64,000 nucleotides of DNA from Maricaulis maris (GTDB taxonomy: Bacteria > Pseudomonadota > Alphaproteobacteria > Caulobacterales > Maricaulaceae), in assembly GCF_003634045.1 (NCBI RefSeq), contig NZ_RBIM01000001.1, positions 372,001-436,000 of the forward strand. The letters run 5' to 3'. Shown here piece after piece: positions 1 to 64,000 of this stretch. The translations under genes and the position numbers were made by a program. Below the pieces are notes generated by a model. The model searched no databases, was not told the DNA's origin, and saw nothing but the letters and a program-made list of their open reading frames with translations. Every line of letters begins with the position of its first letter. Within the stretch, counting starts at the first letter, position 1.

Positions 1-2
1 CC

Positions 3-299
3 TATACGATGGCGGGTGGCGAAACCGGTGTCCGCATCGTCGATCTCGACATGCGGACCTGGGAATGTGCGACCCGCGAAGGCGGTACCGAGATCAACAC
101 GATCCGCCCGCTCGACGCCGCCGATGCCATGTTCGGTGAAGGCGATCCGATCTTCGTGCGGGGTGCCATGCCGGACTTCGGTGAGGGGTGTTATGTCTAC
201 GAAGCGGTGCGTGAAGCCGACCGGACACTGATCGGTGCCTTTGGCTTCGACGCCTGCAATAGCGGCCCGATTGCCGCGCTCGGACCGGACGTCGGCTGA
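3..299 (+). CDS. 3' end of an unidentified protein (partial)
   Basis: The reading frame is open from the first base of the window and stops at TGA 297-299, so only the C-terminal part (about 98 residues) is visible. The visible protein contains a stretch on rights of a 'VRIVDLDMRTWEC' type, four cysteines and many acidic and aromatic residues. An ATG at 9-11 is in frame but has no ribosome-binding site, so the gene probably starts upstream. I recognise no family. Base composition matches the neighbouring core genes. Confidence 0.6.
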   Translation, partial: YTMAGGETGVRIVDLDMRTWECATREGGTEINTIRPLDAADAMFGEGDPIFVRGAMPDFGEGCYVYEAVREADRTLIGAFGFDACNSGPIAALGPDVG

Positions 300-340
300 C
301 TTAACCGCGTCTTTACGCAACGCAGAGCAAGGCCTTGGGC

Positions 341-1258
341 ATGCGCGCGAAAATCGTCCTGACCCTGATTGCCAGCCTCGCCCTGACAGCCCCGTCGGCG
401 GCAGAGATCACCGATTTGCGGGCCCGCCTTGATGGCGATGCGGGCCAGATCTGGATTGCCCTCGACGAGCAACCGGCCGGTCTGATCAGCGAGGTCAGCC
501 AAGCCGGCCTGACGCTCACCCTGGACGGTGTCAGCCTGCGCGCCCGCGCGATCAGCCCGGCCTCGGATACGCTGGTGGCAGCGGTGACCATTGATCCGAC
601 CGAACAGGGCGCGATCGTCCGACTGCATGCCAGCCGCAGCTGGACCGGTGCCCGTGCCGAACTTCGCCAGGGCGGCGTGCTGGTCAGCATGATGGTTGGT
701 CCGACGCCCGAGGTGCATGTTGCCGCCGGTGCCCTCCGGTCTGACGGTGGCATGTCGCCTGCCAATGTCCCGCCGTCGGACCGTGCGCCGATGCCGACAT
801 CCGCCACCGGCAGCGAAAATGCGATCCAGGCCACGCCGGAACCGGCGCAATCCGTCGCTCCCGCTACATCAGCGCCAGCCGCGCCGACGCCGCTCTTCGC
901 CAGCAATGACGGTGCTGCCCAAGCGGCGCGTAGCGGCACGTCCGTGGTGCCGCCGGGCGTTTGCACCGAGGCGGCACAAGCGGTCGCCGAAAGTCCATGG
1001 GATGATGATCTCCTGCACGCCCAGGCGGCCTGCCTGAATGATGGCGGCTATCACGCCGCCGCCGCATCGATCTACGAACAGATGCTGGCCTTCGAACCGG
1101 AGAATTTCCGTGCCACAGTCGCGCTGGCGGAAATCCGGGTCGAGCAGGGCGATGAACAGGCGGCGCGTGCACTCTATGACCAGGCGGCCCGGCATGCGAT
1201 ATCCGACGCCGAGGCGGCCCGCGCGCGGTCCCGGTTGCGGGCCTTGCGGGAGCAATAG
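341..1258 (+). CDS. Exported TPR-repeat protein
   Basis: A 305-residue protein begins with MRAKIVLTLIASLALTAPSAAE, a typical Sec signal peptide; a TTG two codons upstream is less likely as the start. The middle third (about residues 125-185) is a low-complexity Pro/Ala/Ser linker. The C-terminal 100 residues (from about CTEAAQAVAESPWDDDLL) look like two tetratricopeptide repeats, with the pattern 'YEQMLAFEPENFRATVALAEIRVEQGDEQAARALYDQA'-type spacing of small and aromatic residues. It is probably a periplasmic scaffold or adaptor. The substrate or partner is unknown. It lies 41 bases before thiD, so the two may share a transcript. Confidence 0.75.
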   Translation: MRAKIVLTLIASLALTAPSAAEITDLRARLDGDAGQIWIALDEQPAGLISEVSQAGLTLTLDGVSLRARAISPASDTLVAAVTIDPTEQGAIVRLHASRSWTGARAELRQGGVLVSMMVGPTPEVHVAAGALRSDGGMSPANVPPSDRAPMPTSATGSENAIQATPEPAQSVAPATSAPAAPTPLFASNDGAAQAARSGTSVVPPGVCTEAAQAVAESPWDDDLLHAQAACLNDGGYHAAAASIYEQMLAFEPENFRATVALAEIRVEQGDEQAARALYDQAARHAISDAEAARARSRLRALREQ

Positions 1259-1299
1259 GCAAGGCAGGCCGACTGTCCGGCCGGAGGATGCAAGGCGCG

Positions 1300-2109
1300 A
1301 TGGATATTGATGAACCCAAGGGCCGGGTCCTGATCATTGCCGGCTCAGACAGTGGCGGCGGTGCCGGTATCCAGGCCGATATCAAGGCGGTGACCGCGAT
1401 GGGCGGCCATGCTGCCACCGCGATCACCGCAATCACCGTCCAGAACACGCTCGGCGTCAGCGCCATCCATCCTGTGCCGCTGGACATTGTGAAGGCGCAG
1501 ATCGATGCGGTGCTGTCCGATATCGGGGCCGATATCATCAAGACCGGCATGCTCGGCACGCGCGAGATCGTCGATCTTGTCGCCGACCGTCTGGAGGCCT
1601 GCGACCCGCCGGTCCCGCTGGTGCTCGATCCGGTCATGGTCGCGACCTCGGGCGACAGGCTGGTTTCAGACGACGCTGCAATGGCGATCCGAGATCGACT
1701 GTTGCCACTGGCCTGGCTGGTCACGCCCAATATCCCGGAGGCGGAAAAGCTGACCGGCCTGGTGGTCGAAGACATCGCCGGCCAGCTTGAGGCGGCCAAC
1801 AAGCTCGTCGCGATGGGGGCCCGCGCGGCGCTGGTCAAGGGCGGTCATCTCAAGGGCGGGGTGGTGACCGATGTTTTGGTCTCGACACGCGGTATGGAGC
1901 TGATGGAACGGCCGCGCCTGCCCGGCCGCAACACCCATGGCACCGGCTGCACGCTGGCCTCGGCGATTGCCGGCCTGCTGGCGGACGGGGCGGCCCTGCC
2001 GGACGCCGTTCGCCGGGCTGGCGACTATCTGCACGAAGCGATTGCCCGCGCACCGGGCTTCGGGGCTGGCAATGGTCCCGTCTATCATGCCTGGGTGATG
2101 CGGCCCTGA
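1300..2109 (+). CDS. thiD: Hydroxymethylpyrimidine/phosphomethylpyrimidine kinase
   Basis: ThiD phosphorylates HMP and then HMP-phosphate in the cytoplasm to give the pyrimidine pyrophosphate used for thiamine phosphate synthesis. The 269-residue product has the family signature GSDSGGGAGIQADIK at residues 15-29 and the anion-hole motif GTGCTLASA with the catalytic cysteine near residue 217. Length is normal. I chose ATG 1300 because GGAGG (1283-1287) is 12 bases upstream; ATG 1288 abuts that motif and would add four residues. No TPP riboswitch is visible upstream here, unlike thiC at 17.6 kb, so the two pyrimidine-branch genes seem to be regulated differently. It converges on the transporter gene that follows. 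Confidence 0.95.
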   Translation: MDIDEPKGRVLIIAGSDSGGGAGIQADIKAVTAMGGHAATAITAITVQNTLGVSAIHPVPLDIVKAQIDAVLSDIGADIIKTGMLGTREIVDLVADRLEACDPPVPLVLDPVMVATSGDRLVSDDAAMAIRDRLLPLAWLVTPNIPEAEKLTGLVVEDIAGQLEAANKLVAMGARAALVKGGHLKGGVVTDVLVSTRGMELMERPRLPGRNTHGTGCTLASAIAGLLADGAALPDAVRRAGDYLHEAIARAPGFGAGNGPVYHAWVMRP

Positions 2110-2115
2110 TCCCGG

Positions 2116-3027
2116 TCAGGGCGGTGAAGTCGAGGACGTCCCGCTGCGGGCCAGCCAGACGCCGGCCAGAATGATGGCGAGCGCGACCACCGCTGGCCAG
2201 CCGATCATCTCGCCGATCACCAGACCGGTCAGCAGGGCGGCGATCGGTGTCAGATAGTTTGCAATCGCCAGAAAATTCGGCCCGGCGGTCCGTGCGACCT
2301 GCATCAGCACGACCGAGGCGAGGGCGGTGGGGCCGATGGCCAGCCAGGCCGCGGCAGCCCACGCCGTCGGGGCCACGGCCTCGACCCGCATCAGATCCCA
2401 GATGCCGATTGGCAGGGCGAACAGGGTCGCCATGATCAACATGCCGGCAGCCGATACGGAGGGGCGGGTTTCGGGCAGGAGCCGGGCCTGGATCGCGTTG
2501 ACGGCATAACAGACCGCGGCTCCGATCACGGCCAGCTGGGCCAGCGTGTCGGCGCCGCCGAGACCGGCCAGCGCCGAGGGCCCGAGCAGCAGGATGACGC
2601 CGCTGAAACCGACCAGAAGGCCCAGAACGGCGCGCAGGGTCATGCGCTCACCGGGCACGAAGACATGCGCCAGGCCGACCGTCGCCAAGGGCATGGTCGC
2701 GACCAGGATTCCGGCCAGTGCACTGTCGATATATTGCTGCGCCCAGCTGACCAGGAAAAAGGGCAGGGCGTTGCCGAACAGGCCGAGCCCGGCCATCCAC
2801 AGCCAGCGTCGGTCGGTGAGCGGCGGCAGCCGGTGACCGCGGGCGTGGGCCCAAGCGGTCAGGATTGTGGCGGCGAGGCCAAGGCGCACAAAGATCATCG
2901 CGCCGGGTGGCAGGGTTTCCACGCCATGTTTGATGAAGGCGAAGGCCGATCCCCATAGAACGGTAAGCAGGATCAGGGCGGCCCAGTCGCGCGGGCCGAC
3001 GGTGTGAGGCAAATGTGCGGGCGTCAA
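2116..3027 (-). CDS. EamA/DMT-family transporter
   Basis: A 303-residue inner-membrane protein with about ten hydrophobic segments arranged as two EamA (DUF6) halves of five helices. The first half starts near WAALILLTVLWGSAFAFIK and the second near LAQLAVIGAAVCYAVNAI. Members of this family mostly export small metabolites such as amino acids or their derivatives; the substrate cannot be read from sequence. Its ATG overlaps the stop of the upstream aminotransferase gene by four bases, so the two are translationally coupled. This suggests the exporter acts on the substrate or product of that enzyme, which is inference. Confidence 0.85.
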   Translation of the reverse strand: MTPAHLPHTVGPRDWAALILLTVLWGSAFAFIKHGVETLPPGAMIFVRLGLAATILTAWAHARGHRLPPLTDRRWLWMAGLGLFGNALPFFLVSWAQQYIDSALAGILVATMPLATVGLAHVFVPGERMTLRAVLGLLVGFSGVILLLGPSALAGLGGADTLAQLAVIGAAVCYAVNAIQARLLPETRPSVSAAGMLIMATLFALPIGIWDLMRVEAVAPTAWAAAAWLAIGPTALASVVLMQVARTAGPNFLAIANYLTPIAALLTGLVIGEMIGWPAVVALAIILAGVWLARSGTSSTSPP

Positions 3028-4172
3028 AGCAGGTCTTCCAGAGCAGTCACAAAACGCTGGAAGTCTGCCTCATCATTGTAGATATGGGGTGTGATGCGCA
3101 TCCGGTCGCCGCGCTGGGAAACATAAACTCCTTCGGACGCCAACCGGGCAACCAGATCGCCGGGCGCGCCATCGGGCAGCGACAGGCTGAGATAGTGGGC
3201 GGCGCGATCCGGTGTCGTTTCGCGCAGTCCGAGCGGTGCGAGGCGGTTCGCCAGGGCGCGGTTGGTGTGGCCCAGCGTGGTCGCCAGCGCGTCGGCGCCC
3301 CAGCCCAGCATGGCGTCGAGGCTGGCAATGGCGGCGGGAACAAGCTGGAAGTTGGAGCGCTCGCCCATGTCGAAACGGCGGGCGCCGGCGGCGTGCGCGT
3401 CGGCATAATCGACCAGACGGGCAAAGTCCTCGGCCTTGTCGCGAACGATCCAGTTCTGTTCCAACGGCTCGCCATCATGATGATGCGGCGCGGCGTAGAG
3501 AAAGCCCATCGCATAGGGGCCGAGCAGCCATTTGTACGAAGCGGCGACAGCAAAATCCGGCTGGATCGCGGCCAGGTCGAAGGGCATCACGCCGAGTGAT
3601 TGGGTCAGGTCGAGCACCAGGGCTGCCCCCTGGCGCCGGGCTGCATCGCTGATCGCGGCCAGGTCGAGGGCGCCGCCATCGGCCCAATGGACCTGCGGGC
3701 AGGCGACAATCGACGTCGCGGTCGAGATGGCGCTCAACACGGCCTCGGTCCAGCTCTGATTGTCCGACCGGCTGACCGTGCGCAGGCGGGCGCCATGCTC
3801 CGCAGCCAAGTCGCGCCAGACATAGACATTGGACGGGAATTGTTCCGCCAGGACCAGGATTTCGCTCTTGGCGTCCGGGGCCAGACTACGGGCTGCCGTT
3901 GCCAGCCCGTAGGAGGCCGCCGGCACCAGGGCGACCGTGTCGGCGCTTGCGCCATACAGGCGGGCTGCCCGTTCACGCAGGGCTTCCGGGGCGTCGAAGA
4001 AATCGGTCTGGACCTGATAGCGCCAGGGCTGGCCCTTGCGGGCATAGCTGTCCTGGCCGGCTGCGACGGCGTCGTGCGGCATTGGCCCCATATAGGCGGC
4101 GTTCAGGTAGCAAGTCTCGCGCGGCAGGTCGAACTGGTCGCGTTGCGGTGGAATCAGGGACGGGGAAATCAT
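3024..4172 (-). CDS. Class V aminotransferase (PLP-dependent, cysteine desulfurase/epimerase-like)
   Basis: A 382-residue fold-type I PLP enzyme. The likely Schiff-base lysine is K214 in SYKWLLGPYAMGF, and the pyridine-nitrogen aspartate is D188 in LVLDLTQSLG. HW in PQVHWADG (about 161) fits the ring-stacking region. The N-terminal 'CYLNAAYMGPMP' pattern is typical of the isopenicillin-N-epimerase/kynureninase-like branch of class V. The exact substrate is unknown. It is the first gene of a two-gene operon with an EamA exporter (ATGA overlap) and is divergent from serC with only about 60 bases between starts, so the two share a short promoter region. Confidence 0.85.
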   Translation of the reverse strand: MISPSLIPPQRDQFDLPRETCYLNAAYMGPMPHDAVAAGQDSYARKGQPWRYQVQTDFFDAPEALRERAARLYGASADTVALVPAASYGLATAARSLAPDAKSEILVLAEQFPSNVYVWRDLAAEHGARLRTVSRSDNQSWTEAVLSAISTATSIVACPQVHWADGGALDLAAISDAARRQGAALVLDLTQSLGVMPFDLAAIQPDFAVAASYKWLLGPYAMGFLYAAPHHHDGEPLEQNWIVRDKAEDFARLVDYADAHAAGARRFDMGERSNFQLVPAAIASLDAMLGWGADALATTLGHTNRALANRLAPLGLRETTPDRAAHYLSLSLPDGAPGDLVARLASEGVYVSQRGDRMRITPHIYNDEADFQRFVTALEDLL

Positions 4173-4235
4173 GGCGAAAGCTCTTGCCCCGCGCCGGGGA
4201 GGGCGTCAACGTGCGCTGCAACATAACCCGCCCCG

Positions 4236-5456
4236 ATGCCCGCACATTCCCCGGAGACAGACTTGGCCGATATCCCGACGCAATCCGCGACCCGCACGAA
4301 TAATCCCAAACCTGTCCTTCGTCCCGGTGATCCGCGCTTTTCCTGCGGGCCGGTGAAAAAATATCCCGGCTGGTCATGGGACGCGATCGCCGATGCGCCG
4401 CTATCGCGCACCCACCGGGCCGGGGCCCCGGTCGCGCGGATCAAGGAAGCCATCGAGCGTACCCACGCCCTGCTCGAACTGCCCGAGGGTTATAAGGTCG
4501 CGCTCCTGCCGGGCTCGGACACCGGCGCGATGGAAGCGGCGATGTGGTCGCTGCTCGGTCAGCGCGGCACCGATGTCTTCTCCTGGGATGTGTTCGGCAA
4601 TCGCTGGACGCTCGATGCCCGCGACGAGCTGAAGCTGCAGGATTTGCGTGTTTTCCAGACGCCGGCGGGCACGCTGCCGGATATCAGCCAGTATGATGGC
4701 AAGCGCGACGCCATTTTCACCCTCAACGGCACGGCGGCCGGTGTCTGGATTCCGGATTTTGACTGGATCGACGCTGATCGCGAGGGGCTGACCCTGTGTG
4801 ACGCCACGTCGGCCGCTTTCGCCGTGGAGATCGACTGGTCGAAAATCGATGTGCTGACCTTCTCCTGGCAGAAATGCATGGGCGGCGAGGCCCAGCACGG
4901 CATGCTGGTGATGAGTCCGCGCGCCATCGAACGCCTCGACAACTACCGGCCCGACTGGCCGATCCCGGGCCTGTTGCAGCTGCACACCAAGGGCAAGGCC
5001 AATCTGGCGGTCTATGAGGGCTCGACCCTGAACACGCCGTCGCTGATGGCGGTCGAGGACTATCTGGCGGCGCTGAAATGGGCCTCGCGCATTGGTGGCC
5101 TGCCGGAACTCATCCGTCGCCGCGAGGAGAATTTCGCCGCTCTGGACGCCTGGGTGCAGGAGGCCGACTGGATCGATTATCTGTGCGCCAATCCGGCCCA
5201 TCGTTCGCCCGTCTCGGTGACGCTGAAATATACCGACCCGGCGGTGATCGCCGCCGGCGAGGATGCGCAATGGGATCTGACCAAGAAAATCTCCTCCCTG
5301 CTGGAGCGGGAAAATGCGGCGCTGGACATCAGCATGCACCGGGCATCCGTGCCGGGCATCCGCATCTGGTGCGGGCCGACAGTGGAGCGTGATGATTTGG
5401 CCGCACTCGGTCCCTGGCTCGACTGGGCCTATCGCGAAGCGCTGGACGCGGGCTGA
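4236..5456 (+). CDS. serC: Phosphoserine aminotransferase
   Basis: SerC converts 3-phosphohydroxypyruvate and glutamate to phosphoserine in the cytoplasm, the second step of serine synthesis. This is the long alphaproteobacterial/methanogen-type SerC (406 residues as called). The PLP lysine is K213 in SWQKCMGGEAQHGM, and the conserved N-terminal RFSCGPVKKYPGW motif is at 34-46. ATG 4236 lacks a clear ribosome-binding site; a TTG at 4263 preceded by GGAG with about six bases spacing is a serious alternative that would remove nine residues. No serA is adjacent, although these genes often sit together in related genomes. Confidence 0.92.
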   Translation: MPAHSPETDLADIPTQSATRTNNPKPVLRPGDPRFSCGPVKKYPGWSWDAIADAPLSRTHRAGAPVARIKEAIERTHALLELPEGYKVALLPGSDTGAMEAAMWSLLGQRGTDVFSWDVFGNRWTLDARDELKLQDLRVFQTPAGTLPDISQYDGKRDAIFTLNGTAAGVWIPDFDWIDADREGLTLCDATSAAFAVEIDWSKIDVLTFSWQKCMGGEAQHGMLVMSPRAIERLDNYRPDWPIPGLLQLHTKGKANLAVYEGSTLNTPSLMAVEDYLAALKWASRIGGLPELIRRREENFAALDAWVQEADWIDYLCANPAHRSPVSVTLKYTDPAVIAAGEDAQWDLTKKISSLLERENAALDISMHRASVPGIRIWCGPTVERDDLAALGPWLDWAYREALDAG

Positions 5457-5520
5457 GACACGCTTTATCCCGTTTGCAACCGATAACAGACCGGTCGCGC
5501 AGGCGGCCCGAGGGGACATC

Positions 5521-6090
5521 ATGAAACTCATCCTGACGACGACCGCCGCTTTCGCCCTGCTGACCGGAGCCGGACTCGCCGATGATCGCGGCATGGAATT
5601 CCGCCTTGGCGTGACCGCGCACGATCTCGCCGATCACGTCGAAGATGGTCCGAACATCACCCTCGACCTGCTGTTTGCCTCGCCGGATTTCCTCGATGCC
5701 ATCTGGTCGCCGCGCCCGTATCTCTATGGTTCGTTCAACACCAATGGCCTGACCAATTTCGGCGGTACGGGCCTGGCCTGGGACTTCGAGGTCGCCGAAA
5801 ACCTGAACTTCGAATTCCGCACCGGCCTGACCTATAATGACGGCGTCGAGGACATTGACCCCAACTCGCCGCCGGGCGACCCGACCCGCATCCGCCTGGC
5901 GACCACGCGCTCGCTGATGGGCAATGAAATCCTCTTCCACAACGCCATCGGTCTCGATTACGACCTCAATGAGCGCTGGTCGATCGGCGCCTATTACGAG
6001 CACATCTCGCACGGCCAGATCCTCGCCTCGGGCCGCAACCAGGCGCTCGACAATGCCGGCATCCGTTTCGGATACCGCTTCGGGAACTAA
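5521..6090 (+). CDS. Acyloxyacyl hydrolase / PagL-like lipid A deacylase family protein
   Basis: A 189-residue exported protein with signal peptide MKLILTTTAAFALLTGAGLA and alternating hydrophobic strands ending in Tyr-Arg-Phe-Gly-Asn, as expected of a small outer-membrane beta-barrel. Residues 159-179 (YEHISHGQ followed by N..LDNAG) match the PagL active-site pattern, with His161 and Ser163 as candidate catalytic residues. The expected glutamate is not obvious at the usual spacing, so activity is uncertain. The family removes the 3-O acyl chain of lipid A in the outer membrane. The start at 5521 follows GAGGGGACATC. It is 64 bases after serC. Confidence 0.75.
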   Translation: MKLILTTTAAFALLTGAGLADDRGMEFRLGVTAHDLADHVEDGPNITLDLLFASPDFLDAIWSPRPYLYGSFNTNGLTNFGGTGLAWDFEVAENLNFEFRTGLTYNDGVEDIDPNSPPGDPTRIRLATTRSLMGNEILFHNAIGLDYDLNERWSIGAYYEHISHGQILASGRNQALDNAGIRFGYRFGN

Positions 6091-6117
6091 GGGGGCGGGC
6101 TTTAGCTCCGATACTTT

Positions 6118-6272
6118 TCCTCCCCATCTTGATGGGGAGGTGTCTCGACGCGTAGCGGCGGGACGGAGGGGCCGCCGCAGGCGGAGGGCTCCCCTCGCTA
6201 CGCTCGGCCTTATCGAGCCCTGCTACGCCAAGGCTACGCAGGGCCCACTTCCCCATTTCATGGGGAAGAAAA
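6118..6272. repeat. Intergenic palindromic repeat element, type 2
   Basis: A non-coding element bounded by two hairpins: CCTCCCCATCTTGATGGGGAGG at the left end and CTTCCCCATTTCATGGGGAAG at the right end. Between them is a GC-rich core with the motif GACGCGTAGCGG and GACGGAG. The same arrangement, with diverged hairpins but the conserved GCGCGTAGCGGCCAGACGGAG core, occurs at about 22541-22680. It lies between the convergent ends of the PagL-like gene and the next gene. Confidence 0.7.
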
Positions 6273-6313
6273 GTGCCGCACTAGGTCCTCGCCCGTGATG
6301 GGCGCAACATCGC

Positions 6314-6874
6314 CTACTCCCCCCGCGCTGCTGCCGCCTCTTCCGCGCGCGGATCGTCGGCTTTGGGGACATAGATGCCGATAAACACCGTCTGCCAGTT
6401 TCCTTCGCCATCACCCTGGTCAAACTGCTGGGTGACGGTGCCGTCTTCATTCGGGGTCCAGCTGCCGCGCAGCGGGGCGCGGGTGTCGGTCTGGACGGTG
6501 TAGGCCTCGCCCGAGAGCACCATGGCACCGGCCTCATCCAGCCCGCCGGTATAGTCGATATACCAGCCATTGCTCATCCAGACCTGACGCCATTCGCCGA
6601 TCAGCGGATCATGGATATTGATACTGTTGCCGGCATTGCCGCTGGCGCCGACCCAGTGCTCGGTGACCAGGCAGCCGCCATTGATTCGTTCGATCTGGTT
6701 GTGGCCGAGATAGGGGCCGGGCGCGTCATCGGTGTCAGGCGCGTAGACATTCCAATCCCCGACCCAGAAATCGAAGGCGTTCCAGGGCGCGCCGACACAG
6801 GCATCCGGCGGCGGGGTTGCGGCAGATTGCAGCAGCAGGAGGCCTGACCCGGCGAGGGTAAGCGCGAGCGACAT
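6314..6874 (-). CDS. Exported DUF1579-like protein
   Basis: A 186-residue protein starting MSLALTLAGSGLLLLQSAAT, a signal-peptide-like leader. The ATG at 6874 is preceded by GGGGAG at good spacing, so a longer upstream in-frame extension of 33 codons is rejected. The sequence AFDFWVGDWNVY near the mature N-terminus is the 'FDFWVGxW' hallmark of DUF1579 and related lipocalin-like secreted proteins, followed by HNQIERINGGCLVTEHW. These proteins form a ten-stranded barrel-like fold; no biochemical role is established. It converges on the PagL-like gene. Confidence 0.7.
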   Translation of the reverse strand: MSLALTLAGSGLLLLQSAATPPPDACVGAPWNAFDFWVGDWNVYAPDTDDAPGPYLGHNQIERINGGCLVTEHWVGASGNAGNSINIHDPLIGEWRQVWMSNGWYIDYTGGLDEAGAMVLSGEAYTVQTDTRAPLRGSWTPNEDGTVTQQFDQGDGEGNWQTVFIGIYVPKADDPRAEEAAAARGE

Positions 6875-7019
6875 CGGATACTCCCCGTTCTCGACACGCT
6901 TGCCATAATGCCGCCGCTGCCCGCCGGGGCAAGTCACGCATTCGCGACCGGGGCGACCGTTAACCTGTGACACACGGACAAGGCGTCATGATCGGCGAGA
7001 CAAGCTGACGGAGTCTCGC

Positions 7020-8147
7020 ATGGCAGGACATATCCGCGTGGTCGCCCGGGATGACCTGGCCCGGCTTGCCGAGCTGATCGACATTTGCGGCTTCCCGGAC
7101 CGCGACCGTGCCGGCTGGGACTGGGTATTGTTCGGCAATCCGGCGCAGGGCGATGCGCCACCGGGCTGGGTCTATGAGGAGGCCGGGACGATTCTCGGCT
7201 TTGTCGGCAATCTGGTCAGCGATTTCATCGGTCCCGACAAAACCTATCGCGGAGCAATGGGGCATACGCTGGTGACCGATGTTGGCAACCGGACCGCGCG
7301 TGCCGGCATCCGTTTGGCGCGACACCAGCTGACCCAGTCGGGACCGGATTTTTGCTATACGCTCAACAATAACACGCTGTCGGCCGTGATCCTGCCGCGA
7401 TTGGGCTATCAAGCCTGGCTCGGCGCCGATGCCCGGGAATGGCTGGAATGGGTGACCGCCCCGGTCCGGCTCGCGGCCTCGACCGTGCGGACCCGCCTGA
7501 AGACTGCGGGCCTGCCGGCGCCGGACTGGTTCGGGCGGATGGCGCTGGAACGGCCGGGCGACCCGGTTGCGGCGCGGCTGCAGCGGGAGATGGCTGCCGA
7601 CTGGCCCGAAGACATGCCCGGTCTCGACACCGTCGGGCCGGACGCGCTGGCGCGTTTTCGCGATCGCCGGACGGCGGCCGGCGTGATTGTGCGGGACGGC
7701 AGTGCGGCCGATCTTGGCTGGCGCCGGTCCGACCCGCTGCGGGCAGGCGGACAGGTGTGGCGGGTTGTGCGGCGTGATGGCGATATTCTCGCGCTGATCG
7801 GTGCCGTTGTCGCCAAGATGGAGGTCGACGGCCCGGAGGCCCTCGATATTGTCGAGCTGGCGGTCCTGCCCGGCGCCGACGGTGTGCGGGCCGGGCGCGA
7901 TCTGATTGCGCGCGTGCTGCAAACGGCGCGGCGGGCCGGCCTGGCGCGTGTGCGTCTGCGTTTTGCCGCCTCATTGGACAGTGCCGTACTGGCGGGGCTG
8001 CCGCGACCGTTGCGCCGTCGCCAGCGCCATGACTCCTGCCATATTGCCTTTCACAATCCCGATCCGGCCTTGCGACAATTTTGGCGACCGGCGGCTGGTG
8101 ATGCGGACTTTTTCTTCGCCCAGCGGGTGCCGCCGGCGCTGCGCTAG
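7020..8147 (+). CDS. GNAT-like acetyltransferase, uncharacterised
   Basis: A 375-residue cytoplasmic protein with ATG 7020 preceded by GGAG. The N-terminal 120 residues (IRVVARDDLARLAELI... then YRGAMGHTLVTDVGNR) resemble a GNAT acyl-CoA-binding domain, and the C-terminal part (VELAVLPGADGVRAGRDLIARVL) looks like a second one with a G-x-G-type loop. The arrangement recalls acyltransferases of surface-polysaccharide loci. It converges on another acetyltransferase-like gene with which it shares a CTAG stop. I cannot assign a substrate. Confidence 0.6.
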   Translation: MAGHIRVVARDDLARLAELIDICGFPDRDRAGWDWVLFGNPAQGDAPPGWVYEEAGTILGFVGNLVSDFIGPDKTYRGAMGHTLVTDVGNRTARAGIRLARHQLTQSGPDFCYTLNNNTLSAVILPRLGYQAWLGADAREWLEWVTAPVRLAASTVRTRLKTAGLPAPDWFGRMALERPGDPVAARLQREMAADWPEDMPGLDTVGPDALARFRDRRTAAGVIVRDGSAADLGWRRSDPLRAGGQVWRVVRRDGDILALIGAVVAKMEVDGPEALDIVELAVLPGADGVRAGRDLIARVLQTARRAGLARVRLRFAASLDSAVLAGLPRPLRRRQRHDSCHIAFHNPDPALRQFWRPAAGDADFFFAQRVPPALR

Positions 8148-9292
8148 AGAAGGCCCTGGCGCAGGTTGGCGAGCCGGCACAGCGACGCGCCGACACTGCG
8201 GGCGCGGTCGATCGGTGAGCGCTCCGTGGCGCAGATCTGGTCAAAGCGCCGACGCGAACGCGCCACCATTGAGCGCACCATGGCGGGCCCGCTGTATTCG
8301 AGATGTCGGATGATCTGCGCCAAGGGGCGGCTGCGCGGCCGGTCCGTCACGGCGTCGATCGTCGCTGAATGGCCGATCACGACATCATTGGCGTAAAAGC
8401 GCTTATAGCCATGCTCGAGGCTTCCGGCGTCATACTGGCGGACACCGATGCCCGGCATCGCGGCGAACATGTGCTGCATCAGGACATGACCGGGTGAGTA
8501 TTGACCGAACTCCGGATCGAAGGCGGTCAGCCAGCCATGTACGCGATCGGCGGATCGCAGGTTGAACTCTGCCGCCGCGAGACGTCCATCCAGGTGCAGG
8601 GTTGAAAAGAGCGGGCCGAAGCGGCCGTCCGGACTGCCGGCATGCAGTTGCTTCAGCAGGCGATGAACCCAGGCCCGGCTCAGCACATCGTGTCGGCCGG
8701 TGGCGCGAAGTTGCCGCCATTTCAGCGCGATCAGCGCTGCGAGGTCGGCTGGCGATGTCGAGTGAAGCGTGAAACGCACCGAATGCGCATCATGCAGGCG
8801 ACGCTCGAGTCGGCGCATTTTCTTGAACTGTCGTGGATGCCGGGAGGCTTGCTGCCGGAGGAAGGCCGCGCCATCCGTCCCGAGATCCGACAGGGCGTTG
8901 CGAGTGGTGTTCAGATGGGCATGGTCCAGCGTGACCGGGGTCACCAGATTATTGCCGCTATAGCCCGCCAGGCCGAGTTCGCGCAGCATGTGCGAGGGTT
9001 CGATCGACACGTCGGGGGCCAGGATCGGACCGTCCCAATCCGTGAAGGGGGCAGCCGGCGCCCTGCACCAGCCATTGGCGCGGCGTTGTACCGGCCAGGC
9101 TGCCCGCATCTCGCCACCGTGTTCGGCAAAGCCGATGGCCAGGCCGGGCTGAACCGCAGCCACGGCTCGCAGATAGTCGGGGTCGAAGAAGGGGCTGGCA
9201 TAGGCGGGATTGTCCAGCCGGATGGCCTGGATGCCCTGCCAGTCGCGTGGTCGAAGTTCGCTGGCCGGTCGCAGTCGGTATGCGTGTATCAT
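8144..9292 (-). CDS. FemAB/CelD-like GNAT acetyltransferase
   Basis: A 382-residue protein with start ATG 9292 preceded by GGAG at six bases; an in-frame upstream extension of 33 codons has no such site. The core (about residues 140-320) has the 'Acetyltransf_6' pattern seen in FemAB/BcsL/CelD proteins: a basic helix RQFKKMRRLERRL, then ALIALKWRQLRATGRHDVL, and the hallmark LRSADRVHGWLTAFDPEF..YSPGHVLMQHM. These enzymes act in exopolysaccharide, cellulose or peptidoglycan decoration. It overlaps the convergent neighbour by four bases. The role is inferred from family only. Confidence 0.75.
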   Translation of the reverse strand: MIHAYRLRPASELRPRDWQGIQAIRLDNPAYASPFFDPDYLRAVAAVQPGLAIGFAEHGGEMRAAWPVQRRANGWCRAPAAPFTDWDGPILAPDVSIEPSHMLRELGLAGYSGNNLVTPVTLDHAHLNTTRNALSDLGTDGAAFLRQQASRHPRQFKKMRRLERRLHDAHSVRFTLHSTSPADLAALIALKWRQLRATGRHDVLSRAWVHRLLKQLHAGSPDGRFGPLFSTLHLDGRLAAAEFNLRSADRVHGWLTAFDPEFGQYSPGHVLMQHMFAAMPGIGVRQYDAGSLEHGYKRFYANDVVIGHSATIDAVTDRPRSRPLAQIIRHLEYSGPAMVRSMVARSRRRFDQICATERSPIDRARSVGASLCRLANLRQGLL

Positions 9293-9407
9293 GGGCGACT
9301 CCAACTCGTGGTGTTCCATTCCGCAACGATCTGCATCGTCATGCCGGAGGGCTGCAGTATCGGGGCCAATCAGTTGGGCGGCCCGGCGCACGTGGAAAGC
9401 GGTAACG

Positions 9408-9421
9408 CCTCACTTGTGAGG
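9408..9421. promoter_or_regulatory. Short palindrome upstream of purA
   Basis: The perfect palindrome CCTCACTTGTGAGG lies in the 259-base divergent region between the FemAB-like gene and purA, about 130 bases before the purA start. It could be an operator half-site pair or chance. No other copy was noticed. Confidence 0.25.
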
Positions 9422-9551
9422 ATGGCGGTTCTGTTTTAAGGCTCGCCCGACGCGGCCCGCTCTGGCTTTGATCCGTCGGCGGACGTCTTCCGCGGCAGTT
9501 GCGGACAGATCGACCGGCCGCGGTCACGACATGACAGAAGCGGAGATCTTC

Positions 9552-10841
9552 ATGGCCAATGTTACCGTGGTGGGTGCCCAGTGGGGCGATGAGGGCAAGG
9601 GCAAGCTGGTCGACTGGCTGTCGCACCGCGCCGATGTGGTGGCCCGTTTCCAGGGCGGTCACAATGCCGGTCACACCCTCGTTGTTGGCGAGAATGTCTA
9701 CAAGCTCTCTTTGCTGCCCTCCGGTGTCGTGCGCGGCAAGCTGTCGGTGATCGGCAATGGCGTGGTCGTCGATCCCTGGGCCTTTGTCGCCGAGGTTGAT
9801 CGCATCGCCGAGCAAGGCGTGAACATCACCCCGGACGTGGTCAAGATTTCCGAGACCGCGACCCTGATCCTGCCGATCCACCGCGAACTCGATGCCCTGC
9901 GTGAAAACCGCGATGATGGCGAGCCGATCGGCACGACGCGCCGCGGCATAGGCCCGGCCTATGAGGACAAGGTCGGCCGCCGCGCCGTGCGGGTCATCGA
10001 CCTCGCCGATCCGGCAGCGCTGAAGGCGCGGGTCAAGGATATCCTGCATCACCACAACGCCTTGCGCCGTGGCCTGGGTCATGAGGAATACAGTGCCGAC
10101 CAGCTGGTCGCCGAGCTGACCGAGATCGCGCCGAAAATCCTGCCCTATGCGGCGCCGGTCTGGCGGGTGCTGAAAGACGCCATCAAGTCGGACCAGAAAG
10201 TTCTGTTCGAAGGGGCGCAGGGCGCCCTGCTGGACGTTGATCACGGCACCTATCCCTTCGTCACCTCCTCCAACACCGTCTCCGGTCAGGCCTCCGCCGG
10301 CACCGGCGTCGGGCCGCGCGATGTCGGTTATGTGCTGGGCATTGCCAAGGCCTATATGACCCGCGTTGGCGAGGGGCCGTTCCCGACCGAATTGTTTGAT
10401 GCCGATGGCCAGTCACTAGGCGAGCGTGGCCATGAATTCGGGGTCGTCACCGGACGCAAGCGTCGCTGTGGCTGGTTCGATGCGGTCATCACCCGCCAGA
10501 CCCTGCAGGTCGGCGGCGTGCACGGCGTCGCCCTGACCAAGCTGGACGTGCTCGACGGTTTCAAGACCATCAAGGTCTGCGTCGCCTATGAGCTCAATGG
10601 CGAGCGTCTCGACCATCTGCCCGCCGGCAAGGAAGCCCAGGCCGGTGTGACGCCGGTCTATGAAGAACTGCAGGGTTGGGAAGGTTCCACCGCCGGGGCC
10701 CGCTCCTGGGCCGATCTGCCGGCCGAGGCGGTCAAATATGTCCGCCGCCTGGAAGAGCTGATCGAATGCCCGATCGCCCTGGTCTCGACCTCGCCGGAAC
10801 GCGAAGACGTGATCCTGATGCAGGATCCCTTTCGGAGCTAG
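9552..10841 (+). CDS. purA: Adenylosuccinate synthetase
   Basis: PurA joins IMP and aspartate using GTP, the first committed step of AMP synthesis. The product is 429 residues, the usual length. The N-terminal [17 protein letters not shown] (8-24) holds the catalytic aspartate and P-loop, and [20 protein letters not shown] and [14 protein letters not shown] are the other signatures. ATG 9552 has GGAG at about six bases; ATG 9531 in the same frame would add seven residues without a good site. It ends in CTAG shared with the convergent acyltransferase gene. Confidence 0.97.
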
Positions 10842-11941
10842 GCAGCGGCGGTTTCGGCAGCGGTGGCAGGCGCCGCCCGTCGGCTCAACCGGGCGCGCAG
10901 CGCCAGCGCCGGTTTCTCGACGATCACCCGCAATCCCCAGCCAGCGAGCACGGCCAGCGGCAGCATGACCAGGGCGAGCATTGTGGTGCTCAGGCCGGGC
11001 AGCAGGGCGAAGGCCATCATGCCGATCGGCCAGTGCAGGATATAGATGCCGTAGGACACGTCCTCGACATTGCGGACGCGCTCTCCGGTCTGACCGGGAA
11101 TGCGGGCATAGCCGAGCAGGAGATAGCTGGCGGCGAGCGCGATGTCGAGCATCATCCAGCCGATCGGCAGGTGCTGGGTTACAAGCGCGGCCAGTATGGC
11201 AAGGCCGGCAAAGGCCGGGGTCAGGCGCAGAAATTTGCGGCCGGCATGAAAGGCGGCGCCGATCATGAAGGCCGGCGCAAAGCGGGCCAGCGTGCCGATC
11301 GTCTCCTCGCCGATGCCGCGATAGCCGAAGGTCTCGACCAGCATGCCGAAAACGAGGGTGAGGGCAGTCCAGACAAGGACCTGGGCATTTTTGCGATAGA
11401 GGCCGAACACCATCAGTACGCCGACACCGAGATAGGCCATCAGCTCATAGCGGATGGTCCAGAGCGGGCCATTCATGTTTTCGCCCATGGGCGAGGCTTC
11501 GAAGACGCCGGGCAGGCCGGCCATCGGATCGACTTGGCTGATCAGTTTGAGCGGGAAGAGCAATGTCTGCGACTGGCTCCAGTATTCGCCGGCCGGCAAG
11601 CTGGTGAAGAGCGGACCGACGACAAGCCAGAGCAGCAGCACCGTGGCGATCAGGCCGGGAAAGATGCGGAAGAAGCGGGCGCCGACATAACGCGCGATAT
11701 CGCGTGATTTCATGGCGCTGGCGGTGATCATGTAACCGGACAGGATGAAAAACCCGTCGAGTGCACACTGGACGATGAAGTCGACCGAGGTGGCCCAGAC
11801 GCCGACATAGGGCAGGCCGAGCGGGATCATCAGGGCGTGGCCGTACAGGACAATCAGCGCGAACAATATCCGCATTGCCGTGAAGTTGTTGGCCTTTTCG
11901 TCGAGACGGCCGTGACCGTCGCGAAACAGGAAATGTCGCAT
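10838..11941 (-). CDS. OafA/YrhL-type membrane acyltransferase
   Basis: A 367-residue polytopic membrane protein of the acyltransferase-3 family, which O-acylates surface sugars using acyl-CoA. The family signature near the N-terminus is visible as [21 protein letters not shown] with the catalytic histidine in LYGHA, followed by [12 protein letters not shown]. About ten hydrophobic segments follow, and the C-terminus ends in an Ala-rich tail. ATG 11941 has AAGGA seven bases upstream; an ATG ten codons earlier (11971) lacks one. The region between this gene and the next is AT-rich, fitting divergent promoters. Confidence 0.88.
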
Positions 11942-12111
11942 GCCCGTATCCTTGTTCTGGGACAGGTCCATGCAAAATCCGATCCGCGCATGGCGATCCG
12001 GGTTCTTAAGGTTAATATATTGAAATTATTGAAATATTGGGCGTCGTAATTGGCGCGAAGTTAAAAGGCCGGGCACCACATTCCTGCCAGATTTCAATTT
12101 GGGAGGGAAAA

Positions 12112-12645
12112 ATGGTCCGAAATCGGACAATTCTGGTGTGGACGGTGGCGCTGGGCTGGGGCCTGGGCGCGGCGCTGATCGGGATGAGTGACGCAGCGGC
12201 GCAATCGACCCGGTCTGCGGACTGTCAGCGCTATGGTCAGCATCGCGACACTTATCTGCTGGGCGTCAGCGCCGGCATGGAAGAACAGCTCGAGGCGATG
12301 GCGAGGCAACGCCAGGTGCCGGTGCAGGCTGCGGCCTTTTATTGGGGCGGTGCGCTGATGCAGGCCGGCGATACCCGAACGCTGGCCCAGTTGACGCTGG
12401 CCACCGCCGGTTGGCCGGGGCAGGGCGCCCGGGCGGAACGCGCGATGGCGCGAATTTCCGACGAGCATCAGGGCGATCTGGCGGCCTTGCTGGCCGGGCT
12501 GATGCTGTCGGACGGCCGCGGCACGGATGATCCTTACCGCGCCCGAGCCTATCTCACCGATGCCAGTCGGCGCGGCAATACAGACGCGACAGCCTTCCTG
12601 GGCCTGTACGAGGCGTGCCATTCGCGGCGGGTGGCCCTGAACTAG
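12112..12645 (+). CDS. Exported Sel1-like repeat protein
   Basis: A 177-residue protein; ATG 12112 follows GGGAGGGAAAA, an excellent ribosome-binding site. A signal peptide (MVRNRTILVWTVALGWGLGAALIG...AAAQS) is followed by an all-helical domain ending in TDDPYRARAYLTDASRRGNTDA, which is a Sel1-type helical repeat. Such repeats mediate protein contacts in the periplasm. Upstream is a notably AT-rich stretch (12005-12060) that probably carries the promoter. Function unknown. Confidence 0.7.
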   Translation: MVRNRTILVWTVALGWGLGAALIGMSDAAAQSTRSADCQRYGQHRDTYLLGVSAGMEEQLEAMARQRQVPVQAAAFYWGGALMQAGDTRTLAQLTLATAGWPGQGARAERAMARISDEHQGDLAALLAGLMLSDGRGTDDPYRARAYLTDASRRGNTDATAFLGLYEACHSRRVALN

Positions 12646-12734
12646 CGCGAAAGCCGACCTTACAGCGACGTCATCATCCAATCACATCGCCGCGTGCATC
12701 CATGCACTAACCCTCGGTAGCCTGGGTGACGGGA

Positions 12735-13517
12735 ATGATGATGAAACGGCAGAAAATCTTGGCAACAGCGCCCGGTCTCGACATCCAGCTTACCTGGTAC
12801 CAGCCGGGCCAGTCGATGGCCGATCATGTCCATGCGGACCATCAGGTGTCATGGCTGATCAGCGGTGACATGCGCGAGACCAGCGCCGGGCGCGAGCACG
12901 ACCTGCTACGCGTCAGCCGCGGCGTCAAACCCGCCGGTTGCCGCCATGCCAATCTCTACGGGCCCGACGGAGCCCTGGTCCTGGCGCTCAACCTTCAGCC
13001 CGGATCGCCTTTCTGTGCCGACTTGCCGGGGCTCGACGACTGGGTGTGGGCGGCGTCCGGCGAGGACATGCCGGGAGAGATCATCCGGATTGCGCTGGCC
13101 CTGTCCGACGGTCGGCTGTCTGCGGGGCTGGCCTTGCCGGACCTTGCGGCTCGTATCACGGCGCCGCCCCGGACCACGCCGTGCCGGTCGGCCCAGGCGC
13201 CGGACCCCTGGTTGGCTCGGGTGCGGGAACAATTGCGCGACGCGGCCGACGATCCGGACCTGGCGCAGCTGGCCGAGAATGCCGGCGTCCACCGGGTCCA
13301 TCTGTCGCGCAGTTTTGCCCGGCATTACGGCATGCCGCCCAGCCTGTACCGCCTGCATTGCAAGCTGGGACGGGGGATATCCGGATTGATGCAGGGCGAC
13401 AGTCCGGTCCAGGCGGCCCAGGCTGGCGGATTTGCCGACCAACCGCATTTTACGCGGGCTGCCCGGCGCCAGACCGGGCTCACCCCGCACCGGATCCGGA
13501 CTCTCATGGCCGCATGA
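12735..13517 (+). CDS. AraC-family transcriptional regulator
   Basis: A 260-residue regulator. The N-terminal 150 residues form a cupin-like sensor region (MADHVHADHQVSWLISGDMRE shows the cupin histidine pattern). The C-terminal 100 residues hold two helix-turn-helix motifs: DLAQLAENAGVHRVHLSRSF and the second around VQAAQAGGFADQPHFTRAARRQTGLTP, which is the AraC signature. The start is uncertain among three consecutive ATGs at 12735, 12738 and 12741 and a GTG at 12726. A target is not evident; the serine hydrolase gene follows in the same direction after about 115 bases. Confidence 0.88.
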   Translation: MMMKRQKILATAPGLDIQLTWYQPGQSMADHVHADHQVSWLISGDMRETSAGREHDLLRVSRGVKPAGCRHANLYGPDGALVLALNLQPGSPFCADLPGLDDWVWAASGEDMPGEIIRIALALSDGRLSAGLALPDLAARITAPPRTTPCRSAQAPDPWLARVREQLRDAADDPDLAQLAENAGVHRVHLSRSFARHYGMPPSLYRLHCKLGRGISGLMQGDSPVQAAQAGGFADQPHFTRAARRQTGLTPHRIRTLMAA

Positions 13518-13634
13518 TCCGGTCACACAATACGCCCGGCGGTCGGTTACATGCGTTCAAGACCGCAGCGGTCCCGGTCCCTAACCTGCTCGCGAAACCC
13601 GGTCACCTTGCGTGGCCCTGACAGGAGAGATTGC

Positions 13635-15167
13635 ATGTTGAAAGCCCTGTGCCTTGCCACGGTCGCCGCGTTGGCGACCACCGTCGGCGCCTCTGCGGAA
13701 ACGCCGGAAGGGGCGGTCGCCAGTCTGGATGAATTCCTCGATCAATTCCCCGATCTCGGACCGGGCTATGCTGTCGTGGTGGTGACCGCGGATGATGTCC
13801 TGATGCGTCGGGTGCAAGGCGTGCGGCGGGCTTCGACCGGGGCGCCGATGACGACCGACACGCCAATCTATATCGCCTCCCAGACCAAGGCCTATATGGG
13901 CCTCCTGGCGGCGCGCCTCGATGCCGAAGGTATTTTGCCGCTGGACAGCCATCTGACGGATTACTGGCCGGATCTGCAATTGCCCGATGGGATGGACGCG
14001 TCGCAATGGACGCTGCGCGATCTCATCACCCACCAGGTGCCGATCGAAAACGGCTTCATCACCACGATCGAGGCTTATGTCGGCTATCTCGACCCGGCCG
14101 ACTATCCGCGTCTGATCGCGGAACATTCCGAGGCCCGCGAGACCGGCTTCCAGTACAGCAATCTCGGCTACAACATCTACGGCGCCATCCTTGCGACCGC
14201 GACCGGCCGCTCGTGGCAGGACTGGCTCGACCTCTATGTGATCGACCCGCTGGGGATGGACCACACATCGGCCCGTACCTCGGATTTTGCGCTGGATGAC
14301 CTGTCCTGGTCGCACTACTGGATGGGCGAGCAGGATGGCTGGTACGATATCCGCCCCAAGACCGACGGAATGATGCAGTCCGCCGGCGGGCTGGTGACGT
14401 CGGTCGATGACATGGCCGCTTGGTTGCAGCTTCAACTGCGCGGCGAGGGGCCGGAAGGATCCGGCATCACCGCAGAGATGGTGAGCGCCGCCCAGACCGG
14501 TTATGTCGCCACCCATTCTGAAGACCGGCGCAACGCCGCCGAGCTTCCCTGTTCGCAATACTCGCTGGGCTGGAATATCTGCGATTTTGAGGGCCATGAC
14601 TTCTACGTCCATGGTGGCGGATACACCGGCATGCGCACGCAGATGGCCTTCTCGCCGGACCTCGGTGTCGGCGTTGCGGCCTTCTCCAATTCCGACAACA
14701 TGACCGGCTGGCTGACCAGCCGCACGATCAACATGTATTTCCAGTTCCTCACCGAGCACGAGACGGCGGCGCGCATGCGTCAGATCCGGATCGAGCAATA
14801 TCCCGAGCGCATCCAGCGCTATCTCGATTACCGCACCGGCAATCTGGCCGAAGTCCGGGCGGAAGAGCGTTGGGGCGGGTGGACGTGGTCTCCGGATGCC
14901 GAAACGCTTGTGGCCTATACCGGCACCTGGTCGACGGGCGAGCCCTATCTCGATCTCGATATACGGATCGACGGTGATCAGCTGGTGGTGCACTGGGGCG
15001 ATCGCCGTGAAGAGCTTGAACCGGCCAGGCCGGACCGTTTCGCAGCCCTGTCGGATCCGTTTGACGAGTTTGACCAGTTTGACTTCGAACGCGATGAGAC
15101 AGGTGCACTGGCACGACTTGTTTGGGGCGACGACACCTATACCCGCATCGATCAATCCGGGCAGTAG
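13635..15167 (+). CDS. Secreted class C beta-lactamase-family serine hydrolase
   Basis: A 510-residue exported protein (signal peptide MLKALCLATVAALATTVGASA; ATG preceded by AGGAGAG). The serine hydrolase motifs are in order: S82-Q-T-K85 with the nucleophile serine, Y174-S-N176, and HGG in FYVHGGGYTGM near residue 335. A C-terminal beta-rich region of about 110 residues follows. Related proteins include D-aminopeptidases, esterases and penicillin-binding protein relatives, so antibiotic hydrolysis should not be assumed. Its 3' end overlaps the convergent neighbour by 16 bases. Confidence 0.9.
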   Translation: MLKALCLATVAALATTVGASAETPEGAVASLDEFLDQFPDLGPGYAVVVVTADDVLMRRVQGVRRASTGAPMTTDTPIYIASQTKAYMGLLAARLDAEGILPLDSHLTDYWPDLQLPDGMDASQWTLRDLITHQVPIENGFITTIEAYVGYLDPADYPRLIAEHSEARETGFQYSNLGYNIYGAILATATGRSWQDWLDLYVIDPLGMDHTSARTSDFALDDLSWSHYWMGEQDGWYDIRPKTDGMMQSAGGLVTSVDDMAAWLQLQLRGEGPEGSGITAEMVSAAQTGYVATHSEDRRNAAELPCSQYSLGWNICDFEGHDFYVHGGGYTGMRTQMAFSPDLGVGVAAFSNSDNMTGWLTSRTINMYFQFLTEHETAARMRQIRIEQYPERIQRYLDYRTGNLAEVRAEERWGGWTWSPDAETLVAYTGTWSTGEPYLDLDIRIDGDQLVVHWGDRREELEPARPDRFAALSDPFDEFDQFDFERDETGALARLVWGDDTYTRIDQSGQ

Positions 15168-15661
15168 CTGAAGGGCCGCAGTGCCCGCCCGTCCGCGTCG
15201 GCGCCGGCTTCGGCAAAGACGCGGACCTCGCCCGGCCGTCCATTGCCACGACGACCGGCCGGGTCGTAACGCCCGGTGACAAGGCGCAGATCGCCGCCTT
15301 GCCCGGCGGCCAGCTCGACCACCAGCTCTCCGGTCAATTGCGAGTCGAGGACGCCATCTCGCTCGACCCCGACGGTGAAGGCCGTGCCGCCGCCAAACAG
15401 CCAAGGGTTGGACGAGGCCCGCAGGATGAAGCGGCCGGAAACGTCGCTGATCCGGATACCCAGATTGCCGACATTGCGTGAGCGCGCATGCGGGGGTTCG
15501 CCGTTCGGCGCCAGATGCAGGTCGAACCGGTTGGCGTCGTCGTCAAGGCAGGCGGGTGAGCCATCGGCGGTGCGCTCGACATAGAGGCCGGGCCGCGGGC
15601 CGCTCGCAGTCTCCGGCGCGGCGGCGACCAGTGCCAGTGTGAACAAGGTCGGTGCAATCAT
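15152..15661 (-). CDS. Exported protein of unknown function
   Basis: A 169-residue protein beginning MIAPTLFTLALVAAAPE, a signal peptide. GGAGGAG six bases before ATG 15661 fixes the start; in-frame ATGs further upstream lack such a site. The mature part is beta-rich with three cysteines (CLDDDAN, and YCPD at the extreme C-terminus) and no recognised family. It overlaps the convergent serine hydrolase gene. Confidence 0.65.
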   Translation of the reverse strand: MIAPTLFTLALVAAAPETASGPRPGLYVERTADGSPACLDDDANRFDLHLAPNGEPPHARSRNVGNLGIRISDVSGRFILRASSNPWLFGGGTAFTVGVERDGVLDSQLTGELVVELAAGQGGDLRLVTGRYDPAGRRGNGRPGEVRVFAEAGADADGRALRPFSYCPD

Positions 15662-15769
15662 GACGGTCTCCTCCATGACGCACTCAAGACAATCGCATTT
15701 GAACCGCAGCTGAACAGGGCCGCTGACGCGCTCCGCTTGCCAAATCACCGCGTCCCGTCCACCCTGCGC

Positions 15770-15863
15770 GCATGAGTTCCAAGGGGTGCCCGCGCATGTT
15801 GCGTCCGGGCTGAGACTTCACCCTTAGGACCGGATCCGGGTCATGCCGGCGTCGGGATGGAGC
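15770..15863 (+). promoter_or_regulatory. TPP riboswitch (THI element)
   Basis: All conserved blocks of the thiamine pyrophosphate aptamer are present in order: AGGGGTGCC (15782-15790), GGCTGAGA (15808-15815), ACCCTTAGGACC (15820-15831), GGATCCGGGTCATGCCGG and CGTCGGGA (to 15857). P1 can form between GUUCCA (15776-15781) and UGGAGC (15858-15863). The 3' strand of P1 contains GGAG (15859-15862), which sits six bases before ATG 15869, so ligand binding should block ribosome access. It leads the four-gene operon ending in thiC. Confidence 0.93.
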
Positions 15864-15868
15864 GGGGA

Positions 15869-16234
15869 ATGGACGTCGAAAGCTTCAATACGTTTTGCGG
15901 ATCACTGCCTCACACCACGCATGTGGTGCAATGGGGCGGCGCCGAAGTGTGGAAGGTGGGCGGCAAGATTTTCGCCGTCGGCGGCTGGAACAAGAATAGC
16001 GACAGCTTCGCCGCCAGTTTCAAATGCTCGGCCATGACGTTCGAGATGTACAAGGACGAGCCGGGCGTGCGCCCCGCCCCCTATCTCGCCTCGCGCGGCA
16101 TGTTGTGGCTGCAATGCTATGACGACAGCACGCTCGACGACGCGGCGCTGGAAGCCTATCTCGCCGAAAGCCATCGGCTGGTGGCCTCCGGTCTGACCAA
16201 GAAACTGCAACGCGAACTGGGGTTTATCGAATGA
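15869..16234 (+). CDS. MmcQ/YjbR-family protein, first gene of the TPP-controlled operon
   Basis: A 121-residue cytoplasmic protein of the MmcQ/YjbR (DUF419) fold: an N-terminal helix, then VVQWGGAEVWKVGGKIFAVGG, a loop with PAPYLASRGMLWLQ, and a C-terminal helix LVASGLTKKLQREL. These proteins have a CyaY-like alpha/beta fold and no fixed biochemical role; some bind DNA. ATG 15869 is chosen because GGAG in the riboswitch P1 stem is at ideal spacing; ATG 15857 lies inside P1. The stop overlaps the next ATG by four bases, so translation of all downstream genes is coupled to this one. Confidence 0.85.
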   Translation: MDVESFNTFCGSLPHTTHVVQWGGAEVWKVGGKIFAVGGWNKNSDSFAASFKCSAMTFEMYKDEPGVRPAPYLASRGMLWLQCYDDSTLDDAALEAYLAESHRLVASGLTKKLQRELGFIE

Positions 16235-17068
16235 AGACCAAACGCCTTCAAATGGCAGCCACCGGTCTCGCGCTCGCCCTGGCTGCGGCCATGCCCGTCT
16301 TCGCCCACCCGTCCGAGGATGACCCGGCGACCGCGCATTTCCTCGCCAATGAAGCGATCCTGGTCACCGCCGGCGAGACGCGCATCCTGTTCGACCCGCT
16401 GTTCAGCGTCTCCTATGGCTATCCGCTGGTAGCGCCCGATGTGCGCGCCGCGATCATGGCCGGCACGCCGCCCTTTGACGGGGTCGATGCGGTCTTTGTC
16501 AGCCATGTCCATGGCGATCATTTCGACGCGGAAGCCGTCAATGCCTATCTCGCCGCCCATCCCGATGTGATCCTCGTCGGCCCCTGGCAGGCCCGGCTCG
16601 ACATGCAGGCGGCGGACGGCTGGGACGCGGCCTTCGAGGCGCGCATCCATGCGCTGCCCTTCATCGCCAGCCCGCAGGACCTCGTCCTCGCTGCCGACGG
16701 TGTCGAAGACGCCATCCGCGTCGAGACCGTGCACATCCCCCATGCCGGCGGAGCGGGCCGGGCGGGCATCCAGAACATGGCCCACCGCGTGACCCTCAAT
16801 GGCGAGGCGACCGTTATGCATATGGGCGATGCCACCACCGATAGCGCGATTTACGACACCCACAGCGACCACTTCGCCGCCCGCCGCAGCCAACACGCCT
16901 TTCCGCCCTACTGGCTGATCGGCGAGTGGGGCGGCGACACCACGCGCGACCGCCTCAATGCCGACCATGTCACCGGCATCCATCTGGGCAATGCCCATCC
17001 CGCCTGGATCGCGCAGAGCGATGAGGATTTCTTCACGCAGGCCGGTGAGGAGCGCGGGATACACCGTC

Positions 17069-17076
<8 letters not shown>
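16231..17076 (+). CDS. Exported metallo-beta-lactamase-fold hydrolase (UlaG-like)
   Basis: A 281-residue protein with a signal peptide (MKTKRLQMAATGLALALAAAMPVFA), unlike most UlaG-type enzymes, which are cytoplasmic. The metal-binding motif is SHVHGDHFD with H92, H94, D96 and H97; later ligands probably include HIPHAGG and VMHMGDATTD. The substrate is unknown. It is the second gene in the riboswitch operon and overlaps both neighbours, so its synthesis should fall when TPP is plentiful. A role in periplasmic breakdown of a thiamine precursor or analogue is a hypothesis only. Confidence 0.85.
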
Positions 17077-19542
<2,466 letters not shown>

Positions 19543-19599
19543 AGGGCTCAACGTGTGAACTGCGTTGAGCCACTAGAGTATCGCACTCAAGGCTGAAGC

Positions 19600-20355
19600 C
19601 TAAGCAGCTTCTAGGTTTCGGCTGGGCCGCACCCTCAGAAATACATACGGACGCGGGCGGTGGGGAGTACCATTCACCCTTAACAAAGAGGCTTCAACCA
19701 ACCTGTTTGATAACCAATAGAGAACGGACTTGGCTTGGAGGCGATTGATGTACCCTATGTTTTGCGAACCCACTGTTGCTTGAACCGCGTGATCGTCAAA
19801 GGGGTTCTCTACGTCGTGATCCAATATAACGCTCTTTCCTTTGAATCCTTCCGGAATATTGCTGATGTAGTGACGAGTTCCTGCAAGTTCCAATATCAAG
19901 TCGCAGGACGTCCATTCGGAGCACAAAGGGTCGACCATGGAAAAGCCGTCATTGGGCGAACGTAGCTCAGTAATGCTCATCAACTGAAACGGGGACAGCA
20001 CCTTACCGCTAGGGATGCAAAAGTTAGCCAGATATTTTTCGTAGTCGGAGCGCTTCGGGTCAGGAAGGCGCCGGAGGAATGCTTTGAGAACTTCTTCTCC
20101 ATCCCAGCTGCGCCCGGGAGAGAATCGGAATGCAGGGTAACCTACGAATCCTGAAGCGCTCAGCTGCGTAAGCGATCTCCCGCCGTTGCGATCTTGAAGC
20201 TCTTCTTCGCCAAAATAGCGGAATGTCGGCGACGGTCTATCAAGGTTGACCATTTCGCCTACCGCCCAACGCGTTCTATTTGGGAAGTTTAGCGGCGCTT
20301 CCCAAGCCAAAATTAGCTTTTCAGGCGTCTGAATCCGGTCCAGCAAGTAGGTCAC
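19600..20355 (-). CDS. HIRAN-domain protein paired with a HipA-like kinase
   Basis: A 251-residue protein. The C-terminal third has a clear HIRAN domain: LAGTRHYISNIPEGF..GKSVIL, then DVENPFDDHAVQATVG..NIGYINRLQAKSVLYWL, matching the pattern of a conserved DxxNPxDxxAV turn and GYIxxxxA helix that binds DNA 3' ends in eukaryotic HLTF. The N-terminal part (AWEAPLNFPNRTRWAVGEMV, FRYFGEEEL, LKAFLRRLPDPKRSDYEKYL) matches the region usually found before HIRAN in bacterial stand-alone members. GTG 20355 has AGGGG eight bases upstream; TTG 20361 is the alternative. It follows the kinase gene by a few bases. Base composition is lower in GC than its surroundings. Confidence 0.8.
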   Translation of the reverse strand: MTYLLDRIQTPEKLILAWEAPLNFPNRTRWAVGEMVNLDRPSPTFRYFGEEELQDRNGGRSLTQLSASGFVGYPAFRFSPGRSWDGEEVLKAFLRRLPDPKRSDYEKYLANFCIPSGKVLSPFQLMSITELRSPNDGFSMVDPLCSEWTSCDLILELAGTRHYISNIPEGFKGKSVILDHDVENPFDDHAVQATVGSQNIGYINRLQAKSVLYWLSNRLVEASLLRVNGTPHRPRPYVFLRVRPSRNLEAA

Positions 20356-20366
20356 AGACAATTCCC

Positions 20367-21311
20367 CTAAATCGCACGGAGCAGAGCAAGCTTGGCCTTG
20401 ATAATGGCAAGAATAAATTCCGCGCGGTAACCTGAGAACCTAGCCGGATGGGCAAACTCACTAGCCCAAGCCACGATTCCCTCAACTTCGGCCTCTTCCA
20501 ATTGAATCACACGCTGAAAGGTAGCGCCAGCCGTTTCGTAGACAGACAAATATTTCCGGCACAATTCAACGTGATGCGCTCCCGAGTGATCGCCTTCAAG
20601 CCAGCCGTAATGGTGCTTTCCACGGTTAACGAATCTGCGAATCGATTCTTCGGACAAGTGCTGCCTCAGGTCCGCGTCTCGAATTCTCCAACCCAAGCTG
20701 GACCCATTGTCGAAAGCCGGAGCGAGTTCGTAGCTCACTTCGCCCTGAGGTGAGTGATTGACTAAAAAGCCCCAGTTTTCTGAATGGCGGTCACTATTCG
20801 AAATGATTGCATCAAAGGCGATTGTTTCGGCCCACCATCTCCGCCAGTTGGGAATTCGATGGCTTCTAGTCAGGAGTAGGTTGGAGCGTAGACTTCCTCT
20901 TTGCAGGTCAATCTCTGAGTCAAAAGCTTGGAATCTATCGATCGCGTGCACAAATCTCCGAGGATTTTCTTCGTCTTGATACCCAAAGAAAAATTCTATC
21001 AAGACACCGATTTCATCGGTGCGGGAGTTTATTGCGATGAAAGCTGGCGGCACTGGGACTCCGCATAGTTTGCCCACTTCATACGCAATAGCTTCCGACC
21101 AAATCTGGGGGTTTTCGCCATCTACGTTGGGCTTTTTAAAAAGGTAGCGGTGGCCTCCAAGCAAGAACCCAAATGGAGGCGGACTAGGGCAAACTAGTAT
21201 GTCTTTCGCGCGCTTTCCAACTGGAGGGATCGGGAAGTCCTGGTCGGGCTCCCAGTCCGCAACATCCACTATTTCTGCTGCATGCTGGCGATTTCGTGGG
21301 CCAATTGGCAT
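20367..21311 (-). CDS. HipA-like protein kinase
   Basis: A 314-residue protein with the HipA/PI3K-like kinase layout. YLFKKPN (K59/K60) and SEAIAYEVGKLCGVPVPPA (E73) are the ATP-lysine and alpha-helix glutamate; DAIISNSDRHSENWGFLV (about 167-183) is the catalytic loop, with D174 and N179; LAPAFDNGSSLG (D201) is the metal-binding DFG equivalent. The N-terminal HipA domain is missing, so this is a short single-domain form. It is the first gene of a two-gene unit with the HIRAN protein. Codon and base usage are clearly AT-richer than in thiC. No HipB-type antitoxin is visible. A role in growth control or defence is inference. Confidence 0.82.
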   Translation of the reverse strand: MPIGPRNRQHAAEIVDVADWEPDQDFPIPPVGKRAKDILVCPSPPPFGFLLGGHRYLFKKPNVDGENPQIWSEAIAYEVGKLCGVPVPPAFIAINSRTDEIGVLIEFFFGYQDEENPRRFVHAIDRFQAFDSEIDLQRGSLRSNLLLTRSHRIPNWRRWWAETIAFDAIISNSDRHSENWGFLVNHSPQGEVSYELAPAFDNGSSLGWRIRDADLRQHLSEESIRRFVNRGKHHYGWLEGDHSGAHHVELCRKYLSVYETAGATFQRVIQLEEAEVEGIVAWASEFAHPARFSGYRAEFILAIIKAKLALLRAI

Positions 21312-21469
21312 AATTTTCTCAATGCAGCTTCGTTGTCATATTCATGCGTGGCGACCATAAGGCAGCCGAGTTGGTGCGAGGAGGCAAATCTGAATTGCCG
21401 AGTGGAAAACAAGGGCACACCGATTCCCTGCATTCCCCCACCTCCCCACAAACCCCATGCCGAGACCCC

Positions 21470-21551
21470 GCCGTATTGAAGTCCCGCGGTCAAGGGCGGC
21501 GGAGCCGCCGCTTCGCGGTTGTCACCCTTGACCGCGGGACTTCAATACGGC
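21470..21551. repeat. 82-base hairpin element, copy A
   Basis: A perfect inverted repeat with 27-bp arms (21470-21496 and 21525-21551) around a 28-base loop that itself contains a small hairpin CGGCGG-AG-CCGCCG. The arm reads as a conserved outer GCCGTAT, a middle TGAAGTCCCGC, and a conserved inner GGTCAAGGG. Copy B at 31026-31107 has the same outer and inner parts and loop length but a different middle. It lies in the 308-base non-coding region between the HipA-like kinase and the nuclease gene; nothing else is seen there except a weak 29-74 codon frame on the minus strand. Confidence 0.85.
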
Positions 21552-21619
21552 CCCTTGCTGGCAAGGGTTTTATGGCTCTGTCCGCGCTGTGGGCGCGACG
21601 GCTGACTAGGTGGGGGCGA

Positions 21620-22219
21620 ATGGCGACCAAGGAAGACATTCTCGAACAGGTCGTTGAGGAATACCTGATCCACCAGGGCTATTTCGTACAGCACAATGTG
21701 AAATTCCTGCCGCGGCGGGATCATCCGGATTTCGTATCCAATCAGGACAGCAATCACTCTGATATCGATGTGCTGGGCTTCCATCCGGCCAGGCGCGGGC
21801 CGGAGCAGGTCGTTGCGGTCAGTTGCAAGAGCTGGCAGCAGGGCTTCAGCCCGGCCAGCGAGATCGCGGCCATTGAGGGCGACAAAACCTTGCGCGGGCG
21901 AAAGGCGTGGAAGGCGTTCCGGGAACTGACCGTGCCGAAATGGTCGGAGGCGTTCATCGCTGCGGTTGAAGCGGCGACCGGGCGCCGCGAGTTCACCTAT
22001 GTCACCGCCATCGCCAAGCTGAGAGGTCCTGCTGAGCCGTGGGAAACCCATCCCGGCTTCCGTGCCGCGCTCGGTGGCAACCCGATCCGCATCCTCACCT
22101 TCCAGCAAATGATCCGCGACCTCGCGCCGGACATGTCGACAACGCTCGCGGCAACCGAAGTCGGGCGTTTGCTGCAAATGTTTGCCGCCTCGGGTTTCAA
22201 CCTCGATCAAACCCGCTGA
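21620..22219 (+). CDS. PD-(D/E)XK nuclease-like protein
   Basis: A 199-residue protein. The motif S-D-I-D-V-L-G-F followed about 15 residues later by VAVSCKSWQQG gives the PD-(D/E)XK layout (D about residue 47, C-K-S in place of E-x-K, so the acidic member of the second pair is replaced by cysteine or serine). The N-terminal helix DILEQVVEEYLIHQGYFVQHNVKF is typical of Mrr-like and conserved bacterial nucleases of this group. Absence of a standard glutamate makes catalysis uncertain. There is no methylase beside it. It is flanked on both sides by the hairpin-element family (copies A and C). Confidence 0.65.
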   Translation: MATKEDILEQVVEEYLIHQGYFVQHNVKFLPRRDHPDFVSNQDSNHSDIDVLGFHPARRGPEQVVAVSCKSWQQGFSPASEIAAIEGDKTLRGRKAWKAFRELTVPKWSEAFIAAVEAATGRREFTYVTAIAKLRGPAEPWETHPGFRAALGGNPIRILTFQQMIRDLAPDMSTTLAATEVGRLLQMFAASGFNLDQTR

Positions 22220-22270
22220 AGCGCCGCCTTGCCGGCAAGGGTTTCCTGCTGCCCTCCGGCCCAGGCACCG

Positions 22271-22404
22271 CCTCTCCCCGACCGGGGAGAGGATCAAGGT
22301 GAGGGGCGGCCGCGTTGCGGCCAGGGAAGAGTTTGTCCGGCGCGGCTGCCGCCGCGTGCCCCTCATCCGCCCTTCGGGCACCTTCTCCCCGGTTGGGGAG
22401 AAGG
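22271..22404. repeat. Intergenic palindromic repeat element, type 1
   Basis: Bounded by hairpins CCTCTCCCCGACCGGGGAGAGG (left) and CCTTCTCCCC-GGTT-GGGGAGAAGG (right), with inner inverted sequences ATCAAGGTGAGGGGC and GCCCCTCATCCGCCCTTCGGGC. The same family occurs in the opposite orientation at about 59425-59530. These short elements are widespread in alphaproteobacterial intergenic DNA. Confidence 0.75.
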
Positions 22405-22440
22405 CGGGCTGTGACGCTGGTCCCAACCCTTATCCCACAG

Positions 22441-22510
22441 TAGCCGCTTCGTGGTTCCACCCTTGACCCCGCTCATCCCCTGAGGCCCCTTTTGGCTGGC
22501 AAGGGGTTTA
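22441..22510 (+). repeat. Half copy (C) of the 82-base hairpin element family
   Basis: Matches the right half of copy A plus its downstream flank: AGCCGCTTCGTGGTT..CACCCTTGACC, a different following segment (CCGCTCATCCC), then GGCCCCTTTTGGCTGGCAAGG and GGTTTATGGCCC, compared with copy A's CCCCTTGCTGGCAAGGGTTTTATGG. No matching left arm is found. It is in the same orientation as copy A, on the other side of the nuclease gene. Confidence 0.6.
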
Positions 22511-22540
22511 TGGCCCGGTCTGCGCCGGGGCGCGTGAGGT

Positions 22541-22680
22541 CCTCGCCTTTGATGGGCGAGGTGGCTGGGCGCGTAGCGGCCAGACGGAGTGGGTGCGGGG
22601 CGGTCGGTGCCGGAACGCTGCGCGTTTCACCCCTTCCGGCCCTTCGGGCCACCTTCCCCATCGAGGGGAAGGACCTGTCG
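22541..22680. repeat. Intergenic palindromic repeat element, type 2 (second copy)
   Basis: Left hairpin CCTCGCCTTTGATGGGCGAGG, then the core GGGCGCGTAGCGGCCAGACGGAG shared with the element at 6118, and right hairpin ACCTTCCCCATCGAGGGGAAGG. Non-coding. The boundaries are approximate. Confidence 0.65.
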
Positions 22681-23088
22681 TGTGTTTTCCGTGCGCCACC
22701 ATCCGCCCCTCGCTCCGCTCGGCCCCCGTCGACCCGTCGCTTTGCGCCGGCGGACGAAGGGCGCGGCGCGTCAGCGCCGGGGGGCTGCCTGTGCCCCGCT
22801 TGCCACACATCTCGCCTCAAACGCGAAACAGGCGCGCCTTCACCTTGCCCTTGCCGCCGGGCCGGGCTACCCAGCGCGTCCCGGATCAATCGGCACAAGA
22901 GAGCAGATCCATGCGAACTTTCATCTAGGCAAAACAGGTCGCCGGCGCGCGTCCTGACCCTGAGACCGCTTCGACCGCAACCCGGTCGCCGCCCTCGGGA
23001 TTCCGCTGCGTCACCGCCTGACTGTCCAGATGATGATGACCATGAGGACGGACCCTGCAGCACCGCTGCCCCCGGGTCCGCTGCTGAG

Positions 23089-24870
23089 ATGTCCGACTTT
23101 CAAAACCAAGACGAAACGCCCCGCGCCCGCAATCTCTCCAATATGGAAGTGCTGGCCTATCTGACGCGTCAATGGCGCCGACGCCCGGTCCTTCTGACCG
23201 GGATGATCCTGTTCATGGTGCTGGCGACCATTGCCGAATTGCTGATCCCGCTCGCTGCCGGACGGCTGATCGATGCCCTCGCGGCCGGCCCCGACAACGG
23301 CACGCCCTGGCCGGCCTTTGCCACCTATCTCGGTGCGGCATTGCTGTATTATGCGCTGCGCCAGTCGGCCTCGCGCTGCGAAGTGCCGTTTTCCTCGGCC
23401 AACATGGCCGACCTGACCACCCATGCCTTCGCCCGGGTGCAACGCTTTTCGCTGGACTGGCACGCCAATACTTTCGCCGGCTCGGTGGTGCGCAAGATCA
23501 CGCGTGGCATGTGGGCCTATGACAATATCACCGTGAACATCTTCATGGGGATTGCGCCTTCGATCGGGGTGATGCTGGGCATTGCCGGCATGATGGCGCT
23601 GCGCTGGCCGCTGGTCGGCGGCGTGGTGTTCGCGGTGATGGCCTGTTTCGTGACCTCGTCCCTGCTGCTCAGCCGCTATTATATCCGGCCGCAGAACATT
23701 CGCTCCAACGCACTCGACAGCGAGATCGGCGGGGCGCTGGCCGATGCCATTGGCGGCGTCGCGACGGTGAAGAGCTTTGGCGCCGAGGCGCGCGAGGATG
23801 CCCGCTTCCACGATCTCACCTGGCGTTGGCGGGCCGAGACCAAGAAGACCTGGCTGCGCTTCGTCAATTCCTGGCTGGTCAATATCGTCACCGATCTGAC
23901 CATGCAGGCCGCCCTGGTGGGCCTTTTGGTCTGGCAATGGTCGCGCGGTGTGGCCTCGGCCGGTGATGTGGTGGCAGCGCTGACCGCCTACATGATCGTG
24001 TCCGGCTATATGCGCCGTTTCGGTGAACAGGTGCAGCAGGTCCAGCGCGGCATGGACGAGATCCAGGACCTGGCGATCTTTGACCTGCAGGAGAGCGATG
24101 TCGGCGACCGGGCCGATGCAACCGAGTTCAAGCGCCGTCGCGGGGCCATCCGTTTCGAGGAGGTCGGCTTCACCTATGCCGGTCAGACGCGGCCGCTCTA
24201 TACCGACTTCTCGCTGGAGATCGATCCGGGCGAGACGGTGGCGCTGGTCGGGCCGACCGGCTCGGGCAAATCGACCTTCGTCAAGCTGGTGCAGCGTCTT
24301 TATGACGTGACGGAGGGGGCGGTGCGGATTGACGGTCAGGATGTGCGCGGCGTGACCCAGGACAGCCTGCGCCGCAATGTGGCGCTGGTGCCGCAGGACC
24401 CGGCCCTGTTTCACCGCTCGATCGCGGCCAATATCGCCTATGGCGCCCCGGATGCGACGCCGGAGGATATCGTGGCAGCGGCCAAGGCGGCCCATGCCGA
24501 TGCCTTCATCCAGCGCCTGCCGATGGGTTATGACACGCTGGTCGGCGAGCGCGGGGTGAAACTGTCGGGCGGCGAGCGTCAGCGGGTCGCGATTGCGCGG
24601 GCCATCCTCACCGATGCGCCCATTCTCATCCTCGACGAGGCCACCTCCAGCCTCGACAATGAGACCGAGCGCGATGTGCAGGCGGCGATGGAAGCGGTGA
24701 TGGATGGCCGCACGACCATTCTCATCGCCCACCGCCTGTCGACCATCCGCAATGCCGACCGCATCCTGGTCTTTGAACAGGGCCGGATCGTCGAACAGGG
24801 CACGCATGACGAGCTAGCGGCCAATGATGACGGCCTCTATGCCCGGCTGGCAGCCCTGGCGGCGGGCTAG
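23089..24870 (+). CDS. ABC exporter, fused permease and ATPase (ABCB-like half-transporter)
   Basis: A 593-residue half-transporter: six transmembrane helices in the first 320 residues (from MILFMVLATIAELLIPLAAG), then an ATPase domain with Walker A GPTGSGKST (388-396), the signature LSGGERQR (492-499), and Walker B ILILDEATSSLD (about 512-523). The homodimer would export lipids, peptides or drugs from the cytoplasm; the substrate is unknown. ATG 23089 is chosen as the first Met after the repeat region; no strong ribosome-binding site is visible (GCTGCTGAG), so the start has some uncertainty. Confidence 0.9.
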   Translation: MSDFQNQDETPRARNLSNMEVLAYLTRQWRRRPVLLTGMILFMVLATIAELLIPLAAGRLIDALAAGPDNGTPWPAFATYLGAALLYYALRQSASRCEVPFSSANMADLTTHAFARVQRFSLDWHANTFAGSVVRKITRGMWAYDNITVNIFMGIAPSIGVMLGIAGMMALRWPLVGGVVFAVMACFVTSSLLLSRYYIRPQNIRSNALDSEIGGALADAIGGVATVKSFGAEAREDARFHDLTWRWRAETKKTWLRFVNSWLVNIVTDLTMQAALVGLLVWQWSRGVASAGDVVAALTAYMIVSGYMRRFGEQVQQVQRGMDEIQDLAIFDLQESDVGDRADATEFKRRRGAIRFEEVGFTYAGQTRPLYTDFSLEIDPGETVALVGPTGSGKSTFVKLVQRLYDVTEGAVRIDGQDVRGVTQDSLRRNVALVPQDPALFHRSIAANIAYGAPDATPEDIVAAAKAAHADAFIQRLPMGYDTLVGERGVKLSGGERQRVAIARAILTDAPILILDEATSSLDNETERDVQAAMEAVMDGRTTILIAHRLSTIRNADRILVFEQGRIVEQGTHDELAANDDGLYARLAALAAG

Positions 24871-24971
24871 GGTCACAATCGCGAGAACAACAGGCGGGCG
24901 CAGCGTGTCCGCCTGTTCGATGGCGCCTGATCATGCTTGACTGGCGACCACACAAATCGAGGACATCCGAC

Positions 24972-25808
24972 ATGCGTCTCGCCGTAATCCTTGGCTGCCT
25001 GCTGCTGATCATCACACCCGCCGGACTGGCGGATGACGACCATCCCCGTCCCTTTGACGAGAATTTCGCGGCCATGGACGTCGTCGATGCGGCGCTTGCC
25101 GAAGCGCTGGCCGAGGACAAGCGGCTCCTGCTCGTGCTGGGCGCCAACTGGTGCCATGACAGCCGCGGCCTGGCGCATCATTTCGAGGATGCCGAGCTCG
25201 CCGCCACGCTGGAGGCGCACTATGTCATCCGTTTCATCGATGTCGGCTGGCGCGACCAGAACCACGACATCATGCGCCGTTTCGGGGTCGCCGCGATCTA
25301 TGCCACGCCGACCGTGCTGGTGATTGATCCGGGTGACGAGACCCTGCTCAACCGGGCCGAACGCAATTTCTGGGGGTCGGCCTATTCGACGCCGATCGAG
25401 GAGGCGCGCGCCTGGTTTGTGCGCTGGGCCGATGCCCGTCCGGCGACCGGCGGGCTGGTCGAGAATTCACTGATCTACCAGGCGATGATGATCGAGATCG
25501 ATATTTTCGAGGAGGAGGAGGGCACGCGCCTGTCCGCCGCCTATCGCGATATCGGTCGCTGGCGGCAGCTGGACGAGGCGGACCGTCCCGACAATTTCCG
25601 CGCCCTCGATCGTGAGGTCGAAAACTGGCGCCGCAATCTGCCACGCGACATCGCGCAATTGCGTCAGGAGGCCCGCGCCATGGTGATCGGGGCCCTCAAT
25701 GCGCGCGCCGGCGGTGATCCTTTCACCGCTGACACTGTGGCTGCGCTGGATGCCGATGATCCCGATCTCGCCCTGCGTTTCCGCCCGCATGCCAGCGACA
25801 CCTGGTAA
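24972..25808 (+). CDS. Periplasmic thioredoxin-like protein with a C-x-x-S motif
   Basis: A 278-residue protein with signal peptide MRLAVILGCLLLIITPAGLA. Residues about 50-160 form a thioredoxin-like domain: LLLVLGANWCHDSRGLAHHF carries a single-cysteine CHDS motif in place of CxxC, and IYATPTVLVID contains the cis-proline. A helical C-terminal extension of about 110 residues follows. Single-cysteine forms are often reductases, isomerases or chaperone-like rather than dithiol oxidases. It stands between the ABC exporter and the PhzF gene, which starts 16 bases after it. Confidence 0.78.
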   Translation: MRLAVILGCLLLIITPAGLADDDHPRPFDENFAAMDVVDAALAEALAEDKRLLLVLGANWCHDSRGLAHHFEDAELAATLEAHYVIRFIDVGWRDQNHDIMRRFGVAAIYATPTVLVIDPGDETLLNRAERNFWGSAYSTPIEEARAWFVRWADARPATGGLVENSLIYQAMMIEIDIFEEEEGTRLSAAYRDIGRWRQLDEADRPDNFRALDREVENWRRNLPRDIAQLRQEARAMVIGALNARAGGDPFTADTVAALDADDPDLALRFRPHASDTW

Positions 25809-25823
25809 GGATCACGGCCGGTC

Positions 25824-26645
25824 ATGACGCGCAGCTTTCCCTATTACGAGCTCCACAGTTTCGCCGTGCCGGGCCGGCCCCACAGCGGCAATCCGGCTGG
25901 TGTTGTACTGATGGATGATTTCCTGTCCGACAGCGAGTTGTTGGGCATCGCCAATTCCAACAATCTCTCCGAAACCGCCTTCCTGGTCCCGCGCGGGACA
26001 GATTGCTGGCATCTGCGCTGGTTCACGCCGGCCATCGAGGTCGATCTGTGCGGCCATGCGACTTTTGCGGCCGGTGCCGTGGTGCTGGAACAGGGGATGG
26101 TGTCGGGCCGGACCGCCAGTTTTGACACCCGTTCGGGCCGGCTGGCCGTGAGCCGCGACAATAAGGGTGACGGCTTTGCCATGGACCTGCCGGCCATCGG
26201 CTTTGAAACGACCGGCCGCGCGACCGCGCTGGAGGCTGCGCTCGGTCTCGATACGTCACCGGAAGCGGTGTTCAACGTTACCCGCATCCACGGCGCGCGC
26301 TACCAGATGTGGGTGATGGCGGATGAGGCTGCGGTACGCTTGGCCGAGCCGGACCATGGCAAGTTACGTTCGCTGGACACCAATATCATCCTGACCGCGC
26401 CAGGCGAGCACTGCGATTTCGTGTCCCGCTTCTTCGCCCCGGCCTCCGGCGTTGACGAGGACCCGGTGACCGGGTCGGCACATTGCACGCTGGCGCCTTA
26501 TTGGGGCGAGCGGCTCGACAAGCTGCGCCTGTCGGCGCGTCAGATCGGTCCGCGTCCGGGGGCGCTGGACGTCGCGCCCAAAGGCGAGCGCGTGACCTTG
26601 TATGGCCACGCGCCGCGCTATCTTGAAGGCCGGATCACGGTCTGA
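25824..26645 (+). CDS. PhzF-family isomerase/epimerase
   Basis: A 273-residue member of the PhzF family, which has a duplicated diaminopimelate-epimerase fold. The catalytic glutamate is E50 in ANSNNLSETAF; CGHATFAAGAVVL and the mirrored FAPASGVDEDPVTGSAHC in the second half are the two family signatures. Most members outside phenazine clusters have no assigned substrate. There is no other phenazine gene here, so phenazine synthesis is not implied. It shortly follows the thioredoxin-like gene on the same strand. Confidence 0.92.
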   Translation: MTRSFPYYELHSFAVPGRPHSGNPAGVVLMDDFLSDSELLGIANSNNLSETAFLVPRGTDCWHLRWFTPAIEVDLCGHATFAAGAVVLEQGMVSGRTASFDTRSGRLAVSRDNKGDGFAMDLPAIGFETTGRATALEAALGLDTSPEAVFNVTRIHGARYQMWVMADEAAVRLAEPDHGKLRSLDTNIILTAPGEHCDFVSRFFAPASGVDEDPVTGSAHCTLAPYWGERLDKLRLSARQIGPRPGALDVAPKGERVTLYGHAPRYLEGRITV

Positions 26646-26669
26646 GCGACCACGACGGCGGCGGCTGGA

Positions 26670-27140
26670 TCAGTGACGCAGAGCGCTGCCGCGCCGGGGG
26701 TCACGTCGGTCGCGCGGATGGTCGAAACGGTCCGGCCCGAAACGGCGTCCGCGGTATTCGCGCGGATAATGGATGGCGACATCGATCCAGCGCGTCTCGC
26801 CGCGATAACCGCGCACATAATAGGCGCCATTGCGGGCGACATAGACCACGCCCGGGCTGGCCGGCTGGGCGGCAATGCCGATATAGCGACGGTCGCGCTC
26901 ATACCGGTCCGGCTGGTAGGACCAGGCCCGGGGCGGACATTCGATGACGCTGCGGTCGCGAATGTCCTCGCGGCGGTCGAACCGGCTATCGGTGCGGCGG
27001 GCATCGATCCGGTCTTCGCGCAGATCGGGGCAGGCGGCGGCATTGAGATGCCAGGTTCCGGCACTGGCCGCACCGGTCGCAGCGACCGATCCGAACAGGG
27101 CGAGAAGGGCAATGCCGATACGGGTTTTTGCGGTCTTCAT
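26670..27140 (-). CDS. Exported Arg/Tyr-rich protein of unknown function
   Basis: A 156-residue protein with a signal peptide (MKTAKTRIGIALLALFGSVAATGAASA); GGAG seven bases before ATG 27140 supports this start over one five codons upstream. The mature chain is rich in Arg, Asp and Tyr (FDRREDIRDRSV; ERDRRYIGI; HYPREYRGRRF) with a repeated Arg-Asp pattern at the C-terminus, which may be unstructured. No family recognised. Confidence 0.6.
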   Translation of the reverse strand: MKTAKTRIGIALLALFGSVAATGAASAGTWHLNAAACPDLREDRIDARRTDSRFDRREDIRDRSVIECPPRAWSYQPDRYERDRRYIGIAAQPASPGVVYVARNGAYYVRGYRGETRWIDVAIHYPREYRGRRFGPDRFDHPRDRRDPRRGSALRH

Positions 27141-27347
27141 TGGGGTCTCCTTCATGGATCCGGCGGGGGCAGCCGGGATATGATGGGAGCAGTGAGCCAG
27201 AATGCGCCTGACTGGCGCTTGAAGCGGCCGTTCAGCTTCCAGTCATCGCGATGAACATTAAATGCATGGCGCTGGATTCAGGGGGCAATCTCGGCTTTGC
27301 TGAGGTCTGATGACCGGGCGGTCGGCCCACGGGGAGGGGAAATCATC

Positions 27348-28709
27348 ATGCGCCACATCATCGGGAACCTCGCATCGGTCCGCGCGTCGGCACTTGCACC
27401 GGCATGGGTAATGGCATCGATACTGGCATTGGCACTGTCGACGCCCGCCCCGGCACAGGGCGATGCTCCCGAGCTCGCAGGCGGGCCGGATACGCAGCTT
27501 GAAGCCGACCGTCTCTCCAGCCGCGAGATCGGCCGCTGGCTGCGCCAGATCGACGTCAAACCGCCCAAGCCCGGCGGCGGCACCTCTCCGGCCTCGACCC
27601 GCTATACCGGCAATGACAGCTGCCAATGGGCCAATGATGGCGAGTGCGATGATCCCGGCATCGGCACCGGCGCCTGCCAGGTTGGCACCGACTATTCCGA
27701 TTGCTGGCGCCTGGTCGAAGGTGTCGAGGACAATACCTGCCGCTGGGCCAATGATGGCGAGTGCGACGAGCCGGGTTTCGGCACCGGCGCCTGCACCCAG
27801 GCCACCGATCTCGCCGATTGCGGCGACATCATCCATCTGCGCTTCCGCAATGACAGTTGCGAGACCGCCTTTGACGGCGTCTGCAACGAACCGGGTATCG
27901 GCGATGGCGCCTGTGCCGAGCGCACCGACCGCGCCGATTGTTTCGGCCGTGAACGCCCGCTGACCATCAATGATCATTATTTTGGCCGTGACGACCGCGT
28001 CTTCCATGACACCGCCACCTTCCCGTGGTCGGTGGTCGGCCAGGTCGATTTCGACACGGGCGGCGCCTGCACCGCGACCCTGATCGGTGATGACATATTG
28101 ATCACCGCCTCGCATTGCATCGACGATAATGGCCGTCCCAATTCACGCGGCACCTTCCACACCGCCTATGGTCGTCCCGGTGGGGCGCTGTCGGCGCGGG
28201 TGATCGATCACATGATCGATCCGGACTGGAATTCGCAGCGCTTTTCCTCCGGCGACGAGATCGACGGGACCGACTGGGCCCTCCTGCGCATTGACCGACC
28301 GCTCGGAGCCGAACTCGGCCATGTCGGCGTGCGCGCCCTGGTCGACAGCGGCAGCCGCCGCGACGCGCTGCGCGCCGAGCTCTACCAGGGCGGCTATAGC
28401 TGGGATACCGGCGCCCATCTGTCCGGCAATATCGGCTGCCACATGGTGGAAATCTTCAACGACAACACCATGGCGCATGATTGCGACACCACGCGCGGCG
28501 ACAGCGGCTCGCCCTTCATGGTGCGCGAGGGTGACGCGTATTTCGTGGTCGCGACGGACAGTAATTTCCGCTCCAACCCGAACGGCCCGATGATCTATAT
28601 CGCTGCCCGCTCGGACCGCTGGATCCCCTATCTGGAGGAGTTTGCGTCAGGCCGTCGCAGCGCAGCCGCCGCCTCGCGCCCGACGAGCGGGGTGAAACCG
28701 CCGAAATAG
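27348..28709 (+). CDS. Secreted trypsin-like serine protease with three Cys-rich repeats
   Basis: A 453-residue exported protein (hydrophobic leader ending near STPAPAQ, residue 37). Three tandem repeats of about 28 residues at 92-119, 131-158 and 171-198 each have the pattern C-x-x-A-NDGECDEPG-G-GAC-x-x-TD-x-x-DC, resembling a calcium-binding, disulfide-linked module. The C-terminal 250 residues are a chymotrypsin-fold protease with catalytic H256 (ITASHCID), D309 (TDWALLRID) and S386 (RGDSGSPFM). Probably acts outside the cell or at the surface. The substrate is unknown. It ends near the AT-rich ATPase island. Confidence 0.88.
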   Translation: MRHIIGNLASVRASALAPAWVMASILALALSTPAPAQGDAPELAGGPDTQLEADRLSSREIGRWLRQIDVKPPKPGGGTSPASTRYTGNDSCQWANDGECDDPGIGTGACQVGTDYSDCWRLVEGVEDNTCRWANDGECDEPGFGTGACTQATDLADCGDIIHLRFRNDSCETAFDGVCNEPGIGDGACAERTDRADCFGRERPLTINDHYFGRDDRVFHDTATFPWSVVGQVDFDTGGACTATLIGDDILITASHCIDDNGRPNSRGTFHTAYGRPGGALSARVIDHMIDPDWNSQRFSSGDEIDGTDWALLRIDRPLGAELGHVGVRALVDSGSRRDALRAELYQGGYSWDTGAHLSGNIGCHMVEIFNDNTMAHDCDTTRGDSGSPFMVREGDAYFVVATDSNFRSNPNGPMIYIAARSDRWIPYLEEFASGRRSAAAASRPTSGVKPPK

Positions 28710-28851
28710 GCGTGCGAATGCAGACGTCACGTCGCTTGCCCCTCGTGCATCCAAAATTGCACCTCCGCACAAAGCTCGCATAGTTTGATTTCTGCCCGCT
28801 CCTTTGATCTAGTCACATACAACGACGAACTATCGGGGAGTTTATAGCGCT

Positions 28852-30954
28852 ATGGACGCTCAAAAGTTTTCGCGAATTGCCGAGTCTCTTCGCCAGTATC
28901 GCCGGGCCGAACTCAAAGATTTTGGCGAAGATGTATCTGGCCAACCGATCGACCAATTGTACGTCGACCCGTTACCAAGCAATGCTATAGTTTCAACTGT
29001 AAAATCCGGCAACACGACCTTTATTCTAGGCCGAAAGGGCACCGGAAAAAGCACCGTCTTTGCCAAGGCGCAGTCTGACATTAGAAAACAAGATGATCTT
29101 ATTTCCTGCTATATCGACGTTAAAAGTCTGCATGATCTCACAAAACCTGCAGATATTTCATCCAGCGATGAAGTAAATTTGAACCATGGCATCTATCGTA
29201 CACACCTACTCCGAAAAGCGTTCCTTGGGAGCGTCCTGTCACAGGTTATTAAGGAGCTAAAAGCCGCCAGCCAGGATATGTCGCTATGGGATCGCTGGGC
29301 GGGCCGCCAACGGTCTATTGATGAACTGGAGGAGCGTCTGACAAGGATCGAAAAATCCGTCAAGAATGCAAAACTGGAAAATCAAGAACTGCCAATATTA
29401 CAGCGCATTCAGACACGCTGGCGGGCCCAAACCACCGACGAGCAGACTACAGAAACTTCCGCCTCAGCAAAAATTGTAGCATCGCCGACTTTCCCCCGCG
29501 CCGAAGCTCAAGCCGACACCAAAGATTTTGAGAGAACGCTGGATGACAGGGAAATATATGATGAATACTCCCGTATAGTTTTGAGCACTTTTCCTTATGA
29601 GGATATTATATCGGAGATTAAAAGCCTTTTGGATGAAAGCTCTCTAAGGAGGCTTATTATTTTCTTCGATGATTTTTCAGAGCTAAGCTTTTTAGACCAA
29701 AGGCTTTTTGTTGATATAATTTTGTCTCCACTAAATAATTCAAGCAACGAACTAATAAAACTAAAAGTGGCCGGATACCCAGGTCGTGTTTATTATGGAT
29801 CTATAGATCCAACAAAAATTGATCGGGTGAATTTAGACTTTTCGAGTCTATATGAGACCACCGACGTGCAGTCAATGGAAAGCGCCGCGATTGATTACAC
29901 AACCAGACTTATAAAAACTAGATTTTCGGCGTTCGATGCGGAAATAGAAGATTACTTTGACTCGGGAACTCCAATAAGCGAGCACATGCGCACCTTATTT
30001 CAAACAACATTCAATGTACCACGACTAATGGGGTCGCTTCTGCAATATTGCTATCTGGATAGAATTTCAAAAAATCAAAAAATAACCCCATCTTCACTTC
30101 GATTGGCGGCTCGTAAATACTACGAATCCACACTGAATACATACTTCGACATGCTGAACAAATTTGCATTAGAACCATTTGACAACAAACTCGACCGCCA
30201 CAATCAAAAAAAGCTCTTAGAGTTTGTAGTAGGAGAGATGCGTAATATAAGAAAAAAAATTGCAGATGGCACTGTCGGCGGATCGTACTTCAATAAACTG
30301 AGCGTACAACCTGTAAGCCATTTTTATGTCAGCTCTTCTTTTAGCGATATATTCAACGCTCTTGAAGCCAACTTTTTAGTTTCGAGGTATAAAGACACGC
30401 GAGATAAAGATGGACGCTCCGTTACGGTTTTTGCACTTTACTACGGATTAACGGAATTGGAACGTATTGCTTGGGGATACCCAGAGGGACGAGAGTATCG
30501 GAACTATTTCGTACAGAGGTGCTTCGACCTTACGACGTCAATTCAATCATTTTTGTCCAGCAAGCAAACTATACGTTGCAACGGATGCAAAACCAGCTTT
30601 CCCCTTGAAACGCGTGCTAGTTTAGAGCTTTACAAGTGGAAGTGCCCAGAGTGCGCCGATGGTGTTTGTTCCATTGTGAATATCGCGGATGATTTTTCTG
30701 CAGAAATTGACGAAATCAAACAAGATTTACAACTCGAACCAGTTGAGCTTGAGATTTTGAATACGCTACAGGTTGAAAATCGACCGATGGCCGCTGGGGA
30801 AATTTCGTCACTTATTGACGTGACCTATCAATTAGTGGGTCGCCGCACGGCAAAACTCCAAGATAAAGGATTTGTGAAAAAGAGTCAGAATAACAACGAT
30901 AAGAGAGTGCGAAGTGAAATTCTAGAAAAAGCGAGTGATTTATACTTTTCCTGA
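28852..30954 (+). CDS. P-loop ATPase with zinc ribbon and winged helix (accessory gene)
   Basis: A 700-residue protein whose DNA is strikingly AT-rich beside its neighbours. Walker A is GRKGTGKST (60-68); Walker B is RLIIFFDDFSEL (about 267-278) with an acidic pair. A coiled-coil-like stretch (RSIDELEERLTRIEKSVKNAKLENQEL, about 154-180, here cited in parts) separates them. Four cysteines near 576-601 (CNGC, CPEC) make a zinc ribbon, followed by a C-terminal MarR-type winged helix (MAAGEISSLIDVTYQLVGRR, about 645-664). It resembles predicted STAND/ORC-like ATPases found singly in genomes; a defence or phage-related role is inferred. No partner gene is adjacent. Confidence 0.8.
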   Translation: MDAQKFSRIAESLRQYRRAELKDFGEDVSGQPIDQLYVDPLPSNAIVSTVKSGNTTFILGRKGTGKSTVFAKAQSDIRKQDDLISCYIDVKSLHDLTKPADISSSDEVNLNHGIYRTHLLRKAFLGSVLSQVIKELKAASQDMSLWDRWAGRQRSIDELEERLTRIEKSVKNAKLENQELPILQRIQTRWRAQTTDEQTTETSASAKIVASPTFPRAEAQADTKDFERTLDDREIYDEYSRIVLSTFPYEDIISEIKSLLDESSLRRLIIFFDDFSELSFLDQRLFVDIILSPLNNSSNELIKLKVAGYPGRVYYGSIDPTKIDRVNLDFSSLYETTDVQSMESAAIDYTTRLIKTRFSAFDAEIEDYFDSGTPISEHMRTLFQTTFNVPRLMGSLLQYCYLDRISKNQKITPSSLRLAARKYYESTLNTYFDMLNKFALEPFDNKLDRHNQKKLLEFVVGEMRNIRKKIADGTVGGSYFNKLSVQPVSHFYVSSSFSDIFNALEANFLVSRYKDTRDKDGRSVTVFALYYGLTELERIAWGYPEGREYRNYFVQRCFDLTTSIQSFLSSKQTIRCNGCKTSFPLETRASLELYKWKCPECADGVCSIVNIADDFSAEIDEIKQDLQLEPVELEILNTLQVENRPMAAGEISSLIDVTYQLVGRRTAKLQDKGFVKKSQNNNDKRVRSEILEKASDLYFS

Positions 30955-31025
30955 GCTGGTGAACATTCATACAAATTATGTTTTGACGCGCCTGTAGCCC
31001 ACCTTAAACCACTTGCCGAGAGATC

Positions 31026-31107
31026 GCCGTATCCGCTTCTTCGGGTCAAGGGCGGCGCAGCCGCCGCTCCGCGGGCAGGCCCCTTGACCCGAAGAAGCGG
31101 ATACGGC
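31026..31107. repeat. 82-base hairpin element, copy B
   Basis: Perfect 27-bp arms (31026-31052 and 31081-31107) around a 28-base loop. Arm parts: outer GCCGTAT, middle CCGCTTCTTCG, inner GGTCAAGGG. The loop starts CGGCGCAGCCGCCGCT like copy A. Downstream flank GGCTGACAAG..ATTTAGGG resembles copy A's GGCTGGCAAGG..TTTATGG. It lies between the AT-rich ATPase gene and the esterase gene. The remainder of the 217-base gap holds nothing else recognised. Confidence 0.85.
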
Positions 31108-31171
31108 CCGCTGGCTGACAAGTGATTTAGGGTTCAGATCGCGCGGGCCGCGAGCACATTTCGAGGCTCGC

Positions 31172-32443
31172 TTACCGCTCTCCCAACAACACCACCAACC
31201 CCTCCGCGAGCGCATTGCGCCAGCCGGCGATGTCGTGGCCGCCGGGATAAACCGCCAGTTCGGCCGGATAGCCGTGGGCGAGGAGTGCATCGGTCATGGC
31301 GGTATTGGTGTCCAGCATGACATGGCCCTGATTGGTCGAGGTCGCGACGGTCTCGAGGCGCCCGGCTGCGAGGTGGAAGCGCGGGGCATCGACCGGCGCA
31401 TCGCCGAGCTGCCTTGCCGCCCATTGCGGGGCTTCCCCATCCGGCGCCCAATAGAATGAGCCCGATAGCGAAATCACCCCACCGATCCGGTCGGGCCGGG
31501 CCAGCGCGGTCAGGCTGGCTGACAATCCGCGGCGCGAGGCGCCGGCCAGCAGCGTCGTCTCGCGGCGCGGCGCCAGGCCGACCTCGCGGGCGAGCGCCGG
31601 CAGGAGTTCATCGGCGATGAAGACGGCCTGGTCGGCATAGGCGTGACCGGCGCTGGCGGCGTCGAGTTGGTCGATCAGCACCAGATGCGTCGACGGGATG
31701 GCGCTGCGTTCTGCGAGCCGGACCAGCAGGTCGCTGGCCGGCGCGCGCTGTCCCCACAGGAAGGCATCATAGAGGATCAGCAGCGGCGCATCATCGGGCG
31801 CGCCGGGCATGCGATGGACCTGGGTCCGGACCCGGCGCCCGAGCGCCGCACTGTCGATGTCCAGCTGTTGCGCCTCAATCACTTCATCAAAGGCGAGCGG
31901 GCGGTGGATATCGGCCGGCGCGGCGCGGTCGAGACGCAACAGGCTTTCCCCGTCCGCCCCGCCGAGGCGGGCCGGATTGGCCGGGTCGGACCAGCGCCGC
32001 AGGCCGCTATCGTCCTCGACCAGGAAGGAATAAACCGCCTCGACATCGCGCGGCAGCGACAGGGTCAGCGTCCAGATATCGGCGCCCTCGACACGGCGCA
32101 GCGGCAGAGTAAAGTCGGCGATGTAGTCGGTCACCGGCTGGCGGGCATGGGCGGCGTTGACGACACTGTCCAGCCGCACGCTGCGCGTCTGGGGTCCCCC
32201 CCGCCAGGCGAAGGTGACCAGGGTCCGCTCGGGATCGTCCGGGTCCGGCGTGCGGCGCGGCAGGCGCGGTTGGGCCAGCGTGCGCCAGGCTTCGTCGCGG
32301 GCATGCGGCCGCTCGACCAGCATGGTCTCGATGGCCATGACGAGCGGCGAGCTATCCGGGGTCGGTGTCTGGGCACCGACGCGCGACACTGTTGCCGCGA
32401 GCGCAAGCGACACGACCAGAAGACCTGCAATCCCCGTCCGCAT
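31172..32443 (-). CDS. Exported enterochelin-esterase-like alpha/beta hydrolase
   Basis: A 423-residue protein with signal peptide (MRTGIAGLLVVSLALAATVSRVGA). The first half is beta-rich, as in the N-terminal domain of Fes-type esterases, and the second half is an esterase-D-like hydrolase: PLLILYDAFLW, LPALAREVGL, then nucleophile serine in LLAGASRRGLSASL and a later histidine in YPGGHDIAGW. Fes-like enzymes open ferric siderophores, but many relatives act on other esters; no siderophore genes are nearby. ATG 32443 follows GAGGG; a longer in-frame start lacks a site. Divergent from the YhhN gene. Confidence 0.8.
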   Translation of the reverse strand: MRTGIAGLLVVSLALAATVSRVGAQTPTPDSSPLVMAIETMLVERPHARDEAWRTLAQPRLPRRTPDPDDPERTLVTFAWRGGPQTRSVRLDSVVNAAHARQPVTDYIADFTLPLRRVEGADIWTLTLSLPRDVEAVYSFLVEDDSGLRRWSDPANPARLGGADGESLLRLDRAAPADIHRPLAFDEVIEAQQLDIDSAALGRRVRTQVHRMPGAPDDAPLLILYDAFLWGQRAPASDLLVRLAERSAIPSTHLVLIDQLDAASAGHAYADQAVFIADELLPALAREVGLAPRRETTLLAGASRRGLSASLTALARPDRIGGVISLSGSFYWAPDGEAPQWAARQLGDAPVDAPRFHLAAGRLETVATSTNQGHVMLDTNTAMTDALLAHGYPAELAVYPGGHDIAGWRNALAEGLVVLLGER

Positions 32444-32518
32444 CGCCGCTCTGCCCTCGCCCCTTTGCGCGTCCATGCGGGCAGTCTAGCGTGGCTTGGT
32501 GGCACGAGGGGAGAGCCG

Positions 32519-33187
32519 ATGACATTGTTCAAGGACGCATGGCCGGACGAGCGCATCTCGCGCCTGATCCTGATCGCCTCGGCCATTTTCGGCCTGGCCT
32601 ATCTGTTGGACGGGTTTGGCCTTGCGGCACCTTTCCCGGTCAATGTCGTGATCAAGGCCGCCGGAATTGTGTTGCTGGCGGTGTATGCCCTGCGCCAACG
32701 CCATCTCGTTCTCGCCGTCGGCCTGGCCCTCGGCGCGGCGGGTGATGTTTTCCTCGCACTCGACGAAAGCGTGCTGCCACTCGGTATCGCCGCCTTTGGC
32801 CTCGGTCATCTGGTCTATATCTGGCTGTTCGCCCAATGGCGTATCAAGGCCGGACCGCGCGGCGGCATGAGCCGGATCGCGGCCTTGGTCCTCGCCGTCT
32901 TCGGCCTCGTCATGCTGAACTGGCTGCAACCGCATTTCGGCGAGATGCGCGTCTTCGCCTCGGTCTATAACGGCATCATCCTGGTAATGGCCGTGCTCGC
33001 CGTGCTCGGCCGCTCCCCAATGCTGGCGATGATCGGCGCACTCCTCTTCGTGGTCTCCGACAGCGTCCTCGCCGTGCGCCTGTTTGCCGGCGAACTCGAC
33101 TGGGCCGGACCGGTGGTCTGGGTCTGCTACTATCTCGGCCAGGCCGGGATCGCGCTGGGGCTGGCGCGCGCCGCCCCCGAAGCCTAG
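32519..33187 (+). CDS. YhhN/TMEM86-family membrane protein (lysoplasmalogenase-like)
   Basis: A 222-residue protein with about eight transmembrane segments and family motifs LALGAAGDVFLALDES and LGHLVYIWLFAQW, and a C-terminal SDSVLAVRLF. Mammalian TMEM86B is a lysoplasmalogenase; the bacterial role is not established. It has GGGGAGAGCC before ATG 32519. Between it and the next gene are about 220 bases with no recognised feature. Confidence 0.85.
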   Translation: MTLFKDAWPDERISRLILIASAIFGLAYLLDGFGLAAPFPVNVVIKAAGIVLLAVYALRQRHLVLAVGLALGAAGDVFLALDESVLPLGIAAFGLGHLVYIWLFAQWRIKAGPRGGMSRIAALVLAVFGLVMLNWLQPHFGEMRVFASVYNGIILVMAVLAVLGRSPMLAMIGALLFVVSDSVLAVRLFAGELDWAGPVVWVCYYLGQAGIALGLARAAPEA

Positions 33188-33405
33188 ACGCTTTTCGCGA
33201 CCAACATTGTCGTCAATGCGCGCCGGGATCAGTTGGAGCGCAACCGTGATCGCCAATACTGACAGTGACATGACGGCCCTGCGGTCGGGCGGCGCGGATC
33301 GACGAGAGCGTGTTGGCCAATTTCGGCGTTGGTTTCGGCGGCAGGACTGGCGAGGTTGGCGCGCAGGCGGGTGTTCGTCTGGGTTGGTAGCCTGCCTGGT
33401 CCGGC

Positions 33406-34446
33406 TCAGAAATCGCGGACGATGGAGACGTTGAGGTGGCTGTCGGTTGCCTCGCTGCCGGGCTGCGGTTCGAATTCGTGTTTGATGCGGTAGGCCAGCT
33501 CCATGCCCCAATCCCCGGCGATGGCCGTGGTCAGGGCGAAACGCTGGTCGGCGCGTGAAGCCGGGCCGGCGAGCATGGTGGTTTCAGATGCGAAGTCTGT
33601 CGCCTCGCTGAGGGCAAAATTGAGGATTGAGCCCATCTCGAAAATCCAGTCGGTCTCGGCATCCCCGTCATCAGGTTGGCGATAGCGCATGCCGGGTCCG
33701 GCCCGCAAATCCCAAGCCAGCCCGTCGCTGTCGAAGGGCTGGTGCAGCGCGCCGGCGGTGGCGAAGGCGACGTGCTGGTAGCCGGACAGGCGGTCCTGTT
33801 CGTAGGTGCCGCCGACATAATAGCCCCAGGCGTCGATCACATTGCGCTCGCCACGCATTTCGACCAGCCAGTTGTCGCGGGTCACGGCCTCACCGTTCCG
33901 GGTGAAATGATAGGCGAACTTGCTGTCGAGACCCCAGCCGCCCTCCAGCTCGCGATCCAGTTCGACGGCGAAATTATAGTCGGTCTGTTCGGTATTGCCG
34001 CTGTCGATGGTGACGCCGAAGCGGGCGCGGCCAGACCATTCCTCAGGCTCGATCCAGGCCATCGCTTCGGCCAGTTTCCCGACAGGAGACCAGCCTTCCG
34101 GTCCCGGCTCAGCCGGGGCGGGATCGAGCCTGATGACGGCATCATCTGACAGGGGGGGCGCCATGGCGGCGCTGGCTTGCGTCATGGCCGCATCCGGCAC
34201 CGGCTCACGCCAATCGGCCAGCAGGGCTTCGCGACGGGGTGCAATATCGGCAATAGCGGCCAGCACCTCGGCTTCCCCGCCCTCGGCGACATCGGCGATC
34301 AGCTCGACCGTCTTGCGGAAATCCCCGTCACTCTGCTGCCTGTCGGCGGCCCGGATCAGCGTCCGGTAATCTTCAGACAGATCGGCGTGGGCGACCGGAA
34401 ACAGGCCGCTCGCCGCCGCGATCAGCAGGGCAATCAGATAACGCAT
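33406..34446 (-). CDS. DUF481/YdiY-family outer-membrane protein
   Basis: A 346-residue exported protein: signal peptide MRYLIALLIAAASGLFPVAHA, an N-terminal helical region (about 22-105) with DLSEDYRTLIRAADRQQ, a linker, then a DUF481 beta-barrel of about 230 residues (from WSGRARFGVTIDSGNTEQTDYNF to the final IVRDF). YdiY-type proteins are salt-induced outer-membrane proteins of unknown transport role. It is paralogous to the gene at 40913; both share the helical N-terminal region, which is unusual for the family. Ends in Phe as for barrels inserted by BAM. Confidence 0.82.
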   Translation of the reverse strand: MRYLIALLIAAASGLFPVAHADLSEDYRTLIRAADRQQSDGDFRKTVELIADVAEGGEAEVLAAIADIAPRREALLADWREPVPDAAMTQASAAMAPPLSDDAVIRLDPAPAEPGPEGWSPVGKLAEAMAWIEPEEWSGRARFGVTIDSGNTEQTDYNFAVELDRELEGGWGLDSKFAYHFTRNGEAVTRDNWLVEMRGERNVIDAWGYYVGGTYEQDRLSGYQHVAFATAGALHQPFDSDGLAWDLRAGPGMRYRQPDDGDAETDWIFEMGSILNFALSEATDFASETTMLAGPASRADQRFALTTAIAGDWGMELAYRIKHEFEPQPGSEATDSHLNVSIVRDF

Positions 34447-34532
34447 GGGCAGTCCTCAACTTGCGCACCATCGTGGCAACGACACGCGCGCAAGTCCAGT
34501 CATGCCCCATGCAGGTTTCCGTAATCTTGACG

Positions 34533-35420
34533 CTAGTTGAGAAGGCCCTGGTCAGCTGCCATGGACTTCATGGCCTTTTGCAGCTTTTCGAAAGCGCGCA
34601 CCTCGATCTGGCGGATACGCTCACGGCTGACACCATAATGCTCGGCCAGATCCTCAAGCGTCTTGGGCTCATCCGACAGGCGACGTTCCTGCAGGATGTG
34701 CTGTTCGCGCTCATTGAGCTCGCCCATGGCCGATTGCAGGAGCTGCATGCGGGTGTCGAACTCGTCGCTTTCGGCCAGCTCGTCTTCCTGGCTCTCGGCA
34801 TTGTCGTCCGACAGCCAGTCCTGCCATTGGCCTTCGCCTTCCGTGCCGCGCAGCGGCGCGTTGAGCGAGGCGTCGGGACCGGACAGGCGGCCATTCATCG
34901 ACATCACCTCGTCATTGGTGACGCCGAGCTTGGTGGCGATCGCCTCGACCTGGTCGGGCTTGAGATCACCCTCGTCCAGGGCCTGCATCTGGCTTTTCAT
35001 CCGGCGCAGGTTGAAGAAGAGCTTCTTCTGCGCTGCGGTCGTACCCATTTTCACCAGCGACCAGGAGCGCAGGATATATTCCTGGATCGAGGCGCGGATC
35101 CACCACATGGCATAGGTGGCCAGGCGGAAGCCCTTGTCCGGGTCGAATTTCTTGACCGCCTGCATCAGGCCGACATTGCCCTCGGAAATCACTTCGGCGA
35201 TCGGCAGGCCATAGCCGCGATAGCCCATGGCAATCTTGGCGACGAGGCGCAAATGCGAGGTGACCAGCTTTTCAGCGGCGCCGCTGTCCTCATGCTCACG
35301 CCAGCGCTTGCCCAGCATGAATTCCTCGTCCTTCTCCAGCATCGGAAAACGACGGATCTCAGAGAGGTAGCTCGACAGCCCTTGTTCGGGCGAGAGCGTC
35401 ATTGAAACTGCATTGGCCAT
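34533..35420 (-). CDS. rpoH: Heat-shock sigma factor sigma-32
   Basis: A 295-residue sigma-70-family factor. Region 2 (AAEKLVTSHLRLVAKIAMGYRGYGLPIAEVISEGNVGLMQA and DPDKGFRLATYAMWWIRASI) and region 4 (LEDLAEHYGVSRERIRQIE) are complete. The RpoH box QKKLFFNLRR between them identifies it as sigma-32 rather than a primary or stationary-phase sigma. It directs RNA polymerase to heat-shock promoters. Many alphaproteobacteria have two copies; only one is in this window. The groESL operon at 60-62 kb additionally has CIRCE. Confidence 0.95.
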   Translation of the reverse strand: MANAVSMTLSPEQGLSSYLSEIRRFPMLEKDEEFMLGKRWREHEDSGAAEKLVTSHLRLVAKIAMGYRGYGLPIAEVISEGNVGLMQAVKKFDPDKGFRLATYAMWWIRASIQEYILRSWSLVKMGTTAAQKKLFFNLRRMKSQMQALDEGDLKPDQVEAIATKLGVTNDEVMSMNGRLSGPDASLNAPLRGTEGEGQWQDWLSDDNAESQEDELAESDEFDTRMQLLQSAMGELNEREQHILQERRLSDEPKTLEDLAEHYGVSRERIRQIEVRAFEKLQKAMKSMAADQGLLN

Positions 35421-35577
35421 GACACGTATCCTATCCCATCGAGGTGCCAGTCGACATGCGACATTTGCACGTCCCCGGCGCCTCGTCCGAGACCTATTTG
35501 GGGACCCGACTTACGAAATGTAACCCCCTCACATGCCTGTGATGTGCATGGGTGTCATTCGTGAATGGTTGAGCGGG

Positions 35578-37233
35578 TCAGTCGGGCATTGTGGCGGCGA
35601 GGTGCGCCAGGATGACGAGCCGGTCCAGCGTCAACTCTGCCTGGGTATCGCGCCACACCACGGCCCGATAGATTGGCGCCCAGATATCCCGAGCCCTTTC
35701 CGGCATTCCGCGGACCATCAATGTCATCAAGATCAGCTCGTCCAGACGGCGATGATCCGTTGCCCGTCGGTGCGGCATGAGCGCGATCAGCGGAATCAGG
35801 GAGCGTTCGAACTCGTAAGTCGGCATCGGCCAGCGGTTCCAGATGGCGGCCTCCATGTCGGCACGCGACGCCGGTGCCTGCAGCGTCTGCCACAACGCCA
35901 GAAGATCGATTTCGATCTGCGCAAGGCTGACAGGGAGCATTCTCATCGACTGACCGGCCTGCACATCCAGGGCCTCGCGCGCCGCACCGCATTCCAGGAG
36001 CACGGTGGCGATGCGCGCCCGGATGCCGCCAGGGCGCCGCATTGCCTGGCTGCGTGACACATCCGCGTGAGTGATCACGGAATCCTCGTGAGCGGATCTG
36101 ACGCCTTCATCACCGCTATCGAGACGGACGCCTTCCATGGCAGGCTCATCGATCCTATGCATGGTCAGGCGTGCGGCGGCCTTCGCGCGTGGACAATCCT
36201 CAAGTGCGAACCACAACTCGGCCAGGCGCGGCGACGCCTCGGCCAAGAGCACGTTCTGATAGGAAATGAGAAGCTCCGTTGCGGCCTCAATCTCGCCCGA
36301 CGCAGCGCGATCACGGACAAAAGCCGAAAGCATGTCGCGCGCTTCCCGGAAATGGTCGTCGCGCAGGTCCCAATGCCCCGAAAGATATGCCTCGATGACC
36401 ATGGACGCTGACCGCTCGCCAATCAGCACCGAAAGTCGTGTTTCGATTATATCCCGGGGATTGTCCCCCCAGGCGTCAAAAGCATGGCTCAGCAGTCGGT
36501 CCGGCAAGCTATCCAACAGGTCACGCGCCAGAGTGCGCGCTTCGAAATCCCAACCCCCATCCCAGGAAAGGGCAGGCTCATCAGACTTCCACACCCCGGT
36601 GGTCACGGCTTCAGTGATGAGCAGGGCACGAAACCGCCCGATCGCCGCATCATCCTCGAGATTGAGGGCTTCCTCATACGCAACCGCAATCGCTTCGCCG
36701 CGCGTATCTGGTTCTGTCGACTCGATCACCAATTCGAGCCAGGCGACATGAGCCGCGGCGACCTGACCGGCCGCCGCCTCTGCGCCCGCAGCCCGAAGCT
36801 GCCGGGAAAACGGCGGAACGTCATGCCAATCCATATAGTCACGCGTCGCAACCGGCTCCGCGAGCGCAATATACCGATCGACCCAGACCTGCAGCCTGTC
36901 CGGCTCGATCACCGGTACAAGGGGCGGCAGGACGCCCACAATCAGCTCGAGCGCGGGCCCGGGGCCATCGCTTTCAAGCAATGAAATCCGCTCATCCCAT
37001 TCACGATCAATGAGTGCGATCAAGGCGTCCCGGCCCGGTGGGTCTTCCAGTGCCCCCAGATCGCCAGGAACAGTCTCGATTGCCTCTCCGACAAGTTCGT
37101 ATTCAAACGCCGTGCGCTCGTCTGCGGCTTGTTCCCTCAACGCATCCACCGCCTCGCGCACCGTCTGTGCGGACGCCGGCATCGCCATGGCGACGACCCC
37201 AGCCAGTCCCATCAGGATCTTCCAGAACACCAT
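35578..37233 (-). CDS. Exported all-helical protein of unknown function
   Basis: About 551 residues with signal peptide (VFWKILMGLAGVVAMAMPASA). The whole mature chain is predicted helical with pairs of helices, perhaps divergent TPR/HEAT-type repeats (for example ALEDCPRAKAAARLTMH, YEEALNLEDDAAIGRFRALL), but no standard motif is clear. ATG 37233 is chosen; a GTG two codons upstream is possible. No recognised family; neighbours give no functional hint. Confidence 0.65.
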   Translation of the reverse strand: MVFWKILMGLAGVVAMAMPASAQTVREAVDALREQAADERTAFEYELVGEAIETVPGDLGALEDPPGRDALIALIDREWDERISLLESDGPGPALELIVGVLPPLVPVIEPDRLQVWVDRYIALAEPVATRDYMDWHDVPPFSRQLRAAGAEAAAGQVAAAHVAWLELVIESTEPDTRGEAIAVAYEEALNLEDDAAIGRFRALLITEAVTTGVWKSDEPALSWDGGWDFEARTLARDLLDSLPDRLLSHAFDAWGDNPRDIIETRLSVLIGERSASMVIEAYLSGHWDLRDDHFREARDMLSAFVRDRAASGEIEAATELLISYQNVLLAEASPRLAELWFALEDCPRAKAAARLTMHRIDEPAMEGVRLDSGDEGVRSAHEDSVITHADVSRSQAMRRPGGIRARIATVLLECGAAREALDVQAGQSMRMLPVSLAQIEIDLLALWQTLQAPASRADMEAAIWNRWPMPTYEFERSLIPLIALMPHRRATDHRRLDELILMTLMVRGMPERARDIWAPIYRAVVWRDTQAELTLDRLVILAHLAATMPD

Positions 37234-37269
37234 CAACACCCTACACCCCGAAACGCGTATCAGCTGACC

Positions 37270-37659
37270 CTACACGCTTGCCCGCGCCTGGCCACGCGCG
37301 AGCTGGAGTTCGACGCGTTTGAGCTCGCGCAGGATGCGGTTGTTCTGCATCTGCAGGCCCAGCCCGCCTTTCATGAACAGGCCGACATTGACGGCCACGA
37401 CGACGCCCACACCCCAGCGGATGGTCATGACCGGGTCGGTGGTCTGGAACATTTTCCAGGCGGCGAAGATGGCCAGGCCGGCTCCGATGATATTGACGAT
37501 GTAGGCAATCCACATCACCCAGGCGAGCTTGCCCCGGAACAGGCCGAAGGCCTGGGCGAAATAGCCGGGCTCCTCGCTGAGTTCGCCGAGAATGGCACGA
37601 TCGTCGGCGTCGAGGGATTCCAGGATGAGACGGTCGAGGTCTTCAGTCCGGTTGGTCAT
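37270..37659 (-). CDS. Two-helix membrane protein, partner of the ECF sigma factor
   Basis: A 129-residue protein (GGAG before ATG 37659) with a short acidic N-terminus, two transmembrane segments (about 47-68 and 77-95, WVMWIAYIVNIIGAGLAIF and TIRWGVGVVVAVNVGLFM) and a basic helical tail. It matches a family found downstream of ECF sigma factors in this group (DUF6768-like, from memory). It starts 19 bases after the sigma gene ends, so it is likely translated with it. It may act as a membrane anti-sigma factor, though no classic zinc-binding HxxxCxxC motif is present. Confidence 0.7.
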   Translation of the reverse strand: MTNRTEDLDRLILESLDADDRAILGELSEEPGYFAQAFGLFRGKLAWVMWIAYIVNIIGAGLAIFAAWKMFQTTDPVMTIRWGVGVVVAVNVGLFMKGGLGLQMQNNRILRELKRVELQLARGQARASV

Positions 37660-37678
37660 CGCGATCTCCTTTTCATGA

Positions 37679-38245
37679 TCATGATGCGGTTGGCTCAGGA
37701 TTGAGGGCCGCGGCGAGTTTGCGCCGGGCATGCATGAGGCGGGTTTTGACCGTGCCCGCCGCGGTATCCGTAATGACGGCGATCTCGGCGACGGAGAGTC
37801 CGTCCTGATGGTAGAGCGCCAGAGCCAGATGCTGCTCGGCGGGCAAGTCCGCCATGGCGAGGCGGATGGCGCCCTGGTCGGCCTGGCGTTCGGCGTCGGC
37901 AATCCCGTCAATTGCGGCGCCGGCGAGTTCCGCCCGCAGCCCGTCGGCGGTACGTCGGTCCGTTTGCCGGCCGCGGATTTCCGCGGCGCACTTGCGGGCG
38001 ACGATGCGGTAGGCCCAGGCCGGGAAGGCCGCCGGCTCGCGCAATCGGCGCAGTCCGCGCAGAATATCGCACCAGGCCTCCTGCATGATGTCACGCGCCG
38101 CCTCGGCCTCGCCGATCAGACGTGCGGCATGGCGCAAAAGGTCGCCGTGCCAGAGTTGGCAGAGCCGGTCGAGCGCGCGCCGGTCGCCGGCATGAGCCGA
38201 CACGATCAGGAATTCCGACAGGACGCGTTTGCGATCTCGTTGCAT
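37679..38245 (-). CDS. ECF-type sigma factor
   Basis: A 188-residue ECF sigma factor: region 2 (LDRLCQLWHGDLLRHAARLIGEAEAARDIMQEAW) and region 4 (DLPAEQHLALALYHQDGLSVAEIAVITDTAAGTVKTRLMHARRKLA). Region 1 and 3 are absent as usual. ATG 38245 has GGAG at six bases; an upstream in-frame ATG at 38299 has none. It heads a two-gene unit with a membrane protein. Target promoters are unknown. Confidence 0.92.
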   Translation of the reverse strand: MQRDRKRVLSEFLIVSAHAGDRRALDRLCQLWHGDLLRHAARLIGEAEAARDIMQEAWCDILRGLRRLREPAAFPAWAYRIVARKCAAEIRGRQTDRRTADGLRAELAGAAIDGIADAERQADQGAIRLAMADLPAEQHLALALYHQDGLSVAEIAVITDTAAGTVKTRLMHARRKLAAALNPEPTAS

Positions 38246-38379
38246 GCCGTCTCCCACCGCACCGCAACGAATGCAGCGCTTCGGAAACAAGGTGTGCACG
38301 CGCCGGGAAAGGGTTCAATCGGCACGTCACGACAAGGCACGCACGCTCCGACTGCGAACGTCCGAAAATCGACCTGACA

Positions 38380-38408
38380 TTGCCAATTGCCCGATTGTGA
38401 ACTATGAT
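38380..38408 (+). promoter_or_regulatory. Sigma-70-type promoter
   Basis: TTGCCA (38380-38385), 17-base spacer, TATGAT (38403-38408), 22 bases before the start of the lipoprotein gene. It also explains why an ATG at 38404, inside the -10 box, is not the start codon. Confidence 0.6.
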
Positions 38409-38430
38409 TGCCGAACTGAAGGGGGGAAGC

Positions 38431-39465
38431 ATGCAGGTTTCTCGGATCATTGCCAGCATGGCGGCGCTTGCCCTGAGCGGCTTGGCCGGCTGCAACACGC
38501 TCACCCCGCCACCGCCGCCGGCGCCCTTGAACGGTGCCAGCTATTGCTTGGCCGTATCGGGGCCGGTCGATGCGGCGAACCCGTCAGCCGGCTATGCCTT
38601 TTCCGTCCGCGCCCGAGATTTTTCTGACCCGGAAGCGGCTCTCGCCGACGATCTTGACTGCCAGCTCAGCGAAGTCCTGGCCCGGCAAACGCTCTACAAT
38701 CAGCGCTATTTGGCCATCGCCGGTGAACAACGCGCGATCAATTTCGGCAGTATCGGCTCAGCCTTGCTCGGCGCTGGCTTCGCAGCCTTTGATGCGCATG
38801 ACGACAATGTCAGTGCAGCAGCCCTGTCGCTGGGCGGCCTGACCGTCCTGCGCAATGGTCTCAACCAGTCCGAATTGATGGACGCCTATGCCGACGGCGC
38901 GAGTGCCATGGGCTGTTACGCGGCCCCGGGCCAGCAGGTCTATCGCGGACTGCGGCTCGACCACGATACTGAGCTGGAAGCCTATATCAACGATCTCTCA
39001 GGCTTGGTCGGGCAAGGGCATGGTCGGCTCGAAAATCAAGCGGCCGCTCCCGATTCCGACGAGGCCAAATCGGCGCTTCGGCAGGCCATGGCGACCGCCA
39101 GTACCGTCATCACCGATCTGCGGGCCAGTCGCGCGGCGCTGAACCGGTTCCCGGGCGCGCTCGGCCGCAGCTGGCGCGATGCGGACGATGCGACGCTCGT
39201 CCGCTTGCGCAACCAAGCGCCCAACATCGCCTCCCTTGTCGAAGCGGCGCAGGCGCTGGCCAATCCGACAGGCAGTGGCGGCGGGTCGAGCAGTGGCGCG
39301 GCGCCACCGCCGAACGCTGTGTCTGCCCCGTCAAACCGGACGGCCGCCATCATCCAGCGGGAGATTTCCGACATGATCTCCCAGGCGCGGACCTTCCTCG
39401 ACCAGACACGCTATCCGGCAGCACTGGCCCGCCTCGGCCAGTGCCAGGCCCTGGCCTCGGGCTGA
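38431..39465 (+). CDS. Lipoprotein of unknown function
   Basis: A 344-residue lipoprotein: signal sequence with lipobox LAGC (cysteine about residue 21), then a Pro-rich stretch TPPPPPAPL. The rest is largely helical with AIIQREISDMISQARTFLDQ near the C-terminus, and a Gly/Ser/Pro linker (GSGGGSSSGAAPPP) at about 290. ATG 38431 follows GGGGGGAAGC. A metalloprotease gene follows 19 bases later on the same strand. Confidence 0.75.
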   Translation: MQVSRIIASMAALALSGLAGCNTLTPPPPPAPLNGASYCLAVSGPVDAANPSAGYAFSVRARDFSDPEAALADDLDCQLSEVLARQTLYNQRYLAIAGEQRAINFGSIGSALLGAGFAAFDAHDDNVSAAALSLGGLTVLRNGLNQSELMDAYADGASAMGCYAAPGQQVYRGLRLDHDTELEAYINDLSGLVGQGHGRLENQAAAPDSDEAKSALRQAMATASTVITDLRASRAALNRFPGALGRSWRDADDATLVRLRNQAPNIASLVEAAQALANPTGSGGGSSSGAAPPPNAVSAPSNRTAAIIQREISDMISQARTFLDQTRYPAALARLGQCQALASG

Positions 39466-39484
39466 GCGCGGGGATGGTCGCACC

Positions 39485-40156
39485 ATGACGAAGGCCCGGG
39501 CTTGTGGACTGGACGGCGCCCACAGCGTCAAGTGGGCGAACGGATCGACCTTGCGCTACCATCTCTACAAACGGCCATCATCGCGCGCAGCGAATGCCCG
39601 TGACCGGACGATATTTGATGAGGTCCTCGGCCTGTGGACGAGCGGCGGCTGCGGACTGCGGCTGATCGAAGAGGCCGACCCGGACAAGGCCGAAATCCGG
39701 GTCATGTTCAATCATGCACGCGGGCGATGGTCGATGCTGGGCGCCGAGGCGCTGGATATCACCAACAGCAAGGAGCCGACCATGAATTTCGACTCCCATC
39801 TCGACAGCACGGACGGCCTGCTCGCCGCACTGCACGAGGTCGGGCACATGTTCGGCTTTCGCCATGAACACCAGACACCGGACACGCCGCTGCGTTGGCG
39901 CGAGGACGCGGTGATTGCGCACTACAAGTCGATGTCCGGATGGTCCGCCGATTACACCCGGCGCAATGTGATCCACCGCCACGACATGGCCCGCAAGAGT
40001 CCCCATCCCTGGGACCCGGAGTCGATCATGCACTATGGCGTGGCGCCTGGGTTGATTGCCGCGCCGGCGGACTGGAAAGACAAGAAAATTCCGGCCCCCA
40101 CCGGCTTGTCCGCCGGCGACCGCGCTGAACTCCTCGCCTGGTATCCGCCGCTCTAA
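39485..40156 (+). CDS. Astacin-like zinc metalloprotease
   Basis: A 223-residue metzincin. The zinc motif is HEVGHMFGFRHEH (H117, E118, H121, H127), followed by the Met-turn SIMHYGV about 50 residues later, as in the astacin (M12A) family. No signal peptide is visible at the N-terminus (MTKARACGLDGAHSVKW), which is unusual for a metzincin; it might be exported by another route. It closely follows the lipoprotein gene, so both may be one unit. The stop CTAA is shared with the convergent gene. Confidence 0.8.
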   Translation: MTKARACGLDGAHSVKWANGSTLRYHLYKRPSSRAANARDRTIFDEVLGLWTSGGCGLRLIEEADPDKAEIRVMFNHARGRWSMLGAEALDITNSKEPTMNFDSHLDSTDGLLAALHEVGHMFGFRHEHQTPDTPLRWREDAVIAHYKSMSGWSADYTRRNVIHRHDMARKSPHPWDPESIMHYGVAPGLIAAPADWKDKKIPAPTGLSAGDRAELLAWYPPL

Positions 40157-40560
40157 CCCGGACCGGGTTTTTCCGCGCCCTTGTGGAATTGCAGATAGCC
40201 GCGTTCGACCATGCGCCGCATGGCTTCATACGCCTCGGAGAGTTCCTCATAGGCGGTGCGAAGCAATTGCAGGCGGGAGACTTCCTCGGCCGAGAGCGGC
40301 GAGCGCGAACGGGCGGCCGACATCGCCGCATCCACCCAGGCCGAGCGGGCTTTGGAGGCCGACAGGGCGAGATTCTGGAAATCCTCAATGCCGACATGAT
40401 GGATGGTCTTGGCGATCACCGCCTGATTGGCCGCGAACACCGTGTAATCAATCTGCTCGAGATGGCCGCGCCGCTTGCGCTGTTCGGCCGGGTCCTCGAC
40501 CAGGTCGGGCTCGAAATGATCCGAAACCCGGCGATAGCTGGACGCAATGATCTTGCCCAT
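40153..40560 (-). CDS. Small helical protein of unknown function
   Basis: A 135-residue cytoplasmic protein, almost entirely helical (for example SRLQLLRTAYEELSEAYEAM), with no signal peptide or cysteines. It begins MGKIIASSYRRVSDHF with an AGGGAGG-like site upstream (from the minus strand of CCTCCCTGC). No family recognised. The 3' end overlaps the metalloprotease gene by four bases. Confidence 0.6.
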   Translation of the reverse strand: MGKIIASSYRRVSDHFEPDLVEDPAEQRKRRGHLEQIDYTVFAANQAVIAKTIHHVGIEDFQNLALSASKARSAWVDAAMSAARSRSPLSAEEVSRLQLLRTAYEELSEAYEAMRRMVERGYLQFHKGAEKPGPG

Positions 40561-40740
40561 GACGACACCTCCCTGCGGTATCAGGCGTCAAGCTTGACCG
40601 ATCACGCCTTAACAAAGCGTGCAATGGTCGCGCGCAGGGCCCGGGGGGGGCGGCGGGTTGTGTGGGGTATCGGGAGGCGGACGAACCAAGTGGCGCTTGG
40701 GGACGTTGGGGGGCACCGGGACACCCGCCTCCCGATCCGG

Positions 40741-40833
40741 TTACAGCGTGGCCGAAGGCCCGCCGAACAACAAAACCAGGGAACCGCTCAAGAAGGCGGC
40801 GAGGTAAAAATACAGTTTGATACGCGACCGCAT
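40741..40833 (-). CDS. Small 30-residue membrane peptide
   Basis: A short frame, MRSRIKLYFYLAAFLSGSL followed by VLLFGGPSATL, with GGGGAG six bases before ATG 40833. It has a basic N-terminus and one hydrophobic helix. The good ribosome-binding site and peptide-like composition support expression, but no homologue is known to me. It lies within the otherwise gene-free 350-base gap (40561-40912), in which I recognise nothing else apart from a G-run near 40645. Confidence 0.45.
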   Translation of the reverse strand: MRSRIKLYFYLAAFLSGSLVLLFGGPSATL

Positions 40834-40912
40834 GACGTCTCCCCACTGGTCTGTCTTGCGGGGATAACGCGCGATTGTGAAACCGGTTCCGTCGTGGCGG
40901 AAAAAATTGCGG

Positions 40913-41986
40913 TCAGTCGAAGGCGTACAGCAGCGACACGTCGAGGCGGATATCGGTCGGGTCGAAACCGGGCCGGTCCTCGAACTCGTGCTCGATGCGC
41001 AGACCGGTCTGTACGGCCCAGTCCCCGAACAGGCGGTTGGTGAGCGTGAAGCGCTGGTCAATCCGTGAACCGCCACCGGCAAAGCCTGTGGTTTCCGATC
41101 CGAAGCTGGCGGTGTCGGAAATCTGGTAGTGGAAACTCGACCCCGCCTCGGCAACCCAGTCCGTCAGGGTGTCGCCGGTCAGGCCGTCCTCCCGCAAGCG
41201 CTGGCCGACACCGGCTCGAAGCACCCAATCGGCCTTGGGATTTTCCACCGCATGCCAGATTCCGCCTGCGGTGAGGAAGGCTGAGCGTGCGTAGATCCCG
41301 ATCAGGTCACGCTCATAAGAGCCGCCGGCGTAATAGCCGATGCCGCTGTCGAGCTCGCGCGTGGTGCGCAACTCAACCAGCCAGTTGTCGCGTGTCGTGC
41401 GGGTCGCGCTTTCGGACAGGAAATATTCGAACTGGCTGTCGATGCGCCAGCCGTGCTCCAGCTCCCGGTCGAGCTCGAAGGCGAAGGTGAAATCGGTCAA
41501 CTCGGAATTGCCACGCTCGAGCTGGACGCCGGCGCGGATATGCCCGGCCCAACTGTCATCGGCCAGGGCACGGATCGAACCGGCCAGCCAGCCACCGGAC
41601 CCGTCGGGCGCTTCTGTGAGGTCAATCGGTGCGCCGCCAAGGCTGCGGTGTTCCGGGTGCTCGGCCGGGGTCGGTGCGGGCGTGTGCTCCGGTGTGGCCG
41701 CCGGCGCGGTATCCGGTGCCGGCGCGGGCAGAGGCCAATCGGCCACGGCGCCGGACCGCTGCGGCAAATGCGTATTGATATAGGCATGCACCTCGCCCCG
41801 GCCGCCCTCGACGAGGACGGCGACCATGTCGGCCGTCTCGAGGAAGCGGGCATCATCGTCCTGCCGGTCCGCGGCTTCGTTGAGCAGGGCCTGATAAGCT
41901 TGCGGCAGGTCGGCAAACGCCGGGCCGGTCGCCGTCGTTGCGACAACAAAAATACTGGCAAGAATGGCGGGGATCGGGTTGCGCAT
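40913..41986 (-). CDS. DUF481/YdiY-family outer-membrane protein (paralogue)
   Basis: A 357-residue exported protein starting MRNPIPAILASIFVVATTA (start at ATG 41986; an in-frame ATG 20 codons upstream looks like an artefact). The N-terminal region DLPQAYQALLNEAADRQDD resembles that of the protein at 33406; a Pro/Ala-rich linker (PAPAPDTAPAATPEHTPAP) follows, then a DUF481 barrel (WAGHIRAGVQLERGNSELTD to the final LLYAFD). Two copies 6.5 kb apart suggest duplication. Role unknown. Confidence 0.8.
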   Translation of the reverse strand: MRNPIPAILASIFVVATTATGPAFADLPQAYQALLNEAADRQDDDARFLETADMVAVLVEGGRGEVHAYINTHLPQRSGAVADWPLPAPAPDTAPAATPEHTPAPTPAEHPEHRSLGGAPIDLTEAPDGSGGWLAGSIRALADDSWAGHIRAGVQLERGNSELTDFTFAFELDRELEHGWRIDSQFEYFLSESATRTTRDNWLVELRTTRELDSGIGYYAGGSYERDLIGIYARSAFLTAGGIWHAVENPKADWVLRAGVGQRLREDGLTGDTLTDWVAEAGSSFHYQISDTASFGSETTGFAGGGSRIDQRFTLTNRLFGDWAVQTGLRIEHEFEDRPGFDPTDIRLDVSLLYAFD

Positions 41987-42189
41987 CGAAAGTCTTCTGC
42001 TGGCAGCGACCGCAGATCGGCCTGTGAACGGCGCGGTTCTAGCCAATCAAGCTTAAGATTTCGTGGGTTGCGCTTCCCGCACGGCTCGTCGGATGGGGTG
42101 CTGCCAATCCCGTATCCTGCTGTCGCGGTGCAGCGTAGGATAGGGCGCGCGCATCCGCCGGATGCGGCCCCCGTGCGAAGGAGCACACC

Positions 42190-42312
42190 ATGGCCAAAGG
42201 CCAGAAACGTTCCAACAAGGAAACCAAGAAACCCAAGGCCGAAAAGAAGGCCCCGGCCCCCGCTGTCGCCCCGGGCAGCGTGAATGGCGTGCTCGACCGC
42301 CGCCGCAAATAG
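42190..42312 (+). CDS. Small basic 40-residue protein
   Basis: Begins MAKGQKRSNKETKKPKAEKK, then an Ala/Pro tract and the ending VNGVLDRRRK. AAGGAG seven bases upstream of ATG 42190 is a strong ribosome-binding site. Very similar short lysine-rich proteins are common in alphaproteobacterial genomes (from memory), where they are annotated as hypothetical. Probably cytoplasmic, possibly nucleic-acid associated. Confidence 0.75.
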   Translation: MAKGQKRSNKETKKPKAEKKAPAPAVAPGSVNGVLDRRRK

Positions 42313-42423
42313 CGACACGCCGCACCGCGCCTGCAAGGGCGCGGTGGACGGGCGTCGCAACAGGCCGCCCCCGCTGTCACCGCTCACACGGTCAGGCGAT
42401 TGGCCCTGACCTCATCCGAGCCC

Positions 42424-42582
42424 CTATTCGATGCGCGTTATCTCCCAGTCGAGCTGGCCACCGTCCGGGCCGAGCCGGCACAGGCCCGTCGCTTCGCAGT
42501 CGCCGCCAACGGACTCGATATTCGCGCCAACCGGATAGTCCGGCCCGCTGCGGCAGGCCGGGCGTTCACTCCAGGCGTCCAT
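42424..42582 (-). CDS. Possible small protein or gene remnant
   Basis: A 52-codon frame (MDAWSERPACRSGPDYP... ending CRLGPDGGQLDWEITRIE) whose C-terminus looks protein-like with three cysteines, but there is no convincing ribosome-binding site or known relative. It could be a pseudogene end. The rest of 42313-42610 holds nothing recognised. Confidence 0.25.
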   Translation of the reverse strand: MDAWSERPACRSGPDYPVGANIESVGGDCEATGLCRLGPDGGQLDWEITRIE

Positions 42583-42610
42583 CGAGACGATCGAGGCGGG
42601 GCCGCGCCGG

Positions 42611-43060
42611 CTAGCGCCCCGCGCCATCAAACGGGCCGTGGTCATAGCTGACGATGCGGGTGATCTTCCAGCCATCCTCGTCCTGCCGCCAGATGTGCAG
42701 GAAGCGGCCCTGGCCGTGCGGCTCGTCGGCGCCATAATTGATGAAGGCATGCCAACCGCTCTCGATGGCGCCATAGCCGGGCAGCGGCCAGACTTCGATC
42801 GAACCGGGCGTCAGCTGGCGCCGGAAATTGCCGCAGATCGAGGTATTCACGGCCTGGATCAGGCTGTCGCGATCCCGATTGAGGCCGTCCAGGTCGTGAT
42901 AGAATTCGATGTCCTCGGCGATAAAGGTACCGAATTCTTCGCCGTCACAGCTGTTGAAGGCCTCGAACATGGCAGCATCGAGTGCCGAGATGGTGTCATG
43001 CAGCGTGGCGTCACTGGCCGGTTGGGCGACTAGGATGAGGGCGGCAAGGATGGCAGACAT
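42611..43060 (-). CDS. Exported NTF2-like (SnoaL/DUF4440) protein
   Basis: A 149-residue protein with a short signal peptide (MSAILAALILVAQPASD). The sequence ALDAAMFEAFNSCDGEEFGTFIAEDIEFYHDLDG, RFLHIWRQDEDGWKITRIVSYDH is typical of the DUF4440/NTF2 cone-shaped fold. GGAG eight bases before ATG 43060. The family has varied small-molecule and enzymatic roles; none can be named here. Confidence 0.8.
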   Translation of the reverse strand: MSAILAALILVAQPASDATLHDTISALDAAMFEAFNSCDGEEFGTFIAEDIEFYHDLDGLNRDRDSLIQAVNTSICGNFRRQLTPGSIEVWPLPGYGAIESGWHAFINYGADEPHGQGRFLHIWRQDEDGWKITRIVSYDHGPFDGAGR

Positions 43061-43162
43061 GGCGGGACTCCGACTGAAAGGCCCGCATCTTCGTCTGGCC
43101 GCTCAGGGCGGACCAGCGGGACCGTGACCGGCCTGGTCCCGGGCCTGCCGGTACGAACTGGC

Positions 43163-43753
43163 CTAGCCGGGCAGCCGCCGGCTCCGCAGCCCGTCGAAAC
43201 ACAGGGCATAACCGATCAGGATCATCACCCAGCCGGCAACATTGTACCATTGCGTGCCGAACAACATGACCAGCGAGCCGGTCACAACCACCGCCGCGCC
43301 GATGCGTGACACCGACAGGTAGGACAGGCAGGGCAGCACGACGGCTGTGACGAAGACATAATTGGGGCCGAAGGTGATAAAGGGCGACCAGACGGCCGGT
43401 GTGGCGATCAGCTGGCGTGCGACCGTATTCTCCATCTCGCCATTGGGCAGGGCCCAGAACACGAAATCCAGAACGCACATGCCGATCAGCGCGGTGATGC
43501 CGGCATAGAGCAGCGGGATGGTCAGCCAGTGGATATTCCGCCAGGGAAGGCGACCGGCAAAGGGCAGAAGCATCACCCCGCCCACCAGCAGGGCCCAATG
43601 GGCAAAATCGATCGGCCGCTGCGCCTCGACAAAGTCCTGGCCCTGCCGCAGCAGGACCTGGCCGATGATGTAGACAAGCAGGCCGGCCAGCCACAGGGCC
43701 CGCTCGCCACGGCGCGGAAACTCCGCCCGACCCGATGTCGCCTGGATGATCAT
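43163..43753 (-). CDS. Integral membrane protein
   Basis: A 196-residue protein with five to six transmembrane segments, for example ALWLAGLLVYIIGQVLL, WALLVGGVMLLPFA, LLYAGITALIGMCVLDFVFW, VFVTAVVLPCLSYLSV and VMILIGYALCFDGL. No conserved functional motif is recognised. ATG 43753 is chosen over an upstream GTG. Confidence 0.65.
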   Translation of the reverse strand: MIIQATSGRAEFPRRGERALWLAGLLVYIIGQVLLRQGQDFVEAQRPIDFAHWALLVGGVMLLPFAGRLPWRNIHWLTIPLLYAGITALIGMCVLDFVFWALPNGEMENTVARQLIATPAVWSPFITFGPNYVFVTAVVLPCLSYLSVSRIGAAVVVTGSLVMLFGTQWYNVAGWVMILIGYALCFDGLRSRRLPG

Positions 43754-43854
43754 GGCGCCGCGCTCTCCATCCGCCTGCACCGGCACACTAGCGACAGTGT
43801 GGAAGGGCCGGAAGCGGCGATAAGCAGCGGCGGGTGCGGCAGCCGGTCCGGGGC

Positions 43855-44307
43855 CTAATTCTCCCGTGTCACCTCAACACCGGCCCAGCAGACCGAACCG
43901 GTTTCCCCCGGCTGCAAATCGTCCCAGCCATGCTCACACGCCCCGTATCCAAATCGCAGGACTTCCTCCATGCCCTGCGCGCGCGCGCAGGCATTTTCGG
44001 AGGTTTCCAGCGTGGTCATCGCCGTGCCGTCACTGTTGACATGGATCCGCCAGCTTATCTCGACATGGGCCGTGCAGAAGGTCTCATCGAGGCTGTAATA
44101 GCCGCTGCCGGAGGCATCCCGGCCACCCGCGCCATCGGGACGGAATTCGCCTTCGTCGGAAAAGCGGATGGTGGCGCTGCCAGCGAGCCCTCCGCCGGCC
44201 ACGGAATAAGTCCGCCCAGTCGGTGTTGTGACATCATCCTGGATCGCCAGCGCCGGAGCGCCGGCCATCATGATGGCCGCGATTGTACCAATTACCGTTT
44301 TCATCAT
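43855..44307 (-). CDS. Exported small protein of unknown function
   Basis: A 150-residue protein with signal peptide (MMKTVIGTIAAIMMAGAPALA). The mature part is beta-rich, with four cysteines (FCTAHVEI, ENACARAQ, YGACEHGW, SVCWAGVEV) that could form two disulfides. GGGGGACGGACC precedes the two adjacent ATGs. It is 170 bases downstream of the DUF6438-like gene on the same strand. No family recognised. Confidence 0.65.
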   Translation of the reverse strand: MMKTVIGTIAAIMMAGAPALAIQDDVTTPTGRTYSVAGGGLAGSATIRFSDEGEFRPDGAGGRDASGSGYYSLDETFCTAHVEISWRIHVNSDGTAMTTLETSENACARAQGMEEVLRFGYGACEHGWDDLQPGETGSVCWAGVEVTREN

Positions 44308-44479
44308 GGTCCGTCCCCCGGGTCTGATCTGTTGGACGGCCAAGCCTGACGGGAAACACTTAAATTTTCGCGTGCGGCGCGGCGGGCCGGTCAGACGCGC
44401 CAACATTCCGGCATCCCCACGCCTCGTCCGGGCGAGGATCTTTTCAAGTCTCAAATCTGGGCATTGGGTGCTGAAAGGC

Positions 44480-45457
44480 TCAGTCGGCGATTTCTCGCGA
44501 TATGGCGCGCATCAGTGGGGTCATCGCGTCGTCGACGTCTTCGGCAACGTCTTGCAAAGCTCGGCAGTTGCGCCATTGAGGTGAGACATCGAAGGAAAGC
44601 GATGTTGAATCGGAATAGGTGATCATCACACCGACCCGCATCCCGTCGCCGGTTGTCTCAACACATTGCTGGCCGGATCCTGCGAGGATTGCTGATTCTA
44701 CGCGCCGGCGCTCGACGTGAGTTGCGACACCGGAAAATACCTCAGACCCAATTCGGCCGGATGGTCCGCCAAATCGCGGTCGGGGAAAGCGGGGTGCCAG
44801 CCAGAACTCGCCACTGTCCCGCAATTCGAAATCGAACTGCGGGCAGGGCCCGTAACAGCCTGATGAATAGTAACGCACAGATGTGGGCCCGGCGCCCGCT
44901 GTGCGCGAGCCAATGAGCGTTTGGAATGCCGATTGGATCGCGGTTGTGATGGAATCCAGGTCGGAACACTCATCCCACCCCGGCGAATGATAAAAGCTGA
45001 ACCGGGTGCCGTCCGGGTATTCGATCCGCACGAAGGCGTGGTTCTGCGCGCTCAGCAATTCGGTACACCGGCCTTCCTCGAAGGGACGCATCGCGGCACT
45101 GACTCGATCGAAGGTCAGTTGATTGGCGAGTCCGGCCATCATTGTCCCGCGATCGCGTGCGGTCGGCGATGTCCGTCGTGTCGGATGGGGCGCCGGTCTG
45201 TGCACATCCCGCGGATAATCCAGATAAGCACCGGGGAATGTGTCGCTGATCCAGTAGGCGCCGTCGATGCGCACCATGATGTCGTAGATCGGGCACAGTC
45301 CATCACATCCAAGCGACCCCAAACGCACGACAAAGGGCAGGCCGGGATCAGCGTCCTGCCGGACCGGGTCCTCTGGCCTTGGATAGGCGTTGAGCTGACT
45401 GGTCGCGAGTCCTGGCGCCAGGGCAATGAGCAGGCAGGCTAGGGCGCATGCCCGCAT
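44480..45457 (-). CDS. Exported protein with two DUF6438-like repeats
   Basis: A 325-residue protein with signal peptide MRACALACLLIALAPGLA. Two copies of the pattern with a Gly-Cys pair occur: SLGCDGLCPIYDIMVRIDGAYWISD (about 49-73, cited in parts) and SSGCYGPCPQFDFELRDSGEFWL (about 205-228), matching DUF6438, whose function is unknown. Its ATG follows the upstream thioesterase stop by one base, so translation is probably coupled. Confidence 0.75.
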   Translation of the reverse strand: MRACALACLLIALAPGLATSQLNAYPRPEDPVRQDADPGLPFVVRLGSLGCDGLCPIYDIMVRIDGAYWISDTFPGAYLDYPRDVHRPAPHPTRRTSPTARDRGTMMAGLANQLTFDRVSAAMRPFEEGRCTELLSAQNHAFVRIEYPDGTRFSFYHSPGWDECSDLDSITTAIQSAFQTLIGSRTAGAGPTSVRYYSSGCYGPCPQFDFELRDSGEFWLAPRFPRPRFGGPSGRIGSEVFSGVATHVERRRVESAILAGSGQQCVETTGDGMRVGVMITYSDSTSLSFDVSPQWRNCRALQDVAEDVDDAMTPLMRAISREIAD

Positions 45458-45458
45458 C

Positions 45459-46382
45459 CTAAGCCTCGATCCCCGGCACCGCTGCCGCGTCCAGTTTTGC
45501 CTGCGTCTCCGGATCGATCGCCGCCAGCTTGCGCTGGTCGAGGTCCATCGGCGCGGCGACGCCTTCCATGGTCCACCAGGGTTTGCCGCTGGCCGGCTCG
45601 AGCACCCAATGGACGATATTGCGGACCTTGGGGCCGGCGGATTTGAGACCGGAGCGGATGACGAACCCCTCGCCGGCGCGCGGCCAGCGGTGGACATGGA
45701 TGCAGCATTCCAGCAGTGCCGAGCCGATGCGGGCTGACGGTTCGCCGGCATGCATGTCCCATTCTTCGGGGAAGGCGGCGGCGAAATTGGTGACGCTGTC
45801 GGACACGCGGCCGAGCAGGAACTCCGCCCGCATCCAGCCGAAAGCATCCATCTCGTGCGGGCCGAAACGGCCGCGCCCGATCACCGGCAGGTCGAGCGCG
45901 TCGGCGGCGCTCATCGAGGCGCGTCGGCCGCCCGTCCCGGTGGCCAGGCCGCGCGGTGCCGCGAAGTCCGGCTTGTCGACAGTCAGGGCCTCGACGGTCG
46001 TCGCGAAACGTTTCGGCCAGGGGAAAGCTTCGGCACTGGCGGGGGCGGCATGGCCGACGCGCATACTGAAGCTGGCCGCCGGCTTGCCGGTTCCGGAATG
46101 GCGCATGACCAGCACGATGTCGGCGGTGGCGGTGGCAAAGCCGACAATGCCGCCCTCGATGTAAAGCGGTGCACCGGGACGGGCCTCGGCCAGGAAGCGG
46201 ATGTGCAGGGTCTGCGGGATCAGGGTGGCGAGCGCATCGGCGCGCTGGATCGGGTTGAGACCGGCGGCTTCGGCCAGGTTGGCCAAGGCCTCGCTGGCCC
46301 GGGCGAGGTAGAAGCGGACATTGTAATGGCCGAGCTCGTCACATTCCCAGGCATTCACACAGCCGCGCCAGAGCTCGATCAT
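45459..46382 (-). CDS. Double-hotdog acyl-CoA thioesterase-like protein
   Basis: A 307-residue protein with two hotdog domains. The first has VNAWECDELGHYNVRFYLAR, like the DxxGHxN motif of 4-hydroxybenzoyl-CoA thioesterases; the second has PHEMDAFGWMRAEFLLGRV. It lies between zur and the DUF6438-like gene with a 12-base gap to zur, so the three probably form an operon. Substrate unknown. Confidence 0.82.
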   Translation of the reverse strand: MIELWRGCVNAWECDELGHYNVRFYLARASEALANLAEAAGLNPIQRADALATLIPQTLHIRFLAEARPGAPLYIEGGIVGFATATADIVLVMRHSGTGKPAASFSMRVGHAAPASAEAFPWPKRFATTVEALTVDKPDFAAPRGLATGTGGRRASMSAADALDLPVIGRGRFGPHEMDAFGWMRAEFLLGRVSDSVTNFAAAFPEEWDMHAGEPSARIGSALLECCIHVHRWPRAGEGFVIRSGLKSAGPKVRNIVHWVLEPASGKPWWTMEGVAAPMDLDQRKLAAIDPETQAKLDAAAVPGIEA

Positions 46383-46394
46383 GGCCTCACTCCA

Positions 46395-46838
46395 TCAGCC
46401 CGGATGGCAATTGGCGCACTGGCCGAAATGCTCGACGACCGAGCGCTGGATCGTGAAGCCGGCCGGCGCATTCATGGGCAGGGGCGCGCCATGGCGTTCC
46501 TCGACCGCGCCGCAATCCGAGCAGATGAACAGCTCGGCGCCGCCGCCATGCTCGTCATGGTCATGGGTGTGACTGCAGCCAACAAAGGCGTTGAGCGCCT
46601 CGACCTTGTGCACCAGGCCGGCGGTCATCAGGAAATCGAGGGCGCGATAAACGGTGGGCGGCTTGGCCGAGCCGGGGCCGGGTTTGAGCGCTTCGAGCAA
46701 GTCATAGGCTTTCACCGGCCCGTCGGCTTCGAGCACGAGTTCAAGCACGCGCTTGCGCACCGGGGTGAGTTTCTCCCCCCGTTCCACGCAATGGGCTTCT
46801 GCGGCGTCCAGCGCCTTGGTCAGGGAATCAGTGGTCAT
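46395..46838 (-). CDS. zur: Zinc-responsive Fur-family repressor
   Basis: A 147-residue Fur-family protein. The winged helix is at about 20-85 (LTPVRKRVLELVLEADGPVKAYDLLEAL, PTVYRALDFLMTAGLVHKVE, cited in parts). Structural zinc ligands are C106-x-x-C109 and C141-x-x-C144, and the regulatory metal site is the histidine cluster near HTHDHDEHGGG (91-100). It faces a ZnuD-type TonB receptor across a short region with candidate Zur boxes, and seems to head an operon with the thioesterase gene. Confidence 0.88.
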   Translation of the reverse strand: MTTDSLTKALDAAEAHCVERGEKLTPVRKRVLELVLEADGPVKAYDLLEALKPGPGSAKPPTVYRALDFLMTAGLVHKVEALNAFVGCSHTHDHDEHGGGAELFICSDCGAVEERHGAPLPMNAPAGFTIQRSVVEHFGQCANCHPG

Positions 46839-46901
46839 CTTGCCGATATTTAATCACGCTTTGCCGCATTTCCCAGTGCTTCGGCATTGCGATAATCCGA
46901 A

Positions 46902-46945
46902 TGTTATAATATCACGCCTCAAAGTCTGTATTGTTATTACATATC
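46902..46945. promoter_or_regulatory. Candidate Zur boxes between zur and the zinc receptor
   Basis: The AT-rich intergenic DNA holds two imperfect palindromes, TGTTATAATATCA (46902-46914) and TTGTTATTACATA (46931-46943), resembling the TGTTATxxTATAACA Zur operator of alphaproteobacteria. The second lies just before the receptor ribosome-binding site GGGGAAG. Both genes are probably repressed by zinc-loaded Zur; this is inference. Confidence 0.55.
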
Positions 46946-46954
46946 GGGGAAGCC

Positions 46955-49111
46955 ATGTTCGCGCGTCTGACCACCTCCACTGCCTGTATTGCCCTGCTCG
47001 CCGGAGCCGGCTTGGGCGGCACCGTTTCCGCCCAGGAAACGGACCGGGACGAGGACGTGATCCTCGTCACCTCCTCGGCACTGGGAGTCGGTGCGGATGA
47101 GGTCGCCGGTGCGGTCGAAATCGTCGACCGGCGCCACCTCGAGGACAATCTGTCCGGCTCGCTGGCCGACACGATTGCCCACGAGCCCGGCGTGTCCACG
47201 ACCTATTTTGGTCCGGCCGCCAGCCGTCCGGTGATCCGCGGCCTCGGCGCCGACCGGGTCCGCGTCCTGGTCAATGGTGTCGGCCTGATCGACGCCTCCA
47301 CGAATTCCCCTGACCACGCCGTTGCCTCGGAAGCACTCGAGGCCGAGAGCGTCGAAATCCTGCGCGGCCCGGCGGCGATCGCCTATGGTGGCGGGGCCAT
47401 TGGCGGCGTGGTCAATGTCATTGACGGACGCATTCCTGAAGCCCGTGTCGAGGACGGGCTGGAAGGCCGCTTCTACGGCTCGATGACCTCGGTCGACGAC
47501 GGCGAGACCGCCGCCGGCCGTGTCCGCTTCAACGCCGGGCAATTTGTCGTCAGCCTGGAAGGTCTGATGCGGACCGCGCAGCCCTATGACATTCCCGGCT
47601 ATGCCGAGTCGGAGGCCTTCCGCCTGTTCGAAGAGGCCGAGGAAGAGCATCACGACGACGATGATCACGACGAAGACCATGAGGACGAGCATGAGGACGA
47701 GCATCCGTATGGCTCGGTCGAAAATTCGGGCCTCGATTTCCGCTCGGCCTCGGCGGGCATTTCCTGGGTCGGCTCAAACGGCTTCATCGGGGTGGCGATC
47801 AAACAGTCGAACGCGCTCTATGGGATCCCGGGTGGCCATGCGCATGGTGAAGAAGAGCACGACGAAGATCACGATGAAGATCACGACGACGACCATGATG
47901 ATGACCACGAAGACCACGATGAGGAACATGGGCATGATGAGAGCGTCCGCATCGATCTGGAACAGACCCGTTTCGACCTGCGTGGTGAGTGGCGGAATCT
48001 GGGCGCGCATATCGAACGCGTGAAATTTTCCTTCGGGACCGGCAGCTATGAGCATGTCGAACTGGAAGGCGACGAGATCGGTACCCTGTTCACCAATGAT
48101 GGCTGGGAAGGCCGGGTCGAGGCCCGGCACACGCCGATCGCCCTGTGGGGTGGCAGCTGGGAAGGCGCCGCCGGCATCCAGGCCTTCAATCGCGACTTTG
48201 CTGCGATCGGTGAAGAAGCCTATGTCCCGCCGTCGGAAACGGCCGATTGGGGTGTCTTCTTTGTGGAGCGCTGGGACGCTGAAAGCTGGGGCCTGGAAGG
48301 CGGGCTCCGTTTTGAAAGCCGCGACCTTGATACCGCCACCGACAGCCGGAGTTTCGACACGGCCAGTATCTCCGGCTCGGTCTTTGTGCGGCCGGCGCGA
48401 GATACCTTCCTCGCCTTCACCCTGTCATCCAGCGAACGCGCACCGACTGATGTCGAGCTGTTTGCCGACGGGCCGCATGTCGCCAGCAGCACATTCGAGC
48501 TGGGTGATCCGGACCTGGGCGTCGAACGCGCGGTGTCTGCCGAGCTGACGGCGCGGACCCGCTTCGCCGATTGGGCGCTGGAAGCGTCGGTTTTCCGGGC
48601 CGATTATGACGGCTTCATCGCCGCCTATGCCACCGGCGCGGAAGATCACGGCTTTCCGGTCTATGCCTACAGCCAGGATGATGTCGTCCTGTCCGGCTTC
48701 GAGGGGCGCCTGGAAGGGCCGCTCGGTGCCTGGGGCGGATGGGATTTTGATGGCGAGCTGACCGGTGAGTATGTCGAGGCGAGCCTTGATGCCGGTGGCG
48801 ATCTGCCGCGCCTGCCGCCGCTCTCCGTCACCGCCGGCGTTTCCGCGTCGCGGGCGGGGCATGACCTGCACCTGGAAGCGGAATGGGCCGACGTCCAGGA
48901 CAATACGGCGCCGTTCGAACTCAAGAGCCAGTCTTACGTGCTTTTCAACGCCCGCTGGTCCTTCGAGCCGGTCGAAAGCCGCGACATGCGGGTGATCCTG
49001 GAAGCGCGCAACCTGACTGACGCCGAAGCGCGCCTGCACACGTCTTTTCTGAAGGATCAGGTGCCGCTGCCGGGCCGCAACTTCCGCGCCGCCTTGGTGC
49101 TCGACTTCTAG
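46955..49111 (+). CDS. TonB-dependent zinc receptor (ZnuD-like)
   Basis: A 718-residue outer-membrane receptor with signal peptide MFARLTTSTACIALLAGAGL, a TonB-box-like EDVILVTSS, a plug domain (about 45-160, GLGADRVRVLVNGVGL, EILRGPAAIAYG) and a 22-strand barrel ending in Phe. Two long external loops are extraordinarily rich in His, Asp and Glu (about residues 229-252 and 293-330), the pattern used by ZnuD to capture zinc. It is divergent from zur with Zur-box-like DNA between. Metal specificity is inferred. Confidence 0.85.
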   Translation: MFARLTTSTACIALLAGAGLGGTVSAQETDRDEDVILVTSSALGVGADEVAGAVEIVDRRHLEDNLSGSLADTIAHEPGVSTTYFGPAASRPVIRGLGADRVRVLVNGVGLIDASTNSPDHAVASEALEAESVEILRGPAAIAYGGGAIGGVVNVIDGRIPEARVEDGLEGRFYGSMTSVDDGETAAGRVRFNAGQFVVSLEGLMRTAQPYDIPGYAESEAFRLFEEAEEEHHDDDDHDEDHEDEHEDEHPYGSVENSGLDFRSASAGISWVGSNGFIGVAIKQSNALYGIPGGHAHGEEEHDEDHDEDHDDDHDDDHEDHDEEHGHDESVRIDLEQTRFDLRGEWRNLGAHIERVKFSFGTGSYEHVELEGDEIGTLFTNDGWEGRVEARHTPIALWGGSWEGAAGIQAFNRDFAAIGEEAYVPPSETADWGVFFVERWDAESWGLEGGLRFESRDLDTATDSRSFDTASISGSVFVRPARDTFLAFTLSSSERAPTDVELFADGPHVASSTFELGDPDLGVERAVSAELTARTRFADWALEASVFRADYDGFIAAYATGAEDHGFPVYAYSQDDVVLSGFEGRLEGPLGAWGGWDFDGELTGEYVEASLDAGGDLPRLPPLSVTAGVSASRAGHDLHLEAEWADVQDNTAPFELKSQSYVLFNARWSFEPVESRDMRVILEARNLTDAEARLHTSFLKDQVPLPGRNFRAALVLDF

Positions 49112-49318
49112 GACTGCCCGGCGCGGAGCGGCGCTGAAACCGCTCCGCGCGCCGTTCCGGCGGAGGGCAATTCAGGTTTGAAATCAAGTCCCTTTCAGCG
49201 TCCCGGCAAACGCGGCATTTTTCTTGCGTGGACACACTGCACAGCCCTGCGCCGGTCCGTTGCCGGGGCAGGGCATATCCGCTATCCAGTGCGCAAAGAA
49301 CTTAAAGGGGTTTCTATC

Positions 49319-50104
49319 ATGGTCGACGCTGCCGCAACCGAGCCGCGCCTTACCGGGACTGTTCCGCTCTACAAGAATGTGGAGCCGCTCAATCGTCAAA
49401 AGCATGCCAAATACGGTGTGAACACGGTGTCGCAGCCGTTCAACTTCCTGAAGGATTGGCATTTCGTGCCGGCCATCAGCGCGGAATTCTCTTTCGCTTG
49501 CGGCAGCTTTCCGATCATCTTCCTCGGTGAGAAGAAGATGCCGATCCTGGTGATGGGGCTGCGTCAGGGTTCCAACGTCTTCGTGACCGAGGAAGGCCAG
49601 TTCGACAGCGAGCACTACATTCCGGCCTATGTCCGTCGCTACCCCTTCGTGAGCGCCGCCAACCCGAACGACCAGCCGTCGACGGTCTGTGTTGATCTGG
49701 ATGCCGAGTTTGTCGTCACCGAAAATCCGGAGCGTCCCTTCTTCGACGCCGACGGCGAGCCGACCGATTACACCCGTCAGGCCATCGACTTCGTGTCCGC
49801 CTTCGAGAATGATGCGCGAACCACGGAAGCCTTCGTCGAGCGTTTGATCGCGCTTGACCTGCTCGAGAAAAAAGACGTCAAGGTTTCCAACCCGCAGGAC
49901 CCGGAAAACCCGGTCACCGTGGCCGAGTATTTCGGCGTGTCGGCCGAAAAGTTCAACGCCCTGCCGGCTGAAAAGCTGAAAGAAATGAACAGCAATGGCG
50001 ACCTCGTTGCGATCATTTCGCACATGATCTCGCTGCAGCGCTGGGAACGTATCCTGCGCCGCACATCGAACGTCGCCAACACCCAGGCACCGGCTCAGGC
50101 CTGA
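49319..50104 (+). CDS. SapC-like protein
   Basis: A 261-residue SapC-family protein; ATG 49319 follows AAAGGGG. The conserved core is YIPAYVRRYPF followed by CVDLDAEFV and FFDADGEPT, with a helical C-terminus (AEKLKEMNSNGDLVAIISHM). SapC of Campylobacter is tied to S-layer secretion; alphaproteobacterial members also occur beside TonB receptors and SusD-like uptake systems. There is no signal peptide. A hairpin terminator follows. Confidence 0.82.
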   Translation: MVDAAATEPRLTGTVPLYKNVEPLNRQKHAKYGVNTVSQPFNFLKDWHFVPAISAEFSFACGSFPIIFLGEKKMPILVMGLRQGSNVFVTEEGQFDSEHYIPAYVRRYPFVSAANPNDQPSTVCVDLDAEFVVTENPERPFFDADGEPTDYTRQAIDFVSAFENDARTTEAFVERLIALDLLEKKDVKVSNPQDPENPVTVAEYFGVSAEKFNALPAEKLKEMNSNGDLVAIISHMISLQRWERILRRTSNVANTQAPAQA

Positions 50105-50127
50105 TTGCCTGACTGATCCGATCCGTG

Positions 50128-50160
50128 AACGGCCGTGCCCTTGGGTGCGGCCGTTTGCAT
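50128..50160 (+). terminator. Candidate terminator after the SapC-like gene
   Basis: Stem AACGGCCG (50128-50135) / CGGCCGTT (50148-50155) with loop TGCCCTTGGGTG and a short T-rich tail (TTGCATTTG). The tail is weak, so efficiency is uncertain. Confidence 0.5.
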
Positions 50161-50257
50161 TTGTGATCACGGTTGCGCGAAGTCGGTTCGACCCGCGCGA
50201 AAAAGCGACTATATCCTCCGCACATGCGTCGAACCCGTGGCTCCGAGAGGTAGTTGA

Positions 50258-52378
50258 ATGCGTGTCCTGAGAGGACTGATATCCCTGATCCTGCTGGCCG
50301 GCCTGCCCGGTCTTGTCATGTCCGCGCCGGGACGCGCCCAATCCGGTTGGTCAAGTGGTCAGGAAATCATCGAGGCACAACTGGTCTCTGACAGGGCGGT
50401 CGTCGCACCGGGCGAGGCGTTTCATATCGGCCTGCACCAGATCATGCCGGAGGGTTGGCACACTTATTGGCGCAATCCGGGCGACAACGGCCTGCCGGTC
50501 GAGATCGACTGGACCCTGCCGGCCGGTGTCGAGATCGGCGAGATCGTCTGGCCGACCCCGATCGAATTGCCGCTGACCGATGTGATCATGGACTATGGCT
50601 ACAAGGGCGAGCTCGTCCTGCCGATGCCGGTCACGGTCGACCCGTCCTATGCCGGCACTGCCATCGAATTGCGCGCCGATGCGACCTGGCTGGTCTGCGA
50701 TGATATCTGTGTGCCAGAAGAGCGAACGCTGTCATTGACCCTGCCGGTTGGCGCGACAAGCGAGCGCGACGAGGCAGGGTATTGGTATATCCAGGGCGCG
50801 CTCGACAGCGAGCCGCAAGCCGACCCCGCCATCTCCGCCCGTCTGGCGGTAGAAGGGGGGCAGGTCATTCTCGAACTGGACGGGCCGGCTTTCGCCGATG
50901 CTGCCGCCATCCGGGCGCTGCGCTTCTTCCCCTACGAGACCGGCGTCATCCGCAATGCCGGCGAGCAAGTCCTGTCGGCCGGTGAGGGTAGCACGCTGGT
51001 GGCGATGGAGCCGGGCTATGCGGTTCAGTCGGCGATCCGCGAGGCTCAGGATGGCGTCGTGACCTGGCGTGATGCCGATGGCGAGCATGCCGTCGTGATC
51101 TCGGCGGAGCCGGGACCGGGCGGTTATGGCCTGGCGCCGCGCCGCGCTGCGACGGAGGCGGCCGGGAGCGCGCCTGTCGGCCTGTTCGGACTGGTCCTGC
51201 TGGCCTTTGGTGGCGGTCTCATCCTCAACCTGATGCCGTGCGTCTTCCCGGTCCTCTCGATCAAGGTGCTCAAATTCGTGCAAGCCGCCCATGCCAATAC
51301 CGGCGCGGTGCGGCGCCAGGGCGGTTTTTTCCTGGCCGGCGTGTTGCTGAGTTTTGTCGGGCTGGCTGCGGTGCTGGTGGTCCTGCGCGAGGTCGGCCTG
51401 CCGGTCGGCTGGGGCTTCCAGCTGCAAATGCCGATCGTGGTCGCGGTGCTGGCACTGTTGCTGTTTGCCATTGGCCTCAATCTGCTGGGCGCATTTGAGG
51501 TCGGAACGCGGCTGATGGGGCTCGGCGCCGGCTTGGCTGACCGGCCTGGCTGGAAGGGCGCCTTCTTCACCGGCGTTCTGGCCGTTGTGGTCGCGGCGCC
51601 CTGTGTCGGCCCGCTCGCAGCGGGTGCGCTGGGACTGGCACTGACCCAGCCTGCGCCTGTGGTGTTGCTGGTTGCTGCGGCGATGGGACTCGGCCTGGCA
51701 GCGCCGTTCGTGGTCTTCTCGCAATCACCCGGCCTGTTGCGTTTCCTGCCCAAGCCGGGCGCGTGGATGGTGACCTTCCGGCAATTCCTCGCCTTCCCGA
51801 TGTTCGCCTCGGTCGTCTGGCTTGGCTGGGTATTGGCGATCCAGTCCGGCCCGACCGGCCTGCTCTTGCTGGGCGCCGCGATGCTGGCACTCGCCTTCGC
51901 AGTCTGGGCGCACGGGCTGGGTCATCGCATCTGGTCCGTCACGGCCGTTTTCGCGCTGCTGCTGGGTGTGACCAGTCTTGTCGCCATCGCCCGCCTGCCG
52001 GCCTCGACCAGCACACAGACCCTGTCGGCGCGCGAAGAGGCGTGGTCGCGTGAGCGCGTTGCCGAGTTGCAGGCGATGGGACAGCCGGTCTTTGTCGATG
52101 TCACCGCGGCCTGGTGCGTGACCTGCCAGATCAACAAGCTGACCGTGCTCGACAGCGCGGCAGTGGAAGATGCGTTCGACACGCTGGGTGTGGTCAGCCT
52201 GCGGGCTGACTGGACCAATCGCAACGAGACCATTGCCAACCTGATCGCCGAGCACGGCCAGGCGGGCGTTCCGCTCTACCTGCTCTATCCGGCATCCGGC
52301 GGGGAACCGCGCGTGCTGCCGACGGTTCTGACAACGGGCGGATTTGTCGACGCCCTGGAATGGGCTGCCAATAGCTAA
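50258..52378 (+). CDS. DsbD/ScsB-family thiol:disulfide interchange protein
   Basis: A 706-residue membrane protein that moves electrons from cytoplasmic thioredoxin to periplasmic disulfide reductases. Layout: signal peptide; an N-terminal periplasmic domain with CDDIC in ADATWLVCDDICVPEE (about 149-153), as in ScsB; about eight transmembrane helices with LMPCVFPVL and APCVGPLAAGALG holding the membrane cysteines; and a C-terminal thioredoxin domain with active site AAWCVTCQINK (about 624-634). This order and the first domain's cysteines fit ScsB more than DsbD. GAGAGG precedes ATG 50258. Confidence 0.88.
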   Translation: MRVLRGLISLILLAGLPGLVMSAPGRAQSGWSSGQEIIEAQLVSDRAVVAPGEAFHIGLHQIMPEGWHTYWRNPGDNGLPVEIDWTLPAGVEIGEIVWPTPIELPLTDVIMDYGYKGELVLPMPVTVDPSYAGTAIELRADATWLVCDDICVPEERTLSLTLPVGATSERDEAGYWYIQGALDSEPQADPAISARLAVEGGQVILELDGPAFADAAAIRALRFFPYETGVIRNAGEQVLSAGEGSTLVAMEPGYAVQSAIREAQDGVVTWRDADGEHAVVISAEPGPGGYGLAPRRAATEAAGSAPVGLFGLVLLAFGGGLILNLMPCVFPVLSIKVLKFVQAAHANTGAVRRQGGFFLAGVLLSFVGLAAVLVVLREVGLPVGWGFQLQMPIVVAVLALLLFAIGLNLLGAFEVGTRLMGLGAGLADRPGWKGAFFTGVLAVVVAAPCVGPLAAGALGLALTQPAPVVLLVAAAMGLGLAAPFVVFSQSPGLLRFLPKPGAWMVTFRQFLAFPMFASVVWLGWVLAIQSGPTGLLLLGAAMLALAFAVWAHGLGHRIWSVTAVFALLLGVTSLVAIARLPASTSTQTLSAREEAWSRERVAELQAMGQPVFVDVTAAWCVTCQINKLTVLDSAAVEDAFDTLGVVSLRADWTNRNETIANLIAEHGQAGVPLYLLYPASGGEPRVLPTVLTTGGFVDALEWAANS

Positions 52379-52382
52379 GGCG

Positions 52383-52865
52383 TCAGTTCTGACCGCCGGA
52401 CAGGGCCGGACAGCTGGCCGGCAGTTCGACGCCGTCCAGCGCGGCTTCGTCATCGACCGCGGGCGCGATCTCGCTGGCATCGGCCATCAGGGCCGCCAGA
52501 TCCGTGTAGATATGCGCTTGCTGGGCGGCGGTCTCGGCGGCATTGAGCGCGTCGAGCCGGGCCGTTGCATCGGCTGACATGCCGCGGAAGATGCAGCGCA
52601 GGTCGATCGGGCCACCGGCTTCGTCGATGCGGCGGCTCATCAGCAGGGCCTCGACGGAAAACTGCTCCAGCTCGAAGGAAAGCGGATCCTCGATGTCCAA
52701 CGGCAAGGCCGGTGCTGCGGGGCGAGCGGCGGCTTCACGGGCGCGCTCACGCGCCGTCGCGCCGATCGCGGCGGCGAAGGCGGCGAAATCGCTGCCCGGT
52801 CCGGCCGGAGCAGCGCTGCCGGTCAGAATGAGCGCGGCGAGGGCGGCATGGAGCGCGGTTTTCAT
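52383..52865 (-). CDS. Exported Ala-rich protein of unknown function
   Basis: A 160-residue protein starting MKTALHAALAALILTGSAAP, a signal peptide; GGAG eight bases before ATG 52865 fixes the start. The mature part is helical with two cysteines (LRCIFRG and ASCPAL) that could be bonded. Converges on the DsbD/ScsB gene with a five-base gap. No family recognised. Confidence 0.6.
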   Translation of the reverse strand: MKTALHAALAALILTGSAAPAGPGSDFAAFAAAIGATARERAREAAARPAAPALPLDIEDPLSFELEQFSVEALLMSRRIDEAGGPIDLRCIFRGMSADATARLDALNAAETAAQQAHIYTDLAALMADASEIAPAVDDEAALDGVELPASCPALSGGQN

Positions 52866-53045
52866 CTCTGTCTCCCGTGATGTCTCAGATTGTCCTAGCA
52901 GTAACGCCTTGATTTCCGGTGAATCGACCGGCATCTCCCCTGTCAGTCTGCGCACGTGGGTTCACAGCGCGTGCCGGCTCGTGGAAAACACCGCCTGATA
53001 AAGGTTGCCATGCAGGGCAGGGCGACCGGCAAACCGGAGATCGTG

Positions 53046-54521
53046 ATGAGCGCCAAGAAACCCTTCCGACCCAAGGCCCGCCGTCCGCGCGGCTTTGAAG
53101 ACCGCAGCGGGTCTGTCCTCCGGGTCGAGCGCCATCTCGTCGAAACCGCCAGCCGCATCTATGATGATTGGGGCTTCGAGCCGCTGCAGACCTCGGCCTT
53201 TGAATATGCCGACGCGCTCGGCAAATTCCTGCCCGATGAGGAGCGTCCCAATGAGGGCGTGTTTGCGCTCGAGGATGATGACGGGCAATGGTTGTCGCTG
53301 CGCTATGACCACACCGCGCCGCTGGCGCGTTTCGTGGCCGAGAATTATCAGGATCTGAACAAGCCCTACCGGCGCTATCAGGCGGGCGATGTCTGGCGCA
53401 ATGAAAAGCCGGGGCCGGGCCGTTTCCGCCAATTCGTCCAGTGCGATGCCGATACGGTCGGGGCCAGCAGCCCGTCCGCCGATGCTGAGATGATCGCCCT
53501 GGCCGCCGATGTCATGCGCGCGGTCGGCCTGGCCGACGGCGATTACGTGGTGCGGGTCAATGACCGGCGCATTCTTGATGGCGTGCTGGAAACCATTGGC
53601 GCGGCAGATCCGGAGCGGCGCATGCGTGTGCTGCGCGCGGCCGACAAGCTCGACCGACTGGGTCGCGAGGGTGTCGCCTTGCTGCTCGGCGAGGGCCGCA
53701 AGGATGAGTCCGGCGACTTTACCGAAGGCGCCAAGCTGGATGCCGCCGGGATCGATACCGTGCTGGGTTTCCTTGATGCCGGCGGTGGCAGCCGCGGCGA
53801 TGTCATCGCCCGTCTCGAGCCATTGATCGGCACGTCGCAAACCGGCAAGGCCGGCCTTGCTGCCCTGGCCGAGATCGATGCCGTCCTCACCGCCATCGGC
53901 GTTGATGTCGACCGGGCCCTGTTCGACCCGTCCGTCGTGCGCGGGCTGGGCTATTACACCGGTCCGGTTTTCGAGGCCGAATTGCTGGCCCAGGCCACTT
54001 ATGACGACGGGGCGCCGATCCAGTTCGGCTCGGTCGGCGGCGGTGGTCGTTATGATGACCTGGTGTCACGTTTCACGGGCCAAGCGGTGCCGGCGACCGG
54101 TTTTTCCTTCGGCGTCAGCCGCTTTGCCGCGGCCCTGTCGGCGCTGGGCCTGACCGGTGCGGTCGAGGAGAAACCCCTGGTGCTGGTCGTTGCCAGCGAG
54201 AAGGATCGTTCGGCCGACTATCTCGCCATGGCGCGCGAGCTGCGGGCCGCCGGTTTCCGGGCCGAGGCCTTTGTGGGCTCGGGGAATATGGGCAAGCAGA
54301 TGAAATATGCCGATCGCCGCGGTGCGGTGGCGGCGGTCATCATCGGTTCCGACGAAAGGGAGCAGGGCCTGGTCACGATCAAGGACCTCAAGCTCGGCGC
54401 CCGCCTGGCGGCAGATATCAGCGACAACAAGCAATGGCGCGAGGAACAGCCGGCGCAGGAGACTGTATCCCGCGAGACCTGGATCAGTGCCGTCGCAGCG
54501 GTCGTGCAACGCAACAAATAG
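53046..54521 (+). CDS. hisS: Histidyl-tRNA synthetase
   Basis: A 491-residue class II aminoacyl-tRNA synthetase. Motif 2 is seen in KPYRRYQAGDVWRNEKPGPGRFRQFVQCDAD, the histidine-specific motifs are VVRGLGYYTGPVFE and motif 3 is GGGGRYDDLV with VPATGFSFGVSR. The C-terminal anticodon-binding domain follows from about 400. ATG 53046 with GGAG seven bases upstream is the start; an upstream ATG at 53010 is in frame. Normal length for alphaproteobacteria. Confidence 0.96.
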   Translation: MSAKKPFRPKARRPRGFEDRSGSVLRVERHLVETASRIYDDWGFEPLQTSAFEYADALGKFLPDEERPNEGVFALEDDDGQWLSLRYDHTAPLARFVAENYQDLNKPYRRYQAGDVWRNEKPGPGRFRQFVQCDADTVGASSPSADAEMIALAADVMRAVGLADGDYVVRVNDRRILDGVLETIGAADPERRMRVLRAADKLDRLGREGVALLLGEGRKDESGDFTEGAKLDAAGIDTVLGFLDAGGGSRGDVIARLEPLIGTSQTGKAGLAALAEIDAVLTAIGVDVDRALFDPSVVRGLGYYTGPVFEAELLAQATYDDGAPIQFGSVGGGGRYDDLVSRFTGQAVPATGFSFGVSRFAAALSALGLTGAVEEKPLVLVVASEKDRSADYLAMARELRAAGFRAEAFVGSGNMGKQMKYADRRGAVAAVIIGSDEREQGLVTIKDLKLGARLAADISDNKQWREEQPAQETVSRETWISAVAAVVQRNK

Positions 54522-54576
54522 TGGCAAAAAGTCGAATGAGCGGTGAGGCTTATCCCCATGTGCCGGGAATATTGGG

Positions 54577-54604
54577 GTTGACGTAGTGAATGCGCTACGT
54601 CAAC
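54577..54604. repeat. Perfect inverted repeat in the hisS 3' region
   Basis: GTTGACGTAG (54577-54586) and CTACGTCAAC (54595-54604) form a 10-bp stem with loop TGAATGCG. It has no T-tract, so it is not a terminator on its own. It may be an operator or the first hairpin of a small RNA ending at the terminator at 54686. The remaining 270-base gap has no gene. Confidence 0.5.
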
Positions 54605-54685
54605 GTCGATATCGGACTGGGCCTGACCGCTCTGTCCTTTGGCGTTTCGGGGAGGAGACGCCCTTTATCGACCAACCGTTATCTC

Positions 54686-54714
54686 GGGGCTGGCCTTTGC
54701 CAGCCCCTTTTTTT
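54686..54714 (+). terminator. Rho-independent terminator after hisS
   Basis: Perfect 9-bp stem GGGGCTGGC (54686-54694) / GCCAGCCCC (54699-54707), loop CTTT, followed by seven T (54708-54714). It is 165 bases after the hisS stop, on the + strand, and separates hisS from the convergent gene. Confidence 0.9.
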
Positions 54715-54790
54715 GTCCGTATCCGGCCAGAAAAAGGGCGGACCCGCCCGTGCTGGTCCGCCCCGTTTCATGACCGGCGTTGGCGCGCGG

Positions 54791-55933
54791 TTACTCCTCG
54801 TCATCCTCGCCGGTCTCGATTTCCATGATGACGACGCGATCGCCGCCATCCAGCTCGATAACGCGGCGATTATCGGCCCGCTGGACGCGTTCGATCCGCA
54901 TTTGGCGGCGGGCGTCGCGGCTTTCACGGCGACCCTCACGGTCGGCGCCGGCCAGGCGATCGACTTCCAGGCGATTGAGCCAATCGACCAGATCATCGCC
55001 GGTCTGTTCTTCGCCGTCGATCCAGACACGCTGGCGGCCATCGGTCTCTTCGATCCGGATGTCGTTGACATCATCGCGGCCCATCACTTGATGCAGACGT
55101 TCGATGTCGGCGCGTCGGGAGTCATCCGCCCGCAGGACTTCGACCCGGGCCCGGCGCATCTCGTCGTCGGCGCGCAGGACCTCCACACGGGCGCGGGCGA
55201 TGTCGCGTTCGGCGCGGGCCATGTCACGGACGGCGCGCTCGACCTCGATCCGCGCATGACGGCGTTCGGCCTCCATCTCGATGCCGGCCTCGCGCAACTC
55301 ACGGCGCGCCTCTTCCATGGCTTCGCGCATTTCCTGGCGCGCTTCCCGGAGTTCGGCGCGAACTTCGGCCTTTTCCTCGTCGCTGAGCTCTTCCCAGTCG
55401 CGCGAACTGACGACGCGATCCTCGTCGAGCCCGGCCAGGGCCATCTCGAGCGAGTGCATCACCGTGGCCTCCAAGCTTTCGCCGTCAAAGCCATCGAGAT
55501 CGATCGCGATGCGGGCGAGATTATGTTCCATGTCGGCAAGGTGTTCGGCGCGCTCGGCCATGTGGATGTCGAGTTCGCGTCCCATCCGGACGTGCTCATC
55601 TTCCACGACGCGGACGTCGTCACCGTCGATGATGATGACGCTGCGAGGCCCGACTTCGACGCGGTTGCCATCGACGTGCACGATGTTGTCGTCGATCTCG
55701 ATTTCCTGGCCGTCGATGCGGATCACCGAGCGCTCGCCGTCACGGTCGATGTGGATGGTCCGGTCGCCATTGGCGCCGCGGATCTCGACGATCTGGCCAT
55801 CATCGCCGACAAAGGTGGCGTGGTGGTCGGTGCTGACATGCACACGCATCTGGCGGGCGTCGTCATCGTCCAAAGCAAAGGCGGCGGCCCCGGTCACGGC
55901 AAGCGCAGCGCCTGCCAGCAAGAATTTTCTCAT
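54791..55933 (-). CDS. Exported acidic coiled-coil protein
   Basis: A 380-residue protein with signal peptide MRKFLLAGAALAVTGAAAFA. The mature N-terminus is a beta-rich, Asp-rich region with repeating I-D-G/V-D-G motifs (IRIDGQEIEIDDNIVHVDG) and the centre is a long coiled coil of about 100 residues (EEARRELREAGIEMEAERRH). The C-terminus is acidic (ETGEDDEE). No family is recognised; it might bind metal or scaffold envelope proteins. The start ATG 55933 is chosen from the signal peptide. Confidence 0.65.
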   Translation of the reverse strand: MRKFLLAGAALAVTGAAAFALDDDDARQMRVHVSTDHHATFVGDDGQIVEIRGANGDRTIHIDRDGERSVIRIDGQEIEIDDNIVHVDGNRVEVGPRSVIIIDGDDVRVVEDEHVRMGRELDIHMAERAEHLADMEHNLARIAIDLDGFDGESLEATVMHSLEMALAGLDEDRVVSSRDWEELSDEEKAEVRAELREARQEMREAMEEARRELREAGIEMEAERRHARIEVERAVRDMARAERDIARARVEVLRADDEMRRARVEVLRADDSRRADIERLHQVMGRDDVNDIRIEETDGRQRVWIDGEEQTGDDLVDWLNRLEVDRLAGADREGRRESRDARRQMRIERVQRADNRRVIELDGGDRVVIMEIETGEDDEE

Positions 55934-56149
55934 CGCTCATATCCCTCTTCGATGTCCGCTCAACCTGCACAGTCCAGTCTTACGGCGCCCCTGTGCGCGG
56001 CTAAATAATTTGTCACGAACCCAACCTGCTCCGCCTGGACTTTATCGACAAGCTATAGCGCGTGACTGCGCCTGAGGGGCGAGCAGGCTTGCCAGCGGGC
56101 GGACCGGTCCGCATGGTCACAACAGGGCAAGTTGGTGACGGACAGGACA

Positions 56150-57259
56150 ATGGATCGACGACGCGTACTGCAATCGGGGCTCGCGGCCACGCTGATGGCG
56201 GCAGCCGGGCCGGCGGCCCGCGCGAGCCTGCTGGACGCTGTGGCAGAACGCTCGCTGGCCGAGCGGGTCGGCGAGATGTTGTTGCTGGGATTCATCGGTT
56301 CGCATGCTCAAACGGAAGGCGCCGACATCATCGACGCCCATCTGTCCGAAAAGCGGATCGGCGGCGTGCTCTTCCTGCGCCACAATGCCCGCACCCGCGA
56401 GGGCGCCGAAGGATCAGCCGCCCGTTTCCGCGCGACCCGGCCGGACGCCTGGATGGCGATCGACCAGGAAGGCGGGCTGGTCCAGCGCCTGTCGCGTGAC
56501 ATGGGCTATACGTGGATCCCCCGCGCCATGCAGGTGGTCGAGGAACGCGGGCTGAGTGGTGCCCGCGAGCTTTACGCGATCGGTGGCCGCGAGCTCAAGG
56601 CCGCCGGCTTCAACATGAATCTGGCACCCGTCGCCGACGTGCATGATGCGGAGAATGCCGTGATCGGTCGTCATGGCCGGGCCTATGGCACGGATGGCGA
56701 GACCATCGCCGCTTATGCCGGGGCGTTCATCGATGCGTTTGAAGCGTCAGGCGTGGCCTGTGCGATCAAGCATTTCCCCGGACATGGGCGCTCACGCGGC
56801 GATAGTCATGACGGTTTTGTCGACATCTCCGAGAGCTGGAGCGAGGCCGAGCTGGCCCCCTTCCGCGAACTCATCAATGACGGCAAGGCGCACCTCATGA
56901 TGGGCGGACACCTGACCAATCGCCAGCTCGACCCCAGCGGCGTGCCGGTGACCTTCTCGGCACCCGTGCTTGAGGACTTGCTGCGCGGTCAGCTCGGTTT
57001 TGATGGCGTGGTGATGACCGATGATCTCGACATGGGCGCCATCCGCGACAACTACGATCAGCGCGAGGCCGTGATCAGCGCCATCGAGGCCGGCAATGAC
57101 ATGATCATGCTGTCCAACTCCGCCGCGCCGGACCCCGAACTCCCGCAACGCATTGTTGACTGGGTGGTGGCGGCCATCTCGGACGGCCGCCTGACCGAGG
57201 CGCGCATCAACCAGTCGGTGGCCCGACTGGCTGTGCTGAAGGCGCGAGTCGGGCTTTAG
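56150..57259 (+). CDS. nagZ: GH3 beta-N-acetylglucosaminidase-like (NagZ-like) with possible Tat leader
   Basis: A 369-residue glycoside hydrolase family 3 enzyme. NagZ motifs: AIDQEGGLVQRL, IKHFPGHG (206-213), the Asp-His dyad in GDSHDG (H220), and nucleophile D291 in VVMTDDLDMGAI. NagZ cleaves GlcNAc-anhydroMurNAc in cell-wall recycling and is normally cytoplasmic. This one begins MDRRRVLQSGLAATLMAA, which looks like a twin-arginine-type leader (RRR then hydrophobic), so it may be exported. The symbol is a family-level call. Confidence 0.82.
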   Translation: MDRRRVLQSGLAATLMAAAGPAARASLLDAVAERSLAERVGEMLLLGFIGSHAQTEGADIIDAHLSEKRIGGVLFLRHNARTREGAEGSAARFRATRPDAWMAIDQEGGLVQRLSRDMGYTWIPRAMQVVEERGLSGARELYAIGGRELKAAGFNMNLAPVADVHDAENAVIGRHGRAYGTDGETIAAYAGAFIDAFEASGVACAIKHFPGHGRSRGDSHDGFVDISESWSEAELAPFRELINDGKAHLMMGGHLTNRQLDPSGVPVTFSAPVLEDLLRGQLGFDGVVMTDDLDMGAIRDNYDQREAVISAIEAGNDMIMLSNSAAPDPELPQRIVDWVVAAISDGRLTEARINQSVARLAVLKARVGL

Positions 57260-57367
57260 TCGGCTCGGCCGGTCAGGGCTTCCAGCAGGATCTGTTGCGC
57301 CAGCTGACCGGCTAGGTCACCGGGACATATGCGCAAGGCATCTGTCCCGGCTTTGACTTCCGTCGAC

Positions 57368-59335
57368 TTACTCGGCCGGAACGTCGTCCTGCTCACGCAG
57401 ATACTCATCCAGGAAGCTCACATAGGCCTCCGACGCCGTGATGCGGTTCTCGCGGCGGCGGAAGCCGTGGCCCTCATCGGGGAAGAGCACGTATTCCACC
57501 GGCACGCCATTGGCGCGGACAGCCTCGACCAGCTCATCACTTTCGACCTGCAGCACGCGCGGGTCATTGGCGCCCTGGATGACCAGCATCGGACGGATCA
57601 CATTCTCGGCGTGGAAGAGCGGGGAGATGGCGTGGTGACGCTCGCCGTCGGTCGCCGGATCGCCCATCTCGTCATAGAGCGCTTCGCGGAAGCTCTCCCA
57701 CCAGGGCGGGATCGAGGCCAGGGTGCGCTCCCAATTGGTGACGCCGAAAATATTGATGCCGACCTCGAAGGCTTCCGGGTGGAAGGTGAGGGCGGCGGCG
57801 GTCATGAAGCCGCCATAGGATCCGCCGATCACCCCGACCTCGTCTGCCGAGACCCAGTCCTGTGACCGCAGCCAGTCACCGGCGGCGACAATATCGCGCA
57901 GGTCTTCCTCGCCATGACGGCGGTCATCCATGTGGAAGAAGGTCTTCCCATAGCCTGACGAGCCGCGGTTATTGGCGGCATAGACAGCATAGCCGTGATT
58001 GACGAGGTGCTGGATGGTAGCGGAATAGCCGATCCGGCTTTGCCCGCCCGGGCCGCCATGCACCCAGACCAGCGCCGGCACCGGATTGTCGGCGCTGGCC
58101 TCATGCGGGCGATAGAGAATGCCCGGGATTTCCAGCCCGTCGAAGCTTTCAAAGCGGACGACCTGCGCGTCCACCATCTCGTCTTCCGAGATGGCCGGAT
58201 TGAGGGCATTGGTCAGTTGGGCATGGTTCTGGCTGGCCAGGTCCACGACATGGAGATTGGACGGCGAGGTCGCCGAATTGATCAGGAAGGCGATGCGGCC
58301 CTCGTCGCGGGAGAAACGGACCGAGCCAATATCACCGGCCGGCAGTTCGGGCAGGGTCAGGGTCTCGCCACTCATGGTGTCGAGAATGGTCACCTCGGTG
58401 CGGGCATCGGCATTGATGCCGGAGACGCGGTATCGGCCCGTGTCGGAATAGATGACGAACTGGACGTCCCATTCGGCCTCGATCAACGGCGCTGTGGTGC
58501 CGTCGGACAGGTCATAGGTCCAGGCCTGGTTGAATTCGCCATGCTCGTCCGTGGCATAGACAAGCTGCGAACTGTCTGGCGTGAAAGTGTAGACGCCATG
58601 CGCGATATTGCCTTCGTGGGCCGTGATCACGCTGGGCTCGGTCTCGCCGGAGGCCAGGTCGAGCAGCAGGATGTCGCTGTCGGCCGAGGTGCGGTTGCGC
58701 ACCAGGGCGACCCAACGCCCGTCCGGGCTGACATCGCCGATCTCCAGCGCATCATCATTCTGGAAGACGAAGCCGCTCTCATAGCTCAGCGTGTCATAGG
58801 CATAGATGTCCATGGCGCTCTGGTCGCGCTCATTGGTCATCAGCCACATGTCATTGCCATCCGGCGACCAGCCGAGGAATTGCGCTCGCACTTCTTCGCC
58901 GGGGGTGATGTCATTGAGACGGCCATCGAGCTCGCGCACGAAGATGTGGGAGATTTCATTGCCGCCGCTGTCGGCGGTCACCACGGCGCGGTCATCGGTC
59001 GGGAACCAGGACAGGGCGAAGGTGGCATTGGTGTCGGATGTCGTCAGCGCCTCGCGCTCACCCGTTTGCGGATCGACGGCATAGGCATTGAACACGCCGG
59101 TCTCGTCCGAGGAGATCAGGATCCGGCTGTCATCTGCCGACCAGGCAAAACCGGCTGATGAGGCGAGGCCGAAGCTGGTGGTCTGGTGGAAGGTGGCCGC
59201 ATCGTAGCGGGCAACGGCCTCAGCGGCCGCAGCGGGCGCCTCGGCGATCTCGGTTTCGGTGCCGGTCCCGGCCGGCTGGCAGGCGGCCAGCAGGCCGGCC
59301 AGCGCCAGGCTGGAAGCGGAAATCAGGTATTTCAT
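57368..59335 (-). CDS. S9-family prolyl oligopeptidase-like lipoprotein
   Basis: A 655-residue protein whose signal ends in lipobox LAAC (cysteine near residue 19: SLALAGLLAACQPA), so it is probably anchored to a membrane. The first 400 residues form a beta-propeller with repeated 'S.DG..' turns, and the last 250 an alpha/beta hydrolase: nucleophile serine about residue 505 in GVIGGSYGGFM, aspartate in VIQGANDPRV and histidine in DEGHGFRRR. It cleaves short peptides, probably in the periplasm. ATG 59335 has AGGGG about seven bases upstream. Confidence 0.9.
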   Translation of the reverse strand: MKYLISASSLALAGLLAACQPAGTGTETEIAEAPAAAAEAVARYDAATFHQTTSFGLASSAGFAWSADDSRILISSDETGVFNAYAVDPQTGEREALTTSDTNATFALSWFPTDDRAVVTADSGGNEISHIFVRELDGRLNDITPGEEVRAQFLGWSPDGNDMWLMTNERDQSAMDIYAYDTLSYESGFVFQNDDALEIGDVSPDGRWVALVRNRTSADSDILLLDLASGETEPSVITAHEGNIAHGVYTFTPDSSQLVYATDEHGEFNQAWTYDLSDGTTAPLIEAEWDVQFVIYSDTGRYRVSGINADARTEVTILDTMSGETLTLPELPAGDIGSVRFSRDEGRIAFLINSATSPSNLHVVDLASQNHAQLTNALNPAISEDEMVDAQVVRFESFDGLEIPGILYRPHEASADNPVPALVWVHGGPGGQSRIGYSATIQHLVNHGYAVYAANNRGSSGYGKTFFHMDDRRHGEEDLRDIVAAGDWLRSQDWVSADEVGVIGGSYGGFMTAAALTFHPEAFEVGINIFGVTNWERTLASIPPWWESFREALYDEMGDPATDGERHHAISPLFHAENVIRPMLVIQGANDPRVLQVESDELVEAVRANGVPVEYVLFPDEGHGFRRRENRITASEAYVSFLDEYLREQDDVPAE

Positions 59336-59424
59336 GGCGAACCCCTCGAAAATTGCTGGCGCGACCATAACGCGGAGAGGGGGCCATGTCGCAAGGCAAA
59401 TGGAATAAGTCCTTCGCGCGTCTT

Positions 59425-59530
59425 CCTTCTCCCTTGGGAGAAGGTGCCCCAAAGGGGGCGGATGAGGGGATTGGGTGGTTGGCACCGCGATTTGCCCCTC
59501 ACCTTGACCCTCTCCCGAGGGAGAGGGAAG
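59425..59530. repeat. Intergenic palindromic repeat element, type 1 (opposite orientation)
   Basis: Hairpin CCTTCTCCC-TT-GGGAGAAGG at the left, GATGAGGGG and CCCCTCACC inside, and CCCTCTCCC-GA-GGGAGAGGG at the right. Matches the element at 22271 when reversed. Together with the repeats at 59554-59860 it fills the 506-base gap between the S9 peptidase and groEL. Confidence 0.7.
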
Positions 59531-59553
59531 CGCGCCGAGAGAACAAAAGAAAA

Positions 59554-59580
59554 GGGCCGCCCCATCGGGACGGCCCTTTC
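59554..59580 (-). terminator. Second terminator-like hairpin downstream of groEL
   Basis: Stem GGGCCGCCCC/GGGACGGCCC with loop ATC, flanked by A-rich DNA on the left (T-tract on the minus strand) and T-rich DNA on the right. One mismatch in the stem. It looks like a diverged duplicate of the terminator at 59788. Confidence 0.65.
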
Positions 59581-59586
59581 CTTTGT

Positions 59587-61515
<1,929 letters not shown>

Positions 61516-61551
61516 CTAGCTTGAGAGGGGTGTTCTGATCAGGTGTGCGGC

Positions 61552-61839
61552 TTACGCCATCACGCCGAGAATGTCGGACTCTTTCATGATCAGCAGCTCG
61601 ACACCGTCAACGGTGACTTCGGTGCCGGACCATTTGCCGAACAGGATGCGATCACCGGCCTTGACGTCGAGCGGGCGCACAGTGCCGTCATCCTTGATGG
61701 CGCCGCCACCGATGGCGACAACTTCGCCTTCCTGGGGCTTTTCCTTGGCCGTGTCGGGGATGATGATCCCGCCTTTGGACGTGGACTCTTCTTCAACGCG
61801 CTTCACCAGCACGCGGTCGTGCAGAGGACGAAAAGTCAT
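61552..61839 (-). CDS. groES: Co-chaperonin GroES
   Basis: A 95-residue GroES with the mobile-loop region [19 protein letters not shown] and the roof motif [21 protein letters not shown] 61839 gives the canonical [14 protein letters not shown] start; a 12-codon upstream extension is rejected. First gene of groESL; promoter and CIRCE lie directly upstream. Confidence 0.98.
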
Positions 61840-61893
61840 CTTGGGTTTTCTCCAAACAGAGGACTGAAGGTTCATCGCGGTCGGTGGGGGTTG

Positions 61894-61920
61894 TTGGCAC
61901 TCACCCCAGTCGACTGCTAA
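61894..61920. promoter_or_regulatory. CIRCE element (HrcA operator)
   Basis: TTGGCACTC, nine bases, GACTGCTAA: the consensus TTAGCACTC-N9-GAGTGCTAA with one change per arm. It overlaps the expected groES transcription start, as for a repressor site. hrcA is not in the window. Confidence 0.92.
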
Positions 61921-61928
61921 CAGCGGCG

Positions 61929-61957
61929 GAGATAGGTTGTCGCCGCTCGTCCGTCAA
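61929..61957 (-). promoter_or_regulatory. Sigma-70-type promoter of groESL
   Basis: On the minus strand, TTGACG (61957-61952), 17-base spacer and TATCTC (61934-61929). The start point would fall at the edge of CIRCE. A typical RpoH promoter (CTTGAA..CCCCAT type) was not clearly seen. Confidence 0.65.
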
Positions 61958-62106
61958 GGGAGATCCGGTGCAATTTGTGTCGCTTGAGTTCGACGGATCG
62001 CCGGTCAGCTTGCGTTCATATCCGGAAAGATAAATCCGCCATTGCCATAGCTGTCATATAAATCGATATGATAGGCATCTAGTTGCGTCACCGAGAGGGA
62101 TACACG

Positions 62107-62790
62107 ATGAAACTCCGCCCAACCATTCTCCGCACGACCATTCTGACCGTCGCTGCGCTGTCCATGGCAGCCTGCACGACGACCGACCCCTATACCGGCG
62201 AGACCCGGGCCAACAATACGGGGCGCGGCATTCTCCTGGGCGCAGCTGCCGGTGCGGCGCTGGGTTATCTCACCAACACCAATGACAGCGAAGAGGGCCG
62301 GACCAACGCCCTGATCGGTGCCGGCATCGGCGCGCTCGCCGGTGGGGCCATCGGCAATTACATGGACCGCCAGGAAACGGCCATGCGCGAAGCCCTGTCC
62401 GACACCGGCGTTGGTGTCCGCCGCGAGGGCAATGATCTGCGCCTGATCATGCCGGGCGATGTCACCTTCGCGACCAACTCCGCTGACATTCAGGGCCAGT
62501 TCTATAGCATCCTCAGTGATGTCTCGACGGTGCTGAACCGTTACCCGGCCACCTATGTCGATGTTGTTGGTCATGCCGACTCGGTTGGCGCCGCGGACTA
62601 CAACCAGCAGCTCTCCGAGCGTCGGGCCCTGTCGGTCGGCAATTATCTCATCGCCCAAGGCGTGTTGCGGGACCGTTTCTACATCGCCGGCATGGGCGAG
62701 CGTTCACCGATCGCCTCGAATGACACGGCGGACGGGCGTCAGCGCAATCGTCGCGTTGAAATCCTGATCCGGCCGCACGCCGCCTCGTAG
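62107..62790 (+). CDS. OmpA-family lipoprotein
   Basis: A 227-residue lipoprotein (lipobox SMAAC, cysteine about residue 22). A glycine-zipper segment (GAAAGAALGYL; GAGIGALAGGAIGNYMD) at about 42-86 follows, then an OmpA-C domain from about 115 with the peptidoglycan-binding pattern DVVGHADSVGAADYNQQLSERRALSVGNYL and the ending DGRQRNRRVEI. It would tie the outer membrane to the cell wall. ATG 62107 follows GAGAGGGATACACG. Confidence 0.9.
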   Translation: MKLRPTILRTTILTVAALSMAACTTTDPYTGETRANNTGRGILLGAAAGAALGYLTNTNDSEEGRTNALIGAGIGALAGGAIGNYMDRQETAMREALSDTGVGVRREGNDLRLIMPGDVTFATNSADIQGQFYSILSDVSTVLNRYPATYVDVVGHADSVGAADYNQQLSERRALSVGNYLIAQGVLRDRFYIAGMGERSPIASNDTADGRQRNRRVEILIRPHAAS

Positions 62791-62819
62791 GCAAACTGAT
62801 TCTCCACAGGAAACGACCA

Positions 62820-62852
62820 GCGGCCCGCCTCCAAGGTGGGCCGCTTTAATTT
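62820..62852 (+). terminator. Rho-independent terminator after the OmpA-family lipoprotein
   Basis: Stem GCGGCCCGCC (62820-62829) / GGTGGGCCGC (62835-62844) with one G-U pair, loop TCCAA, and the T-rich tail TTTAATTT. Confidence 0.85.
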
Positions 62853-62989
62853 ATGCATGTCATTATAGATCAATATGTTAGATGGTGAATACCCGATCAG
62901 GGTTTACCTTCGTTAACCAAACGACAACCCGCGCCAACACAGTTTAACCTTCAAGCACACCTGACGTTTCGCTGATTCGAAGGCCCGAC

Positions 62990-64000
62990 ATGCCCCGCGC
63001 ATCCGACATTTTGATCCTGCTGACCTACATCACTATTGCGGCCGTTGCCGCGATCGGCTTCGAGTTCTTCGGTCTGATGCCGACGCTCAATGCCTGGATG
63101 ATGGGGGCGATCGTCTTCGTCGTGGCCGGCATGGCCCATTCGGCCGCCGCCCGTGGCCAGGAGCGTCGGGCGCTGGAATCCGAGATCCATGAACTCAAGG
63201 CGGCCAATCTGGCGCTTGCCGAGGAATTCGAGGCGGCCCAGTCGCGCATTGACGAGATCGCCGACGAATTGCGCGCGGAATCGGTCGAGCGCGACAATGC
63301 CTTGGTGCATGAAGTGAAAGTGCTCGAAGACCTGGTCCGCCGGGTTGGTCCGGCCGACGCGCAAGCGCGGGCCGACATGCCGACGGCTGCCGCATCCGCC
63401 TCGCGCACTGACATCGACACGGTTCGCGAAGCGCTCGCTGCCAACCGCGTCGATCTCTACCTGCAGCCGGTCGTCACCCTGCCGCAGCGCCGCACGGCCT
63501 TTTATGAAAGCTATACCCGCCTGCGCGATGCGACCGGCCGCATCCTCGCGCCGGGCGCCTTCATGGCCGCCGCCGAAGAGGCCGGGCTGATGACCGAGGT
63601 CGACAATCTCCTCTTGTTCCGTTGCGTCCAGATCGTGCGCCGCCTGACCGGTCAGGACCGCAAGGTCGCGATTTTCTGCAATGTCTCGCTCAACTCCTTG
63701 GCCGACGAGACCTTCTTCCCGGAATTCCTCGACTTTATCCGCCAGAACAAGGATCTGTCCGGGTCACTGATCTTCGAGATTTCGCAGCAGGCCTTTGAAG
63801 AGCGTGACGCCATTGCGGCCCGCAACATGGCCCGCATGGCCGATTTCGGCTTCCGCTTCTCGATTGACCAGATCCACCATGTCGAGCTTGACCTGACCGA
63901 GATGGAACGGGCCGGTGTCCGCTTCGCCAAGATCGGCGGCCGTCGCCTGCTCGATGCGATCGATAATTACGAGTCGATTGCCGGCTATGAGGCCGGTGCC
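62990..64000 (+). CDS. tipF: EAL-domain membrane protein, TipF-like (partial, 3' end outside window)
   Basis: The frame from ATG 62990 stays open to the last base (337 codons). Two transmembrane helices at the N-terminus (about 5-24 and 33-52: ILILLTYITIAAVAAIGFEF and LNAWMMGAIVFVVAGMAHSA), a coiled coil (about 60-110), then an EAL-like domain from about 140 with VDLYLQPVVTL, 'FYESYTRL' in place of the catalytic EAL triplet and FEISQQAF. The altered active site suggests c-di-GMP binding without hydrolysis, as in Caulobacter TipF, which places the flagellum at the new pole. The symbol rests on this layout. Confidence 0.8.
   Translation, partial: MPRASDILILLTYITIAAVAAIGFEFFGLMPTLNAWMMGAIVFVVAGMAHSAAARGQERRALESEIHELKAANLALAEEFEAAQSRIDEIADELRAESVERDNALVHEVKVLEDLVRRVGPADAQARADMPTAAASASRTDIDTVREALAANRVDLYLQPVVTLPQRRTAFYESYTRLRDATGRILAPGAFMAAAEEAGLMTEVDNLLLFRCVQIVRRLTGQDRKVAIFCNVSLNSLADETFFPEFLDFIRQNKDLSGSLIFEISQQAFEERDAIAARNMARMADFGFRFSIDQIHHVELDLTEMERAGVRFAKIGGRRLLDAIDNYESIAGYEAGA

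Follow-up and report, generated by a model that had tools for sequence, protein, structure and literature searches.

A dispersed palindromic repeat of Maricaulis with hairpin arms that change together at shared sites, probably by template switching

The window, a 64,000-nucleotide stretch of Maricaulis DNA, holds two hairpins, copies A and B, that differ in the middle of their stems and are perfectly paired throughout, raising the question of what kind of element they represent and how both arms come to carry matching changes. Each has perfect 27-bp arms and a 28-nt loop, and the coordinates, arms, and loops given in an earlier note on this DNA were verified (Table 1). In a scan for inverted repeats of at least 18 bases with arms at most 200 apart, copies A and B rank first and second among 21 pairs. 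Folded as single-stranded DNA, they have z = -9.3 and z = -6.6, respectively, and for each copy 0 of 200 shuffles match the native fold. The outer segment GCCGTAT, the inner segment GGTCAAGGG, and a loop motif are common to both copies as had been described. The 11-base middles between them are variable and paired but not wholly different as claimed, being unlike at 9 of 11 positions. Likewise, 82 bases is the correct size of the central hairpin but not of the element, which is larger.

Table 1. Features at and around the two repeat copies (positions are those of the window)
Feature	Coordinates	Strand	Remarks
thiC, core gene adjoining copy A slot	17596..19542	+	
Variable low-GC slot between thiC and copy A	19546..21424	-	
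HipA partner in thiC slot	19600-20361		PDC-M03B; no Pfam family
HipA-like protein in thiC slot	20367-21311		PDC-M03A
Repeat element copy A	21440..21597	+	21440-21578 by covariance model, extended by the right-end mini-hairpin to ~21597; left mini-hairpin not evident (by eye)
Central perfect hairpin of copy A	21470..21551	.	27-bp arms, 28-nt loop; fold test
199-aa ORF just downstream of copy A	21620..22219	+	No family assigned
Additional copy, right half only, degenerate; arm subfamily GCCTCAGGGG...	22440..22535 (limits approximate)	+	By eye
Low-GC 700-aa accessory ORF adjoining copy B	28852..30954	+	C-terminal MarR-like winged helix
Repeat element copy B	30986..31153	+	30996-31135 by covariance model, with end segments added; outer limits approximate
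Central perfect hairpin of copy B	31026..31107	.	Loop inverted versus same-site G016 copy

Copies A and B belong to a dispersed intergenic palindromic repeat of the genus Maricaulis, ∼172 bp in length and present in 17 of 19 Maricaulis genomes according to a covariance-model search. The genome that contains the window (G000) has 55 full-length matches (two of them, beside a run of N, could represent a single copy), and 54 of the 55 are outside called ORFs. The size, the many intergenic copies, and the stable stem-loop are those of a known kind of repeat (∼100–200 bp). From the ends inward, the element consists of a mini-hairpin per end, a conserved base that is asymmetric (left, CTTGCCGAGA; right, GCTGGCTGACAAG), the 27-bp stem with its free middle, a conserved collar (TCAAGGG/CCCTTGA), and a conserved tip made up of two triloop mini-hairpins. 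The end mini-hairpins lengthen the element by ∼15–18 bp per end in most copies; they are found in 40 and 41 of 53 copies versus 19 of 106 outside stretches. Hairpin-deleted derivatives also exist, five of which were examined.

Across the family, the middle is variable and nearly always paired, as the covariance check proposed in the earlier note now demonstrates. Among 135 copies, which are not independent because same-site copies of several species are included, there are 42 versions of the 11-base middle, and 3425 of 3482 arm cells (98.4%) are Watson–Crick. This count sets aside column 20 and 28 gap cells (27 in one arm column), and two copies at a run of N (L128) were kept out of the set. 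In a 50-row alignment, 98.2% of cells are paired and both-side changes occur at 11 pairs, which 0 of 500 shuffles equal.

Copies at the same site in different species show that the arms change together, as had been proposed. We aligned 34 same-site pairs, excluding flank matches below 150 bits, and 30 entered the change count; those left out are two L128 pairs, the second L132 copy paired to the same G016 copy, and one G016–G010 pair. In the 17 comparisons with both flanks matched, there are 24 both-side versus 14 one-side changes, the arm homogenization expected of template switching, and Watson–Crick pairing is retained in 23 of the 24. The both-side changes are unevenly spread, with eight from pair L165 and five from L142; in L165, and in L166 with one matched flank, about half of the stem differs. 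In only nine of 15 two-flank G000–G016 pairs is the same-site copy closer than any other of the 34 G016 copies, and some differences may therefore reflect replacement by another copy. The nine closest pairs alone, counted by hand, have seven both-side and four one-side changes. Paired changes include C-G to G-C, for which no wobble intermediate exists. At the copy A site near thiC, species have paired differences, with middles TGAAGTCCCGC, TGAATTCCCGC, and TGAACTCTTGC, and the G015 counterpart has two unpaired positions. We considered whether the copy A middle, TGAAGTCCCGC, arose by inversion and might be the usual middle in reverse complement, and dropped this because TGAATTCCCGC (G002, G008, and G014) and TGAACTCTTGC (G005) suggest a path of ordinary paired substitutions.

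The loop can also change orientation. The copy B loop aligns to that of the same-site G016 copy with a score of 49.0 when reversed versus 14.5 forward, while outer orientation is the same, and thus one site has the spacer inversion expected of template switching. Column 20 follows loop orientation without exception: forward loops have G.G and reverse loops C.C (two loops could not be oriented). The inner module occurs about equally in the two orientations, 47 and 55 copies, each with its linked mismatch. Of the 135 copies, 102 retain the mismatch and none has C-G, which free correction would be expected to yield as well; either correction seldom happens at this column or selection acts on it. 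In none of the 30 same-site comparisons did G.G turn into C.C; in-place loop inversion is therefore seen at one site only.

We suggest that arm homogenization by template switching, together with selection on the hairpin, fits best and is probably the explanation for the members of this family, copies A and B included. The palindrome would fold during replication and the polymerase would switch template between arms, so that a point change in one arm would be copied into the other and the loop occasionally inverted, and selection for an intact hairpin would remove broken copies. Templated copying, one of several causes offered in the earlier note, is thereby judged the best-supported cause of arm changes. 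In published accounts, template switching reportedly homogenizes arms and inverts spacers (PMC8604942) and maintains hairpins (PMC8794818); both signatures are present in the Maricaulis repeat, but those accounts describe yeast genes and RNA genes rather than a dispersed bacterial repeat. Selection without template switching would also fit the strong conservation and pairing. In 16 pairs, identity is 89.1% within the element, compared with 71.7% and 70.0% over the 75 nt next to it, and among the comparisons used, 26 copies of the genome could be paired by their flanks with a copy in G016 or G010. On sequence comparison, movement of the repeat appears old or slow, and the copies may have spread in ancestors of the species and now be mostly inherited in place.

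Copies A and B each adjoin accessory DNA, and the earlier note saw the repeat as a possible marker of insertion hot spots. Copy A is the fixed border of the variable low-GC slot downstream of thiC in eight genomes, with counterparts near thiC in G016, G010, G008, G014, G015, G002, and G005. We inspected this region in 14 genomes and tested a low-GC protein in 13, of which 11 have PADLOC matches to known or candidate defense proteins, some of them weak. Copy A borders a defense-gene hotspot, but G004 has defense-like cargo at the thiC hotspot and no repeat copy by covariance model. Of the HipA/HIRAN patch described there, the HipA-like protein stands, whereas HIRAN is not confirmed because its partner matched no Pfam family. 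Of 13 thiC-side loci compared, only the G016 locus carries the ORF just downstream of copy A (93% DNA identity). The ATPase ascribed to the patch by copy B was not recovered, as the ORF there matches no ATPase family at E 0.001; this ORF is absent from the G016 site, although G016 has the element. The association with accessory patches is clear at A and B but weak across the family: nine of 55 copies, versus 3% of 822 random positions, have a 600-bp stretch of less than 53% GC within 1.6 kb, in a test with a crude ORF caller and GC proxy and with controls drawn from the same regions around copies.

Such surroundings, along with conserved ends and a stem that is variable but paired, could suggest a folded single-strand recombination site, like attC, that exchanges accessory or defense genes. 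This is very improbable given the G004 hotspot, the few copies near low-GC DNA, and the integron integrase TIGR02249, which is above cut-off in 0 of 19 genomes (weaker matches occur in 19 of 19 and in 14 of 14 control genomes). A nonautonomous MITE-like element, with a transposase that acts on the end hairpins and a hairpin needed for movement, is unlikely. It is consistent with the dispersal of copies, the frequency of the end mini-hairpins, and differences in presence at the same site; the element at the copy B site is present in G016 and absent in G015, G006, G017, G010, and G012, and G016 has two neighboring copies in opposite orientation where G000 has one. In another family of the order, three genomes each yield a single match to a homologous element, at no fewer than two distinct locations. 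Against this, elements at shared sites are better conserved than their flanks. Target-site duplications are unreadable because the flanks of the empty sites are too diverged. A profile search for the Y1 transposase (PF01797), the transposase family profiled, found none in five copy-rich genomes (G000, G016, G006, G015, and G017), and was positive in 5 of 19 genomes, including copy-rich G010 and G003.

Pairing might instead be kept by selection on RNA, if the repeat is transcribed from neighboring genes and its long hairpin acts in mRNA through stability or RNase III. NEMIS have an RNase III site. An RNA role is stated for yersinial ERIC (PMC2267715). The intergenic placement of the copies and their conservation beyond the flanks are consistent with this, as are an enrichment of convergent junctions (20/53 vs. 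48/321, p = 0.0004), the more frequent location of tandem copies on the gene strand (19 vs. 7, p = 0.03), and one basal pair that is A-U in 31 of 50 rows and G-U in 19. Divergent junctions are not significantly depleted (7/53 vs. 63/321, p = 0.34). Arm mismatches argue otherwise: on the canonical strand, G.U and A.C number 13 each, which rejects a 3:1 excess of G.U (p = 0.005) and does not clearly reject 2:1 (p = 0.058). In the loop frame, G.U/A.C is 7/5 forward, 7/6 reverse, and 0/1 unclear, with no clear G.U excess. Paired transversions occur at same sites, the covariance model recognizes almost all copies on both strands, and no Rfam family reaches gathering score at the copies. Only TPP does so in the window, and at E ≤1 the only hit at five loci with copies is mir-196, with 22–25 bits against a 55-bit cut-off. 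RNA structure, raised in the earlier note as a possible cause, is therefore rather unlikely, as the G.U/A.C comparison does not point to selection acting on an RNA strand. We likewise consider it quite unlikely that the repeat is a selected DNA cruciform or hairpin, neither parasite nor RNA, with base and tip read by a putative structure-specific protein; stem letters would then be free because replication self-templating keeps both arms identical.

The family appears to be new, its kind is already known, and its dynamics are unusual. No earlier Maricaulis repeat is named in open-access titles or abstract openings among the matches listed, which does not prove absence. As far as the published descriptions were used, the closest known kinds include YPAL/RU-2 of Yersinia (∼168 bp), which is alike in length, internal inverted repeats, intergenic location, and tens of copies (PMC2229807, PMC2267715). 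YPAL is from another genus and has target duplications of 3–26 bp, which the diverged flanks of the empty Maricaulis sites are unable to show; those descriptions do not include stem covariation, loop inversion, or a free middle, and the comparison with YPAL is by description, not by sequence. Within the same accounts, ERIC of enterobacteria (127 bp) is dispersed, intergenic, and a single long stem-loop (PMC2267715), and Correia/NEMIS of Neisseria (106–158 bp) has long stems (PMC2267715). However, the inverted repeats of ERIC are terminal and its ends are TA, and Correia/NEMIS has 24-bp terminal inverted repeats with TA ends (PMC2229807), whereas the long stem of the Maricaulis repeat is internal. 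CIR, associated with the Caulobacter methyltransferase, are also structured intergenic repeats of alphaproteobacteria, but are described as ∼110 bp with two arms, a linker, and a conserved GANTC (PMC2229807); GANTC is in only 3 of 55 Maricaulis copies. REP/REPIN are dispersed extragenic palindromes as well, though the Maricaulis repeat is far longer. REPIN are linked to RAYT, and the Y1 HUH transposase expected in a genome with REP/REPIN–RAYT or IS200/IS605 is missing from five of the copy-rich genomes profiled. Identities with CIR, integron attC, and RAYT/Y1 were rejected on their defining features (GANTC in few copies, no integrase above cut-off, and Y1 missing from those five genomes).

Within one genome, the repeat supplies tens of natural replicates of a single hairpin, and sister species offer copies at the same sites, and therefore the origin of compensated stem changes, by template switching or selection, is directly measurable in bacteria. 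The family also illustrates that covariation alone does not prove RNA structure, because it is strong here and yet G.U is no more common than A.C.

A class-wide tip module was rejected: the pattern GTCAAGGG N18-34 CCCTTGAC is in 6 of 385 genomes including that of the window, versus four with a reversed control, with seven sites in the own genome and one in each of the other five; only five of the genomes sampled are from the order. By eye, other families of the order appear to carry the tip module on different bases. A phage origin was also rejected. A 16-base pattern occurs in 16 putative viral stretches, and by eye the second arm is present in 5 (L174, L176, L177, L178, and L180) and in none of the other 11. 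Within the window, the degenerate half-copy downstream of copy A resembles a full copy in G015.

In the window sequence, copies A and B are two hairpins, each with a 28-nt loop between perfect 27-bp arms, at the positions given in the earlier note. Their 11-base middles, said there to be wholly different, differ at nine of 11 positions and agree at the remaining two. An exact search for the arm segments, allowing an 11-base gap, gives 35 arm matches in the strain's own genome (G000), so copies A and B are not alone. A covariance model of the repeat, built from 50 copies, gives 112 matches in G000 with both strands counted (150 of 3809 candidates were scored). With one strand taken per place, there are 55 full-length matches plus short forms across 431,662 bases of this genome; two of the 55 flank a run of Ns and may represent a single copy. 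Contig C7 of G000 is dense in copies.

Beyond the central 82 bases, the element (~172 bp) extends into a conserved, asymmetric base and terminates on either side in a mini-hairpin. End stems of at least 4 bp are present at 40 of 53 left ends and at 41 of 53 on the right, versus 19 of 106 outside stretches and 520 of 2120 shuffled ends. By eye, the tip consists of two triloop mini-hairpins with paired variants. Among 135 aligned copies from several species, same-site copies included, the middle exists in 42 versions. That it varies while nearly always remaining paired is borne out by this set: 3425 of 3482 arm cells form Watson-Crick pairs, leaving out 28 gap cells and the stem pair at column 20, and the other 57 are 13 G.U, 13 A.C, and 31 others. 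None of 500 shuffles of the 50-row alignment, which keep relatedness among rows, equalled the real alignment in pairing or in double changes, and pairing drops to 29–49% in slid structures.

Loop orientation follows column 20: each of the 47 G.G copies has a forward loop and each of the 55 C.C copies a reversed one, indicating that the inner module can point either way with respect to the base. In the 33 copies with G-C, the loop is forward in 15, reversed in 16, and unclear in two; the C-G state is absent among the 135 copies. A column-20 mismatch (G.G or C.C) is retained in 102 of 135 copies.

Same-site copies were sought by comparing 1200-bp flanks among copies of G000, two other Maricaulis genomes (G016 and G010), and others. 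The counts below come from 30 comparisons covering 26 G000 sites (24 with G016 and six with G010), with both flanks matched in 17 and one flank in 13. Across two-flank comparisons, stem changes affect both sides in 24 cases, 23 of them still Watson-Crick, and one side in 14; two pairs supply 13 of the 24. The one-flank comparisons have 19 both-side changes, 13 of which come from one pair, and 12 one-side changes. Counterparts of copy A near the core gene thiC in seven other genomes also have paired differences in place, with two unpaired positions in that of G015. In only nine of 15 two-flank G016 pairs does the same-site copy outrank all others of the 34 G016 copies in similarity, and some stem differences may therefore reflect replacement by other copies. 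Switching of inner-module orientation is rare; no change from G.G to C.C at column 20 occurs in the 30 comparisons. At the site of copy B, the G016 copy has its base in the same orientation as copy B and its loop inverted.

Occupancy of individual sites varies. The element at site B is present in G000 and G016 and missing in the only others fetched (G015, G006, G017, G010, and G012). The copy at 4528 of locus L133 is missing in G016, and that at 12456 of L134 is missing in G010 and survives in G017 only as a remnant lacking the hairpin. Derivatives of this hairpin-less type were examined in five cases. In 16 same-site pairs element identity is 89.1% versus 71.7% and 70.0% in the adjacent 75 nt, and gaps per 100 positions are 0.9 versus 19.0 and 23.7. 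Baseline identity of unrelated flanks is 58.7%. The excess conservation suggests selection, although homogenisation between copies could account for part of it.

A long palindrome can fold during replication, and template switching could copy one arm onto the other and invert the spacer. Such a process would explain stem changes in pairs with no excess of G.U, transversions on both sides of a pair, and the inversion of the loop. Palindromes can be lost by slippage. To explain the conservation of the element, selection acting on the hairpin must be added. The template-switching account does not cover the persistent column-20 mismatch and the missing C-G state. Arm copying and spacer inversion by template switching are both on record in published work (PMC8604942, PMC8794818).

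Between thiC and copy A lies a slot that is a defence-gene hotspot. Its content is low in GC (43–53%) and different in eight genomes, among which only G010 and G016 have slot sequence in common (239 nt). Of 14 genomes examined downstream of thiC, 11 have PADLOC hits there (table). The proteins tested there in G015 and G012 have no PADLOC hit, and G007 has no low-GC ORF of at least 140 aa downstream of thiC. Genome G004 has a thiC-side hit and, at E 1e-4 with the covariance model, no repeat copy; the element is therefore not required for the hotspot. Taken as a proxy for accessory DNA, a stretch <53% GC lies near nine of 55 copies versus 3% of 822 random places.

Features in the window and at related loci, with PADLOC assignments downstream of thiC
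Genome	Place	Position	Feature
G000	window, upstream of thiC	15772-15874	TPP riboswitch (RF00059, 66.3 bits)
G000	window	17596..19542 (+)	thiC
G000	window, slot	19546-21424	slot holding PDC-M03 pair (PADLOC)
G000	window	21470-21551 (central hairpin)	copy A
G000	window	22537-22678	second dispersed repeat, ~140 bp, with numerous matches across G000 and related genomes
G000	window, site B	31026-31107 (central hairpin)	copy B
G000	L159	5074-5817	putative abortive-infection protein, at most ~0.8 kb from a repeat copy
G000	L161	859-1860	McrB-like HNH protein, at most ~2.1 kb from a repeat copy
G016	slot		TIR-like effector, weak (PADLOC)
G010	slot		PDC-S45 (PADLOC)
G014	slot		CapP-like + beta (PADLOC)
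G005	slot		TmtA-like ATPase, weak (PADLOC)
G002	slot		HEC-01 pair (PADLOC)
G008	slot		AbiU (PADLOC)
G004	downstream of thiC		TIR (PADLOC)
G001	downstream of thiC		DzbA/DzbB (PADLOC)
G003	downstream of thiC		PD-T7-3-like, weak (PADLOC)
G017	downstream of thiC		retron RT type VI (PADLOC)
G017	L114	3054-4692	retron-type VI reverse transcriptase gene downstream of thiC, with A-type element beside it split into halves ~0.56 kb apart

A simple gene caller based on codon usage places 54 of 55 copies outside ORFs; the remaining one is at the run of Ns. Copies are enriched at convergent junctions (20 of 53 copies vs. 48 of 321), depletion of divergent junctions is not significant, and at tandem junctions the canonical orientation is that of the genes in 19 of 26.

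The covariance model has matches in 17 of 19 genus Maricaulis genomes; the counts of 1 to 110 per matching genome are not copy numbers because both strands are counted. Core-pattern stretches in a named collection are labelled Maricaulis in 37 of 38 cases and uncultured Alphaproteobacteria in one. An order-wide search of 200 genomes, with stricter filters and 16 candidates scored per genome, yields matches in 30, of which 11 are in the genus and 19 outside, the latter all ≤65 bits. Elements at three loci outside the genus (L234, L235, and L236) are 84–85% identical to one another, with similar base motifs and collar (TCAAGGG/CCCTTGA) and a different stem. Collinear matches extend further out in L235 and L236, which may therefore represent a single site; neither matches L234 in its flanks. 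Hairpins in other genera (L237–L243) are a second architecture: by eye, collar and tip are in common and the base is mostly different with an added hairpin.

The Maricaulis repeat is classed here as a new family, one variant among dispersed palindromic repeats. YPAL and ERIC, compared by description, are similar to it in general form (PMC2229807, PMC2267715). By the tests made here, it does not qualify as a CIR, attC, or RAYT-linked repeat. Five viral-collection contigs (L174, L176, L177, L178, and L180), possibly host DNA, each have a two-armed copy. On contig C1 of G016, the start of which carries dnaA, the interval 0.67–1.35 Mb of 3.37 Mb, a fifth of the chromosome, holds 19 of 33 copies among the matches listed (hand count).
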